A program made the translations under genes and the position numbers. The notes beneath the pieces are model-generated. The model was not told the DNA's origin. It did not search any database and worked only from the letters and a program-made list of their open reading frames with translations. Below, piece by piece: positions 1-52,872 of a DNA stretch of 52,872 nt; within the stretch, counting starts at the first letter, position 1; the number at the start of each line of letters is the position of its first letter. Origin of the DNA: Armatimonadota bacterium. GTDB lineage: Bacteria > Armatimonadota > DTGP01 > JAKQQT01. The stretch is from the NCBI GenBank assembly GCA_036504095.1, contig DASXVS010000010.1:1-52872 (forward strand). The letters are read 5' to 3'.

Positions 1-75
1 ATGAACGATGAAGTATGAATGATGAATTCCGGACTCCGGCATTCATCGCTCATCGTTCATAATTCATCGTTTCCC
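1..75. repeat. Period-7 degenerate repeats of the TTCATNN family, inverted arms
   Basis: The first 21 bases are heptamers of the type ATGAANN and bases 40-60 are their complement (ATTCATC, GCTCATC, GTTCATA). The two arms match at 18 of 21 positions and could fold around an 18-base loop that contains TCCGGACTCCGG. The same heptamer family recurs at 30422-30453 and 33973-34007. The stretch 76-235 holds no gene I can support; a related TGGAGTA/TGGAGGA run lies near 127-147. Confidence 0.7.
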
Positions 76-235
76 TTCCTTCCCTCGTTTGCAGTTTTCA
101 GGGCACAGAAACCCGGAGGATAGATGATGGAGTATGGAGGATGGAAAACGTCTTTCGCCATCCACACCTGTTCCTTCAGGCGTATCTTGACAATTTGACG
201 AAGACGGTCGGTTGGTGATGAAGCGGTGGTTCGGT

Positions 236-270
236 CCATCTTCCATCTTCCAACCTCCATCTTCCAGTTT
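236..270. repeat. Period-7 CCATCTT repeats abutting the 5S gene
   Basis: Five consecutive heptamers (CCATCTT, CCATCTT, CCAACCT, CCATCTT, CCAGTTT) run without an indel up to the first base of the 5S rRNA gene. The complementary register (TGGAGTA, TGGAGGA, TGGAAAA) is near 127-147. No promoter or 23S sequence is visible between the window start and the 5S gene. Confidence 0.7.
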
Positions 271-384
271 CTGGCGGGAATGCCGGCGCGGAACCACACG
301 TTCCCATCCCGAACACGACCGTGAAACGCGCCAGGGCCTATGGTACTCGGAGGGTAACCTCCCGGGAGATACGGTCCCCGCCAG
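271..384 (+). rRNA. rrf: 5S ribosomal RNA
   Basis: The terminal helix is clear: CTGGCGGG at 271-278 pairs with CCCGCCAG at 377-384. Between them are the universal 5S landmarks, including the loop-B region with CGTTCCCATCCCGAAC, GTGAAACGCGCCAG, and the helix IV-V segment GGGTAACCTCCCGGGAGA. The length of about 114 bases is normal. It stands without a visible 23S or 16S gene upstream, so it is either unlinked or at the tail of an rRNA operon outside the window. Ends are set from the helix and may be off by one to three bases. Confidence 0.93.
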
Positions 385-393
385 ATTACTTTA

Positions 394-429
394 CAGAACA
401 ACCTCACCTTAACCGGTGGGGTTGTTCTG
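394..429 (+). terminator. Strong hairpin after the 5S gene
   Basis: A 15-base stem (394-408 with 415-429) contains only one G-U pair and closes a six-base TTAACC loop, ten bases after the 5S gene. Position and stability fit a transcription terminator. The expected T-run is missing; the bases that follow are CGTTATGGGG. Confidence 0.75.
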
Positions 430-436
430 CGTTATG

Positions 437-512
437 GGGCTGAGGGCTGGGGGCTGAGGGCTGAGGGCCGAGGGGTTCCTAGTTCCTAGTTCCTAGTTCC
501 GAGATCCGAGAG
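437..512. repeat. Period-7 GGGCTGA then GTTCCTA repeats
   Basis: Two heptamer families lie back to back: GGGCTGA/GGGCTGG units from 437 to about 473, then GTTCCTA/GTTCCGA units to about 512. The remaining bases 513-596 contain no gene I can support. The GGGCTGA family returns at 45031-45103, where it forms an inverted pair. Confidence 0.7.
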
Positions 513-596
513 AGCCGGGTTCACCGCAGTGGGGCACGGAGGGGCGCGTAGAATATGCAGAAGGCACAATGATGATTGATGAATGGAGGGCGGCTG

Positions 597-624
597 GTAG
601 TGTCGGCGGGGACGCCGACACTAC
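597..624. repeat. REP-like palindrome, copy 1
   Basis: Perfect 11-base arms at 597-607 and 614-624 flank the six-base loop GGGGAC. The core and its 3' flank (603-631) match 24 of 29 bases of a second copy near 47392-47420, so it behaves like a small dispersed palindromic element rather than only a terminator. It lies 3' of the broken minus-strand gene at 640, whose transcription it could also end. Confidence 0.6.
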
Positions 625-639
625 TGTGATGCCAGGCCC

Positions 640-1010
640 TTAGGATTTGTGGCGTTTGGCGAGCGCATCCGCCAGGCGGCGGAACTCCTTAAGCGCGGCG
701 GCCGATTTGGCGGGCGTGCCGAGATCCTGCACCAGCATCACCGGAACGTAGTCCTTGCCGCCGATGCTGTTCAAGGACCGTGCGGCGTTCTGACGGTAGC
801 CGTCCATCCCCATTCTGAGATTCTCCTGCGTGAAGAGACCCTCATTGCGGGGATCGTCGATCAACTGTGCGAGGCGGAGAGACTTCTCCCCGGTGTGGGG
901 CGGCTCGCCCAAGGCTTTCAAGATTCCGATCCGCGCGTCGGAACCAGCGAACGGCTTCTCCGAGTAGAAAACGTCCTCTAATACGGGCCACTGAGCCTTT
1001 GGCCCTCCCC
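640..1010 (-). pseudogene. 3' remnant of an unknown host gene, 5' part lost at an IS3-family element
   Basis: The minus-strand frame encodes a protein-like C-terminal tail of about 120 residues, including the segments WPVLEDVFYSEKPF, DARIGILKALGE and LRLAQLIDDPRNEG, ending in AKRHKS and a stop. Upstream of about 1010 the frame runs into the IS3-family tip and has no start of its own, so the gene has lost its 5' part. I do not recognise the family. The helical, repeat-like composition of the middle part could suggest a HEAT-like or heme/cytochrome-associated tail, but nothing is diagnostic. The junction is placed by eye where the IS tip begins. Confidence 0.5.
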
Positions 1011-1067
1011 CCGTGGATTGGTCCACTTGAGTTGATAGGATGAGCTCCAGGAGAGGAGTCATCCGAA

Positions 1068-1334
1068 GTGAAGGGGAAACGCTACAGCGAGGAGCAGATC
1101 CTACGCGTTTTGCAGGAGATCGATTCCGGCAAGACGATCGCGGCTGTGTGCCGTGAACAGGGCTTGTCGGAGCAGACGGTCTACCGCTGGCGGTCGAAGT
1201 ACGCTGGTATGCAGGAAGCGGACGTCCATCGCCTCCGGGTGCTGGAAGATGAGAACCGTCGGCTGAAGCACCTGGTGGCGGAGTTATCCCTGGACAACCA
1301 GGCGCTGAAAGAGCTGGCCAAGGGAAACTGGTAA
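1068..1334 (+). CDS. IS3-family transposase OrfA (helix-turn-helix)
   Basis: An 88-residue protein with the transposase_8 type helix-turn-helix: KRYSEEQILRVLQEIDSGKT, then GLSEQTVYRWRSKYAGM, then a leucine-zipper-like LEDENRRLKHLVAELSLDN segment. This is the DNA-binding half of IS3-type transposases. It appears full length. Translation may start at GTG 1068. The orfB frame is open through its 3' end, as expected for the programmed frameshift that makes OrfAB in this family. It is functionally stranded because orfB is truncated. Confidence 0.85.
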   Translation: MKGKRYSEEQILRVLQEIDSGKTIAAVCREQGLSEQTVYRWRSKYAGMQEADVHRLRVLEDENRRLKHLVAELSLDNQALKELAKGNW

Positions 1335-1684
1335 GCCCCGTCCGCCGCAGACAGGCGGCGGGGCACCTGATACGAAGTGGGTTCTCGACGCGGAGGGCTT
1401 GCCGTCTGGTGTCGTTGTCGCGCGCGTCGCTCCAGCACAAAGGGGAATTGCGCTCCGCTCGCGACAACGAGGTTGTGGGGCATATCCGCGACATTCTGAC
1501 GAAGCACCGGGACTACGGTTGCCCCCGGGTCCATGCGGAGCTGGCGCGGCGTGGGGTGGTTCTGAACCGGAAGCGGCTGCACCGTCTTTGGATGCAGGAG
1601 GGGTTCAGTTTGCGGTGCCGTCATCGGAAGCGGCGCCGGATACAGGGCAGCGGGGAGCGCGGCCTTGTGGCCAATCGGCCGAAC
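1331..1684 (+). pseudogene. IS3-family transposase OrfB, N-terminal fragment
   Basis: The frame contains FSTRRACRLVSLSRASLQ and then the HTH_21-like region HIRDILTKHRDYGCPRVH with RKRLHRLWMQEGFSL. These are typical of the start of IS3 OrfB proteins. The frame is broken at 1685 by the IS21 terminus, before any residue of the integrase DDE core. An in-frame GTG lies at 1409, but OrfB is normally made as an OrfAB frameshift product. After 1685 the reading frame only enters IS21 terminal DNA and stops at 1702. Confidence 0.8.
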
Positions 1685-1784
1685 TGTCAGCGGCGGGTGT
1701 AAAATGGACAAAAGGGCGCGGTTGAAAATTCCCCACCTGTAGGCGAGAGCGCCACCCTTTCCTGTAAGGGAAGGAGGTGGCCGT

Positions 1785-3053
1785 ATGCTACGAGGAGGGA
1801 CCGTGGAGAGAATACGGGAACTGAGGGATTCGGGTCTGTCGGTAAGCGAGATCGCCCGCCAGACCGGCTACGACCGCAAGACCATTCGGAAGTACCTGAA
1901 AACGACGGAGCCGCCGAGGTACGGGCCGAGGAGGCCGCGGCCGCCCAGGGAGTTGCCTTACGGGTACGCGAAGCTCGGTGCCTACCACCCTTACCTGGAC
2001 CGACGCATGGACGAAGGCGTCTGGAGTGCCGTGGTCCTGTTCCGGGAGCTGCAGGCCCAGGGCTACGACGGCGGCTACACCCGGGTGAAAGACTACATCC
2101 GTCCCAAGAGGAAGGACGCCAAAGAGCTTGCGGTGCGGCGGTACGAGACGCCGCCGGGCAAGCAGGCTCAGGTGGACTGGGCGCAGATCGGCACCTACGA
2201 GGAGGACGGGGAGCGGCATCGGCTGTATGCTTTCGTCTTCACTCTGGGCTGCAGCCGGGCGCTGTTCGCCGATGCCTGCACCAGCCAGAGCATGAGCGTG
2301 TTCCTGAGGATGCATGAAGCCGCCTTCCTGGAGTTGGGCGGTGTACCCTCTGAAATCCTGTACGACTGGATGAAGACGGTGGCTTCCGGGGTGGACGAAC
2401 GCGGCGAAGTACGTTGGAACCCGAAGTTTCTGGACTTTGCTAGTCACTGGGGCTTCACTCCAAAGCTCTGCCACCCGTACCGGCCCCAGACCAAGGGGAA
2501 GATCGAGAGCAGCGTCGGCTACGTGAGGAAGAGTTTCGTGACGGGGTTGAAAGCGGTTAGCGTGTCTGACACCAGCCGGCAGCTGAAAAGCTGGGTATGG
2601 GAGGTGGCGAACCGCCGGGTGCACGGAACAACGCACCGGGTGGTGCTGCAAGCCTGGAAAGAGGAAAGGGCATACCTTCAGCCGGCTGCCGGCCGTCCCT
2701 CCTACCCGTATGTGGAAGAGGAAACGCGCAAGGTCAGCCGCGATGCCTTTGTCGCCTACCACGCCAACCGGCTCTCGGTGCCGTGGGTGCTGGCAGGCTC
2801 ACAGGTGACGGTTCGAGAGGGGCTGGAGCGCATCGAGGTGGTGAAGGACGGCGCGACGGTGGCGGTCCACCCGCTCCCTTTGGGCAAGCACCAGGTGCTC
2901 ATCCAGAAGGAGCACCATGCCGGGATGCCGTACGCCCTGGAAGAGGCCAACAGTCACAAGCCGATGCTGCGGCTTTTGCGGCCGACGCCCGAGGTCGAGA
3001 TCCGTTCTCTGTCTGTCTATGACGACCTCCTAGTCCTGGGAGGTGCCCAGTGA
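1785..3053 (+). CDS. istA: IS21-family transposase IstA
   Basis: A 422-residue transposase. The N-terminus has a helix-turn-helix (VERIRELRDSGLSVSEIARQ, then YDRKTIRKYL). The rve/DDE core shows the first Asp in QAQVDWAQ, the second in ILYDWMKT and the Glu in KGKIESSVGYV; the C-terminus is the Mu-transposase-like beta domain. The second motif reads YDWMKT where most IstA proteins have YDNMKT, a change next to the catalytic Asp. A good ribosome site, AAGGAGG, lies 7 bases before the ATG. The stop overlaps the istB start by four bases, which implies translational coupling. The gene looks intact and possibly active. Confidence 0.92.
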   Translation: MLRGGTVERIRELRDSGLSVSEIARQTGYDRKTIRKYLKTTEPPRYGPRRPRPPRELPYGYAKLGAYHPYLDRRMDEGVWSAVVLFRELQAQGYDGGYTRVKDYIRPKRKDAKELAVRRYETPPGKQAQVDWAQIGTYEEDGERHRLYAFVFTLGCSRALFADACTSQSMSVFLRMHEAAFLELGGVPSEILYDWMKTVASGVDERGEVRWNPKFLDFASHWGFTPKLCHPYRPQTKGKIESSVGYVRKSFVTGLKAVSVSDTSRQLKSWVWEVANRRVHGTTHRVVLQAWKEERAYLQPAAGRPSYPYVEEETRKVSRDAFVAYHANRLSVPWVLAGSQVTVREGLERIEVVKDGATVAVHPLPLGKHQVLIQKEHHAGMPYALEEANSHKPMLRLLRPTPEVEIRSLSVYDDLLVLGGAQ

Positions 3054-3850
3054 CAGCAGTGACAGTTATCGAGCAACTCCACGATCACCTGCTACCACTG
3101 GGGCTGGCCGGTGTGGACAACAACTTGGAGACGCACTTGGAGCGGGCCGGCCGGGAGAACCCCTCTTACGCGGATTTCCTTTTAGGGTTGGTGGCCGAGG
3201 AGACGAGCTTCCGCAAGGACAAGAGCCTGACGGGAAGGATACAGCAATCCCGGCTCCCCTATGTGAAAACGCTGGAGCAGTTTGACTTCGCCTTCCAGCC
3301 GAGCATCGACAAGCGGCAGATCCAGGAGTTGCAGACGCTGCGCTTCGTGCACGAGGCGGAGAACGTGGTGTTTCTCGGACCGCCGGGAGTCGGAAAGACC
3401 CATCTGTCGGTCGCACTCGCCATGGAGGCGATGAAAGCCGGCTTCTCCGCCCATTACAGCACCGCCCAGGACCTGGTGACGGACCTCGGGAAGGCGGCCA
3501 GGGAGGGGAAGCTCGCTCAGAAACTGAAGACGTACCTGCGGCCGAAGGTGCTGGTCATTGACGAGATCGGCTACCTGCCGCTGGATGAACTGGGGGCTAC
3601 GCTACTGTTCCAGTTGGTGAGCACGCGCTACGAGAGGGGAAGCATTCTTCTCACCAGCAACAAGAGCTTTGCCGACTGGGGAAGCATCTTCAACGACACG
3701 GTGCTGGCCTCCGCCATTCTAGACCGCCTGCTGCACCACGCCACGACAGTCAACATCCGCGGCCAGAGCTACCGGCTCAAGGAACGCAAGAAGGCAGGAC
3801 TGTTGTCCGCTCCGGCGATAGCGCTGGAAGACAGCAAACCAAAGAACTGA
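3050..3850 (+). CDS. istB: IS21-family helper ATPase IstB
   Basis: A 266-residue DnaC/IstB-type AAA+ ATPase that acts with IstA in target capture. Walker A is GPPGVGKTHL, Walker B is VLVIDEIGYLPLD, and sensor I is LLTSNKSF followed by the family motif DWGSIFND. The GTG start sits inside the istA stop region (GTGA overlap). The length is normal. The protein differs clearly from the IstB of copy B at 4721-5521, so the two elements belong to different IS21 subgroups. Confidence 0.92.
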   Translation: MTAVTVIEQLHDHLLPLGLAGVDNNLETHLERAGRENPSYADFLLGLVAEETSFRKDKSLTGRIQQSRLPYVKTLEQFDFAFQPSIDKRQIQELQTLRFVHEAENVVFLGPPGVGKTHLSVALAMEAMKAGFSAHYSTAQDLVTDLGKAAREGKLAQKLKTYLRPKVLVIDEIGYLPLDELGATLLFQLVSTRYERGSILLTSNKSFADWGSIFNDTVLASAILDRLLHHATTVNIRGQSYRLKERKKAGLLSAPAIALEDSKPKN

Positions 3851-3919
3851 CCCACAAGGTCAGACAGGTGGGGAATTTTCACCCGCGCCCAATTGGGGAT
3901 TTTTCAGGCGCCGTTGACA

Positions 3920-4191
3920 GGTGTCACAGGGTGATTGAAAACGCTGCCGACAATAAGGTCTCCGAAGGCGTCGATCCCGCGACAAACAACCCCGGCTGGA
4001 ATACGATCAAGAAGCACTGTCCGAATCTAGCGAAGGTCGAGCTCTGTGGTGTTAACGTACCAGATTGGGTCAAGAAATGCATCAATTGCATACAGAAGGC
4101 CAAGGGTCATCTGACAATCGACGGTACGATCCGCAACTGGATCGACATCTATGGTGATGTGATCAAGGGGGCAACTAAAGGTGCAAAGTAA
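3920..4191 (+). pseudogene. C-terminal fragment of an unknown protein cut by IS21 copy A
   Basis: The frame is open from the IS21 right end and encodes about 88 residues: CHRVIENAADNK, GVDPATNNPGWNTIKKHCPN, VNVPDWVKKCINCIQKAKGH, ending in GATKGAK. The fragment has five cysteines and several buried aromatics. Base composition is lower in GC than the neighbourhood. The 5' part of the gene is gone. A small cysteine-rich C-terminal module followed at once by a small membrane-anchored gene resembles the end of an Rhs/polymorphic toxin gene plus its partner. That is only a contextual guess; I do not recognise the family. Confidence 0.4.
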
Positions 4192-4618
4192 TAAAGTGAG
4201 CACCGGGCGCTGGTTGCTGATGGCGTGTTTCTTTCTCGTCGGAATCGTGTGTGCTGCAGGAGGTTACACGGCAGGCGTTCGGGCAAGAGGCGAGGCGATC
4301 CGCCGTGCTTTGATACAACGGGACGCTGAGGACCAACTCCGCGCCGCATCCGCTTATCTCGGAGCCTTCACACGGGGCGACATGAACAATTTCGTATCGG
4401 TAGCCTCAGCACATACTTGGTCTCCTCGGGCTCTGTATTACGGAAAGTACCCCATTTCTCACTGGGTCCGTTTCTGGTACGATACACAGACGGTGGCACC
4501 GCGTCTTCAAGGGATCCGGAACATCAGACTCGGCCCGACCCTTACGAAGGACTTCCTAGAGTCCGCAGCCCCGTACGAGCTGCACGAAACCGGCTGGCGA
4601 GCCCTTGATCGCGGAAAA
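4181..4618 (+). pseudogene. Membrane-anchored protein truncated by IS21 copy B
   Basis: The GTG start at 4181 lies inside the last codons of the preceding fragment, so the two were co-translated. The product has one N-terminal transmembrane helix (WLLMACFFLVGIVCAAGGY), then a soluble domain of about 110 residues with a SAYLGAFTRGDMNNFVSV segment reminiscent of a SnoaL/NTF2-like fold. The apparent stop codon TGA at 4619-4621 is formed by the first three bases of the IS21 element, so the natural C-terminus has been removed. The family is not identified. Confidence 0.5.
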
Positions 4619-4720
4619 TGATGAACGTCAACTAGAATTTCTGTTGGCGACAATTAGAATTACCGGGCCGTTGCCTCACGTAAAATCCAACCCGTCACAC
4701 TCGGTACTTGCGATTGGTAT

Positions 4721-5521
4721 CTACGTCTCACCCTCTCCCGCGGAACCGGCATCCGACGGGTCTTTCGGTTTCTGTCCATTCTTCCTCGCGGCCTCCATGC
4801 GGTAGCTCGGAAGATTTAGTTCCAAGATTACGCTGTGGTGGACCAGCCGGTCGATCGCCGCCGCAGTCGTCATCGGATCCTTAAAGATGCTTTCCCACTT
4901 CGAGAACGGCAGGTTGCTCGTAATCAACACGCTACCCCTCTCATACCGTTCGGCGAGGAGCGTGAATAAGACTTCCATCTCTTCGCGGTTCTGTTGCACG
5001 TAACCGAGATCGTCGATCAAGAGCGCGTCGTAGACACCCAGTCTCCGAAGCTTATTGGGCAGGACCAGGTCCCGCTTTGCCGCGAGCAGTTCCTGAACCA
5101 GCAGGCTCGTCGTCGTGTACCGCACCCGGTATCCCTTATGCACCATCTCCTGGCAAAGTCCGCACAACAGGTGCGTCTTACCGCTGCCCGGGTTCCCAAA
5201 CGCCAGCACGTTCTCCTTGCGACCAAGGAAACCTCCGTCAAGGAGCGCCGCCACCTGTTGCTGCAACCGTCTCGGAAAGCGTGACAAGTCAAAGCTCTCC
5301 AGCGTCTTCTCCAGCGGCAGCCGCGATTCCCGTAGAAGCCTCTCGATCCGGTTTCGGCGCCGCACCTCGCACTCGCAGGTGAGAAGCTCGCAGAGGTATG
5401 CCTCGTAGGACAGCGATTCGGCGATGGCGGTCCTGGTCACCTCCTGGTAGGAGGCGCGCATCGCCGGCAGATGTAGTTCCTTCAACAACTCCTCCAGGCG
5501 GTTGGCGGTTGTGTCAGACAT
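4721..5521 (-). CDS. istB: IS21-family helper ATPase IstB (copy B)
   Basis: A 266-residue AAA+ ATPase. Walker A is GNPGSGKTHLLCGL, Walker B is ALLIDDLGYVQQ, and the arginine-finger region is LAERYERGSVLITSNLPF followed by KWESIFKDPMTTAAAIDRLVH. It helps IstA choose target DNA. The ATG at 5521 overlaps the istA stop by eight bases, the usual coupling in these elements. The reading frame is intact. Confidence 0.92.
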   Translation of the reverse strand: MSDTTANRLEELLKELHLPAMRASYQEVTRTAIAESLSYEAYLCELLTCECEVRRRNRIERLLRESRLPLEKTLESFDLSRFPRRLQQQVAALLDGGFLGRKENVLAFGNPGSGKTHLLCGLCQEMVHKGYRVRYTTTSLLVQELLAAKRDLVLPNKLRRLGVYDALLIDDLGYVQQNREEMEVLFTLLAERYERGSVLITSNLPFSKWESIFKDPMTTAAAIDRLVHHSVILELNLPSYRMEAARKNGQKPKDPSDAGSAGEGET

Positions 5522-6995
5522 ACGCTGCCTCCCGGCTCAGAAGACTGTCGTACGCGTAAAGATCCGCCACCGGCACCGCGATATCCGTCACCTTGGGCAA
5601 TAACGCCGCCGTTGCCACCAGCGCCCTCACTGCCTCGACTGTCAAAACCTCTTCCTTTCCCAGCAAGTAGGAAAGTGCCGCGTCAACGCGCTCCTCGCTC
5701 TCCTTGGCCGCCATCTCCAGGATGCACAGATAGGCCCGAACACCCGTCCGTTCGTCGTTTGCGACCAGTCTGTCGTACGCTTCCCGGAACCGGCTGGTCG
5801 GGTACAGATCCTCCCTGTATCGGTACGAGAGGAACGCTCCCGGCTTTCTCACAAGGCTGTCGATGACGTGGCGGTACTGGATGTAGTGCTGGTTCTGGCC
5901 GATGAGCCGGGGCAGCGTCTCCACCAACACGCCGCCATACCGCACTTCGATCCGCTCTGAGAAAGCTTTGGCCTCCACCGTCTCACCGATGAGACGCGAG
6001 GGCAACGAATATGTGTTGTGGATCACCCGGATCGTGCTGCCGGGCCCCACAGTCAATCGCATCTGTCGACCGGCCGGAAAACGGGAAAGAGGCAACAGCG
6101 ATAGACACGCCTGCTCCTCCCGGAACCGGACGGTCCGCCCTTTGTTCAGCCGTGTAAAGAGATCGGACAGGTATCGCTCGTATTCGGTCCGGCTTCCAAA
6201 CTCCCGGCTGCCTCGAAGTCTCAGAGCCTGGTCCAACTTCTCCACGAAGCGGTGATGGCGCTGCTCCACATCGCCATTCTCGTTGGGCCTTCCCGGAGAG
6301 ATGTGCTCGCCGGGGAAACCGCAGTGTTTCAAGAGTGCCTGGTACCTTTGTGTGAACTCGTCCTGGCTCTCCGGCTTCCTGACCGCCGCCGACAGGGAAT
6401 CGGTCCGGTGGCGCTTCGGCACACCGCCCAGGGTCCACAGTGCGTTCTGCAGACCCTCCGACAGGCTCTCGAAACTCTCCGAGAAAACGAATGTTCCCGT
6501 CTCCCAGTTCGAGTACGTGAGCACGAAATGGTACAGCATGTGCCGAAACAGCACGCCGCCAATCGTCACGCCGAGCTTCGTCAGATGACAGAAGTCGCTC
6601 TCGCACACGTCGCCAGCACGGTGCAGTTGCGCAAAGAAGACTTCCTTCTGCGGCCCTTCGGTGGCCCGCCAGTGTTTCACCTGGCGCTGAAGAGTGCGCA
6701 ACTGGCCGTCCTGGAATCGACCGGGATAGCGCCTCTGCAGATCCTCGAATAGAGTCAACGCCTGGAGGTCAGGATCCTTATTCAAAAGCTCTTCTACTTC
6801 ATCCCATACGCCGACGAATGGATTCTCCCGTGTCCGATAGGCACGCGGCTTTCGCGTCGCGCTCGGGCTTTGCCCCCGATTGCGCCATGTCCTTCCCGTC
6901 TTTTCACACATTCCGGCTTTGGCCGCCGCTGCGGACAAAGGCTTTCCCGCTACAATCTCCCGCATCAGAATCACCACCTGTTGGTCTGTGACCAT
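5514..6995 (-). CDS. istA: IS21-family transposase IstA (copy B)
   Basis: A 493-residue transposase, longer than copy A. The N-terminal helix-turn-helix is AAAKAGMCEKTGRTWRNRG. The DDE core is visible as CESDFCHL (first Asp), HRTDSLSAAV (second Asp) and ENGDVEQRHHRF (Glu). The C-terminal beta domain includes VIHNTYSLPSRLIGE. The start at 6995 (GTG) gives the expected N-terminus, and a GGAGGT-like ribosome site lies upstream. The gene is intact, so this copy could still be mobile. Confidence 0.9.
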   Translation of the reverse strand: MVTDQQVVILMREIVAGKPLSAAAAKAGMCEKTGRTWRNRGQSPSATRKPRAYRTRENPFVGVWDEVEELLNKDPDLQALTLFEDLQRRYPGRFQDGQLRTLQRQVKHWRATEGPQKEVFFAQLHRAGDVCESDFCHLTKLGVTIGGVLFRHMLYHFVLTYSNWETGTFVFSESFESLSEGLQNALWTLGGVPKRHRTDSLSAAVRKPESQDEFTQRYQALLKHCGFPGEHISPGRPNENGDVEQRHHRFVEKLDQALRLRGSREFGSRTEYERYLSDLFTRLNKGRTVRFREEQACLSLLPLSRFPAGRQMRLTVGPGSTIRVIHNTYSLPSRLIGETVEAKAFSERIEVRYGGVLVETLPRLIGQNQHYIQYRHVIDSLVRKPGAFLSYRYREDLYPTSRFREAYDRLVANDERTGVRAYLCILEMAAKESEERVDAALSYLLGKEEVLTVEAVRALVATAALLPKVTDIAVPVADLYAYDSLLSREAAYV

Positions 6996-7114
6996 CGGCT
7001 GTCTCTACCTCCTTACTGTTCAAGAAGGATAGAAACCAGCCTCAGATCGACTCACAAAGCGGTAACTCTAGTTGTCGTCAACCATACTTTCATATTGTCG
7101 CTCATCACGGCCCT

Positions 7115-7550
7115 TCATCGGGCTGTGAATGCCTCTGGCATCAGCAACCCCAGGGCCGTGTGGGGCCGTTCTGAAATGTAATCTCGGTGCCAGGCCTTCA
7201 GTTTCCGGTGGACGTCCTCCAGTTACAGAAACCAGTTCTGGCTCAGGCACTCCTGGCGGAGTCTGCCATTGAAGGCCTCAACGTACGCTTTGTCGGTTGG
7301 TTTACCCGGGCGGCTGAACTCTACCGTCACCCCTTCACGATGCGCCCACTCGTCAAGGTCTTTCCCGATGAACTCAGGACCGATATCCACGTGGATGATC
7401 TTCGGCAGGCCCATCCGGCTCGCTGTCTGGTCCTTTGCCGTGCTCACATATCGATGGCTTGATCGATTCACCTGAAGCACGGCGCACGCCCTTCGCTCGC
7501 TCACGTCAAAGCCGACGCGCAGAAAAGAAACCAGATCTCTCTTCTGGGCC
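7115..7550 (-). pseudogene. IS3-family OrfB remnant with internal deletion and nonsense codon
   Basis: The N-terminal piece SERRACAVLQVNRSSHRYVS jumps directly to the late core KIIHVDIGPEFIGKDLDEWA, so the first catalytic Asp region is deleted. The later motif AYVEAFNGRLRQECLSQNWF, with the DDE Glu, is kept. A TAA follows at 7223-7225, and after it the frame continues with KLKAWHRDYISERPHTALGL and ends at 7115. All pieces are typical of IS3 OrfB, and together they show the gene is dead. Confidence 0.82.
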
Positions 7551-7554
7551 GGCT

Positions 7555-7817
7555 TCAGAACTTATTTCGCAGCACCTCCTGAAGCATGTGCTTGACGAGC
7601 GTCAGATAGGCGACCAAGCCCTTCTCCGCTTGTTCTCGTCATCGAGTTGGCGCAGCCGCTGCAGTTCCGCGACACCCATGCCGGCAAACTTGCGCTTCCA
7701 GCGGTAATACATCGGCTCCGTGATGCCCGTCTTCCGGCACACCTCGGTTACAGCCGTACCGCTCTCCGCCTGCCGTAAGTCATAGGCGATCTGCTGGTTC
7801 GTGTACCCCTTCTTCAT
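7555..7817 (-). pseudogene. IS3-family OrfA with a frameshift
   Basis: The start ATG is at 7817 behind a good ribosome site (CAGGAGGAA). The product begins KKGYTNQQIAYDLRQAESGT and contains the helix-turn-helix TEVCRKTGITEPMYYRWKRK. After QLDDENKR (near 7632) the frame slips; the expected zipper continuation GLVAYLTLVKHMLQEVLRNK is found in the next frame and ends at 7555. One base appears to be lost. Confidence 0.8.
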
Positions 7818-7895
7818 CTGATTCCTCCTGGACACCGTCAGTATCCCAAATTCGGTAAATACTAGCGCAACCTGTGGATCAGTTTTCTGGGGACC

Positions 7896-8166
7896 AAGCA
7901 ATCCTATCCGCGACACAGTGTCGCACCGTACGGATCTTTCCGTTTCGTGAGCGGATCCCTACATCGATGTCAATCCGCTGGACGTCGAGCCTCGTTAAGC
8001 GTCGCGGTACGCTCTCGGTATAAAATTCAGGCCAAATGCCACTATACAACATGACCGACTTCAACGTTTCGAAGTAGCCCGCCAACAGAGCGCTGGCAAG
8101 ATTGCCCCGGGCAACAGGTCGGTTCCGGCGCAAGGCGGAAGGAGGGTCATATGGCCAAGGCAACAA
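7896..8166 (-). other. Possible truncated minus-strand reading frame, unknown
   Basis: Beyond the IS3 tip the minus strand is open and could encode a segment such as LLAGYFETLKSVMLYSGIWPEFYTESVPRRL, then RLDVQRIDIDVGIRSRNGKI, running into the IS tip. The composition is protein-like, and a start could be near 8052 or further upstream. If real, it is a host or element gene cut by the IS3 insertion. There is no recognisable domain, and it overlaps the start region of the plus-strand gene at 8151. Confidence 0.2.
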
Positions 8167-8402
8167 TCATTGGGACACTGCTCGAATCGCAGGAGGCAGG
8201 AGGGGTCGAGCGTGATCCCGGCGCGGCATTCACATCGTACTCCGACAGTGGGTCGGGCGCAGAATCCGGTGCAATCGCGCTATTCAACTTGGGTTCGCCG
8301 ACATCCGAGGCGGACCTGAACCGCCGCCTCAACGAGGCGGCAAAGATCTTGGTGAGGGGGGCAATTCGGGCAGCGATGGCAGCCAAGTTGGGAGGCGAAT
8401 GA
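8151..8402 (+). CDS. Small protein upstream of the serine recombinase
   Basis: An 83-residue protein starting at an ATG with a strong ribosome site (GGAGGG, six bases upstream). The N-terminal half is rich in Gly, Ser and Ala (GAAFTSYSDSGSGAESGA) and likely flexible. The C-terminal half is a predicted amphipathic helix (SEADLNRRLNEAAKILVRGA, ending in AAKLGGE). No family is recognised. Its position 198 bases before a large serine recombinase on the same strand suggests an accessory role, for example an accessory or directionality factor, but this is inference only. Confidence 0.6.
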   Translation: MAKATIIGTLLESQEAGGVERDPGAAFTSYSDSGSGAESGAIALFNLGSPTSEADLNRRLNEAAKILVRGAIRAAMAAKLGGE

Positions 8403-8600
8403 GTCGGCAAAAGCTGCAATGAAAGATAAACAATGCATATAAAAATAAGATAGATATGTATAACGCTAACACCTGCCTCGGATAGCGCCTATATATGTTA
8501 TCGGTATATAGGCGCCAACGTTTTCGCTGCAGGACATAACATTAATGTGTGCTATATTAATATGCAGCAGTCAAGTTGACGGCTGCGAAGGGAGCATCGC
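8403..8600 (+). promoter_or_regulatory. AT-rich regulatory region of the recombinase gene with perfect palindrome
   Basis: This is the most AT-rich stretch in the island. It carries a perfect 11-base inverted repeat, GCGCCTATATA at 8485-8495 and its complement at 8505-8515, around a nine-base loop. Further down, two ATTAAT motifs (8541-8546 and 8556-8561) bracket a TATATT hexamer that could be a -10 box. A ribosome site, GGGAGC, precedes the ATG at 8601. The palindrome could be an operator or a recombinase binding site. Confidence 0.5.
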
Positions 8601-10646
8601 ATGAAGATTGATCTCACACCTCCACGCGACGGTAGCGTCTACCGCGTTGGAGCGTACGTTCGGGTGTCTGTCGACGACGAGAGGAACGGCAGCCATACAT
8701 TTGAGACGCAGAGGGCCCGTATTACTGAAAAACTCGACCGGATCTACGGCAAGGGCAACTACGTCGCCGACGAGTTCATTGACAACGGCTTGTCGGGAGG
8801 ATACGGTCCGGAGCCCACTGGAAGTGAGAAACGAACCCGCCCAGGCTTCAAGAAATTCGAGACCGCACTGAAGACAGGTGCATACGACGCTATGATCGTC
8901 TATGACCTAAGCCGGTTTACACGGACGCCTCGATGGTTGGAGGTCTTCATAGACGACGTAGTTGAGCCATTTGGCATTCGGTTCATCTCCGCCAGAGAAG
9001 ACGTGGACCTGGCAACAACAGAAGGGCGGAGCATGGCCCGCTTTTTGACGCTGGGGAATACGATGTTCCGGGAGGGTTTGAAGAAACGAATACAAGACGC
9101 TGTCGACACTCGCACCTCGCAAGGCTTTCTCCATGGCAACCCGGGTTATGGTTGGGCCTGGGAGCCCATACAGAACGTTCCCATCAAGGGACGCCGCAGG
9201 ATAATTCGCAACGAGGAGCAGGGCCGCTGGGTGATCCAGATCAAGGACTGGGCTCTCGCAGGCTGGGGCACGGTTCGCATCGCGGATGAACTCAACAGAT
9301 TGGGTGTGAGGACGCCTTCAGGTAATGGCGTATGGGCCTTCGGTAGCGCTCGCAATATTCTTGACAGCGTGCATCACGCGGGGTACATCAAGCCGAGACG
9401 CGGGGAGCTGACGCGAGGCGACCACTTCGACCGTCGCTACTACGACCTTGAAGACTACGAGCGCATCCAGGCGGTCCGCCCGAAGCGCGGCGTCCACAAA
9501 CGAACCCCGCACGCCGCGAGTGAGCTCCTGAACGGAGTCGCCACTTGCGCCCGATGCGGTACACGCTTGTACATCAGTCTCTCCCGGAAAAGTGCATACC
9601 ACAGTTACCGCTGCATCACGAAGGACGAGCGCGGGAACAAGACATGTCCGAAGGTGACTGTCCGAGGGGAATCGCTCGAGGCACTGGTGATCGGGCAGTT
9701 GGAGGAGTTCGCCGGCAGCCCTGACTTCAACGATACGATCGACCGCGAGGCCGCCCGTTCGGCCACGGAGGAAGAGCAGCGGAATATCGACCGCAGAGCG
9801 CACGTTCAACGAGAACTCGAGGGGATTAGCGTCCAATTCTCCAGGTGGGCGAATATGGTGACCAGGGAACTAATCACCGAAAACCAGTTCGCCGAATTCA
9901 ACGTCGAACTCGGTTCCAAACAGTCGGCGCTGAACGCCGAGCTCTCGGACATCGAGAAGGCGCTGAGCGATCGGACTTCCCGCGAGCAGACACTGGTCCG
10001 TGTGCGCAAGGCCGTCGCGGATTTCCCCGCCGTCTGGAGGCATCTCAACCCAGACGAGCGCCGGGGAATGATCGCGCTCCTCGTCGAGCGACTTTTCGTT
10101 GACCGAGACGGAGACACGGCGACTGTAACCTTCAAGATGGCATGCCTTCCTGAGGTTGTGCTGCCCATGTCAGCGGTTCCGCCGCCCCGCAGCCGTCCAA
10201 CAGGGGTCGAAACGCTGACGCTGCGGCAACTGGCGATCCTGCAGCACCTGCGGATGGGGAAAACCCCCTCGGAGGCGGCGGATGCGATGGGCGTGACCTA
10301 CGGTTGCGTACAAATCACGCTAAGGCTGATCCGCAAGCACCTGGGCTACCACGAATTCAAGGACCTGATCGAGGTCGCGACACCCAAACTGAATGAGATG
10401 CTGCCATTCCTACCGATGGGACCCAGTGAGAAGCGTGATCCGGGCACGGTGCCAACTCTCACCGAGGCTGAGGGTCAGGTGTTCCGCCCGTTGGCGGCCG
10501 GGGCGACTTCTAAGGAAGTGGCCAGGCTCACGGGGTTCCCAAAGAAGAAAGTGGACGGCCACCGCGCGAACATCCTCCGGAAACTCGGTGCGAAGACGAT
10601 TTTCGAAGCGTCACAGAAGGCCAGACCGCTCGGGTTGCTCGCGTGA
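8601..10646 (+). CDS. Large serine recombinase with two C-terminal LuxR-like HTH segments
   Basis: A 681-residue site-specific recombinase. The resolvase catalytic domain is at about 14-165: the nucleophile is Ser23 in VGAYVRVS, followed by YDLSRFTRTPRW and the REDVDL and GRSMARF segments. A recombinase domain follows (GWGTVRIADELNRLGVRTPS), then a zinc ribbon with Cys316, Cys319, Cys338 and Cys349, and a coiled-coil region near 390-470. Such enzymes normally end after the coiled coil. Here about 150 extra residues carry two helix-turn-helix segments of LuxR/GerE character: one at about 536-580 (LRQLAILQHLRMGKTPSEAA), the other at about 618-668 (LTEAEGQVFRPLAAGATSKE, then VDGHRANILRKLGAKT). 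The tail may bind DNA or set site choice. It is probably the integrase of an element or a gene-rearranging enzyme. Confidence 0.9.
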   Translation: MKIDLTPPRDGSVYRVGAYVRVSVDDERNGSHTFETQRARITEKLDRIYGKGNYVADEFIDNGLSGGYGPEPTGSEKRTRPGFKKFETALKTGAYDAMIVYDLSRFTRTPRWLEVFIDDVVEPFGIRFISAREDVDLATTEGRSMARFLTLGNTMFREGLKKRIQDAVDTRTSQGFLHGNPGYGWAWEPIQNVPIKGRRRIIRNEEQGRWVIQIKDWALAGWGTVRIADELNRLGVRTPSGNGVWAFGSARNILDSVHHAGYIKPRRGELTRGDHFDRRYYDLEDYERIQAVRPKRGVHKRTPHAASELLNGVATCARCGTRLYISLSRKSAYHSYRCITKDERGNKTCPKVTVRGESLEALVIGQLEEFAGSPDFNDTIDREAARSATEEEQRNIDRRAHVQRELEGISVQFSRWANMVTRELITENQFAEFNVELGSKQSALNAELSDIEKALSDRTSREQTLVRVRKAVADFPAVWRHLNPDERRGMIALLVERLFVDRDGDTATVTFKMACLPEVVLPMSAVPPPRSRPTGVETLTLRQLAILQHLRMGKTPSEAADAMGVTYGCVQITLRLIRKHLGYHEFKDLIEVATPKLNEMLPFLPMGPSEKRDPGTVPTLTEAEGQVFRPLAAGATSKEVARLTGFPKKKVDGHRANILRKLGAKTIFEASQKARPLGLLA

Positions 10647-10725
10647 GATGGCCGGCATCGGCGCGGGGAATCTCTGTCTGACGCGGCGGACGACCCCTAG
10701 TTCTCTGATCGCGGCGCCGTATGAG

Positions 10726-10751
10726 TCTGGGCCGGCGCGAACCGGCCCAGA
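10726..10751 (+). terminator. Hairpin after the recombinase gene
   Basis: Perfect ten-base arms at 10726-10735 (TCTGGGCCGG) and 10742-10751 close a six-base loop 80 bases after the recombinase stop. The stem is very GC-rich but is followed by TATAACAC rather than a T-run. It is likely a terminator. Confidence 0.55.
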
Positions 10752-10858
10752 TATAACACAACACCAGCATCCGATCTCTGACGCCTGGCCGGGAGTTCTT
10801 GCATCCGTCTAGTACGGAATCCCTATCACCCGACAGAATGAATGCAAACAGACACCGG

Positions 10859-10895
10859 CCGCTGGCGCAGCGGGCTAGCCCATATGCGCCAGCGG
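10859..10895. terminator. Hairpin between convergent recombinase and sbcC genes
   Basis: Perfect 11-base arms (CCGCTGGCGCA at 10859-10869 and its complement at 10885-10895) enclose a 15-base loop that itself contains the palindrome GGGCTAGCCC. It sits between the convergent recombinase and sbcC genes and could stop transcription from either side. Apart from the two hairpins, I see no gene in 10647-10982. Confidence 0.5.
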
Positions 10896-10982
10896 CTTCA
10901 CCGTGTGTCGACCGGGCCCAAATCCAAAGCCATCCGTGTGTGCTCTCGACTTCCGCTCGGACTGTCTCCTGCCTCTGATAAG

Positions 10983-13900
10983 TTACGCTGCAGATGTCGA
11001 GTGCTCGAAATGGGCCGTACTCCGGCCGGTTCCGTCATCTTGCACCACGAGGCGCGTGTCGATGCGTTGCCGTAGTTCCTCGACATGCGAAATGATCCCG
11101 ACCAGACGCCCGCCCGCCTGCAGCCCCTCCAGCGTTGCGATCGTCTCGTCCAGTGCCTCGGGGTCCAGATGCCCAAAACCTTCATCAACGAAGATGGTGT
11201 CCAAACGAGCCCCGACGCTCTCCGCACAGACCACGTCGGACAGCGCAAGCGCGAGCGACAGAGCCGCCTGGAAAGTCTCACCACCGGACAGAGTATTGAC
11301 GGGGCGATCCTTTCCGGTGTGGGCGTCTTCAGCGAGGATCTCGAGGCCCGCCGATCGGCGGCGATCGGAATTGTTTAGTCCTCTTAACAATCTGTACCGT
11401 CCGCTACTCATCGCGTGCAGCCGATGAGACGCAAAATCGAGAACCTGATCAAGGTACCTGGCGAGGACCCATCGCTGAAAGGAAACCGTGCCGTTGGCAA
11501 CTTCGGCGATGTGCCCGATGACCTCACAGCGTGCCCGGCGTGCGACCACCCTGGTCTCGATCTCCTCGGCGCGGGCGATACACGAATGTAGGTTTTCGAT
11601 CTCCTGTTCCTGCGTAGCGATAGAACCCACCAAATCGTCGTGGAACCGTTCGGTCTCCTCTTTGCGGGTGAGTAGGAGGGCGAGGTTCGGGGCTTCGGTG
11701 CTGGCGGTTGCCGTCGCGGCACGTTGGGCACGATCTTCCGCGGCGAAGTAGTCGCTATCGAACTGCCGAATCTCCATTTCCAGATGAGAGAGGCTTGGAA
11801 CGCTCGCAGCGGCCAGGTCAAGGGACTCTTCATCAGCGAAGTCGGAACCCTGCATGAGGGCCTCGAGATGCTGCTGCGCCGCAGCCGCCTCAGCGGTGCG
11901 TTCGGCCATGCCTTCTGTGGTTGCTTTGAGCGCTGCGCCGGCGCGGACAACCTCAATGTGGGCGGAATGCGCGTCCGACTGAGCGGATTGCAGAGCCGTT
12001 CGCAACAATTCAGCCGATTCGTGCGCGGCGACGATGGAGTTCTCCAGGGCGGAGGCATCGGCAAACTCGGTCGGCAAGGCCCCACGACGTGCTTCAAGCA
12101 CGGCGTTGCGGCCGCTGAGATCGAGTTGTGCCGCCTCTCGCTGTTTTCCTGCCTCAGCCAAGGCAGTGGAAGCGCCTGCATGCACAGCCGTCAGGCACTG
12201 CAATTCCCCCTGAAGGGACGGCAGGCGATCCGATGCTTCCTTGGCAACGGTAACCGCGTCCCTATGCAGCGCCAGTTCGACACCGAGTTCTTCAGTGTCC
12301 TTAGGTGCCGCTGCACCGAGCGTCTTCAGCAGCGCCGCGCGTTGCTTTTGTGTCGCCGTGATTGCCTGACGTTGGTCGCGGACGTCTCCCTGGGCCACTC
12401 GCGCTGCCGCCTCCAGAGCGCGAGCGTCTGTTTCCGCCTGTGTGACGGCCGACTGTTCCGGGACGCTCTCCTCCAACGTAGCGGGAGCGGGGTGTTTGAG
12501 CGACCCGCATACCGGGCAGGGCTTGCCTTCGGTCAGGTTTCGGGCCAGCATGCCTGCGGCCCCCTCGTCCCATTGGCGCCGCCAATCGTCTGCTACATTG
12601 CGGGCTGCCGCGGCCGATTCATCAGCCGTGCTGGAGGTCGCCTCACGGTCGACCAGTTCATCCTCCTCAACAAGCAGTCTCGTTTCGACAGCATTCAGAT
12701 CCTGGCGTTGATCATAGGTTTGTTGCGCTGCCCTGAATCTCGCCTCTGCGAGGGCTAACTCGCCAGCGGCCGCGGTCGCGCCAGCCAAAGCCTTGTCGGC
12801 GGCGTTAACCGCGGCCTGGGCGGCGTGAACCCGTTCAGTATCCGTCCGCTCGACGTCCATGGCGACGTCCAATGCAGCCTGCGCGGCATCAACGGCTCGG
12901 AGCGCTTCATCTACGTCCGCTGCCGCCTTCCGAAGCCCCTCCAAATACTGGACCCTCTTGTCGGCGTCGGTTCGCTCGCCCGCCCGCGCGTTCTCCCGCT
13001 CCACAAGTGCTACCTTATCCTGCGCGACGGCCTCAGCCCGGGCCAGATTCACTTGGGCAGCGGCTACGGCCACTTGAGCAGTCTTCACCGCACCTTCCGC
13101 CTTATTCCTGGCGTCGAGCACGGGAACGACTGGCTGTGCCCGCCGGGCGGATCCCGCCGTTGCCCGGTACGCTTCGATGAGAGGAGACCGCTCCGTCACC
13201 TCCAGCAACGCTGCATCCGCCTCCGATTTCTCCGCCAACGCCGCTGCCTGACGCTGTCCTTCGGCGAGGTGGGATTGAGCCAATGCACACGCTGCCCTGG
13301 CAATCCCCAACTGCTGATTCTGATCTACCAGCGTAGCGGCCCGGAGAACTAGCCACTCGCGGTAGTCATCAACCGTGTCCTCATCCAGGACGCCACGTAA
13401 CTCATCAATGTCACTCTTGATCTCGGATTCCAGGGCCTTCTGCCGGTCGCGCAATCCCTCCTGCAGAACCCGGCATCGGTCGGTCGAGAAGAGGCGTTCG
13501 AGGATGGGCTCCCGTTCTTTCGAGGATGCGCGAAGGAAAGCTTCGAATTTCCCCTGGGGGAGCACAACCACCTGTCGGAACTGCTCCAACGTGAATCCCA
13601 GGATCTCCGCGACGCGTTCGGTCACCGTTGTTGGTCTGTCAGCGATCACGTGACCATCGCCATTGGAATTGCAATCAGTACGGTCCCACAGGATCGCCTG
13701 GGGCGGCTGGGTGGTCATACCCGCCCCCTTCTTTCGTGGCCGAGCACACTCGAGCGAGCGCCGGACACGGTATTCCTTGTTACCGTGGTTGAAGTCGAGA
13801 ACTACCTCCGTTGCCTGATCGGGGTGCGCATAATCGCTGCGCAGTTGCTCGGGCGTGCGGTCACCGCCAGACGTCCCACCATAGAGTCCAAGGCACATCG

Positions 13901-14039
13901 CGTCAAGGATTGTCGTCTTCCCGGATCCGGTCTTGCCGTGGATGAGGAACAGGAGTTCCGGGCCGAGCGCATCGAAATCGATAACGACCTCGTCGGCAAA
14001 TGGTCCAAATGCTTGCAGTGTGAGCCGGGTTGGCTTCAT
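10983..14039 (-). CDS. sbcC: Exonuclease subunit SbcC (Rad50-like ATPase)
   Basis: A 1018-residue SMC-like ATPase, the partner of SbcD in the nuclease that opens DNA hairpins and processes double-strand ends. The Rad50-type N-terminus is KPTRLTLQAFGPFADEVVID, with Walker A GKTGSGKTT at 35-43. Two long Ala/Glu/Gln-rich coiled-coil arms flank the zinc hook CPVCG at 508-512. The C-terminal lobe has the ABC signature LSGGETF near 917 and Walker B LDTIFVDEGFGHLDP. The length is normal. The ATG overlaps the sbcD stop by four bases, so the two are translated together at a matched ratio. Confidence 0.95.
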   Translation of the reverse strand: MKPTRLTLQAFGPFADEVVIDFDALGPELLFLIHGKTGSGKTTILDAMCLGLYGGTSGGDRTPEQLRSDYAHPDQATEVVLDFNHGNKEYRVRRSLECARPRKKGAGMTTQPPQAILWDRTDCNSNGDGHVIADRPTTVTERVAEILGFTLEQFRQVVVLPQGKFEAFLRASSKEREPILERLFSTDRCRVLQEGLRDRQKALESEIKSDIDELRGVLDEDTVDDYREWLVLRAATLVDQNQQLGIARAACALAQSHLAEGQRQAAALAEKSEADAALLEVTERSPLIEAYRATAGSARRAQPVVPVLDARNKAEGAVKTAQVAVAAAQVNLARAEAVAQDKVALVERENARAGERTDADKRVQYLEGLRKAAADVDEALRAVDAAQAALDVAMDVERTDTERVHAAQAAVNAADKALAGATAAAGELALAEARFRAAQQTYDQRQDLNAVETRLLVEEDELVDREATSSTADESAAAARNVADDWRRQWDEGAAGMLARNLTEGKPCPVCGSLKHPAPATLEESVPEQSAVTQAETDARALEAAARVAQGDVRDQRQAITATQKQRAALLKTLGAAAPKDTEELGVELALHRDAVTVAKEASDRLPSLQGELQCLTAVHAGASTALAEAGKQREAAQLDLSGRNAVLEARRGALPTEFADASALENSIVAAHESAELLRTALQSAQSDAHSAHIEVVRAGAALKATTEGMAERTAEAAAAQQHLEALMQGSDFADEESLDLAAASVPSLSHLEMEIRQFDSDYFAAEDRAQRAATATASTEAPNLALLLTRKEETERFHDDLVGSIATQEQEIENLHSCIARAEEIETRVVARRARCEVIGHIAEVANGTVSFQRWVLARYLDQVLDFASHRLHAMSSGRYRLLRGLNNSDRRRSAGLEILAEDAHTGKDRPVNTLSGGETFQAALSLALALSDVVCAESVGARLDTIFVDEGFGHLDPEALDETIATLEGLQAGGRLVGIISHVEELRQRIDTRLVVQDDGTGRSTAHFEHSTSAA

Positions 14040-15193
14040 AGAGTACCACCTTTCATCCCATCGTCAATTACACTGAGGAGTTCGCGTGTGTGCTCTGCTC
14101 CAATCTCGTTACCCGTTACGTCGGCGTAGAACTGCTTGAACAGGTCCTCAAGGCTCAGAATGCGGGCGTCCGCAGGCGAAATGCCGCCGAGTTCGCCCGC
14201 CACCCCAATCTCTTTTCGCCTGACGGCAAGGCAGTGTGGATACACCCCGGCCAATCGCGCCGCGGCATCGGACACGAGCGCATCGTCCGTGTAGACGATC
14301 TCCAGGTAATCGTCCGTTGGCCCATAGCGATCCGAGCGGGTGATAAGGTCGTCGAAGCGGCCCTCAATGGACCGCACGTCATGGATCGGCGTGAGCGGTT
14401 CCTGCCGTATCGTCACCATGCCTCGCTTACAGATTTCCACCACGGAAACAGACTTTTGGTGATCCTCGTGGAATGAGTACTTCAATGGTGACCCGGCGTA
14501 ATGGACATGTTGGCGCGTGCCGTGCGTTTGCGGTCTGTGCAGATGGCCCAACGCTACGTAGGAGAATCCGTTAAAGATGGACGTCGGAATCTCGCCGGCG
14601 CCCCCGACGCTGAGTTCCCGTTCGGCCTCTTCCGTGGATTGTCCGCCCGCCACGAAAGCATGGGCGACCAGTATGCAGCGCTCGCCCTCGACGAGCTTTT
14701 CGCGGGCTCGCGCAACGAGTGCCGCCATCGCCGCCTCGTGGTCGTGCAGCCCGACGGTTGAATCATCCAGCAGTTCGCGCACGACGGCCGGGTGAGTGTA
14801 CGGCAGGGCAATGACTCTGACGGGTCCGTGCCGATCGGTGACATCGAAGGCAGTGATCGCCGGGTCCAGTGGGCCGACGATATGAAGGCCCATCGACTCC
14901 AACATCCCGGAGGCGAACCCAAGGCGATCCGGGCCATCGTGATTCCCTGCGATCAACAGGACCTTGAACCCGTGATTTTGGACCAGGGTGCTCAGTACGT
15001 CGTCCAACAGGCGTACCGCCTCAGCGCCTGGGATGGCGCGGTCGTAGACATCGCCGGCGATAACAATCAGGTCGGGCTTTTCCCGGACCGCGATGCCCGT
15101 GATCCGATCCAGGACAAGGCGCTGGTCTTCGAGCAAACTTCGGCCGCAAAGCCTGCGACCGAGATGCCAATCAGCGGTGTGAAGTACTTTCAT
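14036..15193 (-). CDS. sbcD: Exonuclease subunit SbcD (Mre11-like nuclease)
   Basis: A 385-residue calcineurin-like phosphoesterase. Metal-binding motifs appear in order: HTADWHLGRRL at the N-terminus, VIAGDVYDRAIP, LIAGNHDGPDRL, LVAHAFVAGG and VALGHLHRPQ. The C-terminal part is the capping domain typical of SbcD. A good ribosome site, AAAGGAGGAC, lies six bases before the ATG at 15193. The gene follows the xre-immA pair on the same strand with about 200 bases between, where a palindrome related to the xre operator is found. Confidence 0.95.
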   Translation of the reverse strand: MKVLHTADWHLGRRLCGRSLLEDQRLVLDRITGIAVREKPDLIVIAGDVYDRAIPGAEAVRLLDDVLSTLVQNHGFKVLLIAGNHDGPDRLGFASGMLESMGLHIVGPLDPAITAFDVTDRHGPVRVIALPYTHPAVVRELLDDSTVGLHDHEAAMAALVARAREKLVEGERCILVAHAFVAGGQSTEEAERELSVGGAGEIPTSIFNGFSYVALGHLHRPQTHGTRQHVHYAGSPLKYSFHEDHQKSVSVVEICKRGMVTIRQEPLTPIHDVRSIEGRFDDLITRSDRYGPTDDYLEIVYTDDALVSDAAARLAGVYPHCLAVRRKEIGVAGELGGISPADARILSLEDLFKQFYADVTGNEIGAEHTRELLSVIDDGMKGGTL

Positions 15194-15393
15194 TATTCCG
15201 TCCTCCTTTGCGCCCAGCGTGCCAGGGCAACCAAGATGCGCGATCCTTTTACGTCCACTCGATTCTCCTTTTTGAGCCGGTCTAGTTCGGCCCTCTGTTC
15301 ACAAGACCTGCATACGCATTGTACGCTAATATGCGGATTAGCGTAGTATCGATGCAATGATGGCAGTCTTCGGAGTCGAACGACAAGGATCAT
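15193..15393 (-). CDS. Doubtful small ORF between immA and sbcD
   Basis: A 66-codon frame whose ATG overlaps the immA stop (ATGA) and whose TAA overlaps the sbcD start by one base. The C-terminal half (CRSCEQRAELDRLKKENR, then GSRILVALARWAQ) is protein-like, with a CxCxxC motif, and a GTG with an AAGGAG site inside it could start a very short peptide. However, a perfect palindrome lies in its first third, and the segment may simply be the sbcDC promoter region. I lean towards regulatory DNA. Confidence 0.3.
   Translation of the reverse strand: MILVVRLRRLPSLHRYYANPHISVQCVCRSCEQRAELDRLKKENRVDVKGSRILVALARWAQRRTE
15322..15345 (-). promoter_or_regulatory. Candidate Xre operator in front of sbcDC
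   Basis: A perfect nine-base inverted repeat (TACGCTAAT, six-base spacer, ATTAGCGTA). On the minus strand it overlaps a TACAAT hexamer that could be the -10 box of an sbcDC promoter. The half-site CGCTAAT is shared with the palindrome in front of the xre gene at 16442-16455, which points to a common repressor. Confidence 0.55.
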
Positions 15394-16106
15394 CGAACGA
15401 GGGTGGGTGTTAAACCGTGTCGCACCAGGTAGCCCAGGCGCGAAAGGCGAATTTGTGCCGCTTCGGACGAGACATTGAACATTTCGGCGATCCTTGCAGT
15501 GAGGTGCGCACCTTCAGTCGAGGATTCGTACACAGGACAAGGCATGCCGGTAGCATCCAGGTAATCAACTACGGCACGGCGAGTCCCTGTGGCAGGCATC
15601 AGGAGGGCGCCACAGCAGAACCCCGCCTGCCATTCCATCCAGTCTGATTGCTTTGCCCGTAGGATGGTGCGTCGCTGGCAGACCTGCCGATTGGTGGTCT
15701 CGGTGTCGAGGAAAAGACCCGAGGTCGGCTCTCTGCGTTCAAACAGTGGAGCATGAAAGTGTACATGCCCATACTCGTGTGCCAGCGTAGTACGAAGGCG
15801 GTGCTCGCGCTGGCTGTTCGTTGTCAGAGTAGATGCAATCTTGACGCGAGGCAGCTTTCCGCGGATGAACTCGGTCATACCTTCAACGTCCGGCCCTTCA
15901 GCGGTCAGGTCGGCATATACATCGAGGTCGTCAGCATCACATTCGATCAGGGTCGTGAGCGCATTCGTCGGCACCGGCAGCACCACCTCGCCGCAATACC
16001 GCTCCAGGTGCTGCACGATAATTGTCTCACAAAGGTGGTCGAGCTCTTCCTCTAGATAGTAAGGGCGCTGAGTGAATCGACCGGTAGCATCGTTGCACCA
16101 CTTCAA
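15390..16106 (-). CDS. ImmA/IrrE-family metallopeptidase
   Basis: A 238-residue zinc peptidase of the ImmA/IrrE (COG2856) family. The active-site helix has HEYGH at 110-114, preceded by RLRTTLAH. The downstream metal-ligand helix is in SDWMEWQAGFCCGALLMP. The C-terminal helix region (ARIAEMFNVSSEAAQIRLSR) matches the family's typical end. In known members (ImmA of ICEBs1, IrrE of Deinococcus) the enzyme cleaves a partner Xre repressor to turn genes on after DNA damage. Here the start overlaps the stop of just such an xre gene by four bases, so the pair is co-translated. sbcD and sbcC lie downstream on the same strand, which makes DNA-end processing the likely output. Confidence 0.88.
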   Translation of the reverse strand: MKWCNDATGRFTQRPYYLEEELDHLCETIIVQHLERYCGEVVLPVPTNALTTLIECDADDLDVYADLTAEGPDVEGMTEFIRGKLPRVKIASTLTTNSQREHRLRTTLAHEYGHVHFHAPLFERREPTSGLFLDTETTNRQVCQRRTILRAKQSDWMEWQAGFCCGALLMPATGTRRAVVDYLDATGMPCPVYESSTEGAHLTARIAEMFNVSSEAAQIRLSRLGYLVRHGLTPTLVR

Positions 16107-16420
16107 TGGTGGTCATCCCCTAGCGACCGGCGAAATGCCTTAAACGCTTCGCGCACCTGTCCTTGATCAACGGCGATGTCGCGGATGTCGCTTGGCAGCT
16201 GTCCGGCCAGAAAGCACAGGTACTCAACGTCCAAATCAAGTAGGACGGCGATCTGCCGCAGGAGATCCTCGGAGGGTGGGTTCCGGCGGTCGTGCTCGAT
16301 GTCGTTCAAATACTGAGGCGAGATCGGCTTACCGTCGTCCTTCATCAGTCTTGCCGCCAGGTCCTTCTGGCTCAGCAGCTTGGCCTTGCGGGCTGCCGCA
16401 ATGACTTTTCCAAATGCCAT
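16103..16420 (-). CDS. Xre-family transcriptional repressor, partner of the ImmA-like peptidase
   Basis: A 105-residue protein. The N-terminal helix-turn-helix is FGKVIAAARKAKLLSQKDLA, then ISPQYLNDIEHDRRNPPSED. The helix that follows (LLRQIAVLLDLDVEYLCFLA) continues to a short C-terminal tail that could be the cleavage and dimerisation segment. The layout resembles ImmR/DdrO-type repressors cut by ImmA/IrrE peptidases, whose gene follows with a four-base overlap. A palindrome 21 bases upstream of the ATG suggests autoregulation. Confidence 0.88.
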   Translation of the reverse strand: MAFGKVIAAARKAKLLSQKDLAARLMKDDGKPISPQYLNDIEHDRRNPPSEDLLRQIAVLLDLDVEYLCFLAGQLPSDIRDIAVDQGQVREAFKAFRRSLGDDHH

Positions 16421-16441
16421 AATGCCTCAGTATTCAGAGAT

Positions 16442-16455
16442 CCGCTGATTAGCGG
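16442..16455 (-). promoter_or_regulatory. Candidate Xre autoregulatory operator
   Basis: The palindrome CCGCTGATTAGCGG (five-base arms, four-base centre) lies upstream of the xre ATG at 16420. Read on the coding strand it contains CGCTAATC, the same eight bases found in the palindrome before sbcD. Confidence 0.5.
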
Positions 16456-17004
16456 TTAAGACGCATTCGTCACGGTGAGTGTAGTTCCTCCGTTCCCGAT
16501 GCGCCAAGTAGTGCACGCGATGGGTCATCAAAGCTGCGCCTAGACAGCCCGCCAGCCATGCCGAATTCGCTGCGGCGGTTTGCACCCACGTAATCTACCT
16601 CGCCCCACTGGTCGAAGGTTCGTCGTTGGTGCTCGACGAATGGGTCACACCGCCTGGCCACCGAACGACCGAGGCGCCATCTTTCGCCGAGCATTTCTCT
16701 AAGCCCCGGCGACAGTCTCCAAGCGTCGATCGCCAGGTTTGTCACGAGGCGCTAGGCCGGCCCCGAGGGTGACTATTGGCCGCAAACGCCTGGGATTCCA
16801 CGTGAAAAATCTACAGTCCCGCACAGTTCAAGCCATGAACACGGGGACGAATGAGTGTTTCTAGATGTGGCTTCGGAGTTAACCTTCATAGCACCGCACG
16901 ATTCTCTCCGTACCCACCTTTCTACGTGAAGCGTCGTCAAATTCAAGCATCTGTATCTCGGTCCGTGCGTGGTCCTAAGTTGCGTCCCCACATATTCACA
17001 CCAG
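16456..17004. other. Gap between xre and cas3 without a confident gene
   Basis: This stretch separates the divergent xre and cas3 units. A minus-strand frame at 16470-16745 (91 codons, GTG start, containing WRLSPGLREMLGERW and FDQWGEVDYVGAN) has plausible codon use but no ribosome site and no recognised domain. I give it about one chance in four of being a gene or a remnant. Nothing else supportable is seen. Confidence 0.3.
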
Positions 17005-17046
17005 GCATGGACATAGTGCTGTCCATGCGCTACCCATACCATGGGT
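17005..17046 (+). promoter_or_regulatory. Two palindromes in front of cas3
   Basis: GCATGGACA at 17005-17013 is repeated inverted at 17020-17028 around TAGTGC. A second perfect palindrome, ACCCAT-ACC-ATGGGT, occupies 17032-17046. They end 18 bases before the preferred cas3 start at 17065. The arrangement suits operator sites for a regulator of the cas operon, though no regulator gene is adjacent apart from the xre unit. Confidence 0.4.
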
Positions 17047-17064
17047 TCAGTGAGGAACACCACG

Positions 17065-19461
17065 ATGCCGAAACCACGCTTTGCAGCCCACACACCAAAC
17101 GACGACGGCCGATGGCAAACGCTCGAAGACCACCTGCGTGAAGTATCTGAGCTGTGTCGCAAGTTCGGGGAACCGTTAGGTTTCGGGGAAACCGCTGCAT
17201 GGATGGGGCGCCTACACGACATTGGCAAGGCTAGTGACGGTTTTCAAGATTACCTCACTCGGTGTGATGCCGCAATGCATGGAGGGCCACCTCCGCCGCC
17301 GCACGGGCCCGATCACTCGACTGCCGGAGCACAACGCATTTGGAGTGAGCGCGGTGATTCGCCCTTCAGGCACCTTGCCTGCGAGATCATTGCCCTCTGC
17401 ATTGCTTCCCATCACTCCGGATTGGTCGATTCTGTTGCGCCCGATGGAGTAGATATTCTCAGCAAGCGTCTGGCAAAACCAACTGAACCCGCAGGAGACG
17501 GGTTCGACGGCGGCATCCTGGAAAATCTGATCCGCCCACTCGAATCTTCAACAATGGTTGACGAGTTCCGAGAACGGTTGGAACAGGTACTTGACGGGAC
17601 GCAGCCGCAACTCGTCCGTGACTTCAACCTTGGTTTCCTCACCCGCTTCCTGTTCAGCGGGTTGATCGACGCCGATCGTCTGAATTCCGCAGGGCGCAAG
17701 CCCTTGCCAAAACCGCAATGGCCTCATTTGGTTGACGTACTTGAAGCCAACCTTAGGTCTCTCTCTGGTGACCGTCAAATAGACGAGATCCGATCCGGTG
17801 TCTCACTGTCCTGCCTTGAATTCGCAAAGCGGGAGAACGGGATATACCAACTGACCGTACCTACTGGAGGAGGCAAGACCCTTGCGAGCCTTCGATTCGC
17901 GCTCCACCATGCTGACCGGTGCCAAATGGACCGCATTGTCTACGTTGTGCCCTACACGTCGATCATCGACCAGAACGCCCGCGTTGCCCGCTCTGTGTTC
18001 GCGTTTCTCGAAAACCGGGGCGAAACGATAGTTCTTGAGCACCACTCAAATCTAACCCCCGAACGGGAGACTCGCCAGAATAAGCTGCTGTCTGAAAACT
18101 GGGACGCTCCGATCATATTCACAACTGCTGTTCAGTTGCTCGAAGCACTCTTCGCTGGCGGTACAAGGGGAGTACGGCGCCTTCACCAACTGGCCAATTC
18201 CATCATTGTCTTCGACGAGATCCAAACAATTCCGATTCGAACCGTTCACCTCTTTAACAACGCCATCAACTTTCTCGCCAGGCAGTGCGGATCGACAGTC
18301 GTGTTCTGCACGGCGACCCAACCGCTTCTCGACCAGGTTGACGCGACCAAGGGAGCGGCAGGATTAACACCTTCATGCCAAATGGTCCCTGACACAAAGG
18401 GTTTGTTCAAAGCGCTCAAGCGAACAACAATTGAAGACCGATGCAAGGCGGGAGGATGGTCGAGAGCCGAGGTCAAGGAATTGGCTCTTGAGCGGTTGAC
18501 GGAAGCCAGCAGCGTACTGGTGATTGTCAACACCAAGGGCCAGGCAAGGGAACTCTTCCAAGACTTGCAGGATAAGGCAACTCTTGTGTATCACCTCACC
18601 ACGAGCATGTGCGCCGCTCATCGTGAATCCGTGTTCAGCAAGATCAATATCTGCCTGAATCAAAAACGGCGCGTGCCCGTGATATGCGTCAGCACCTCGC
18701 TGATCGAGGCCGGCGTTGACGTGGACTTCGGCAGCGTCATCCGCTATCTGACAGGCCTTGATTCCATCGCTCAAGCCGCCGGACGCTGCAATCGAAACGG
18801 CCTACAGGATACAGGGCAAGTACTTGTCATCAACCCGGCAAACGAAAACCTCGACCGATTACCTGAGGTTAGGATTGCGAGGAATGTTGCCCAGCGTGTA
18901 CTGAGTGAATTCCGCGCCGACCCTGCTCAGTTCGACAACGATCTGCAGAGTCCGGCGGCGATGACTCGCTTCTATCAGTACTACTTCTTCGAGCGAGCAC
19001 ACGAAATGGCTTATCCCGTAACGCTCAGCGAAGCCGGGAGGAAGGACGATCTGCTGTCATTACTGTCAACAAACCGCCTGTCTGTCGAAGCGTACAAACG
19101 ATCGACGAAGACAGCCCCCCAACACCTCCTTCGTCAGTCATTTGGGGCCGCCGGAAGTGCATTCAAAGCCATTGACGCTCCCACTGAAGGCGTGGTCGTG
19201 CCTTACGGCGAACAGGGCAGGAGCATCATCGCGGAATTGCTCGCGGCCTCTCGAATGGAAGAGAGACGCCTCTTGCTGAAGCGAGCGCAACGGTATTCCG
19301 TGAATCTGTATCCACACGAGATCCAGGAGTTGACACGGCGGGATGCGCTCAGAGAGTTTTGGGAAGGAAGCGGTATTCAATACCTTGACGAACGCTACTA
19401 CAGCGATGAATTCGGCGTGAGCCTGGAACCGGTTTCAGATCTCTCGCCGCTCATCGTGTAA
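17065..19461 (+). CDS. cas3: CRISPR-associated helicase-nuclease Cas3 (type I-C)
   Basis: About 798 residues. It contains the HD nuclease domain first (GRLHDIGKASDGFQDYL, His51-Asp52), then an SF2 helicase with Walker A VPTGGGKTLASLRF near 268, the DEIQ box near 384, VVFCTATQP (motif III) and, at the end, SLIEAGVDVDFGSVIRY and QAAGRCNRNG (motifs V-VI). Cas3 is recruited by Cascade to nick and unwind target DNA. I prefer the ATG at 17065 (GAGGAA upstream) to the in-frame ATG at 17041, which lies inside a palindrome. It leads a seven-gene operon. Confidence 0.95.
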   Translation: MPKPRFAAHTPNDDGRWQTLEDHLREVSELCRKFGEPLGFGETAAWMGRLHDIGKASDGFQDYLTRCDAAMHGGPPPPPHGPDHSTAGAQRIWSERGDSPFRHLACEIIALCIASHHSGLVDSVAPDGVDILSKRLAKPTEPAGDGFDGGILENLIRPLESSTMVDEFRERLEQVLDGTQPQLVRDFNLGFLTRFLFSGLIDADRLNSAGRKPLPKPQWPHLVDVLEANLRSLSGDRQIDEIRSGVSLSCLEFAKRENGIYQLTVPTGGGKTLASLRFALHHADRCQMDRIVYVVPYTSIIDQNARVARSVFAFLENRGETIVLEHHSNLTPERETRQNKLLSENWDAPIIFTTAVQLLEALFAGGTRGVRRLHQLANSIIVFDEIQTIPIRTVHLFNNAINFLARQCGSTVVFCTATQPLLDQVDATKGAAGLTPSCQMVPDTKGLFKALKRTTIEDRCKAGGWSRAEVKELALERLTEASSVLVIVNTKGQARELFQDLQDKATLVYHLTTSMCAAHRESVFSKINICLNQKRRVPVICVSTSLIEAGVDVDFGSVIRYLTGLDSIAQAAGRCNRNGLQDTGQVLVINPANENLDRLPEVRIARNVAQRVLSEFRADPAQFDNDLQSPAAMTRFYQYYFFERAHEMAYPVTLSEAGRKDDLLSLLSTNRLSVEAYKRSTKTAPQHLLRQSFGAAGSAFKAIDAPTEGVVVPYGEQGRSIIAELLAASRMEERRLLLKRAQRYSVNLYPHEIQELTRRDALREFWEGSGIQYLDERYYSDEFGVSLEPVSDLSPLIV

Positions 19462-19471
19462 GGAGGAGAGT

Positions 19472-20164
19472 ATGAAGGATGCCATCGAATTCAAGGTTTC
19501 GGCGCGATTTGCGTTGTTCACCGATCCAATTACCAAGATCGGCGGGGAGAAGAGTACGTATCACCTCCCAACTTATGAGGCGCTGAAAGGGATTGCGAAG
19601 TCGGTCTACTGGAAACCAACCTTCGTGTGGGTCATCGACAGGGTGCGTGTTGTGCGGCGCATCCGCACGCAATCGAAAAGCATGAAACCCCTGGAATACG
19701 GCGGCGGAAACACCTTAGCGATCTATACCTATCTGGCCGATGTCGAGTATCAGGTGGCGGCGCATTTCAAGTGGAACCCGTTCCGAGAGGACCTGCAAGA
19801 GGATCGCGACACGGACAAACACTGGCATGTCGCGCAGAGGATGGTGGAAAAGGGCGGCCGGCAAGATGTCTTTCTGGGCGCACGTGAGTGCCAGGGATAT
19901 GTCGAACCATGTGTTTTCGGGGAAGGGACCGGCCATTACGATGACGCTGGCGAACTCGCCTACGGTCTGATGTTCCACGGCTTCGACTACCCCGACGAGA
20001 CTGGCACTAACGAACTCCACAGCCGATTCTGGAAGCCGGTAATGACAGACGGAATAGTAACATTCCCGCGCCCCGAAGACTGCACAGTGCGGAGATTTGT
20101 GCGGGAAATGATACCAAACCCGCCAAGTTCCGTCGGTCTTCAAGAGGAGGGATTGCTGAAATGA
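19472..20164 (+). CDS. cas5c: Cas5c (Cas5d) crRNA-processing nuclease
   Basis: A 230-residue RAMP protein of subtype I-C. In this subtype Cas5 replaces Cas6 as the endoribonuclease that cuts the precursor crRNA. Residues Tyr46, Lys116 and His117 (in KSVYW and TDKHWH) fall exactly where the catalytic triad is reported in the Bacillus halodurans enzyme. The glycine-rich C-terminal RAMP element is represented by YVEPCVFGEGTG. A strong AGGAGGAG ribosome site precedes the ATG, 10 bases after cas3. Confidence 0.95.
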   Translation: MKDAIEFKVSARFALFTDPITKIGGEKSTYHLPTYEALKGIAKSVYWKPTFVWVIDRVRVVRRIRTQSKSMKPLEYGGGNTLAIYTYLADVEYQVAAHFKWNPFREDLQEDRDTDKHWHVAQRMVEKGGRQDVFLGARECQGYVEPCVFGEGTGHYDDAGELAYGLMFHGFDYPDETGTNELHSRFWKPVMTDGIVTFPRPEDCTVRRFVREMIPNPPSSVGLQEEGLLK

Positions 20165-22068
20165 GCTGGCTGGATAACCTGTGCAGGACTTACGAGAACA
20201 ACAGCGAGCACGTTGGAGACCGAAACGATGACATACCTCTGCTGCCGCTATTCCACAGCCTCCAAAACGCGCAGGTCGATGTGGTGCTCGATGGGGATGG
20301 CAATTTCCTGCGGGCAGCCGTCGTCTCCAAGGATGACGCGCGGACGATCATCCCTGCGACGGAGGAATCCGCAGGCAGGTCTGGAGGCAAAATCGCCCCG
20401 CATGCTCTTTGTGACACGCTGCAATATGTCGCCGGTGACTATCTGCGCTGGGGCGGCAACCCAAGGAAGGAGAAGAATGAGTCGGGGTTTGAGGATTATA
20501 TCGCTGGGCTTGATGGCTGGGTTACCTGGTCCCGCGATCAACAACTTCGTTCGGTCTTGACCTACCTGCGAAAAGGCCTGTTGATCTCGGACCTCGTGGA
20601 GTTCAAAGTGCTCTGGGCGTCTGGCGAGAAACTGGCTGAGAGAACGAAGGATTCATCGAAGCCCTACCCGATATTCAAGGCCGTCTCCGGTAATAATCAG
20701 GCAACCGCATTTGTGCGGTTCTCGGTTGAAATACCTGGAGACCCGCAGTCTCATCTCTGGCTCTCCCCACGCCTGAGAGATTCCTGGCGGGATTACTACA
20801 GAACCTCGCGAAGCGACTCTTATGGAGTGTGCATGGTGACAGGCAAAACGAGTCGCCTTGCGCACAATCACCCGAAGTTCATTCGGTATCCGGGCGACGG
20901 CGCGAAACTGGTCTCGTCCAACGACAGTGCCGGATTCACCTATCGTGGGAAGTTCACAGACGCTCGTGAAGCGTGCGGCATTGGAGTCGATATCACACAC
21001 AAGGCACACAACGCGCTTCGCTGGCTGATCGCGCGCCAGGGATACCGCGATGGAGACCAAGCCATTGTCGCATGGGCGATCAGCGGCGCCAACGTCCCTG
21101 ACCCTTGCGCTGACACCTTCGCCCTTCTTTTCGGCGGAGATCAAGATCCAATCCCGACAGACTCTGGCTATACGGCCCAGGAAGTGGGACATGCGCTGTC
21201 TACCAGAATTGCCGGCTATTCCGCGACACTAAACAACACTGACAGTGTCTCGGTGATTGGTCTCGATTCGGCCACGCCAGGCCGGATGGCAATTCGCTAC
21301 TATCGGGACCTTACCGCTTCCGAGTTGCTCAGACGCGTGCAGTCATGGCACGAAGAGTGTTCCTGGTTGCAGCGCTTCGGCAAGGACAGGGTGTTTGTCG
21401 GCGCGCCGGCTCCGCGCGACATCGCCGAGGCCGCATTTGGCAGTCGGCTCGACGGCAATCTGCGAAAGGCAACGGTGGAACGGCTCCTTCCCTGCATCGT
21501 TGATGGTGCGCCGATTCCCAGCGACCTTGTCGATTCTTGCGTGAATCGGGCAGCCAACCGGAATGGGATCAAGCCGAACAGCAGCGAATGTTGGGAATGG
21601 GAGAAGTCCCTTGGCATTGCTTGCGCACTTTTCAGATACACGCACAAAGAAAGGGGATATGCGATGGCACTTAATCGAGAGCGAAACTCCAGGGATTACC
21701 TTTACGGCCGTCTGCTGGCCCTGGCCGAACACCTGGAGAGGCGGGCGCTGTCTTACGGCGATGAGAAACGGGCGACCAACGCCGAAAAACTGACGCAACG
21801 ATTTTCGGACCGTCCATATGCAACGTGGCTTCTGTTGGAAACGGCACTGACCCCATACTGCGTGCGTTTGAGCACGAAGAGCCCGGGCTTTCTGTATGGA
21901 GTCAAACGTGAGATGGACTCGGTGATGGACCTCTTCATTACCGACGAATTCACGTGCGACCGTCGCCTGACCGGCGAGTTCCTTCTGGGTTACCACTGCC
22001 AGAGGGCGGACCTGCGCTCGAAGCCAACCAAGGACGATGACGATTCGGACCCGAACGACGATGAATAG
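20161..22068 (+). CDS. cas8c: Cas8c (Csd1) large Cascade subunit
   Basis: A 635-residue large subunit of the I-C effector, which recognises the PAM and starts R-loop formation. Family features include the start SWLDNLCRTYENN, the mid-protein motif CMVTGKTSRLAHNHPKF and the HNALRWLIARQGY segment. In I-C systems an internal start inside cas8c usually makes a small Cas11 subunit from the C-terminal part. In-frame methionines such as MALNRERNSRDY exist near 21664, but I did not establish a ribosome site. The ATG overlaps the cas5 stop by four bases. Confidence 0.93.
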   Translation: MSWLDNLCRTYENNSEHVGDRNDDIPLLPLFHSLQNAQVDVVLDGDGNFLRAAVVSKDDARTIIPATEESAGRSGGKIAPHALCDTLQYVAGDYLRWGGNPRKEKNESGFEDYIAGLDGWVTWSRDQQLRSVLTYLRKGLLISDLVEFKVLWASGEKLAERTKDSSKPYPIFKAVSGNNQATAFVRFSVEIPGDPQSHLWLSPRLRDSWRDYYRTSRSDSYGVCMVTGKTSRLAHNHPKFIRYPGDGAKLVSSNDSAGFTYRGKFTDAREACGIGVDITHKAHNALRWLIARQGYRDGDQAIVAWAISGANVPDPCADTFALLFGGDQDPIPTDSGYTAQEVGHALSTRIAGYSATLNNTDSVSVIGLDSATPGRMAIRYYRDLTASELLRRVQSWHEECSWLQRFGKDRVFVGAPAPRDIAEAAFGSRLDGNLRKATVERLLPCIVDGAPIPSDLVDSCVNRAANRNGIKPNSSECWEWEKSLGIACALFRYTHKERGYAMALNRERNSRDYLYGRLLALAEHLERRALSYGDEKRATNAEKLTQRFSDRPYATWLLLETALTPYCVRLSTKSPGFLYGVKREMDSVMDLFITDEFTCDRRLTGEFLLGYHCQRADLRSKPTKDDDDSDPNDDE

Positions 22069-22100
22069 GCACGGAGAATACCTCAAACAAGGAGAGTGAG

Positions 22101-22991
22101 ATGAGTCTGAGCAACAAGATCGATTTCGCAGTAGTTTTCCGGGTAACCAATGCCAACCCGAACGGCGATCCTCTTAACGGTAACCGCCCTCGTACAACCT
22201 ACGACGGGTTGGGGGAACTATCTGATGTTTGCCTTAAGCGGAAAATCCGAGACCGTCTGATGGACTCAGGCCAGGCCATCTTCGTACAATCGGACGATCG
22301 AAAGACCGACAACCATGTCAGTTTGCGGTCTCGCGCCGATGCCATCCTCAAAGGCGTCAAGACTCGCGAGGAATCCGCCAAAATGGCCTGTAAGACATGG
22401 ATGGACGTTCGTACCTTCGGGCAGCTATTCGCATTTCAGGCATCTGGCAGCAAAAAGGGAAAAGGCCAGGATGCCGAAGGTGCTCCCGACGATAAGTCCG
22501 TTTCCATCGGCATTCGCGGCCCAGTAAGTGTACAGTCGGCGTTTAGTGTGTCGCCTGTTAGCATTACGAGCATTCAGATCACTAAGAGTGTAAGCGGCGA
22601 GGGAGACGGGTCCAAGAGAGGTTCTGACACGATGGGCATGAAGCACCGCGTTGACTGCGGTACCTACGTCTTCTTCGGGAGTATGAATCCCCAACTGGCC
22701 GTAAGAACCGGATTCAGTGATGCAGACGCCGAAGCCATCAAATCGGTATTACCACGACTGTTTGAGAATGACGCATCGTCTGCTCGGCCTGAAGGGAGTA
22801 TGGAAGTGCTGAAAGTGATTTGGTGGAAGCACAACTGCGCGAGCGGACAAGCGTCTTCGGCGAAGGTGCACAGGAGCCTGACTGTCAATGATACCGATGA
22901 TGCGGAGAACCTTCTTGTGTTCGCCACTGGCACCGGGCCTTCAGATAGTATCGACAACTGGCCCAGACCCGAAATCATCGACGGAAAGTGA
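22101..22991 (+). CDS. cas7c: Cas7c (Csd2) Cascade backbone subunit
   Basis: A 296-residue RAMP protein that forms the crRNA-binding filament. The N-terminus KIDFAVVFRVTNANPNGDP followed by LNGNRPRTTYDGLGELSDVC is diagnostic for Csd2. The middle segment SVSIGIRGPVSVQSAFSVSP and the later GSMNPQLAVRTGF are also typical. A strong AAGGAGAG ribosome site lies seven bases before the ATG, 32 bases after cas8c. Confidence 0.95.
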   Translation: MSLSNKIDFAVVFRVTNANPNGDPLNGNRPRTTYDGLGELSDVCLKRKIRDRLMDSGQAIFVQSDDRKTDNHVSLRSRADAILKGVKTREESAKMACKTWMDVRTFGQLFAFQASGSKKGKGQDAEGAPDDKSVSIGIRGPVSVQSAFSVSPVSITSIQITKSVSGEGDGSKRGSDTMGMKHRVDCGTYVFFGSMNPQLAVRTGFSDADAEAIKSVLPRLFENDASSARPEGSMEVLKVIWWKHNCASGQASSAKVHRSLTVNDTDDAENLLVFATGTGPSDSIDNWPRPEIIDGK

Positions 22992-23641
22992 ACGCGAATG
23001 CAATGAGGCATATCGGACGCTTGGACGAAGTCCTCATCTCGGCAATTGAGCACTACTCATACTGCCCGCGACAGTGCGCACTGATCCATGTGGAGCGCGT
23101 TTTCGATGAAAACGTGTTCACTCTCCGCGGTCAGCAGGCGCACGCACGCGTCAGCGAGGCAACAACCACAATGGAGGGCGACGTTCGAATGGAACGCGCC
23201 CTCCCGGTGTGGTCGGAATCCCAGGGGCTCTTCGGCGTCGCCGACCTGGTGGAGTTCCACCCAAACGGCGCCGTGATCCCCGTCGAGTACAAACACGGGC
23301 CGCGCCGCCCCAGCCGCCACGTAGACCTCCAGCTCTGCGCCTATGCGGTGTGTCTAGAGGAGATACTCGGGGTATCCGTCGCCAAGGGCGCCGTTTTTTC
23401 AATCAAGTCCAAACGCAGGCGGGAGGTGACCTTCACGCAGGACCTGCGGGGGCGTATGAACCAAACGGTGGAGGCGATCAGGGCCGTCTTGGCGCAGGGT
23501 TCGATGCCGCCACCGGTCGATGATGCCCGTTGCCCCACATGTTCGCTCGTGGAAGCATGCATCCCCGCCGCGCTCGTTGCCGCCGCGAAACCACGAGATG
23601 TCTTCAGCATTCCCAAAGAGGAGGCGCACGATGCCGCGTGA
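22988..23641 (+). CDS. cas4: Cas4 adaptation nuclease
   Basis: A 217-residue RecB-like nuclease with a 4Fe-4S cluster that trims prespacers and helps select the PAM. Cluster cysteines are at Cys26 and Cys30 (SYCPRQCALIHVE) with the C-terminal group in CPTCSLVEAC. The nuclease motif is seen in ADLVEFHPNGAVIPVEYKHG. The GTG start lies in the cas7 stop (overlap); an ATG at 23003 is an alternative start. The 3' end overlaps cas1 by 11 bases. Confidence 0.94.
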   Translation: MNANAMRHIGRLDEVLISAIEHYSYCPRQCALIHVERVFDENVFTLRGQQAHARVSEATTTMEGDVRMERALPVWSESQGLFGVADLVEFHPNGAVIPVEYKHGPRRPSRHVDLQLCAYAVCLEEILGVSVAKGAVFSIKSKRRREVTFTQDLRGRMNQTVEAIRAVLAQGSMPPPVDDARCPTCSLVEACIPAALVAAAKPRDVFSIPKEEAHDAA

Positions 23642-24671
23642 GCTGCTCAACACACTGTTCGTCACCCAACCGGATTGCTTCGTTCGGCTGGAAGGTGAAA
23701 CCCTGCAAGTCGAGCGCGAGGGAAAGAAGGTGTTGCAGGTCCCCGCCCTTCACCTCGGCGCCGTCGTCCTCTTCGGTCATGCTCAGATGTCGTCGCAGGC
23801 GATGGCCAAATGCGTATCTGAGGGGCGCGAGGTCACCTTCCTTGACTATTCCGGCCGGTTCCGTTGCCGCGTAGTGGGCCCGGAAAGCGGTAATGTGCTG
23901 CTGAGAGCGGCGCAGTATGACGCCTACCGGTCCGAAGAAAAGAGCGTTGCGATTGCCGCCGCCATCGTTGCCGCCAAGATACGCAATGCGCGGCAGACCG
24001 TCATGCGCGGGGCCAGAGACACCAATATCGAGGATATCGCGAACGCGCTGCGAGGAGCGGCGGCAGAGATGGCAGGCGTGGTGCCGCTCCTGAGAGACTG
24101 TCGGACAGTGGACGAGGCACGAGGACTCGAAGGACAGGCCGCGTCCGCGTACTTCGGCGTATTCGGCCTCCTCATCAGCGCGCCGGCGGCCCATTTCTCT
24201 TTCCAGTTCCGCACCCGCCGCCCACCGCGCGACAGGGTGAATGCGTTGCTCTCGTTCCTTTACGCGCTTCTCACATCCGATTGCGTGGCAGCGGCCTCCG
24301 GCGTGGGCCTGGATTCGCAGTTCGGATATCTCCATGCCCTTCGGCCCGGGCGTCCGGCACTGGCCCTCGACCTGATGGAGGAGTTCCGGAGCTGCATTGT
24401 TGATCGGCTCGCGCTTAACCTCATCAACCGCCGCCAATTGAAGGCGGAACATTTCAACGTTCGGGAGGACGCAGGTGGCAGCGTGCTCCTGAATGATGCG
24501 GGGCGCCGCATCGTGCTGGAAGCCTATCAGAGGCGGAAGCAGGAAAACGTCGGGCACCCGTTCCTGAAAACCACGATGCCGCTGGGATTGGTCCCCCACC
24601 TGCAGGCGAGGCTTCTGGCACGCCACCTTCGGGGCGACCTGGCGGCATATCCCCCTTATCTGAGCACATAA
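23631..24671 (+). CDS. cas1c: Cas1 integrase (type I-C)
   Basis: A 346-residue spacer integrase. Metal ligands fit Glu167 (GLEGQAASAYFGVF), His235 (FGYLHALRPGRPALALDL) and Asp247/Glu250. The start at 23631 is preferred to an upstream in-frame ATG at 23520 because it has a GAGGAG ribosome site and begins with the conserved RELLNTLFVTQPDCFVRL. It acts with Cas2 and Cas4. Confidence 0.95.
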   Translation: MPRELLNTLFVTQPDCFVRLEGETLQVEREGKKVLQVPALHLGAVVLFGHAQMSSQAMAKCVSEGREVTFLDYSGRFRCRVVGPESGNVLLRAAQYDAYRSEEKSVAIAAAIVAAKIRNARQTVMRGARDTNIEDIANALRGAAAEMAGVVPLLRDCRTVDEARGLEGQAASAYFGVFGLLISAPAAHFSFQFRTRRPPRDRVNALLSFLYALLTSDCVAAASGVGLDSQFGYLHALRPGRPALALDLMEEFRSCIVDRLALNLINRRQLKAEHFNVREDAGGSVLLNDAGRRIVLEAYQRRKQENVGHPFLKTTMPLGLVPHLQARLLARHLRGDLAAYPPYLST

Positions 24672-24680
24672 AGGCACACG

Positions 24681-24971
24681 ATGGACATCCTGATCTCGTA
24701 TGACGTCAACTCGCTCACAAAGGAGGGTCGGAGCCGGTTGCGACGCGTTGCCAAGGCGTGCAAGAACTTCGGGCAACGGGTTCAATTTTCGGTCTTCGAG
24801 TGCAGTGTGACGGATACCCAAATGGAGAAGCTGCGTCAAAAAGCGCTGAGCATCATGGACGAGAAGGAAGACAACCTTCGGATCTACTACCTCAAGGGCC
24901 CCCGCAAGGATTACCTGGAAGCGCACGGTCGGGACATGTACATCGACTTCCACGATCCGCTGGTGGTATAG
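24681..24971 (+). CDS. cas2: Cas2 adaptation protein
   Basis: A 96-residue ferredoxin-like protein that forms the core of the Cas1-Cas2 integrase. The N-terminal strand DILISYDVN carries the conserved Asp8, followed by RRVAKACKNFGQRVQFSVFE and the late strand DNLRIYYLKG. It begins ten bases after cas1, and the array starts 129 bases after its stop. Confidence 0.95.
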   Translation: MDILISYDVNSLTKEGRSRLRRVAKACKNFGQRVQFSVFECSVTDTQMEKLRQKALSIMDEKEDNLRIYYLKGPRKDYLEAHGRDMYIDFHDPLVV

Positions 24972-25100
24972 CGCGAAACGGAAGTGATTCAAGCATGAGC
25001 GCGGCATTCGCGGCGGAGCCGACGCTCAACAGAGGAGGTTTGTCGATGGAGACGTGGGAAGTCGGGTTGGCCAGCCCAGATTTCCACGCGTAAAATGGCC
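24972..25100 (+). promoter_or_regulatory. CRISPR leader
   Basis: The 129 bases between cas2 and the first repeat are the leader by position: repeats at this end are identical, and the degenerate repeat lies at the far end. It includes GAGGAGGTTTGTCGATGG and ends TAAAATGGCC. I see no clear promoter hexamers. A TAAAAT near the array start could be a -10 box. Confidence 0.65.
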
Positions 25101-28100
25101 GTTGCACCCGGCGGAAACGCCGGGTGAGGATTGAAACATTCTTTTCATTACATTATTTCCAATTCCTTCATGTTGCACCCGGCGGAAACGCCGGGTGAGG
25201 ATTGAAACAGCGCCTGCGGGATGCCATCCTGAAGCACACCGGGAGTTGCACCCGGCGGAAACGCCGGGTGAGGATTGAAACAAGACGTGCTTTGATTACG
25301 GTCAAGACCCGCACAGGTTGCACCCGGCGGAAACGCCGGGTGAGGATTGAAACTTCCGTGCCACGATTATCCGTGTACGTCCCTGCCGGTTGCACCCGGC
25401 GGAAACGCCGGGTGAGGATTGAAACCATATCACCTCCCATCCTCAGCCGTCCTAAAGATGGTTGCACCCGGCGGAAACGCCGGGTGAGGATTGAAACCCC
25501 GCCGGCCACCACCGACCGCCTGAAACGTCTTGTGTTGCACCCGGCGGAAACGCCGGGTGAGGATTGAAACTTGACCACCCGCAAGTGGATCACAATGCCA
25601 TACAGTTGCACCCGGCGGAAACGCCGGGTGAGGATTGAAACAAGAAAATGGTTCGTGCCCTTGAGGCGGCCATGGTGTTGCACCCGGCGGAAACGCCGGG
25701 TGAGGATTGAAACAAGACGACTCAAACGTCTTGTGGACCGGTGGACGGTTGCACCCGGCGGAAACGCCGGGTGAGGATTGAAACTAACCGGACAATATCC
25801 TCGATCATCGCTCCTCGAGGGTTGCACCCGGCGGAAACGCCGGGTGAGGATTGAAACCCACCAAGGCGGTAGACACGTTTTTCGATCGACACGTTGCACC
25901 CGGCGGAAACGCCGGGTGAGGATTGAAACGAGCCAGAAAGCGCCGATCTGTGCGAAATCCCAAGTTGCACCCGGCGGAAACGCCGGGTGAGGATTGAAAC
26001 TACATCGAGCAGGACGGCTGGAGATGCAAGGTGATGTTGCACCCGGCGGAAACGCCGGGTGAGGATTGAAACATACGCATTGACCACCCCAGTCGAATAG
26101 GTGTGCGTTGCACCCGGCGGAAACGCCGGGTGAGGATTGAAACTTCCAGAGCCGAAACGACCTGTAAATCCCCAAACCACGTTGCACCCGGCGGAAACGC
26201 CGGGTGAGGATTGAAACACCCATCTCCAGATCCGGAACCGATCGAAACGCATGTTGCACCCGGCGGAAACGCCGGGTGAGGATTGAAACGCTCGATCCAA
26301 TCAGATGATCGGCGCGGGATATAGCGTTGCACCCGGCGGAAACGCCGGGTGAGGATTGAAACATCACGCTGTTCGCGTGCTCGACCAGGTCCTTGCGTTG
26401 CACCCGGCGGAAACGCCGGGTGAGGATTGAAACAGGATGCTCGATGCGGCCGCGCCGAAGACGGCCGTGTTGCACCCGGCGGAAACGCCGGGTGAGGATT
26501 GAAACGGGATTCGGTCCAGGGCCATCAACACGGCCCGTGCAGGTTGCACCCGGCGGAAACGCCGGGTGAGGATTGAAACGCTGAACGGCAAGCGAAAAAA
26601 CCCAGCGATTTACCAGTTGCACCCGGCGGAAACGCCGGGTGAGGATTGAAACGTCTTCGTCGTCCATCAGTCCGGTCAGGTCCACAAGTTGCACCCGGCG
26701 GAAACGCCGGGTGAGGATTGAAACCCGGCGTGGACGGATTCGCGCGGAGGGTACAACCAGGTTGCACCCGGCGGAAACGCCGGGTGAGGATTGAAACGTC
26801 GTTTAGGCTGTAAATCGACGTGTCCCCAGCGGTTGCACCCGGCGGAAACGCCGGGTGAGGATTGAAACCGTTTACCGACTTTATGAGGGACGGCGTTGTT
26901 GTGGTTGCACCCGGCGGAAACGCCGGGTGAGGATTGAAACATCAGCGACTGAGGCTAGCCGCTTTACATCGTCACGTTGCACCCGGCGGAAACGCCGGGT
27001 GAGGATTGAAACCTGTTCGGACTCGTCCCGTCGTCCAGGCTTCGCTGTGTTGCACCCGGCGGAAACGCCGGGTGAGGATTGAAACTCGTGTGGTCTCTCC
27101 TGCGGGGCGGTGGACGCATCGTTGCACCCGGCGGAAACGCCGGGTGAGGATTGAAACATCGTGAGCACTTGGATTAGCAGCTCGCCCCCGCTCCGTTGCA
27201 CCCGGCGGAAACGCCGGGTGAGGATTGAAACGCTGTCCGTCGGCCACGGTGCCGGCGCGCTATCGTCGGTTGCACCCGGCGGAAACGCCGGGTGAGGATT
27301 GAAACGTCCCGCTGCGCCTGTGGCCGCTCTTGGGCAGGAGCCGTTGCACCCGGCGGAAACGCCGGGTGAGGATTGAAACCCGGAATCCAAGTCGAACATC
27401 TTAAACGTAGCGTGCGTTGCACCCGGCGGAAACGCCGGGTGAGGATTGAAACACAGAACAGCGATGGACACGCTCCGGCAATCCGGGTTGCACCCGGCGG
27501 AAACGCCGGGTGAGGATTGAAACATAGTCTCAATGATTGGATTCGTACGAGGTAGGGGTTGCACCCGGCGGAAACGCCGGGTGAGGATTGAAACCTAAGG
27601 CTCGATGATTGGCTCCCGGTGGCATCATTGTTGCACCCGGCGGAAACGCCGGGTGAGGATTGAAACGCTTTGATCGCGGCATAGATGTTGGGGGTCGCCG
27701 GCGTTGCACCCGGCGGAAACGCCGGGTGAGGATTGAAACTCCTATACCGTTGCCGGGTATACCGATACGGCCGTTGCACCCGGCGGAAACGCCGGGTGAG
27801 GATTGAAACCACTGGAAAGCGCAACCGGCGGTAAGCCATCCATGTGTTGCACCCGGCGGAAACGCCGGGTGAGGATTGAAACACCGTCTCCGCAGCCGGG
27901 GCTGGCGCGTTTGCGTCGTTGCACCCGGCGGAAACGCCGGGTGAGGATTGTAACTTTCGCAGGGTCCGTCCAAGATACGGGGCAAACGAGTTGCACCCGG
28001 CGGAAACGCCGGGTGAGGATTGAAACCCGCCGGACAACGCGCGGGCGTTCGCCGCGGCCCTCGTTGCACCCGGCGGAAACGCCGGGTGAGGATTGAAACT

Positions 28101-29290
28101 AGCACAACGGTGGGTTTTACGCAACGGCGAGCGGCGTTGCACCCGGCGGAAACGCCGGGTGAGGATTGAAACTTCTGCGTCGTTGGGTGTCGCGTGCGTG
28201 GTATGAGGGTTGCACCCGGCGGAAACGCCGGGTGAGGATTGAAACGGGATCGCTTTGTTTTTGCTCTTTTTGGCCGCGTATGTTGCACCCGGCGGAAACG
28301 CCGGGTGAGGATTGAAACGTCTGCTTGTGGGGTTGTTCAAGTGGCTTGCCGACGCGTTGCACCCGGCGGAAACGCCGGGTGAGGATTGAAACGGCTTCAT
28401 CAGTTATCTAAAAGGGCGGGTGACTGTATGTTGCACCCGGCGGAAACGCCGGGTGAGGATTGAAACAAACGTTCGAGGATGGCGGGAATCGTGTGCTCCT
28501 CGCGTTGCACCCGGCGGAAACGCCGGGTGAGGATTGAAACTGGAGATGGAGGCGCACATACTGCGTATCGTAGCGTTGCACCCGGCGGAAACGCCGGGTG
28601 AGGATTGAAACATAGAGGATGGCGGCGGGGTGTTCCGCCGGGTTGGTTGCACCCGGCGGAAACGCCGGGTGAGGATTGAAACGGCCGTCGCTTGCACGTC
28701 GAACGATTCATAGTTACGTTGCACCCGGCGGAAACGCCGGGTGAGGATTGAAACAACATGGCGACGGTAACGCCTCCGGCGGCGTAGGCGGTTGCACCCG
28801 GCGGAAACGCCGGGTGAGGATTGAAACAAACTCTTCCGGCGACCGCGCAAACAACGCACAGGTTGCACCCGGCGGAAACGCCGGGTGAGGATTGAAACAA
28901 GCTCGGTGGAGATGAACGGGTGCGCGGCCCTTGCGTTGCACCCGGCGGAAACGCCGGGTGAGGATTGAAACGGCTTTGAATGAGTGCAACCCCCCTTCCC
29001 GCCTGTAGTTGCACCCGGCGGAAACGCCGGGTGAGGATTGAAACGATTACGTGTATGAATCCCTACTCAAATACCCCGATGTTGCACCCGGCGGAAACGC
29101 CGGGTGAGGATTGAAACAAGTACCGTGACGTCTTAGCGAAACTGTACCCGGGTTGCACCCGGCGGAAACGCCGGGTGAGGATTGAAACATACCAGACGGG
29201 TTCGTCGCTTACGGGCATGAATGTTGCTTCCGATGTAAACCCCTTGCGCGCTTGCTGCATCGGGCCCTCGAGTCCGGTGAGGACTGAAAC
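25101..29290 (+). CRISPR. Type I-C CRISPR array, 57 full 37-nt repeats and one degenerate terminal repeat
   Basis: Repeats start at 25101 and recur every 70-74 bases up to 29152-29188, giving 56 spacers of 33-37 nt. The 37-nt repeat begins GTTGCACCCGGCG and ends GGTGAGGATTGAAAC. Its centre is a perfect nine-pair stem (CACCCGGCG with CGCCGGGTG) closed by a GAAA tetraloop, leaving the ATTGAAAC handle typical of subtype I-C crRNA. I saw one internal variant: the repeat at 27918-27954 has T for A near its 3' end. The last recognisable repeat (29254-29290) is the same length but heavily changed in its first half, and is separated from its neighbour by 65 nt. The array runs away from cas2. Confidence 0.98.
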
Positions 29291-29375
29291 GCGTTGCTGT
29301 AACTGCCTGGTCACACCCACCGTCCGAGACCTGCGGAACAGAAGCGATTTGAGCACGTAATATTATGTGTACTTT

Positions 29376-30380
29376 TCAACGTTTGACGCCCGTGAGCGTG
29401 ATGCCCTGAACGAAGTACCTTTGTGCGGCGAAGAAGAGGACCAGCACGGGGATGAGGCTCATCATGCTGCCGGCCATCAGAAGGTTAGTCTTGGTGCTGT
29501 AGTAGCTGCTGAAGCTGGCCAGTAGCAATTGCAGCGTGAACTTGCTGGGATCGTTCAGGTAGATCAGCGGCCCCATGAAGTCGTTCCAGCCACCCATGAA
29601 ACCGAAAATGCCCAGTGTGGCCAACACGGGCTTGCACAACGGCATCATCAGTTTCCACCAGGTCTGAAATGGGTTGCACCCGTCGATCCGGCTGGCGTCT
29701 TCCAATTCATCGGGGATCGTCTTCATGTGCTGGCGCATCAAAAAGATGCCCCACGCGCCGCCGAACAGGGCCGGGACGATGAGCGGGCGGAACGTATTGA
29801 TCCAGCCCGCCTGCCGGAACAGGATGAACGTCGGCAGCATCGTGACCACGCCGGGGATCATCATCGTGCCGAGGATCGCATAGAACAAGGCGTCGCGCCC
29901 GGGAAAGCGCAGTTTGGCGAAAGCATAGGCGGACAGGCTCGTCGTGAACAACCCGCCGATAAGGCCGATGAGCGTGATCAGCAGCGTATTCCGAACGCCC
30001 TGAAAGAACGGCACCGTGTCCACGACCTCCTTGTAGTTCTCCCACGCGGGCGCGATCCTGGTCTCTTTCACCACCGCCGATGCCGGCACATCCACGGCCT
30101 CTGCGCGGCCCCTTATCCGAACCTGGGACCGGCCGTTCTCGTTTTCCACAACGACTGTGTCCACCATCGTCTTGACCCCGTCCAGCACGACATACGTGAA
30201 AGTCTGGCGCGGGAGCCATTCCGGCAGAGGCGTGAAGATGTTGCCCTCGGTCTTGAGGGAAGTCGAGAGCATCCACACGAACGGCGCGACCATCAGCACC
30301 GTGCCTGCAAGCAGGAGGCAGTGAGTGATGACGTTCCACATTCGCGTGAACCGCTTTTGTGACTGGAATGAACTAGCCAT
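29376..30380 (-). CDS. Carbohydrate ABC transporter permease (MalG-like)
   Basis: A 334-residue inner-membrane permease. Six membrane spans are visible, the first being VITHCLLLAGTVLMVAPFVW. The EAA loop, DASRIDGCNPFQTWWKLMMP, is where an ATPase would dock. Between spans one and two there is an enlarged, strand-rich outer loop of about 90 residues (YVVLDGVKTMVDTVVVENEN) not found in classical MalG. It is the last gene of the cluster and pairs with the MalF-like permease at 30460. No ribosome site precedes the ATG; 79 bases of period-7 repeats separate it from the upstream gene. Confidence 0.9.
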   Translation of the reverse strand: MASSFQSQKRFTRMWNVITHCLLLAGTVLMVAPFVWMLSTSLKTEGNIFTPLPEWLPRQTFTYVVLDGVKTMVDTVVVENENGRSQVRIRGRAEAVDVPASAVVKETRIAPAWENYKEVVDTVPFFQGVRNTLLITLIGLIGGLFTTSLSAYAFAKLRFPGRDALFYAILGTMMIPGVVTMLPTFILFRQAGWINTFRPLIVPALFGGAWGIFLMRQHMKTIPDELEDASRIDGCNPFQTWWKLMMPLCKPVLATLGIFGFMGGWNDFMGPLIYLNDPSKFTLQLLLASFSSYYSTKTNLLMAGSMMSLIPVLVLFFAAQRYFVQGITLTGVKR

Positions 30381-30453
30381 GTTCAGGATTCAGGATTCAG
30401 GGTTCGGGATTCAGGATTCTGCCATTCATCGCTCATCGTTCATCATTCATCGT
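30381..30453. repeat. Period-7 GATTCAG and TTCATCN repeats inside the transporter operon
   Basis: Units GTTCAGG, ATTCAGG and variants run for about six copies, followed by ATTCATC, GCTCATC, GTTCATC and ATTCATC. They fill the whole gap between the two permease genes, so they are probably transcribed within the operon mRNA. Confidence 0.7.
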
Positions 30454-30459
30454 TTGCCG

Positions 30460-31362
30460 CTACACCGTCTCATAGAAGACCCAGCGGTTCGCGACGCGGA
30501 ACTGAACGATCGTCACGCCGATGATGATGATGCCAAGGACCCACGCAAGGGCGCTGGCGTAGCCCATGCGGTAATACGTGAACGCCTGCTGCCACAGGTA
30601 GAACATATAGCTTGTGCTCGCGTGCTCCGGGCCACCCTGCGTCATGATGTAGATCTGCCCGAAATACTGGAATGCGCCGATGGCGCCCATCACACTGATG
30701 AAGAACGTGGTCGGCGTCAGCATCGGCCACGTAACGTAGAGAAACTGCTGCCACGGCTTCGCGCCGTCAATCGACGCGGCCTCGTAAAGGCTCTGCGGGA
30801 CCCCTTGAAGGCCCGCGAGAAACAGGATGAGGTTCGGCCCCAACCCGCCCCATACCCCCATCAATATGAGCGCCGGCTTCACCCAGAGTGGGTCCTGAAG
30901 CCATTCAGGGCCCTTAACGCCCAGCTTCAGGAGCTCCATGTTCAGCAGGCCCTTCTCGGGGTTGAATATCCACTGCCACAGCAGCGCGATTGCGACCATC
31001 GAACTCACCGCGGGCAGGTAATAGATGGCGCGGTACCAGTTGATTCCACGGATCTTCCGGTTGAGCGCCAGCGCCAGCAGAAGCGACAGCGCCATGCCAA
31101 TCGGCACGCCGATGAAGAAGACCAGCGTATTGACGAAGCTCTTCGCGACGATCTCGTCCGCGCCGATGCGGGCGAAGTTGCTCACGCCGGCAAAGCGGGG
31201 TGGACGGAACATGTCCCACTTGGCGAACGCCAGGGCCAGCGACATGAGGATGGGGATAAACCCGAAGATGAGGAACCCCAGCAGGGGCGGGGTGACGAAC
31301 AGATAGCCCCACAGCGCCTCGCGGCGGGCCATGGCGCCACGCTTCACCGACCGCCGGCTCAC
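30460..31362 (-). CDS. Carbohydrate ABC transporter permease (MalF-like)
   Basis: About 300 residues with six membrane spans, starting with ALWGYLFVTPPLLGFLIFGF. The EAA loop is EAASIDGAKPWQQFLYVTWP. The chosen GTG start at 31362 overlaps the stop of the binding-protein gene by four bases; an ATG at 31332, directly before the first span, is the alternative. It forms the translocation channel with the MalG-like protein at 29376. No ATPase gene is in the cluster, so a shared MsmX-type ATPase elsewhere is likely. Confidence 0.9.
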   Translation of the reverse strand: MSRRSVKRGAMARREALWGYLFVTPPLLGFLIFGFIPILMSLALAFAKWDMFRPPRFAGVSNFARIGADEIVAKSFVNTLVFFIGVPIGMALSLLLALALNRKIRGINWYRAIYYLPAVSSMVAIALLWQWIFNPEKGLLNMELLKLGVKGPEWLQDPLWVKPALILMGVWGGLGPNLILFLAGLQGVPQSLYEAASIDGAKPWQQFLYVTWPMLTPTTFFISVMGAIGAFQYFGQIYIMTQGGPEHASTSYMFYLWQQAFTYYRMGYASALAWVLGIIIIGVTIVQFRVANRWVFYETV

Positions 31363-32714
31363 TGGTCCATCTGCCACGAGTTGTCCAGTCCTTTCTGAAC
31401 GTACGGCTTCATGAGCTTCAGGCCTTTGGCCGCGCTCAGCCGGCCGTCCCAGACCGGCGTCATCCGCTGTCCGAACTCGTCCAGCCACTCCGTTGTCGGC
31501 GCCAGCGTGGCGATGCCTGGGCGCTGGTTGATCGCTCCCTGGATGAAGACTTCGGCATGCCGCGGCCGCTTGTCACGCTGAAGGAAGACATCCGTATACG
31601 CCAGCGCTCGCTGATTCGGTATCTGAAATCCCTGCAGCGATTGTACCGCCTGCCCGCGGGGTCCGGCCAGAAACTCCACGAACCGCCACGCAGCGGCCTT
31701 GTTCGGGCAATCGCGCGCGATGCCAAGGCCCACGGAGCCGGACCAGCCGGCAGGCTTTCGCGTCCTGGGATTGACCGGGATCGGGGCCACATCCCAGTCG
31801 AAATTCAGCGTGCGGTAATGTGGCACGGCCCAGCGACCCGTGATGATGCATGCCAGTTTCCCGGTGTCGAACATCGGCCCCGGGTCGAACGATCGGCTTT
31901 CCCGGGGCGTGGGGGCGCAATGGTACTTCAGCGCGAGGTCCGCCACCCACTGCATGCCTTCCACGGTTCGCGGATCGTCGGCCATCATGAAGCGCCGCCC
32001 GTCTTTGCTTATGACTTCGCCGCCAAGCGACCAGACTGCCGATTCCCAAGTGAAAGCCGCGATGCCGAACTGGTCCATGACGCGCGGGTACTTCCGGTTC
32101 GGTACGGTGAGGCGTTTCCACACGGTCACCGCCTCGTCCCACGTATATGGCTTCGTTGCGGAGGGGAACGGTATGCCCCCGCGGCGGAAGAGGTCTTTGT
32201 TGTAGTACATCGCGAACGGCCCAATGTCCTTCGGAAGCGCATACAGGGTCCCACGCCCAAGCATTCTCTCTGCGGGGTCGTACCGATACCGGGAAAGCGC
32301 GCTGGGCCAGAACTCTGGGAGTTTGATCACAGCGCTCTTCGCAATGAAATCGGTGAGGGGGCACATCGCATCCTTCACAACGAACGCAGGGAAATCTCCG
32401 TCAGGAATGTAGAACACGTCCGGCGGGGTCCCGCCCGCCATCATGATCTGCAGCTTCTGCATGTAGTTCTGCGGGACCTGGATGTAGCGTACGTGGATGT
32501 CGGGGTTTTCACGCTCAAATTCGTCGACCAGTGTGCGGAAGACGGCCTTCTCTTCCGGGCCGCCCCAGCCGGTGAAGATGATCTCGCCAGGCTTGCGATC
32601 CCAGCCTCCGGCGACCCGGCGCCCGCCTCCGAGGAGCAGCGCTACGGCTGCCGCGGCGGTAAGGCCGAGGACGATCAGAAACGCCGGGAAGAGATAGCGG
32701 TTCGGATCCTTCAT
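31359..32714 (-). CDS. Extracellular solute-binding protein, family 1, membrane-anchored
   Basis: About 451 residues, counted from the ATG at 32714, which directly precedes the hydrophobic segment FPAFLIVLGLTAAAAVALLL. There is no lipobox cysteine and no clear signal-peptidase site after it, so the protein is probably held by an uncleaved N-terminal helix. The binding-protein fold shows in EIIFTGWGGPEEKAVFRTLV, MMAGGTPPDVFYIPD and GSVGLGIARDCPNKAAAWRF. The ligand is likely an oligosaccharide of the glucan type, given the nearby GH13 enzyme. The 138 bases upstream, to the previous gene, hold nothing I recognise. Confidence 0.87.
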   Translation of the reverse strand: MKDPNRYLFPAFLIVLGLTAAAAVALLLGGGRRVAGGWDRKPGEIIFTGWGGPEEKAVFRTLVDEFERENPDIHVRYIQVPQNYMQKLQIMMAGGTPPDVFYIPDGDFPAFVVKDAMCPLTDFIAKSAVIKLPEFWPSALSRYRYDPAERMLGRGTLYALPKDIGPFAMYYNKDLFRRGGIPFPSATKPYTWDEAVTVWKRLTVPNRKYPRVMDQFGIAAFTWESAVWSLGGEVISKDGRRFMMADDPRTVEGMQWVADLALKYHCAPTPRESRSFDPGPMFDTGKLACIITGRWAVPHYRTLNFDWDVAPIPVNPRTRKPAGWSGSVGLGIARDCPNKAAAWRFVEFLAGPRGQAVQSLQGFQIPNQRALAYTDVFLQRDKRPRHAEVFIQGAINQRPGIATLAPTTEWLDEFGQRMTPVWDGRLSAAKGLKLMKPYVQKGLDNSWQMDQ

Positions 32715-32852
32715 GGTACGAACGCGTGACGCGAACTGGACAGGCGAAAGGTACGACAGTATTCTACACGCCCCATCAGAATAGTCAAGAGCGAATGCAC
32801 CGCGGCCCGGCGGACCGGATGTGCCGGCGAGAGACACCCGAATCCCTGCCAA

Positions 32853-33911
32853 TCAGCCCTTGACGCCGCTGACGACGATGCCTTGGATGAACTGCTTCTG
32901 AGCGACGAAGAACAGGATCAGCACGGGCATCAGCACCACCAGAGTAGCGGCCATCATCAGGTGCGGCGTATCCGTTCCGTACTGGCCCTTGAAGAGGTTC
33001 AGACCAAGCGCCAGCGTGAACTTGTCGGTGTCGTTCACATAGATGAGCGGGCCCATGAAATCGTTCCAGGCGCCCATGAAGGTGAAGATCGCGATGGTGG
33101 CGAGCGCGGGGATGGAAAGCGGGAGAATGATGCGCCACCACGTGCTCAACGGTCCGCAGCCGTCGATGCGGGCCGCCTCTTCCATCTCGAACGGGATGCC
33201 CTGGAAGAACTGGCGCAGCAGGAAGATGCTGAACGCGCCGCCGCCGAACCAGGCGGGCACGATGAGCGGCAGGAAAGTATTGATCCAGTGCAGCTCCTTG
33301 AAGAGGATATACACCGGAATCATGGTCACCTGGCCGGGGATCATCATCGTGGCGAGAAGCAGGATGAACAGCGGCTGGCGGCCCCGGAAGCGGAGGCGCG
33401 CGAAGCCGTAGGCGCACAGGGCAGCGCTGAGGGTCGCGCCCAGGACGGTCAGGACCACGATAATGAGCGTGTTCTTCAGGAAGACGATGAAAGGCATGCC
33501 GGGCTGAGTGAGAGCGTTCTTGAAGTTCTCCCAGTGCGCTCCGATGCGCTTCACAGGCGTGACATCGCCTGGCGGAACCTTTCTGGTACCCGCAGCCGGT
33601 ACACCGTCTTTGATGTCGAATACTTCAGTCTTGTTACCTGAAGGTCCAACAATCGCGACGGTGCGCCCGTCGGGCAGCCGACCCATCGGGTAGGAAGTGA
33701 GATCCCAGTGAAACATCACCGGCTTGTGCGGGAAAAGGCTGGGAGGGTACTCCGCGGTCTCCTCGACGGGCTTCAGCGCCGTGCCGACCATGAACAGGAA
33801 CGGCATGATGAACAGAACAACGCCGAGGAGCAGCAGGGCGTACGCGAAGATATTCGCGAGAAAGGCGTTGGCCTTCTCGCCGCGCTTGGTATGTGGGAGG
33901 GTCGTCTGCAT
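32853..33911 (-). CDS. Carbohydrate ABC transporter permease (MalG-like), first importer
   Basis: A 352-residue permease with six membrane spans, the first being IFAYALLLLGVVLFIMPFLF. The EAA loop is EEAARIDGCGPLSTWWRIIL. As in its paralogue at 29376, a long strand-rich insert lies in the first outer loop (RTVAIVGPSGNKTEVFDIKD). It should pair with the permease half of the fusion protein encoded just upstream at 34011. Confidence 0.9.
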   Translation of the reverse strand: MQTTLPHTKRGEKANAFLANIFAYALLLLGVVLFIMPFLFMVGTALKPVEETAEYPPSLFPHKPVMFHWDLTSYPMGRLPDGRTVAIVGPSGNKTEVFDIKDGVPAAGTRKVPPGDVTPVKRIGAHWENFKNALTQPGMPFIVFLKNTLIIVVLTVLGATLSAALCAYGFARLRFRGRQPLFILLLATMMIPGQVTMIPVYILFKELHWINTFLPLIVPAWFGGGAFSIFLLRQFFQGIPFEMEEAARIDGCGPLSTWWRIILPLSIPALATIAIFTFMGAWNDFMGPLIYVNDTDKFTLALGLNLFKGQYGTDTPHLMMAATLVVLMPVLILFFVAQKQFIQGIVVSGVKG

Positions 33912-33972
33912 GAAACTGATGAGTCAGGAAGTGTAAGAGATGATCGTTGAATGTAGCGCCTGGCGGTCCCGG

Positions 33973-34007
33973 CATTCTTCATTCATAATTCATCGCTCAT
34001 AATTCGC
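33973..34007. repeat. Period-7 TTCATNN repeats between importer genes
   Basis: Five consecutive units (CATTCTT, CATTCAT, AATTCAT, CGCTCAT, AATTCGC) lie between the fusion gene and the MalG-like gene of the first importer. They belong to the same family as 1-75 and 30422-30453. Confidence 0.65.
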
Positions 34008-34010
34008 TGC

Positions 34011-36296
34011 TTACTCCCTCGATCCTTCGTAGTGGACCCAGCTCTTGCTGCTGCGCATCACCAGCGCGGTCAGCGCGAGTACGATGGCGAACAGCACCCA
34101 CGCGAGCGCGCTGGCATAGCCCATCTGAAACTGCTGGAACCCCTTCTGGAACAGGTACAACACGTAGAACAGGGTGGCGTTGTTCGGGCCGCCGGACGTC
34201 ATCACGTACGCCTGGGTGAAGACCTGGAAGCTCCCGATGATGCCCATGATCAGGTTGAAGAAGATAACCGGGCTGAGCATGGGGAGGGTGATCGTCCAGA
34301 ACTTCCGGAAATTGCCGGCGCCGTCTATGCTGGCCGCCTCGTACAACTGTGTGGGAATCCCCTGCAGGCCGGCCAGGTAAATCAGCATCCCGCCGCCAAC
34401 ACCCCACATGCTCATGATGATGAGCGCGGGGAGCGCGAACGTTTCGCTGCCCAGCCAGTCGATGGGTTTGATGCCCATCGAAGCGAAAATACCCATTTTG
34501 TCCAGCGCGAAGTTCAAAATCCCGAAATCCCGGTTGAAGATGCGCCACCAGAGGACCGCCACGCTCACCCCGCCAACCAGCGAAGGCACGTAGTAGATCG
34601 TCCGGAATACCGGAATGCCCTTCACCTTCTGGTTCAGCAGGATAGCGATGGCCACACTGAGGACCAGGCCGATGGGCACGCTGAATACGCTGTAGATGGC
34701 GGTCACCCTGAGCGCCATCCAGAATTTGGGCTCCTGGGTGAACAAGCGGTGGTAATTATCCAGGCCAACCCACTGTGCGTGATGGATCGGTGTGATGGCG
34801 TCCCACTGGCACAGGCTCATCAGCATCGATGTCACGATGGGGAACAGGCTGAAAATCAGCAGGCCGATGATCCACGGCGAGATAAAGAGGTAGCCGATGC
34901 GTTCTTCCCAGCGCGCCAGTTTGCCGATGGGGCCACTCCGCTGAAAGAAGACGACGATTCCCGCCACGATCAGGCTGCCCAGCACCGCCAGCACTCCCAG
35001 CACCCTGGACCACGGAACCAGCGGAAATGCCTTAAGCGTGCGGTATTTCAGCAGGAAGGCGTTCACCTGCGGCTCGAGATTCGCCAGGGCCTTCGCGGGG
35101 GGCACCTTATTCAGCGTGAGCACCTGCTCCCATACCGGGTCCAGAATCTGGTTGTACTCGTCAGGGTTGGCGGTTCGCGGCGCGATCTCGGCGTAAGGGA
35201 TGGAGTCCAGGAAAGCGTGATCGTTAATCGTGCTGCCGGGTGTGAGAAACGCAGGCCCGTACGCAACGGATTTCAGCGCCGGGATCGCCAGCCCAAGCCG
35301 GCTGTTCTGGGCCTGGCCCTCCGGTCCGGTGAGAAATTTCACGAGTTCCCACGCTTCCTTCGGGTGCTTTGATCTCGCGGCGATGCTGTAGGCGACCGTT
35401 GCGATGACGCTGAAACGTTCTTTGTCGTGCGGCATGACGGCGCAGTCCCAGCGGAATTTGTTCATCTCTCGGAAGCGCGGCACAAGCCAGCGGCCATAGC
35501 CGATGAACATCCCGAGATGGCCGTTGCTGAACTCAGCCTGGGCGTCGCGCCCGGCGGCCGCGGATGTCGTGAGCGCCACGTGGTCTTTGTAGTCCAGATC
35601 GTGCAGGAACTGGAGGGCCCGAACGCCATCGGGGCTGTTCAGCGCGAAGCGCTTTCCATCCGGCGTGAACATGCGCGCGCCTGCCTGGCGATACCAGCAG
35701 TACTGCATCATCGTTCCGCCGATGTACTGCAGGCCGTATTGATCGATCCGGCCATCGCCGTCAAAATCGTGGGTCAGCTTCTTCGCCGCGTCACGCATAT
35801 CTTCCCACGTCCACTTGTCCGTGGGGTAGGCTATCTGGTCGCGATCGAAAAGGTCCTTGTTGAAGAAAAGGACCTGCGTCGTGAAATCCTTGGGCAGGCC
35901 GTAGAGGTGGCCTTTGTCGCGGAAGCCGTTGATCAGCCTCGGAAAGAAATCGCTCGTGTCGAACTTCGAGGCTTTGATATACGGGTCCAGATTCAGCAGC
36001 ACCTGCTTCTGCGAGTAAATGGGGAAGTTCTCTACAGACATGTAGAAGACATCCGGGGGGATGTCTCCGGCCAGCATTGTGCGAAGCTTGTCGTCGAACT
36101 GGGGCGCGAGGATGTATTTGACGTCAATTTCGGGGTGCTTGTCGTGGAAGGTCTTCAGCAGATCTTTGGTGATCCGCACTTCCGGCGGCGCCCCCCACCC
36201 CATATAGGAGATTGTGACGTTCGCCCGCACGGGAGCGATGAGCGCGCAGAGTGTGGCGCCAAGCGCGACAAGTGTCGAAAGAGCTTTGTTGAGCAT
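34011..36296 (-). CDS. Fused solute-binding protein and ABC permease (MalE-MalF type)
   Basis: A 761-residue chimera. Residues 1-25 are a signal sequence (LVALGATLCALIAPVRA). Residues 26 to about 420 are a family 1 sugar-binding protein (ISYMGWGAPPEVRITKDLLK, LAGDIPPDVFYMSVENF, LTGPEGQAQNSRLG). A membrane helix follows at about 430-452 (VLGVLAVLGSLIVAGIVVFF). Residues from about 465 to the end are a MalF-like permease (WEERIGYLFISPWIIGLLIF; EAA loop EAASIDGAGNFRKFWTITLP). The frame is continuous, with no stop at the joint. The neighbouring importer has the same two modules as separate genes overlapping by four bases, so fusion could have arisen by loss of that stop. The binding protein is thereby tethered to its channel. 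Confidence 0.92.
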   Translation of the reverse strand: MLNKALSTLVALGATLCALIAPVRANVTISYMGWGAPPEVRITKDLLKTFHDKHPEIDVKYILAPQFDDKLRTMLAGDIPPDVFYMSVENFPIYSQKQVLLNLDPYIKASKFDTSDFFPRLINGFRDKGHLYGLPKDFTTQVLFFNKDLFDRDQIAYPTDKWTWEDMRDAAKKLTHDFDGDGRIDQYGLQYIGGTMMQYCWYRQAGARMFTPDGKRFALNSPDGVRALQFLHDLDYKDHVALTTSAAAGRDAQAEFSNGHLGMFIGYGRWLVPRFREMNKFRWDCAVMPHDKERFSVIATVAYSIAARSKHPKEAWELVKFLTGPEGQAQNSRLGLAIPALKSVAYGPAFLTPGSTINDHAFLDSIPYAEIAPRTANPDEYNQILDPVWEQVLTLNKVPPAKALANLEPQVNAFLLKYRTLKAFPLVPWSRVLGVLAVLGSLIVAGIVVFFQRSGPIGKLARWEERIGYLFISPWIIGLLIFSLFPIVTSMLMSLCQWDAITPIHHAQWVGLDNYHRLFTQEPKFWMALRVTAIYSVFSVPIGLVLSVAIAILLNQKVKGIPVFRTIYYVPSLVGGVSVAVLWWRIFNRDFGILNFALDKMGIFASMGIKPIDWLGSETFALPALIIMSMWGVGGGMLIYLAGLQGIPTQLYEAASIDGAGNFRKFWTITLPMLSPVIFFNLIMGIIGSFQVFTQAYVMTSGGPNNATLFYVLYLFQKGFQQFQMGYASALAWVLFAIVLALTALVMRSSKSWVHYEGSRE

Positions 36297-36326
36297 GTGC
36301 GGACGGGTATATGAGGTCTGGTTTCA

Positions 36327-36360
36327 AAGTGGGGAGACAGCCTTCGCCATCTCCCCACTT
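36327..36360 (-). terminator. Intercistronic hairpin before the fusion gene
   Basis: Perfect 11-base arms (AAGTGGGGAGA at 36327-36337 and its complement at 36350-36360) close a 12-base loop, 29 bases after the stop of the upstream gene. It could reduce read-through from the secreted-protein genes into the importer genes, or protect the upstream mRNA end. There is no clear T-run. Confidence 0.55.
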
Positions 36361-36388
36361 CCTGGATCAAGGCTTCAACGCTAGTATA

Positions 36389-38383
36389 TTACGGTTTGAT
36401 CGCTTTGAGGGCGTCGAGCAACGTGATCGTGCCGCTCGCATCCTTGTCCATTGCGACGAATGTCGGGTCTGTTGCCGGTGTGGGTCCCGCGGCGAGGCCC
36501 GCGGCCACCTTCAGGATATCAACGACCGCGGGGCTGCCGTTGGTGTCCGTGCGGATCATCGTGGCAACGTTGCCGGCGCCGGTGTCAATCGCGCGGTTGC
36601 CTGGGTTCAGGGTATCGTAGTCCAGCGATTCCGTTGGCAGTCCGGAGTCCGTCACGATAACGTATTTGTACTCAGTGCTGTTCTGGACCATGCTGAGCGG
36701 CCCGGTGGTGAACGTGTTCGTCTTGCCGGACACCGCGGTCAGCGGGAATCGGGTTGCGGGGTCCGTATCAAAGTCGAAGAGAACGAGCTGCTTCCCCGCG
36801 GCTATGGCCGTGGCCGCCTTGCCGGTGAAATCGATCAGGTTGAACGTGACGGTAACCGGCGCGCCGATGTAATACGTGAAGTCGTTCGGGCCGGCCACGG
36901 TGATGACCGGGTGGCGATCCCGCCGATTCAGCGTATCGTAGTCGGTGATCGGAAGGTTCGGGTCCGACTCGTTGACGATGACGAACTTACAGGTGGCGGT
37001 ACCAACCTGCACCAGATACGGCACGTCGGTCGTCCATTCGTTTGTCTTGCCGGCAACCGGAACCAGCTTCTGCTTGCCGCCGGCGCCCACAAAGAAGGCG
37101 ATCCACGGCGTCTTGCCCGGTGGCACGAGCCCGCCGTTGTCCACGAGTGTCAGATTTACGGGCATCGGCGCCTGGAAATCCACGGAGTTTGCTGTCGGTG
37201 TCACAACCACGCCCCCGAGGCTCTTCGCATTGCTCACCACCAAATGGTAACGGTGGCCATAGACGAGCGCAGCCGTGGTGAGGTTAACCTGCCGGGCGTT
37301 TACCCCGTCGATAGCAGCCGCACTTACGGCTACGACGGCGTTGCCGTTATCGGTATCGGTCAACGCGTAGTTGGCGGCCACGTCTCCGCCCGTGCCTACG
37401 TTGTCGGAGAATTGAACGTAGACATGCGTGGCGTCGGTGTAGCCTGCCTTCGAGACGTCAAAAGGCGTGGTGGCGTTCACGATGGTGTATGGCACCTGCT
37501 GCGTCGCGATTCCAAGGCCGTAGTTGGGGTCGCCTGTTCCTGCCGTGGGCTGGGAACGAATACCCGCCTCGTATGGGGACGAGTCGATGGCGGCGCGCGG
37601 GTGGTTGTTGTTCAGATCCCGGATGCTGATGTAGAACTGCAGGTAGATCGTATCGCCGACCGCGGGCGCGGTGAGGTTGCCACTCACAGTGAAATCCGCA
37701 AATGGTATCCGCATCTCGATGCCACCGGTATTGCCGGTCCCGTCGCCGTTAGCGTAAGCGATTTCGGCTCCGGTGCTGCCCACGGAGTGGAACTTGGTGG
37801 CCCCGGCCGGTACTTTTCCTGCCGCGTCAGAGCCAAAGTAGTCTCCGCCGGGGAACTGCCAGCCATTCAACGCCGCGTTTGGCGTATTCAGGTAGCCCCA
37901 ACCGTTCACGCCATCTGTGAATGCGGCGGACGACTTCACGTTGGCCTTGATGACTGCGTTCGGGTTCTTCGGGTAGTTATAGGTCACCGGGATGCCATAC
38001 GGGTCACCGGTTGTTGTTGCCACCGCGATTGCATCGTTGGCCCCACCAAGATGGATCGGAATCGACCAGTCGCCGTGCATCGTCTGCAGGCTGTAGTATG
38101 GCAGGCGAACGAAGATATAGAGGGCGTTGCCGCTGTTCGTGACGTACACGTTGGTTACATCGGACGGTTTGGCAAGCAGGGTGTCCGCCGGATCGTTGAT
38201 CCCGCGTGCCGCATCGACGGTAAGGTTGTCCTTGGGTGATGATGCCACGGGGGCGCCGTACTCAGCGTCAAGTGTTCCGTCCACCACCGGGGTCGCATGG
38301 GCCGCAACGGTCAGCGCTAAACCGGCGGCGCCAAGCGCGACGGCAAGTGCAAACGATCGGATAGTAAGCAAAGGTTTCTTCAC
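36389..38383 (-). CDS. Secreted glucan-binding protein with dockerin-like C-terminus
   Basis: A 664-residue exported protein. The signal peptide is SFALAVALGAAGLALTVAAH with a cut after AHA. The N-terminal domain (VVDGTLDAEYG, then YIFVRLPYYSLQ and IEMRIPFADF) resembles CBM9/DOMON-type sugar-binding modules. A middle segment (AGYTDATHVYVQFSDNVGTG) looks like a Big/fibronectin-type domain. Two tandem domains of about 90 residues each share the pattern VTFNLIDFTG, then KYVIVTDS...DYDTLNPGNR, as in CBM20/48 starch-binding modules. The end (VVDILKVAAGLAAG, FVAMDKDASGTITLLDALKA) is a dockerin type I pair. Surface display on a cohesin partner is possible, but none is seen here. Confidence 0.8.
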   Translation of the reverse strand: MKKPLLTIRSFALAVALGAAGLALTVAAHATPVVDGTLDAEYGAPVASSPKDNLTVDAARGINDPADTLLAKPSDVTNVYVTNSGNALYIFVRLPYYSLQTMHGDWSIPIHLGGANDAIAVATTTGDPYGIPVTYNYPKNPNAVIKANVKSSAAFTDGVNGWGYLNTPNAALNGWQFPGGDYFGSDAAGKVPAGATKFHSVGSTGAEIAYANGDGTGNTGGIEMRIPFADFTVSGNLTAPAVGDTIYLQFYISIRDLNNNHPRAAIDSSPYEAGIRSQPTAGTGDPNYGLGIATQQVPYTIVNATTPFDVSKAGYTDATHVYVQFSDNVGTGGDVAANYALTDTDNGNAVVAVSAAAIDGVNARQVNLTTAALVYGHRYHLVVSNAKSLGGVVVTPTANSVDFQAPMPVNLTLVDNGGLVPPGKTPWIAFFVGAGGKQKLVPVAGKTNEWTTDVPYLVQVGTATCKFVIVNESDPNLPITDYDTLNRRDRHPVITVAGPNDFTYYIGAPVTVTFNLIDFTGKAATAIAAGKQLVLFDFDTDPATRFPLTAVSGKTNTFTTGPLSMVQNSTEYKYVIVTDSGLPTESLDYDTLNPGNRAIDTGAGNVATMIRTDTNGSPAVVDILKVAAGLAAGPTPATDPTFVAMDKDASGTITLLDALKAIKP

Positions 38384-38440
38384 GGGGTATCCTCCATTCG
38401 TGTCAAGACGGTAGAGATATTCCAGGGACGGGAAAGGGAA

Positions 38441-39229
38441 TCACTGAAGGTTGTAGGCGAATGTCATCTTGTTATAGTCCCACGTGCTGAACCAGCCGAC
38501 GTGGGAATCGACGAACAGGATGACGTTGCCGCCGTTGTGCCGGCCGGGGAAGTAGAGCTTACCGATCTGGGCGCCGTTAATCTCCCGGTACTTGTTGATC
38601 GGCATCGCCAGGCTGCCGTAGTTCTTGTAGCCGAACCCGCCGGTGGGCGTCCCGAAAACCTGGCCGTCGTCCTGGTTCGCGGTGCCGTATTCGGTAGTCA
38701 GGTCCGACTCGCCGTATTTGTTGACGGCATTGTCAAGGGTTTGCCCGGCGGGCGGCATGGAGAGGGGGTAGCCGTTGTGGTTGCCGGTGCCCGGCGCTTC
38801 GGCAAGTTGGATCATCTTGGCCGGGCTCTTAACTGCGGAGATGGTCCTCGCCGCGTACCCCACTTTGGGATCCTGCGGAACAGAACACGCGGCGTTCATT
38901 GTGTAAGACACGTTGCTCTTCGGATCAGAGGGGCAGCGATAGACATCGAAGCTCTTGATGCCGGGGTAGACGTTTTCGCTCCACCCGAGCCTGTCGCCCC
39001 ATTTCTGTGTGCCTCCCTGAAGAGGGAAGTGCTCATCATTGTCGGTATAGTACGCCTGGAACGCAATACCGAACTGCTTCATATTGCTGATGCAGGTGGT
39101 CTTCTTCGCGCTTTCGCGCGCTTTGGCGAAAACAGGGAACAGGATGGCCGCCAGGATCGCAATTATCGCGATGACCACCAGCAGTTCGATGAGTGTAAAC
39201 GCCCAGTTATGTGATTTGTTTGTCCTCAT
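38441..39229 (-). CDS. Prepilin-like protein with H-x9-D motif (DUF1559-like)
   Basis: About 262 residues. The N-terminus is a type IV pilin signal: short basic leader, then [20 protein letters not shown]. The C-terminal motif is H, nine residues, then DS ([18 protein letters not shown]), as in the large prepilin families of Planctomycetes and Armatimonadota. The start at 39229 is set by the ribosome site GGAGGAAG and by the expected short leader. The protein is processed by a prepilin peptidase and placed at the cell surface. It lies inside the glucan cluster behind its own LacI-type operator, which suggests a role in substrate capture. Confidence 0.9.
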
Positions 39230-39281
39230 GGGACTTCCTCCAGCGAGCCTGCGTCGTGCAGATCCCGCATTTGTTATGCTC

Positions 39282-39297
39282 GTGAATACGTATTTAC
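39282..39297 (-). promoter_or_regulatory. LacI-type operator before the prepilin gene
   Basis: GTGAATACGTATTTAC is a near-perfect palindrome that matches the GAATACGTATTC sites in front of lacI in 11 of 12 core bases. It lies 53 bases upstream of the prepilin ATG, in the gap after the GH13 gene, and would allow separate control of the downstream genes. Confidence 0.7.
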
Positions 39298-39355
39298 AGC
39301 GATTCACCGTTTTCCCTGCGCCCCCGACTAACGGAGTGGCCGCCGGGTAAGCGGG

Positions 39356-41545
39356 TCACCGCATTGGCGTTAGCACCGCGGCACTCCACGGCGCGAGCTT
39401 GAGACTCAGATGCTCGTTGGTGACGGACACGTCACCGCCATTCCAGACGTCCTTCCACTTTGCGGATGCGGACAGTTTAGTGACGGGAACGGAAACGATT
39501 TGTTCCATATCCGACGCGTTGAACGCTGTGATGAGCGAACCCGCGTCACGTGGCGTGCCCCGCAGAAAGGCAGCGAATCTGCCGCCCTCGGGGGCCACAA
39601 GAGTATCGGTATCGGAGGATCGAAGCGCGGGGCTGGCACGCCGAAGAGCGATGGCGCGCTTGAACGTTTCGCGCAGGCTCGAATTCCACTTTTTATCATC
39701 CCAGACCATCGGCGCCCGATTCCACGGATCGCCACCGCCGGCCATCCCGTTCTCGTCACCGTAATAAACGGCGGGAGCCCCCGGCGAAGTCATTTGAAAC
39801 ACCGTGGCAAGCGCCGCCTTGCGCTCATCGCCGCCGCACTCGTTCATCAGGCGCGGCACATCGTGGCTGCCAAGCAGGTTGTACATCACGACCGTTGACT
39901 GCGGCGGGTATTGGATGTTGAGCGTGTTCAGCGCGGCCACGAATAGGGCGGCGTCCGACCGTCCGCGGGCGAAGAAATCCAGCACGGCGCCGCGAAAGCG
40001 ATAGTTCATCACGCTGTCGAACTGATCACCCTGCAGCCATGGCGTGGCGTTATCCCATATCTCGCCAACGATGAGGGAGTCCTTCTTTGTTCCCTTCACC
40101 GCCGAGCGGAATTTCACCCAGAAGTCATGCGGCACTTCGTTCGCAACATCAAGGCGCCAGCCGTCGATGCGGCAGCGCTCAATCCAGTACGTGGCGACTT
40201 TGAGAATGTACGCGGCGCAATCCGGGTTGTCCGGGTTCAGCCGCGGCATCCATTTGAGGCCGGCCCATCCTTCATAAGGGATGTCGCGCTCCCCCCGGCC
40301 CTGATAATGCGTGAGGGGATCCAGGACCGGGAAAGAGGTTATGCGGTACCACTTCGCGTATTTGCTCTTCTCCTGGTTCTTGAGGATGTCCTGGAACATC
40401 GGGTTGTAGACACTGGTGTGGTTGAATACGCCGTCCAGCATCACGCGCATACCGAGTTTGTGGGCCTTGTCGCACAGCGCCTTGAGAGTCGCCTCGTCGC
40501 CGAAGTCGGGGTCCACCTTCAGGTAATCCGTGGTAGCGTACTTGTGACTGTCCGGGCCGAGGAAGATGGGATTCAGGTAGATACCGTTCGCCCCCAGCGC
40601 CTTGATATACGGCAGTTTGTCGATGATTCCCTTGAGGTCCCCGCCCCAATAGTGACTGTTGGGATTATCGGACACGGTCGCAAGCGGCGCCTCCCAGTTC
40701 GGCACACCGACGGGCGGCTTGCGGTCGTTCGACTTGTCGCCGTTGAAGAAGCGCTCCGGGAAGACCTGGTACCAGACCGTGTCTTTCGCCCAGGCCGGCG
40801 TCTCGAATAATGATAATGAGTCCATGTTCACTTCAAACGGCCTGTAGCCTCCGCCGTCGGGACGAGGGTCCGCGACGAGGCCGTCGGCGCCGAAGGTCCA
40901 TCGGGATTGTCCGTCCCGAAGGATGAAGGCGTAATCCATTTGCCCTCGAACCGGCGCCGTGACGGCCCACGCTTCGGTCGTTCCGTCGAATCCAATTCGT
41001 TTCAGTGGCGTTTCCACCGCGTAATCGAACTCGGTGCTTCCAGCCGGATGTTTTGGTCCAAGGTACATACTCACCGAGTCAACATCTTCGGCTCCTGTGT
41101 GAACCGTAAACCGGGCGTGGGTCCTGTTCACCTTAAGCAGGTCCATGCCCTGATGCTTCACCGCAAAGGCCACGATCTTGCCGTCTCCGCGCTTGTGCTC
41201 CGGCATCGAGCCGTCCGGTGCGATCCACAGGGCGCTGTTGCCGTCCGGAGGGACCGGGGTGCCCGCATTCGGATCGGACATCCACTTGCCGTCCACCACG
41301 AACTTGTACTGGTATGAGCCGGGCTCAAGGTCCAGCTTCGCCGTCCACAGTCCATTGTCGCCCTTCGCCATGGCGAGGGCGCTGGAACTCCAACTGTTGA
41401 ACGTACCGGCAACGTACACACGAACGGCGTCCGGCGCCTTGTAGGTAAGCGTGACGGGCACGGCGTGAGCGGACGCGGCGAGCAGTATGCACGCGGCGAG
41501 CCGCGCCCCTACCGCGATGCAAGAGCCCATGCCGGGATACGTCAC
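39356..41545 (-). CDS. Secreted GH13 alpha-glucan hydrolase (cyclomaltodextrinase/neopullulanase type)
   Basis: A 729-residue enzyme that hydrolyses alpha-1,4-glucans or cyclodextrins. The signal peptide is ARLAACILLAASAHA. A CBM48/CBM20-like starch-binding domain follows (VRVYVAGTFNSWSSSALAMA), then a linker domain and the TIM barrel. The nucleophile is Asp466 (DGWRLDVANE), the acid/base is Glu495 (VGEIWD), and the third acid is Asp562 (LLGSHDVPR). The GTG start overlaps the lacI stop by four bases; an ATG five codons later gives a tidier signal peptide. It should make maltodextrins for the two importers downstream. The export signal is notable because many neopullulanase-type enzymes are cytoplasmic. 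Confidence 0.93.
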   Translation of the reverse strand: MTYPGMGSCIAVGARLAACILLAASAHAVPVTLTYKAPDAVRVYVAGTFNSWSSSALAMAKGDNGLWTAKLDLEPGSYQYKFVVDGKWMSDPNAGTPVPPDGNSALWIAPDGSMPEHKRGDGKIVAFAVKHQGMDLLKVNRTHARFTVHTGAEDVDSVSMYLGPKHPAGSTEFDYAVETPLKRIGFDGTTEAWAVTAPVRGQMDYAFILRDGQSRWTFGADGLVADPRPDGGGYRPFEVNMDSLSLFETPAWAKDTVWYQVFPERFFNGDKSNDRKPPVGVPNWEAPLATVSDNPNSHYWGGDLKGIIDKLPYIKALGANGIYLNPIFLGPDSHKYATTDYLKVDPDFGDEATLKALCDKAHKLGMRVMLDGVFNHTSVYNPMFQDILKNQEKSKYAKWYRITSFPVLDPLTHYQGRGERDIPYEGWAGLKWMPRLNPDNPDCAAYILKVATYWIERCRIDGWRLDVANEVPHDFWVKFRSAVKGTKKDSLIVGEIWDNATPWLQGDQFDSVMNYRFRGAVLDFFARGRSDAALFVAALNTLNIQYPPQSTVVMYNLLGSHDVPRLMNECGGDERKAALATVFQMTSPGAPAVYYGDENGMAGGGDPWNRAPMVWDDKKWNSSLRETFKRAIALRRASPALRSSDTDTLVAPEGGRFAAFLRGTPRDAGSLITAFNASDMEQIVSVPVTKLSASAKWKDVWNGGDVSVTNEHLSLKLAPWSAAVLTPMR

Positions 41546-42546
41546 GAGGAGGCCCTCGCGACGAGTTCACATGGCACGAGCAACTGGCACGGTGGGGTGT
41601 CCTTCTTCTCGATGCGCTGAATCAACAGGTCGGCCGCCTTGGCGCCGATCTCATTGACGTTCACGCTCACGGACGAGAGCGGCGGGTCCGTATGCGGGCA
41701 GAAGAGCGAATCGTTGAACCCGACAAGGGCCACATCGTCCGGAACGCGCAGCCCGCGCTCCTTGATGCTGACCAGTGCGCCGAGCCCAATGAGGTCGTCG
41801 ATGGCCAGTATCGCGTCCGGCTGTTGGTCGAGCAGCCGGTGCGCGGCGGATCGCCCGCCCTGCTCCCCAAAATCCGCCTCCACGACCAGATCGCGGTCAT
41901 AGCGGATGCCGGCGTCCTCGAGTCCCTGGCGATAGCCGATAAGCCGGTCCTGGGAAACGGTCAGGTCATGCGGACCGCTGACGTATCCGATGCGCTTTCG
42001 GCCCCTCTCCAGCAGGTGACGGACCACCATGGCCGCTCCGCCGATATTGTCATTGTTCACGCTGAACAGGTCCGGACTGCCGTCGTAGCGCCCGATGAGG
42101 ACGAACGGGAAACGGTGGTCTCGTAGGCGCTCTATCCGTTCGTCGTGTTCAAGGCTCTCGAGGATGATCAGCCCGTCCACGCGGTTGCTTGCGAAAAGCG
42201 AATCGTAAAACAGGCGCTCGCCATCGGCGGAGCGCGACGCAGAGATCGACAGGTAGTACCCCTGATGCGCGGCGCGATCCATCACGGCGGTGATCAATTC
42301 GGCGTAGAAGGGATCCTTTGCGAAATCCTGGCGGGTGCGGCGGACAGCGAGTCCGATGGTATCGGAACGCTGGCGGCGAAGGCTCCTCGCCTGGGCGTGC
42401 GGCTGGTACCCATTGCGCTTCACGATGTCCATAATCCGGTCCCGCGCGGCGGGATCGACACCGGCGTCCCCGCCGAGTACGCGTGACACCGTCGGTTGCG
42501 ATACGCTGGCGAGTTCGGCTATCTTTTTCTGTGTGAGTGGTTTCAT
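41542..42546 (-). CDS. LacI-family transcriptional regulator of the glucan cluster
   Basis: A 334-residue regulator. The N-terminal helix-turn-helix is TQKKIAELASVSQPTVSRVL, with the hinge helix near HAQARSLRRQRSDTIG. The effector domain is of the periplasmic-binding-protein type (DGLIILES, VRHLLERGRKRIGYVSGP, ILAIDDLIGLGALVSIKERG, VPDDVALVGFND). It probably represses the cluster until a malto-oligosaccharide binds. Two tandem palindromes directly upstream indicate autoregulation. The next gene, the GH13 enzyme, overlaps by four bases. A ribosome site, CAGGAATC, precedes the ATG. Confidence 0.93.
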   Translation of the reverse strand: MKPLTQKKIAELASVSQPTVSRVLGGDAGVDPAARDRIMDIVKRNGYQPHAQARSLRRQRSDTIGLAVRRTRQDFAKDPFYAELITAVMDRAAHQGYYLSISASRSADGERLFYDSLFASNRVDGLIILESLEHDERIERLRDHRFPFVLIGRYDGSPDLFSVNNDNIGGAAMVVRHLLERGRKRIGYVSGPHDLTVSQDRLIGYRQGLEDAGIRYDRDLVVEADFGEQGGRSAAHRLLDQQPDAILAIDDLIGLGALVSIKERGLRVPDDVALVGFNDSLFCPHTDPPLSSVSVNVNEIGAKAADLLIQRIEKKDTPPCQLLVPCELVARASS

Positions 42547-42558
42547 GATTCCTGTGTG

Positions 42559-42596
42559 GAATACGTATTCGAATACGTATTCACAATGATAGTATA
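42559..42596 (-). promoter_or_regulatory. Tandem LacI operators and -10 box before lacI
   Basis: GAATACGTATTC occurs twice head to tail (42559-42570 and 42571-42582) without a gap. On the minus strand a TATACT hexamer (42591-42596) sits just upstream, so the operators overlap the transcription start. A related single site precedes the prepilin gene at 39282. Confidence 0.8.
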
Positions 42597-42646
42597 CAGC
42601 AAGGCGAAATGTTTTCCTACATGGAATTTCTAACGCTCACCGGTAG

Positions 42647-42666
42647 GTCGGGCCTCTGTGCCCGAC
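42647..42666 (-). terminator. Hairpin after the UbiD-family gene
   Basis: Perfect seven-base arms (GTCGGGC and GCCCGAC) close a six-base loop, 62 bases after the UbiD-family stop. Imperfect inverted GC-rich sequence continues to about 42715. It is a plausible terminator upstream of the lacI promoter; no T-run is seen. Confidence 0.45.
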
Positions 42667-42727
42667 GCCTCTATGGCGGGCACGGCCCGTACGGACCGCC
42701 TGTAGGGGTGGAGACTGACCTGCCGGC

Positions 42728-44161
42728 TCAGATCCCCAACCGGCCCCAGATTGCGTCCACTTTGGCCTTCACGCCGGGATCCATCTCTATCTCCGGCGGC
42801 CATTCCCGGGTGAAGCCTTCCGACGCCCATTTGGCCGTCGCATCGATTCCCACGTGCCCACCGTAACAGGCGTACACCGACGCGTGGTCCAACTGGTCCA
42901 CCGGCCCCATCGCGATTTCCAGATCACGGCTTGGGTCGATATTGCCGGTCGCCTTCCAGAGGACTTCGGTCGGGTTCTGAACGTCCACATCCGCGTCCAC
43001 CACGATGATGATCTTGGTAAACATCATCTGGCCGAGACCCCAGAGCGCGTGCATCACCTTGCGCGCGTGACCGGGGTACCGCTTTCGGATACTCACGATG
43101 GCGAGGTTGTGGAATGCCGCCGCTACCGGCAGGTTCATATCCACGATCTCCGGCACCTGTGTCTTCAGCAGCGGGAGGAAGAGACGCTCCGTGGCCTTGC
43201 CAAGCCAGGCGTCCTCCATCGGCGGCGGGCCGACGATGGTCGCGGGATACACGGGGTCCTTCCGATGCGTGATGGCCGTCACGTGGAACACCGGGAACGG
43301 TTCGGCCGGCGTGTAGAAACCGGTGTGATCGCCGAACGGCCCCTCGATCCGCCTCTCCGCCGGGTCCACATACCCCTCGATCACGAAATCCACGTCGCGC
43401 GGCACCGAGACGTCGATCGTCTTGCACTTCACCATTTCGACCGCCTGCTTCCGCAGGAAGCCGGCGAAGAGCATCTCGTCGATTTCCTTCGGAAGCGGCG
43501 CGGTCGCGCTGTAGGTGTAGGCGGGATCGCCGCCGAGGCAGACCGCCACCTGGATGGGCTTCGCTCCGGAATCGACCATATGCTCCATGCCAACCTTGTG
43601 CAGCTGCCAGTGCATCCCGGTCGTCACGTCGTCGAAAACCTGCATCCGGTACATCCCCACGTTGCGCTTGCCGGTGTTGGGATCGTGCGTGAACACGAGC
43701 GGCAGCGTGATAAACGGACCGCCATCAAGCGGCCAGCACGTCAGCACAGGCAGCGCGGAGAGGCGCGGCGGTTCCATCACCACTTCCTGGCACGGCGCCG
43801 TGCCCTTTCCCTGCTTCGTGAGGTATTTCGCCAGTCGCGCATATTTGAGGCCCATCGCGATCTTGGCGCCCAGTCCCTGCGGGATGTCCGGCTTCGTGAG
43901 GTCTGCGATCTCTGCGGCCAGGTCATCCAGCCGTTCCGCGCCCAGCGCCATCGCCATGCGCCGTTCCGAGCCGAACGCGTTGATCAGCAGCGGGAAATCG
44001 TAACCCTTCGGCTTCTCGAAGAGCAGCGCCGGCCCGCCGGCCTTCATCACGCGGTCGGCGATTTCGGTGATCTCAAGGTTCGGATCGGCCGGGTAGGCAA
44101 TCCGCCGCAGTTCGCCCGCATCTTCCAGGCGCTGAATGAACTCGGTCAGTGAATTGTACAT
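42728..44161 (-). CDS. UbiD-family decarboxylase (menaquinone-type)
   Basis: A 477-residue prenylated-FMN-dependent decarboxylase. The family layout is complete: the N-terminus (FIQRLEDAGELRRI, then EITEIADRVMKAGGPALLFE), the central domain (HDPNTGKRNVGMYRMQVFD) and the conserved block (GPFGDHTGFYTPAEPFPVFH). It resembles the UbiD homologues linked to menaquinone (futalosine route) or 4-hydroxybenzoate decarboxylation; the substrate cannot be told from sequence alone. No UbiX partner is in the window. Period-7 repeats lie in the upstream region. Confidence 0.9.
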   Translation of the reverse strand: MYNSLTEFIQRLEDAGELRRIAYPADPNLEITEIADRVMKAGGPALLFEKPKGYDFPLLINAFGSERRMAMALGAERLDDLAAEIADLTKPDIPQGLGAKIAMGLKYARLAKYLTKQGKGTAPCQEVVMEPPRLSALPVLTCWPLDGGPFITLPLVFTHDPNTGKRNVGMYRMQVFDDVTTGMHWQLHKVGMEHMVDSGAKPIQVAVCLGGDPAYTYSATAPLPKEIDEMLFAGFLRKQAVEMVKCKTIDVSVPRDVDFVIEGYVDPAERRIEGPFGDHTGFYTPAEPFPVFHVTAITHRKDPVYPATIVGPPPMEDAWLGKATERLFLPLLKTQVPEIVDMNLPVAAAFHNLAIVSIRKRYPGHARKVMHALWGLGQMMFTKIIIVVDADVDVQNPTEVLWKATGNIDPSRDLEIAMGPVDQLDHASVYACYGGHVGIDATAKWASEGFTREWPPEIEMDPGVKAKVDAIWGRLGI

Positions 44162-44183
44162 GGTGGGGTTCCAGGTGTATTGG

Positions 44184-44305
44184 GTATCCGGTGACGGGTG
44201 CCGGATTACCGGTTTCCCTCATTGGGTTTCCCTCATATGATAGCCTTCAGGTTGCAAGAAGCCCGACTCCCATCACCTGACACCCGACACCCGTCACCCA
44301 TAGCC
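44184..44305. repeat. Period-7 repeats forming an inverted pair between divergent genes
   Basis: GGTATCC, GGTGACG and GGTGCCG units (44184-44204) face CCCATCA, CCTGACA, CCCGACA and CCCGTCA units (44269-44305). Within them GGTGACGGGTG at 44190-44200 is exactly complementary to CACCCGTCACC at 44288-44298. The gap lies between the divergent UbiD-family gene and the gene at 44377. Confidence 0.65.
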
Positions 44306-44361
44306 TGCCCCGCCGCCTGCGACATGCCTCCCGTCTCCTGCCTCCGGTTCCCCAATCCTGC

Positions 44362-44367
44362 TAGAAT
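44362..44367 (+). promoter_or_regulatory. Extended -10 box of the gene at 44377
   Basis: TGCTAGAAT has the extended -10 form (TGn-TAGAAT) and ends nine bases before the ATG. The transcript would have almost no leader. No ribosome site is visible. Confidence 0.5.
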
Positions 44368-44376
44368 AAGTTCGTT

Positions 44377-45030
44377 ATGCTTTCATCCGAACCAACCACA
44401 ATCACGCTTCGCCGCCTCACGGCGGGCATCCTGTATCAACCCGTTGCCATCGACCGCCAGTCGCTGGCCAATTTCTACGCCCAGGCATCCACCGTCTTCG
44501 AATTCACAACGTTCAACCTCCTCCCGGATGGCGGTAGGATGTCGCTGGGAGCCGCAGGCCAGGAAGATGACCTCATCATCCAGCCGACCCGCACACAGGT
44601 CAATATGAATCTCGGGGCGCCCTGGGAGGCCGTCGTTCAGCGCGCCATGGGCCAGTTCGATGCCGTCCGCCAGTTCCTCCGCCTTAGCCAGTACGTGGCT
44701 TTTGGCGTGAAGATCGTGGGCAGCTTCGCGCTTGGCGAGCCATCCGCCTCGTTCCTGGAGCACCGCCTCATCCGCTCGGATGCGCCGCTGGACCGCCTCG
44801 GCCTGGGCCGCGTGGGCACAGGCTTCCGCGTGAACTTCCGCCGCGACGAGAATATCTGGGACGTGCGGATGGAGCCGCTGTTCCAGGATTTGAGCCAGAT
44901 ATACGTGGAAGTGGACGCCCAGAAGACCCAGGCATTCACCGACCTCCGCGACGCCCAGTCCTGGCTGGAAGGCGTGGAGCGCTACATTAACCGCGAGCTC
45001 CTGGATTTCCTGCGAAACCTCCCATCGTAA
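44377..45030 (+). CDS. Conserved-looking hypothetical protein
   Basis: A 217-residue soluble protein with no signal peptide. It begins TITLRRLTAGILYQPVAIDR; the middle has AMGQFDAVRQFLRLSQYVAF and the end EGVERYINRELLDFLRNLPS. The predicted pattern of alternating strands and helices, with a long central helix, looks like a compact alpha/beta fold. I do not recognise the family. Coding quality is good, and the promoter position supports the start. A HAD phosphatase gene follows after a 74-base gap of repeats. Confidence 0.8.
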   Translation: MLSSEPTTITLRRLTAGILYQPVAIDRQSLANFYAQASTVFEFTTFNLLPDGGRMSLGAAGQEDDLIIQPTRTQVNMNLGAPWEAVVQRAMGQFDAVRQFLRLSQYVAFGVKIVGSFALGEPSASFLEHRLIRSDAPLDRLGLGRVGTGFRVNFRRDENIWDVRMEPLFQDLSQIYVEVDAQKTQAFTDLRDAQSWLEGVERYINRELLDFLRNLPS

Positions 45031-45103
45031 GGGCTGGGGGGCAAGGGCTGAGGGCTGCGAAGGACCCGACCCGCCTCAGCCCTCAGCCCTGATCCCTCAG
45101 CCC
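45031..45103 (+). terminator. Period-7 inverted repeat acting as a large hairpin
   Basis: GGGCTGA-type units (45031-45058) face CCTCAGC-type units (45074-45103). AGGGCTGAGGGCTG at 45044-45057 is perfectly complementary to 45077-45090, a 14-pair stem with a 19-base loop directly after the stop of the hypothetical gene. By position it works as a terminator or mRNA-stabilising hairpin built from heptamers. Confidence 0.55.
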
Positions 45104-45104
45104 T

Positions 45105-45728
45105 ATGACTTACCTGTTTGACCTCGATGGCACGCTTCTGGACAGCACGGAACTCCTGCTGGAAGGATACAAGCACACCGCCCGCATGCACCTCGGCCGC
45201 GAAACGCCGGACGAGGAATGGCTGGAGCATTTCGGCAAGCCCCTGCGCGACCAGATGGCGCTCTTCGACGAAGATCAGGCCGATGAGATGGTGTGCACAT
45301 ACCGCGCGTTTTACGACGTCCACCACGACGACCTGATCCGCATTTACGAAGGCATCCCAGACATTTTGAAAACGCTGCACGAGCAGGGGCACAAACTGGG
45401 TGTGGTGACGTCGAAACTGACGAAGTTCTCCCACCGCGCGCTGGAGTGGTTCGATATCGACCGGTATCTGGACGTGGTTATCGGCGAGGACCTGGTGTCC
45501 GCCCACAAGCCCGACCCCGCCGCTGTGATCCTCGCGCTGAAGGAACTATGCTCCGAGGCAAATGGTGCATGGATGATCGGCGACAGCCCCTACGACATCC
45601 AGGCCGGCCAGGGCGCCGGATGCAGAACCGCCGCCGTCCTCTGGGGCCCGTTCAACCGCGAAACCCTCGCACCCTACAACCCCACCGTCTTCCTCGAAGA
45701 CCCGCGGGAGATGCTGGGGCTAGGATAG
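45105..45728 (+). CDS. HAD-family phosphatase (PpaX/Gph-like)
   Basis: A 207-residue haloacid-dehalogenase hydrolase. Motif I is LFDLDGTLLDS with the nucleophile Asp6 and Asp8; motif II is GVVTSKL; motif III includes the Lys in AHKPDPAAV; motif IV is MIGDSPYDIQAG. The alpha-helical cap lies between residues 15 and 85, as in phosphoglycolate phosphatase and pyrophosphatase PpaX. It is a soluble cytoplasmic enzyme whose exact substrate is unknown. The ATG follows directly on the heptamer repeat and lacks a clear ribosome site. Confidence 0.9.
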   Translation: MTYLFDLDGTLLDSTELLLEGYKHTARMHLGRETPDEEWLEHFGKPLRDQMALFDEDQADEMVCTYRAFYDVHHDDLIRIYEGIPDILKTLHEQGHKLGVVTSKLTKFSHRALEWFDIDRYLDVVIGEDLVSAHKPDPAAVILALKELCSEANGAWMIGDSPYDIQAGQGAGCRTAAVLWGPFNRETLAPYNPTVFLEDPREMLGLG

Positions 45729-45888
45729 ACGTCACTCTGGCGTCGCCTTGCCTCACGCGCTATGGGTACTATCTTTCCGCTCCCTCTATCACGCCCAACT
45801 GTGACCTTTGAACTACTGACGCGTGCCAACCTCTGTTCCATCATCCGTTGAGGAGAGAGCTGACGGTGGCCCAATTAGGAGGTCTGCT

Positions 45889-46140
45889 ATGAAAAACGCC
45901 CGCCAATTCCTGGCCGGGATAGTGTCTTGCTTTGCGCTCAACTTCGCGGTAATCTGGTGCAAACTCGTTATGCCGTGGCTTTTCCACTGGATCCCTGAGT
46001 GGTTTGTGATGATTGCGAATGTGCTGATCCCCATGATTCTTCTGTGGAAGCGGCAATGGGCGTGGGCGGCCGGGATCGTTGTTGGGACCTTCGCAGCGTG
46101 GGGCGTCTTGATGCTGCTCATAGGCGCAAGCATGGGCTGA
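45889..46140 (+). CDS. Small integral membrane protein
   Basis: An 83-residue protein with three predicted membrane helices: FLAGIVSCFALNFAVIWC, then WFVMIANVLIPMILLW, then WAWAAGIVVGTFAAWGVLML. The ATG at 45889 has a good TAGGAGG ribosome site seven bases upstream, which decides against the longer frame starting at 45823. The function is unknown. The region 45729-45888 holds no other gene. Confidence 0.75.
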   Translation: MKNARQFLAGIVSCFALNFAVIWCKLVMPWLFHWIPEWFVMIANVLIPMILLWKRQWAWAAGIVVGTFAAWGVLMLLIGASMG

Positions 46141-46293
46141 TCGTGGCCGCCGCCGTCCAACTCCCCGAGCGGCCCCGGCAGTTCGCACCGGCCCGGGATT
46201 AGACCTCTGCTCTACCGTGGGTATCGCCCTCTACAACCGCCCGTTTTTGCTGAAGACTCGCAGAACCTGCTGGAGCTCGTTTGGACCAGCACC

Positions 46294-47286
46294 TTACCCC
46301 TGCGTCCACACGAAATCGCTCGTGCAGTCTGGCGGCCTGATATCGGTGCTCCCCCAACCGGAGATGCAGAACCTGTTGCGCTGAACCAGCCCCACGGTCG
46401 TCGGGCTGGAGGCTTTGGTCGTCTCGACGTTCAACGCTCGAATCCGCATGAAATGATAGCGAGCGTACTGCTTCGCTTCCGCCGCAACTATCCGCTTGTA
46501 CCGGGCCAACTGCGCCTTCGACAGACCGGTTGGAGGCAACGGGCGTTCATAGGCGTACTTCGGGGCCTTCACCATCACCGGTGTGCGTACGGTATCGGTG
46601 ATGACGTACACTAGCACATCGAACGCCTTCGGGTTGATGGACGACAAACGCATCGGATAGACCGGCCGCTTGCTGGGGAAGGTGAGCTTCAAGGGGGCGA
46701 GCGTACCGGTCGCGAGGCCCCGGGCCGATTCGGGAACCCGTACCCGGCATGCGACGAAGGCCCACCCCTCCCTGACGTACTGCGCGATTGGACCTATCGC
46801 CGCCGGGGGCATGTGGTAGTTGTTTTCCATGAGCCAGCGCAGCAGCGCACCCGACCTGGTCGCCGCCAGCACGGAAACGTCGTAAGCGCCAACCGGCTTT
46901 CGCTCCAGCACGGTAACCGCCGCCCTCGGTCGGCCGGCCATGTCCGCGCCCGCAGCCTTCATACCCTGTGCTTCGCTGGGGTAATCCGGCTCGGCGAGCT
47001 TTGCCAGTTCGTGGAAGAGGGCTCCCTTGACGATGGACACCCTCGGGCGCTTTGGCACCGGGATGACCCAGGCAAAATCGGCCGCATTTCCGGTGAACCC
47101 GGGGCTGATCACCAGCGTCTCGATGCCGTGGCGAACCATCACCATCGCTTTCTGCGACGGCTCGTTGACCAGCGACCGCTCCCGGCCGAGTTTCCACTGC
47201 GCCTCAGTCGGCATGAACCCGCCATCCGCCGACGCCGCGCCGGCCATCAACGCTGCAACCACCGATACAGTCCATCGTGTTCTCAT
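46294..47286 (-). CDS. DUF2330 family secreted protein
   Basis: A 330-residue protein with a signal peptide (VSVVAALMAGAASADG). The region from 29 to about 270 matches the DUF2330 pattern: SQKAMVMVRHGIETLVISPG, then FAWVIPVPKRPRV, and later FVACRVRVPESARG and LKLTFPSKRPVYPMRLS. Unlike many members, it has no C-terminal membrane anchor. The function is unknown. The start is supported by GAGGAG seven bases upstream. The gene stands alone, convergent to the small membrane protein gene. Confidence 0.85.
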   Translation of the reverse strand: MRTRWTVSVVAALMAGAASADGGFMPTEAQWKLGRERSLVNEPSQKAMVMVRHGIETLVISPGFTGNAADFAWVIPVPKRPRVSIVKGALFHELAKLAEPDYPSEAQGMKAAGADMAGRPRAAVTVLERKPVGAYDVSVLAATRSGALLRWLMENNYHMPPAAIGPIAQYVREGWAFVACRVRVPESARGLATGTLAPLKLTFPSKRPVYPMRLSSINPKAFDVLVYVITDTVRTPVMVKAPKYAYERPLPPTGLSKAQLARYKRIVAAEAKQYARYHFMRIRALNVETTKASSPTTVGLVQRNRFCISGWGSTDIRPPDCTSDFVWTQG

Positions 47287-47390
47287 AGGTAGCTCCTCTT
47301 GACATCGTTCAGACAGGTGATTCGGCTTCCGCCACAGTATAAGTGCCCGTCAGCCCGCGAACCCTTCATTCGTCGCCTCGCCCGTTCGGG

Positions 47391-47420
47391 ATGCCGGCGG
47401 GGACGCCGGCGCTACCGTGA
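47391..47420. repeat. REP-like palindrome, copy 2
   Basis: GCCGGC at 47393-47398 and 47405-47410 flank GGGGAC, and the 3' flank reads GCTACCGTGAT. It aligns with the copy at 597-631 in 24 of 29 bases, the differences being mostly compensated transitions in the stem. The rest of 47287-47477 holds nothing I recognise. Confidence 0.55.
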
Positions 47421-47477
47421 TCGCCGCGTCGCCCCCTCGTCCCCCCCCTCAACCCATCTCCCCCTCCCCAACGGCGC

Positions 47478-47483
47478 TATCAT
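47478..47483 (+). promoter_or_regulatory. -10-like box directly before selB
   Basis: TATCAT ends six bases before the selB ATG, and no ribosome site is present. This is consistent with a leaderless transcript. Confidence 0.4.
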
Positions 47484-47489
47484 CCCGGT

Positions 47490-49388
47490 ATGGATACAGC
47501 GCTCAGACCATTCCTCATCGGCACCGCCGGACATGTTGACCACGGCAAGACCACATTGGTTCAGGCGATCACCGGGACAAATACCGACCGCCTGGCGGAA
47601 GAGCAGCGGCGCGGGATGTCCATCGATCTGGGATTCGCGGAGTTCCACCTGCCGTCCGGTCGCGTGGCCGGCATCGTGGACGTTCCAGGACACGAGCGCT
47701 TCCTCAAGAACATGCTGGCCGGCGCGGCGGGCGTGGATTTCGGCCTTCTGGTCGTCGCGGCGGACGAGGGCGTGATGCCGCAGACGGTCGAACACCTCGC
47801 GATCATGCAGGCGCTCCATATCCCGCGCGGCATCACGGTCTTGACCAAGGCCGACACCGTGGACCCGGACCACCTTTCCATCGTCACCGACGACGTGCGG
47901 GCCGCGCTTGCCGGGACATTCCTCCAGGACGCGCCCATCCTGGCGGTGGATTCCGTGTCCGGCCGCGGACTGGACGAAGTCGTGAGCCGACTCGATGTGA
48001 CCGCGGCCTCTCTCCCGCCGCACGATCTGGACCGACCGGCTTTCCTGCCGGTCGACCGCGTGTTCAACCGTCCCGGGTTCGGCCTGGTGGTCACGGGCAG
48101 TCTCCGCACGGGGCGCCTGCGCGAAGGCGATGCGGTCACGATCTACCCATCCGGCAAAGCCGCACGAGTAAGGGGCCTTCAGACGTTCGGGCAGAAGGAA
48201 GCGATCGCGGAGGCGGGGATGCGCACCGCGGTCAACCTCGCCGGCGTGGATGCCGACGATATCGAGCGCGGCGACGTCATCGCCGCGCCTGGGTCGCTTA
48301 CCGCATCGGATCGCATCAACGTGAGCATCGAGGCGGAAGGCCTCATCCGCCCGCTCAAGCATCGGGCGCGGGTCCGCATACACATCGGGACCGCAGAGAT
48401 CCTCGGACGGGTGCTATTGTGGGAAGGCACCGAACTGCGCCGCGGCGGCACCGCGCTGGCCCAACTCCACCTGGAAACGCCGGCCGCCGTTCGCAAGGGC
48501 GACCGATTTGTGCTTCGATGGTACTCGCCCCAGGACTTCCTCGGCGGCGGCGAAGTGCTGGAACCGGCCGCTGCGCCGTTCCGCACCCGGGAGGAAGCCG
48601 TCGTTCGCCGCCTCAACGCGATCCGTCAGGGCGACCCGAAAGAGATTGTTCTCGAAGCCCTGGCAACCGCGGGAGCCATGCCGCTGACCGTGGAGGCGAT
48701 CGCGCGTGAGTCGGGCATTGCGCCGGACGAAGTCCGGGCCATCCTGGACGCAGGCGCCGCCGTGCGCACTTCGGCCGGCTTCCTCGGCGCCGGCGCCATC
48801 CGAAAGGCGTCGCACGCGTTGCTCGGACGGCTGTCCGCTTTCCACAAGAGGGCTCCGCTCCGCCCCGGAATGCCCAAGGACGAACTTCGCACCCAGGCAA
48901 GCGGAGATGTGCCATCGGCGGCGTTCGAGGCTATCCTTGGCTCTCTGGCGGACACCGGCGCAGTCGCGGTCGAACATGGCCTGGTCCACTTGTCCAGCCA
49001 CTCCGTCCAGTTGAGGCCCGACCAGCGGGAAGCGGCCGCCGAAATCGGGGCCATCTTTCGCGAGGCCGGCTGGCAGCCACCCTACGAGATCGAGATCACA
49101 CGATCGATGGGACCGCACCGGGCCACGCGTGAACTCTGGGAGTTCCTAGCGGCTTCCGGAGAACTCGTGGCTCTGGCGCCGGGGCTCTACCTGCACCGGG
49201 ACACCGCCAACTCCGGCATAGCGGCCATTCGGCGCCTCCTGCGTGAGAAGGGAAGCGTGACAGTCGGCGAAGCGCGGGACGCCCTCGGGGCGTCGCGTAA
49301 ACTCGCCGTACCGTTCATGGAATGGCTGGATACCCAGCGCATCACGCGGCGCGACGGCGACCATCGCATCCCGGGCCCCGTCATATAG
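47490..49388 (+). CDS. selB: Selenocysteine-specific elongation factor SelB
   Basis: A 632-residue translation factor that brings selenocysteinyl-tRNA to the ribosome at UGA codons marked by a SECIS hairpin. The GTPase domain has GHVDHGKTTL (G1, 14-23), RGMSIDLGFA (switch I), DVPGHERFLKNML (G3) and LTKADT (G4). Beta-barrel domains II and III follow (RVFNRPGFGLVVTGSLRTGR; FVLRWYSPQDFLGGGEVLEP). The C-terminal 250 residues contain the winged-helix repeats that bind SECIS RNA (LEALATAGAMPLTVEAIARE; IRRLLREKGSVTVGEARDAL). selA, selC and selD are not in the window. Confidence 0.94.
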   Translation: MDTALRPFLIGTAGHVDHGKTTLVQAITGTNTDRLAEEQRRGMSIDLGFAEFHLPSGRVAGIVDVPGHERFLKNMLAGAAGVDFGLLVVAADEGVMPQTVEHLAIMQALHIPRGITVLTKADTVDPDHLSIVTDDVRAALAGTFLQDAPILAVDSVSGRGLDEVVSRLDVTAASLPPHDLDRPAFLPVDRVFNRPGFGLVVTGSLRTGRLREGDAVTIYPSGKAARVRGLQTFGQKEAIAEAGMRTAVNLAGVDADDIERGDVIAAPGSLTASDRINVSIEAEGLIRPLKHRARVRIHIGTAEILGRVLLWEGTELRRGGTALAQLHLETPAAVRKGDRFVLRWYSPQDFLGGGEVLEPAAAPFRTREEAVVRRLNAIRQGDPKEIVLEALATAGAMPLTVEAIARESGIAPDEVRAILDAGAAVRTSAGFLGAGAIRKASHALLGRLSAFHKRAPLRPGMPKDELRTQASGDVPSAAFEAILGSLADTGAVAVEHGLVHLSSHSVQLRPDQREAAAEIGAIFREAGWQPPYEIEITRSMGPHRATRELWEFLAASGELVALAPGLYLHRDTANSGIAAIRRLLREKGSVTVGEARDALGASRKLAVPFMEWLDTQRITRRDGDHRIPGPVI

Positions 49389-49500
49389 GAGACTGAGGGC
49401 GAGGGGCGGAGGGCTGAAGGCCGTGAGTAAACGTCAGGCGCCGGCCGCCCGGCACGCGACACCTGCTACCCAGCACCCGCCACCCTGCACCGGGGGGACC
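49389..49500. repeat. Period-7 repeats behind selB
   Basis: Units GACTGAG, GGCGAGG, GGCGGAG and GGCTGAA lie at 49391-49418, and units of the form NNNNACC (CGACACC, TGCTACC, CAGCACC, CGCCACC, CTGCACC) at 49457-49491. The remaining bases to 49622 hold no recognisable gene. Confidence 0.6.
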
Positions 49501-49622
49501 CCGCGCCCGTGACTTGCCCCCGGCAAGCATTGCGCCCTAGACTTTTCACGTGGCCTTCGCGTTCACGCCTCCCGCGTGTGTGCCCCGTGTAACGGCCTGC
49601 GAGAATATCGAGGACCTAATTC

Positions 49623-50252
49623 ATGACCGACGCCGCGCTGGACGAATTCTGGCAGCGGGCCATGTCCGCGATCAAGGGCCGCATCATTCAGCCTACGATG
49701 TGGCGTGCGCTCGAACAACTTAAGCCGCTCCTGATCGAAGACGATACACTTATCCTCGGCCTGTCCAGCGGTCTCGCCTACCATGCCAGCCACCTTACCT
49801 CGTCGGACCGCCGCAACGCCGTGGAAAACGTCCTCTCCGACATGCTCGGAAAGCGAACGAGCTTCCGCATCATCGAAGGCGATACGCTGGAAGACTGGGA
49901 GCAGGCCAAAATCCGCGATGCCGCGGCGCAGTCGTCCAATGTCGCCAAACGCGTGGCGCGCGACCGGGGACGCGCCCTCGAAGAGTCGTGGGAAGACGTC
50001 TCGGACGAGATATACCGCGTTTACAGCCGCATCCCGCTGAAGCAGCTGCCCCAGAACCGCGCCGCCTTCTTCAAAGCCGCCCTGCCTCTGCTGAATGATG
50101 CCCGCCAGAAATACATGACAGGCGATAACGGCAAGGAAGAGACCAGCCAGCGCGCGTACGCACGCACCATCGAGAAGGTCGCCACCCTGAGTGACCTCCC
50201 GCCCACCTGGGTAGCCCTGGAACTCCAGAAACTGGCCGAGCGGGACAGGTAG
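49623..50252 (+). CDS. Protein with a DnaA domain I-like N-terminus
   Basis: A 209-residue protein. The first 90 residues follow the pattern of the DnaA N-terminal domain: [20 protein letters not shown], then [20 protein letters not shown], then [20 protein letters not shown]. In DnaA this domain mediates self-association and helicase loading. No AAA+ or domain IV part follows; the C-terminal half is helical and basic ([36 protein letters not shown]). The protein might be a DnaA-domain adaptor or regulator, which is an inference from local similarity only. It has a weak ribosome site and ends before a long repeat tract. Confidence 0.75.
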
Positions 50253-50253
50253 A

Positions 50254-50430
50254 GTTCCGGGTGCCGGGTGCCGGGTACCGGGGCCACGGAGGCCAACCTA
50301 CCGCCTCACGCCTACTGCCTACTGTCTACTGCCTACCGCCTACCGCCTATTGCCTACTGACTACTGACTACTGTCTACTGTCTACTGCCTGCTGTCTGCT
50401 GCCTACTGCCTCCTGCCTACTGTCTCCTGA
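50254..50430. repeat. Period-7 tract: GTGCCGG units, then 19 uninterrupted CTACTGC-type heptamers
   Basis: Four GTTCCGG/GTGCCGG units occupy 50254-50281. From 50298 to 50430 there are 19 consecutive heptamers of consensus CTACTGC with changes at several unit positions but no indel. This fills the whole gap to the glycosyltransferase promoter. The tract also happens to be open in the glycosyltransferase frame, but it is not part of that gene. Confidence 0.85.
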
Positions 50431-50440
50431 CGCACCGTGC

Positions 50441-50446
50441 TACAAT
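50441..50446 (+). promoter_or_regulatory. Extended -10 box of the glycosyltransferase gene
   Basis: TGCTACAAT (extended -10 form) ends six bases before the ATG at 50453. This is the same layout as at 44362 and implies a leaderless message. Confidence 0.5.
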
Positions 50447-50452
50447 TGGGAT

Positions 50453-51682
50453 ATGAGAACAGACGCTCCCAAGCCGGACGACCTCGCACGCTTCCCGTAC
50501 CTGAAGGACGTCCTGAACCGGATTGAAGTCGCTTATATCGCAACCTACCCGCCCACGGAGTGCGGAATCGCCACCTTCACCCAGGACAGCCTCACCGCGG
50601 TCCGCAAGTTCACACCATTCAGCCATCACCTGGTTGTGGCGATGAACTACCCCGGTGAAACCCAGGCCTATCCGGACGTGGTGAAATTCCAGGTCGACAA
50701 GGCCACCCCCGAGGATTACGACGACGCCGCGAAGTTCATCAACGAATCCAGCGCCACCGTGCTGCATGTCCAGCACGAGTACGGCATCTTCGGAGGAGAT
50801 CACGGCGACTATATCGTCCGCCTGATGGAGCAGATCAAGAAGCCGATGGTCGTTACGCTGCACACGGTCCTGGCCGCCCCCAACCCGAAGCAGAGGGAAA
50901 TCGTGGAGCAAATGGGGCGTTTGGCCAACCACCTCATCGTGATGATTGATATGGGCCGTCGCATCCTGATGGACCACTACGATGTGGACCCCGCGAAGAT
51001 CGTCGTCATCCCGCACGGCGTGCCGAACGTGCGCAAACGCTCAAGCGACGCCGCCAAGAAGAGCCTCGGCCTCACCGGCCATACGGTGCTGAGCACCTTC
51101 GGCCTCATCAACCGGGGCAAAGGGCTGGAACACGCCATCGAAGCGATGGCCAAAGCCGTGGAGAACCATCCGGAAGCCCTTTACCTCATCCTGGGGCAGA
51201 CGCACCCCGCCGTCCGCAAGGAGCATGGCGAAGAATACCGCAATGAACTGAACAGCCTCGTGAGCAAATACGGCCTCCAGCGGAACGTGAGGTTCAACAA
51301 CCACTACCTCACATTGGAAGAGCTGGTAAACTACCTGTCTGCGACGGACATCTACATCACGCCCTACCTGAACAAGGACCAAATCACCAGCGGAACGCTG
51401 GCTTATGCCCTAGGGTGCGGAAAGGCTATCATCAGCACGCCCTACCTATATGCCGAAGAAATGCTGGGCGACGGGCGCGGCATTCTGGTCCCATTCAGGG
51501 ATTCGGATGCCATCGGCGATGCTTTTATCCGCCTCCTGGACGACATCCCGTACCGGCACAAACTGGAAACCGCAACCTACAAATACGGCCGGCGCACCAC
51601 TTGGTACAACGTCGCCATCGAGCACCTGAACCTGTTCTATCAGTTGATGAATCGCGTGAACGGCGGTCAATCGCCCGGGTAA
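50453..51682 (+). CDS. GT-B fold glycosyltransferase (GT4-like)
   Basis: About 409 residues from the ATG at 50453. Upstream codons in the same frame translate only heptamer repeats and are excluded. The N-terminal lobe has [20 protein letters not shown] and [20 protein letters not shown]. The C-terminal lobe has [20 protein letters not shown] and [14 protein letters not shown]. The nucleotide-sugar loop is [20 protein letters not shown]. It transfers a sugar from an activated donor; the acceptor is unknown. The protein encoded downstream is an (alpha/alpha)6-type glycan-active protein, and the pair probably works on the same glycan. Confidence 0.88.
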
Positions 51683-51757
51683 GCCCGGCCGGCGCACAGG
51701 ATTGAAAGCGGCTGCCGGTCCCGGTCCCGCAAAATCGCCCGCTCGGAACAACCCCAT

Positions 51758-52810
51758 ATGGAAACAACCCTCACGTACCCGCCGCTCCGGATGTCGCATC
51801 TGCGCACGCTCACGAACAATTCCGGAATCATCCAGCACGGCTGGTATTCGATGCCCAACGAGGTCACCGGATACTGCACGGACGACAACTGCCGCGCCTT
51901 CCTCGTCGCGGTTCAGGCATATCGCCGGAACCCGGATCCGGAATTGCTCCGCCTGATCGGCATCTATCTGTCGTTCCTCAGGGCCGCGAGAAACGACTCC
52001 GGCGCATTCCGGAACTTCATGTCCTATCAGCAGTTCTTCCTCGACGATTACGCATCGGAAGACTGCCTGGGCCGCGTCCTCTGGGCGCTCGGATACGCGA
52101 TGCGCTTCCCGCCCCATCCATCCGTCGCCGTCATCTGCGAGGACCTCTTCCACGAAGCGTTCACCTGGCTGAAGGACTTCCGCAGCACGCGTGGACGCGC
52201 CTACGCCATTCTAGGGCTGCGAAACTACCATCTGGCCCGCCCGGACGACGCCCGTGCCCTGGAAGCGGTCAAGTGGCTGGCGGCCGAATTGTCCGACAAG
52301 TTTGACGGCTACGCCACGGGCGCCTGGCCGTGGTTCTCCGGCCGGCTCACTTATGCCAACGGCATCCCGCCGATGAGCCTCCTGCTCGCATCGGAAGTGA
52401 CCGGCAACAAGCGTTACTCCGATATCGGCCTGAAGACCCTTGACTGGCTCACGAGCGTCATCGTTAGAGACGGCGTGATGTCCCCGATCGGATGCACCGG
52501 CTGGTACGACAAAGGCAGAAATCGAAGCCAATGGGATCAACAGCCCATCGATCCCGCCGGAATGGTGGGCGCCTACCTGACCGCCAACCGCGTTACGGGC
52601 GACAAGGGGTATCTGGACCTCGCGAAGATCGCCTACGATTGGTTCCACGGGAGCAACGATCTCGGCGTCAGCCTGTTTGACCCGGTAACGGGTGGCTGCT
52701 GCGACGGGCTCTCCCGGCAGGGCGCCAGCGGCAATCAGGGCGCCGAGAGCTCGCTGGTGTACTACCTCGCCACGATGGCTTACCGCCGTGATATCCCGGT
52801 GGCACTGTAG
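51758..52810 (+). CDS. (alpha/alpha)6-barrel glycosidase-like protein
   Basis: A 350-residue protein made of helix pairs. Recognisable segments are GYCTDDNCRAFLVAVQAYRR, YASEDCLGRVLWALGYAMRF, GRAYAILGLRNYHLARPDDA and AAELSDKFDGYATGAWPWFS. The pattern, with aromatic and acidic residues at helix ends, matches glycosidase-like proteins commonly encoded next to GT4 enzymes. There is no signal peptide, so the protein is cytoplasmic. The 75-base gap to the glycosyltransferase suggests one operon. Specific activity is unknown. Confidence 0.78.
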   Translation: METTLTYPPLRMSHLRTLTNNSGIIQHGWYSMPNEVTGYCTDDNCRAFLVAVQAYRRNPDPELLRLIGIYLSFLRAARNDSGAFRNFMSYQQFFLDDYASEDCLGRVLWALGYAMRFPPHPSVAVICEDLFHEAFTWLKDFRSTRGRAYAILGLRNYHLARPDDARALEAVKWLAAELSDKFDGYATGAWPWFSGRLTYANGIPPMSLLLASEVTGNKRYSDIGLKTLDWLTSVIVRDGVMSPIGCTGWYDKGRNRSQWDQQPIDPAGMVGAYLTANRVTGDKGYLDLAKIAYDWFHGSNDLGVSLFDPVTGGCCDGLSRQGASGNQGAESSLVYYLATMAYRRDIPVAL

Positions 52811-52840
52811 CGCTCGCGCCCCAATCCAAACACAAAGCGG

Positions 52841-52872
52841 CGAGGCTCAAACGGGATCCCGTTTGAGCCTCG
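52841..52872. repeat. Perfect 32-base palindrome at the window end
   Basis: CGAGGCTCAAACGGGA is followed directly by its exact reverse complement, ending at the last base of the window, 31 bases after the preceding gene. It may be the stem of a terminator without a spacer loop, or a contig end where the assembly turned back on itself. Confidence 0.6.

What the first reader, a model, noticed from the sequence alone, without database searches (positions are those of the whole stretch)
14036..16455. Xre repressor + ImmA/IrrE peptidase wired to SbcD-SbcC, with a shared operator half-site
Seen: xre and immA overlap by four bases, and sbcD and sbcC follow on the same strand. The half-site CGCTAATC occurs in a palindrome before xre (16442-16455) and in a second palindrome before sbcD (15322-15345). 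Known: in Deinococcus IrrE cleaves the Xre repressor DdrO after DNA damage, and in ICEBs1 ImmA cleaves ImmR. Inference: this is a compact IrrE/DdrO-like switch whose direct output is a hairpin/double-strand-break nuclease, placed between a recombinase and a CRISPR locus. It could be a damage response or an anti-phage module that senses end-processing stress. I do not know of a described Xre-ImmA-SbcDC operon.
Basis: partly seen in the sequence, partly recalled or inferred. Interest (0 to 1): 0.75.

Follow-up and report, generated by a model that had tools for sequence, protein, structure and literature searches.

The report
Damage-sensing switch controlling a DNA-end nuclease
A bacterial genome island carries a repressor-and-protease pair of the kind that turns immune genes on when DNA is damaged, here wired through conserved DNA binding sites to the DNA-end-cutting nuclease SbcCD, which suggests that mobile copies of this "repair" nuclease are run as an emergency or anti-phage response.

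Summary
The operators are real: a weight matrix trained only on other genomes ranks the xre promoter 1st, and two overlapping sites in the sbcD promoter 2nd and 3rd, in the whole 52.9-kb window. The Xre-ImmA subfamily occurs in Pseudomonadota, Acidobacteria, plasmids and prophages. It usually carries the same operator before xre and about 50 bp after immA, but the genes it drives differ, often a ubiquitin-like (Bub) operon. It is a portable controller. Its nearest known relative is CapH+CapP, the ssDNA-activated protease/repressor pair of CBASS (modelled ImmA matches CapP best, Z 15.0). SbcDC is a new cargo. Independent support: all 37 alphaproteobacterial plasmid SbcDC operons listed carry a divergent CapW/BrxR repressor, another ssDNA-sensing controller family, and a second genome of the same phylum has a distant Xre-ImmA pair ahead of HerA-like, SbcD and SbcC genes. 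Binding, cleavage, the ssDNA signal and an anti-phage role are inferred, not shown. New variant of a known kind.

The parts
16103..16420 (-). xre: CapH-like HTH repressor, 105 aa; recognition region QYLNDIEHDRR; C-terminal helix with invariant Phe96-Arg97 (predicted cleavage/dimer region)
   Evidence: Pfam HTH_3; alignments A1/A6; PADLOC capH weak 6e-4; model resembles DdrO, SinR, ImmR and CapH HTH domains
15390..16106 (-). immA: CapP-like M78 metallopeptidase, 238 aa, H110-E111-YG-H114 and invariant E158, TTG start overlapping xre by 4 bases
   Evidence: Pfam M78; PADLOC capP 5.6e-9; AlphaFold pLDDT 85.7, best match CapP 7t5t Z 15.0; invariant columns
16442..16455 (.). operator 1, 14-bp palindrome before xre, core CGCTGATTAGCG 16443-16454
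   Evidence: rank 1 in window by weight matrix trained on other loci; conserved upstream of xre in relatives
15322..15345 (.). operator 2, 24-bp palindrome before sbcD, two overlapping core sites (15324-15335, 15332-15343), half-site 46 nt after immA stop
   Evidence: ranks 2 and 3 in window; only one wide palindrome of this kind with CGCTAAT in both arms in the genome, two looser others at about chance level; same place in relatives
14036..15193 (-). sbcD: Mre11-family nuclease subunit, 385 aa, metal-ligand residues D8 H10 D48 N84 H178 H217 H219 conserved
   Evidence: TIGR00619 176.9 bits over cut-off; alignment A4; PDB SbcD structures
10983..14039 (-). sbcC: Rad50-family ATPase, 1018 aa, with Walker A, CPVC zinc hook, LSGG signature and Walker B in the sequence
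   Evidence: Pfam AAA_23 and SbcC_Walker_B; NCBIfam sbcc; sequence
15193..15258 (-). possible 21-aa reading frame from GTG with ribosome-binding site AAGGAG, its stop overlapping the sbcD start (TAATG); may be a coupling leader
   Evidence: sequence only; no family match of the enclosing frame

Best explanation
xre-immA is a portable CapH+CapP-type control module that has taken an accessory sbcD-sbcC operon as its output. In the resting cell Xre binds the single core site before xre and the doubled site before sbcD, keeping itself low and sbcDC nearly off. When single-stranded DNA accumulates (phage attack, broken forks), the ImmA peptidase is activated and cuts Xre in its C-terminal region (probably near the invariant Phe-Arg), so both promoters open and SbcDC is made; it then attacks DNA ends, hairpins or protein-blocked ends of the invader or of the damaged chromosome. 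Because SbcDC itself makes or removes ssDNA at ends, the output may feed back on the signal. Shown by sequence: gene identities, intact active sites, conserved paired operators, exchangeable cargo. Inferred: Xre binding, cleavage, ssDNA activation, benefit to the cell.
For: (1) Operators: training on other genomes finds the window's three sites first; enrichment P about 1e-26 and 1e-29; a same-phylum relative with ImmA 41% identical and different cargo has almost the same 24-bp site, TATGCTAATACGCATATTAGCATA (L137). (2) The pair is a module: same xre-immA with Bub-like (E2/ThiF E1/DUF6527), DUF3892, DUF6791-ThiF or unknown cargo, usually after a gap of about 100-200 bp with the operator. (3) CapP is the best structural match (Z 15.0; IrrE/PprI 10.4-11.3); PADLOC capP. 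CapH+CapP are reported as ssDNA-activated controllers of CBASS, Bub and other operons (PMC13373217); PprI is likewise activated by ssDNA (PMC10904395). (4) The same cargo under other damage controllers: 37/37 alphaproteobacterial plasmid sbcD genes have a divergent CapW/BrxR homologue 70-93 bp away (CapW 2e-43); L267 has Xre-ImmA-HerA-like-220aa-SbcD-SbcC. (5) sbcDC is accessory: the only SbcD in the genome, not found in the same-family and same-class genomes, third-position GC 0.67-0.70 against 0.76-0.84 in the flanking core.
Against: This exact xre-immA-sbcDC order was found once; no close relative repeats it. Sequence similarity to the solved CapP is weak (E 0.92) and to capH is weak. A scan found no sigma-70 promoter consensus in either region, so where the operators sit relative to the promoters is unknown. 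No expression, binding, cleavage or phage data exist. sbcD starts about 129 bp after operator 2, further than most cargo genes.
Confidence: 0.78

Rival explanations
1. Chance or relic: the controller lost its original cargo (for example a Bub operon) and sbcDC landed behind it in a rearranging island, without meaningful regulation.
For: Only one instance; island full of transposase relics; sbcD starts further from operator 2 than usual cargo.
Against: Operator 2 is intact, doubled and in the standard place. Two of six clear SbcD genes in the phylum follow an Xre-ImmA pair, although these genomes hold only 0-4 M78 genes each. CapW-SbcDC is an independent parallel.
Confidence: 0.1
2. Mobile-element immunity switch: xre-immA is the repressor/anti-repressor of a resident element (as ImmR/ImmA of ICEBs1), and sbcDC is an element gene for its own replication or excision.
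For: A serine recombinase lies beside sbcC; in IMG/VR prophages the same pair often lies near a serine recombinase and replication genes.
Against: No conjugation, replication or phage structural genes seen in the window; in plasmids and chromosomes the same pair drives Bub-type operons.
Confidence: 0.08
3. CRISPR helper: the switch and SbcDC serve the adjacent type I-C system by processing DNA ends into spacer precursors when phage damage is sensed.
For: sbcDC-xre lie next to cas3-cas5-cas8c-cas7-cas4; SbcCD and RecBCD are redundantly needed for primed adaptation in E. coli (PMC6896009).
Against: No operator upstream of cas3; relatives of the pair and mobile SbcDC loci examined are not beside cas genes.
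Confidence: 0.08
4. Ordinary host DNA-repair response: a host-beneficial, LexA-independent damage regulon of one operon, without a specific role against phages (same switch, different purpose; overlaps with the best explanation).
For: Myxococcus SbcC1D1 is induced by mitomycin C independently of LexA (PMC12288472); it is the only SbcD in this genome.
Against: Island location, composition and mobile relatives; SbcD not found in the closest genomes; controller family otherwise sits before immune-like operons.
Confidence: 0.25

Closest known systems
CapH+CapP (CBASS-associated helix-turn-helix and peptidase; 'controllers of adjacent pathways')
   Same: HTH repressor plus M78 peptidase gene pair upstream of a replaceable operon; CapP is the best structural match of ImmA; intact HEXXH; operator between the pair and the cargo; also used before Bub operons.
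   Different: Sequence distant (20% identity over the aligned structure); cargo is SbcDC, which I did not find described; ssDNA activation and cleavage untested here.
IrrE/PprI-DdrO of Deinococcus
   Same: M78 protease and Xre repressor; DNA-damage logic likely.
   Different: No GAF-like C-terminal domain; acts on its own locus, not on a genome-wide regulon; two adjacent genes with cargo.
ImmA-ImmR of ICEBs1
   Same: Overlapping Xre/M78 pair on an acquired island.
   Different: No excision or transfer genes seen under it in the window.
CapW/BrxR (WYL repressors of CBASS/BREX)
   Same: Controls, by position, the same cargo, SbcDC, on alphaproteobacterial plasmids (found here).
   Different: Unrelated protein family; single divergent gene; not in the window.
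CapK+CapS
   Same: Two-gene damage controller with two binding sites in its own region, upstream of exchangeable immune operons.
   Different: Kinase/STAS-wHTH proteins, unrelated by sequence.
E. coli SbcCD (Mre11-Rad50)
   Same: Full domain set and catalytic residues.
   Different: Here accessory and behind a controller; E. coli SbcCD is a core gene pair.

Membership tests
CapH+CapP control module | HTH repressor gene overlapping or adjoining an M78 peptidase gene, upstream of another operon on the same strand | tested here: met
CapH+CapP control module | Peptidase with CapP fold and HEXXH zinc site | tested here: met
   Best structural match 7t5t, Z 15.0, 176 residues, rmsd 4.2; HEYGH and E158 invariant; PADLOC capP 5.6e-9
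CapH+CapP control module | Repressor of the CapH family | tested here: inconclusive
   HTH domain similar to CapH (7t5u TMt 0.85) but equally to SinR, ImmR, DdrO; PADLOC capH only 6e-4
CapH+CapP control module | Repressor sites at its own and the cargo promoter | tested here: met
   Sequence level only; binding not assayed
CapH+CapP control module | ssDNA-stimulated cleavage of the repressor | not testable with these tools
   Needs purified proteins
CapH+CapP control module | Cargo is an immune operon | tested here: inconclusive
   Cargo is SbcDC in a CRISPR-bearing island; protection not testable
IrrE/DdrO | Protease with C-terminal GAF-like sensor domain | tested here: not met
   238-aa protein; the model ends after the helical/HTH part
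IrrE/DdrO | Repressor controls many dispersed damage genes by a shared motif | tested here: not met
   Wide palindromes: one at sbcD, two others, against one for the reversed control pattern, in the whole genome
ImmR/ImmA of ICEs | Controls excision/transfer genes of an integrative element | tested here: inconclusive
   Serine recombinase nearby but no transfer genes recognised and no operator found near it
SbcCD | SbcD metallophosphatase motifs and C-terminal domain; SbcC Walker A/B, signature, zinc hook | tested here: met
CapW/BrxR-SbcDC | Divergent WYL repressor next to sbcD | tested here: not met
   No WYL gene near the window's sbcD; the plasmid loci have it

The most novel reading that the evidence does not exclude
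Mobile SbcDC operons form an unrecognised, inducible anti-phage/anti-plasmid system. Their defining trait is not the nuclease, which is shared with host repair, but an adjacent ssDNA-sensing controller, taken independently from the CapH+CapP, CapW/BrxR and other Xre-ImmA families. Because the nuclease makes or destroys the ssDNA the controller senses, the operon is a self-amplifying or self-limiting circuit.
Probability: 0.45. Interest if true: 0.75.

Novelty: new variant of a known kind. Interest (0 to 1): 0.62.

Why it matters
SbcCD/Mre11-Rad50 is usually treated as a core repair complex, though phages encode inhibitors of it (lambda Gam, N15 TelN; PMC12624138). Finding accessory copies placed, in unrelated lineages, behind two unrelated controller families known to release immune operons on ssDNA gives a concrete, testable case that mobile SbcDC is run as a defence or emergency response. 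It extends the controller/cargo modularity known for CBASS, BREX and Bub to a DNA-end nuclease, and sets up a direct test of feedback between the signal (ssDNA) and the output (end processing). The operator consensus CGCTRATYNGCG can also be used to find more cargoes of this controller subfamily.

Tried and rejected
The 8-mer CGCTAATC alone: three in the window, not significant; one copy at 9824 lies in the recombinase gene and was dropped. Close search with the window SbcD in IMG/VR gave only distant phage nucleases. ImmA in the phage collection: only distant 24-34% matches. Solved-structure sequence search for ImmA: CapP only at E 0.92, so the fold comparison was used instead. The phylum search found 6 clear SbcD genes: L268/L269 look like housekeeping loci, L266 unclear, and L265 (G252, strongest) has a contig end 364 bp upstream, so its controller, if any, is unseen. 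Shared operator with cas3: none found. Other genome-wide operator sites: at about the chance level. Plasmid SbcDC of Salinibacter, Priestia and Deinococcus showed no CapW or Xre-ImmA next to it, so a controller is not universal. Lau et al. 2022 and two other papers on these controllers are not held, so an earlier mention of an SbcDC cargo cannot be excluded.
Full report
What is there. On the minus strand, xre (16420-16103), immA (16106-15390), sbcD (15193-14036) and sbcC (14039-10983) follow one another; xre/immA and sbcD/sbcC each overlap by four bases. Pfam and NCBIfam identify an HTH_3 repressor, an M78 (ImmA/IrrE) peptidase, an SbcD over its family cut-off and an SbcC/Rad50 ATPase. Active-site residues are intact: HEYGH and E158 in ImmA, the Mre11 metal ligands in SbcD, and Walker, signature and CPVC hook motifs in SbcC. 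The island also holds a serine recombinase (8601-10646), transposase relics and a type I-C CRISPR locus, and has lower third-position GC (about 0.60-0.74) than the flanking core genes (0.76-0.84). This SbcD is the only one in the genome, and SbcD was not found in the same-family and same-class genomes searched.

Are the operators real? Relatives settle the question. In 41 dereplicated loci with this Xre-ImmA pair (the window is one), CGCTRAT/ATYAGCG occurs at 5.8 per kb in the 130 bp before xre and 4.8 per kb in the 200 bp after immA, against 0.38 per kb elsewhere in the same loci (P about 6e-26 and 5e-29; the prophage loci are not fully independent, so read these as very strong rather than exact). 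A 12-bp weight matrix trained on 43 sites from other loci, the window excluded, then ranked the window: 16443-16454 before xre was first, the two overlapping sites 15332-15343 and 15324-15335 before sbcD were second and third, and a fourth lies just inside sbcD (15165-15176). The site in the gap lies 46 nt after the immA stop, against about 50 nt in many relatives. A same-phylum relative (L137) with ImmA 41% identical and different cargo carries nearly the same 24-bp palindrome. In the whole genome the wide palindrome occurs at sbcD and at two other places, close to the chance level: a local switch, not a regulon.

What kind of module is it? ImmA relatives at 45-50% identity occur on plasmids of Nitrosospira, Paraburkholderia and Rhizobium, in Pseudomonadota and Acidobacteria genomes and in IMG/VR prophage-like contigs. 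The xre-immA pair and its gap operator stay; the cargo changes: DUF2188 plus multiubiquitin/E2/ThiF/DUF6527 operons, DUF6791-ThiF, DUF3892, or an unknown 395-aa + 317-aa pair. Published work describes such ubiquitination-like sets as Bub operons and states that 219 of 544 are preceded by CapW or CapH+CapP, controllers that respond to DNA damage; CapP is activated by ssDNA and cuts CapH (PMC13373217). That the ubiquitin-like cargoes seen here are Bub operons is my assignment from their gene content. The predicted ImmA structure (pLDDT 85.7) matches CapP best (Z 15.0, 176 residues, 20% identity), ahead of IrrE/PprI (10.4-11.3). PADLOC gives capP 5.6e-9 and a weak capH match. I therefore read the pair as a CapH+CapP-type controller; its repressor is too generic in sequence for a firm family assignment.

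Is SbcDC a sensible cargo? Two independent parallels say yes. First, plasmid SbcDC: of 37 alphaproteobacterial plasmid records with the best sbcD matches, all 37 have a divergent WYL gene 70-93 bp away. The WYL protein is a CapW/BrxR homologue (2e-43 to CapW), and the intergenic regions share a TTGACT promoter box and, in several, a TATACGTATA-like palindrome, as for CapW at CBASS promoters (PMC9122588). Two IMG/VR contigs show the same arrangement (L187, L189). Second, L267, in another genome of the phylum, has a distantly related Xre-ImmA pair followed by a HerA-like ATPase, a 220-aa protein, SbcD and SbcC, with a different palindrome in the gap. Two of six clear SbcD genes in the phylum thus follow an Xre-ImmA pair, although these genomes carry only 0-4 M78 genes each. 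In three prophage contigs a more distant SbcD/SbcC-like pair is divergent from xre-immA.

Mechanism proposed. Rest: Xre holds both promoters, with the doubled site giving firmer control of sbcDC (inference). Signal: ssDNA, by analogy with CapP and PprI (PMC13373217; PMC10904395). Switch: ImmA cuts Xre in its C-terminal part; the Phe-Arg invariant in every aligned Xre is the likely region, resembling the Leu-Arg of the DdrO cleavage loop (inference). Output: SbcDC processes DNA ends, hairpins and blocked ends. SbcCD acting against phage DNA has support: Gam and TelN counter it (PMC12624138). Damage induction of SbcCD without LexA is known in Myxococcus (PMC12288472). Whether the benefit is defence, repair or help to CRISPR adaptation (PMC6896009) is open; I lean to defence or emergency response.

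Novelty and limits. I found no paper describing SbcDC under CapH+CapP or CapW, but key papers are not held. The exact order xre-immA-sbcDC of this subfamily was found once. Nothing about binding, cleavage or phage resistance was measured. Verdict: observation confirmed; interpretation partly supported, with the controller re-assigned to the CapH+CapP kind; new variant of a known kind, with a plausible wider class of controller-run mobile SbcDC operons.

Noticed in passing
L150, L151, L152, L155, L156, L157 (intergenic 70-80 bp): Plasmid SbcDC operons of Alphaproteobacteria share a divergent CapW/BrxR gene and a conserved TTGACT box, several with a TATACGTATA-like palindrome (37 of 37 best-matching records have the gene pair).
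   Followed up: yes
L267:3265-11229: Xre-ImmA pair followed by HerA-like ATPase, 220-aa protein, SbcD, SbcC and a 305-aa protein, with palindrome CAGTGCGCACTG in the gap and a divergent HsdR-like helicase; possibly another defence operon.
   Followed up: partly
L061:8825-11195 and many other IMG/VR loci (L045-L092): Cassette xre-immA-(DUF2188)-395 aa-317 aa in prophage-like contigs; the two larger proteins have no Pfam, PADLOC or NCBIfam match.
   Followed up: partly
L046:3-2161, L061:2885-7536, L056: SbcD-like and AAA_27 (YhaN-like) pair divergent from xre-immA, about 100 bp from its promoter in L061.
   Followed up: partly
window 15193-15258 minus: Possible 21-aa leader with a ribosome-binding site, its stop overlapping the sbcD start.
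   Followed up: no
window 42559-42582: Two abutting GAATACGTATTC palindromes just upstream of a LacI-type regulator gene (42546-41542), a likely operator.
   Followed up: no
window 8601-10646: Large serine recombinase with an added C-terminal LuxR-type HTH (GerE) domain, an unusual combination.
   Followed up: no
window 17005-17028: Perfect 9-bp-arm inverted repeat GCATGGACA...TGTCCATGC just before cas3, a possible cas operon control site.
   Followed up: no
window 25105-29177: Long type I-C CRISPR array, dozens of repeats spaced 70-74 bp.
   Followed up: no
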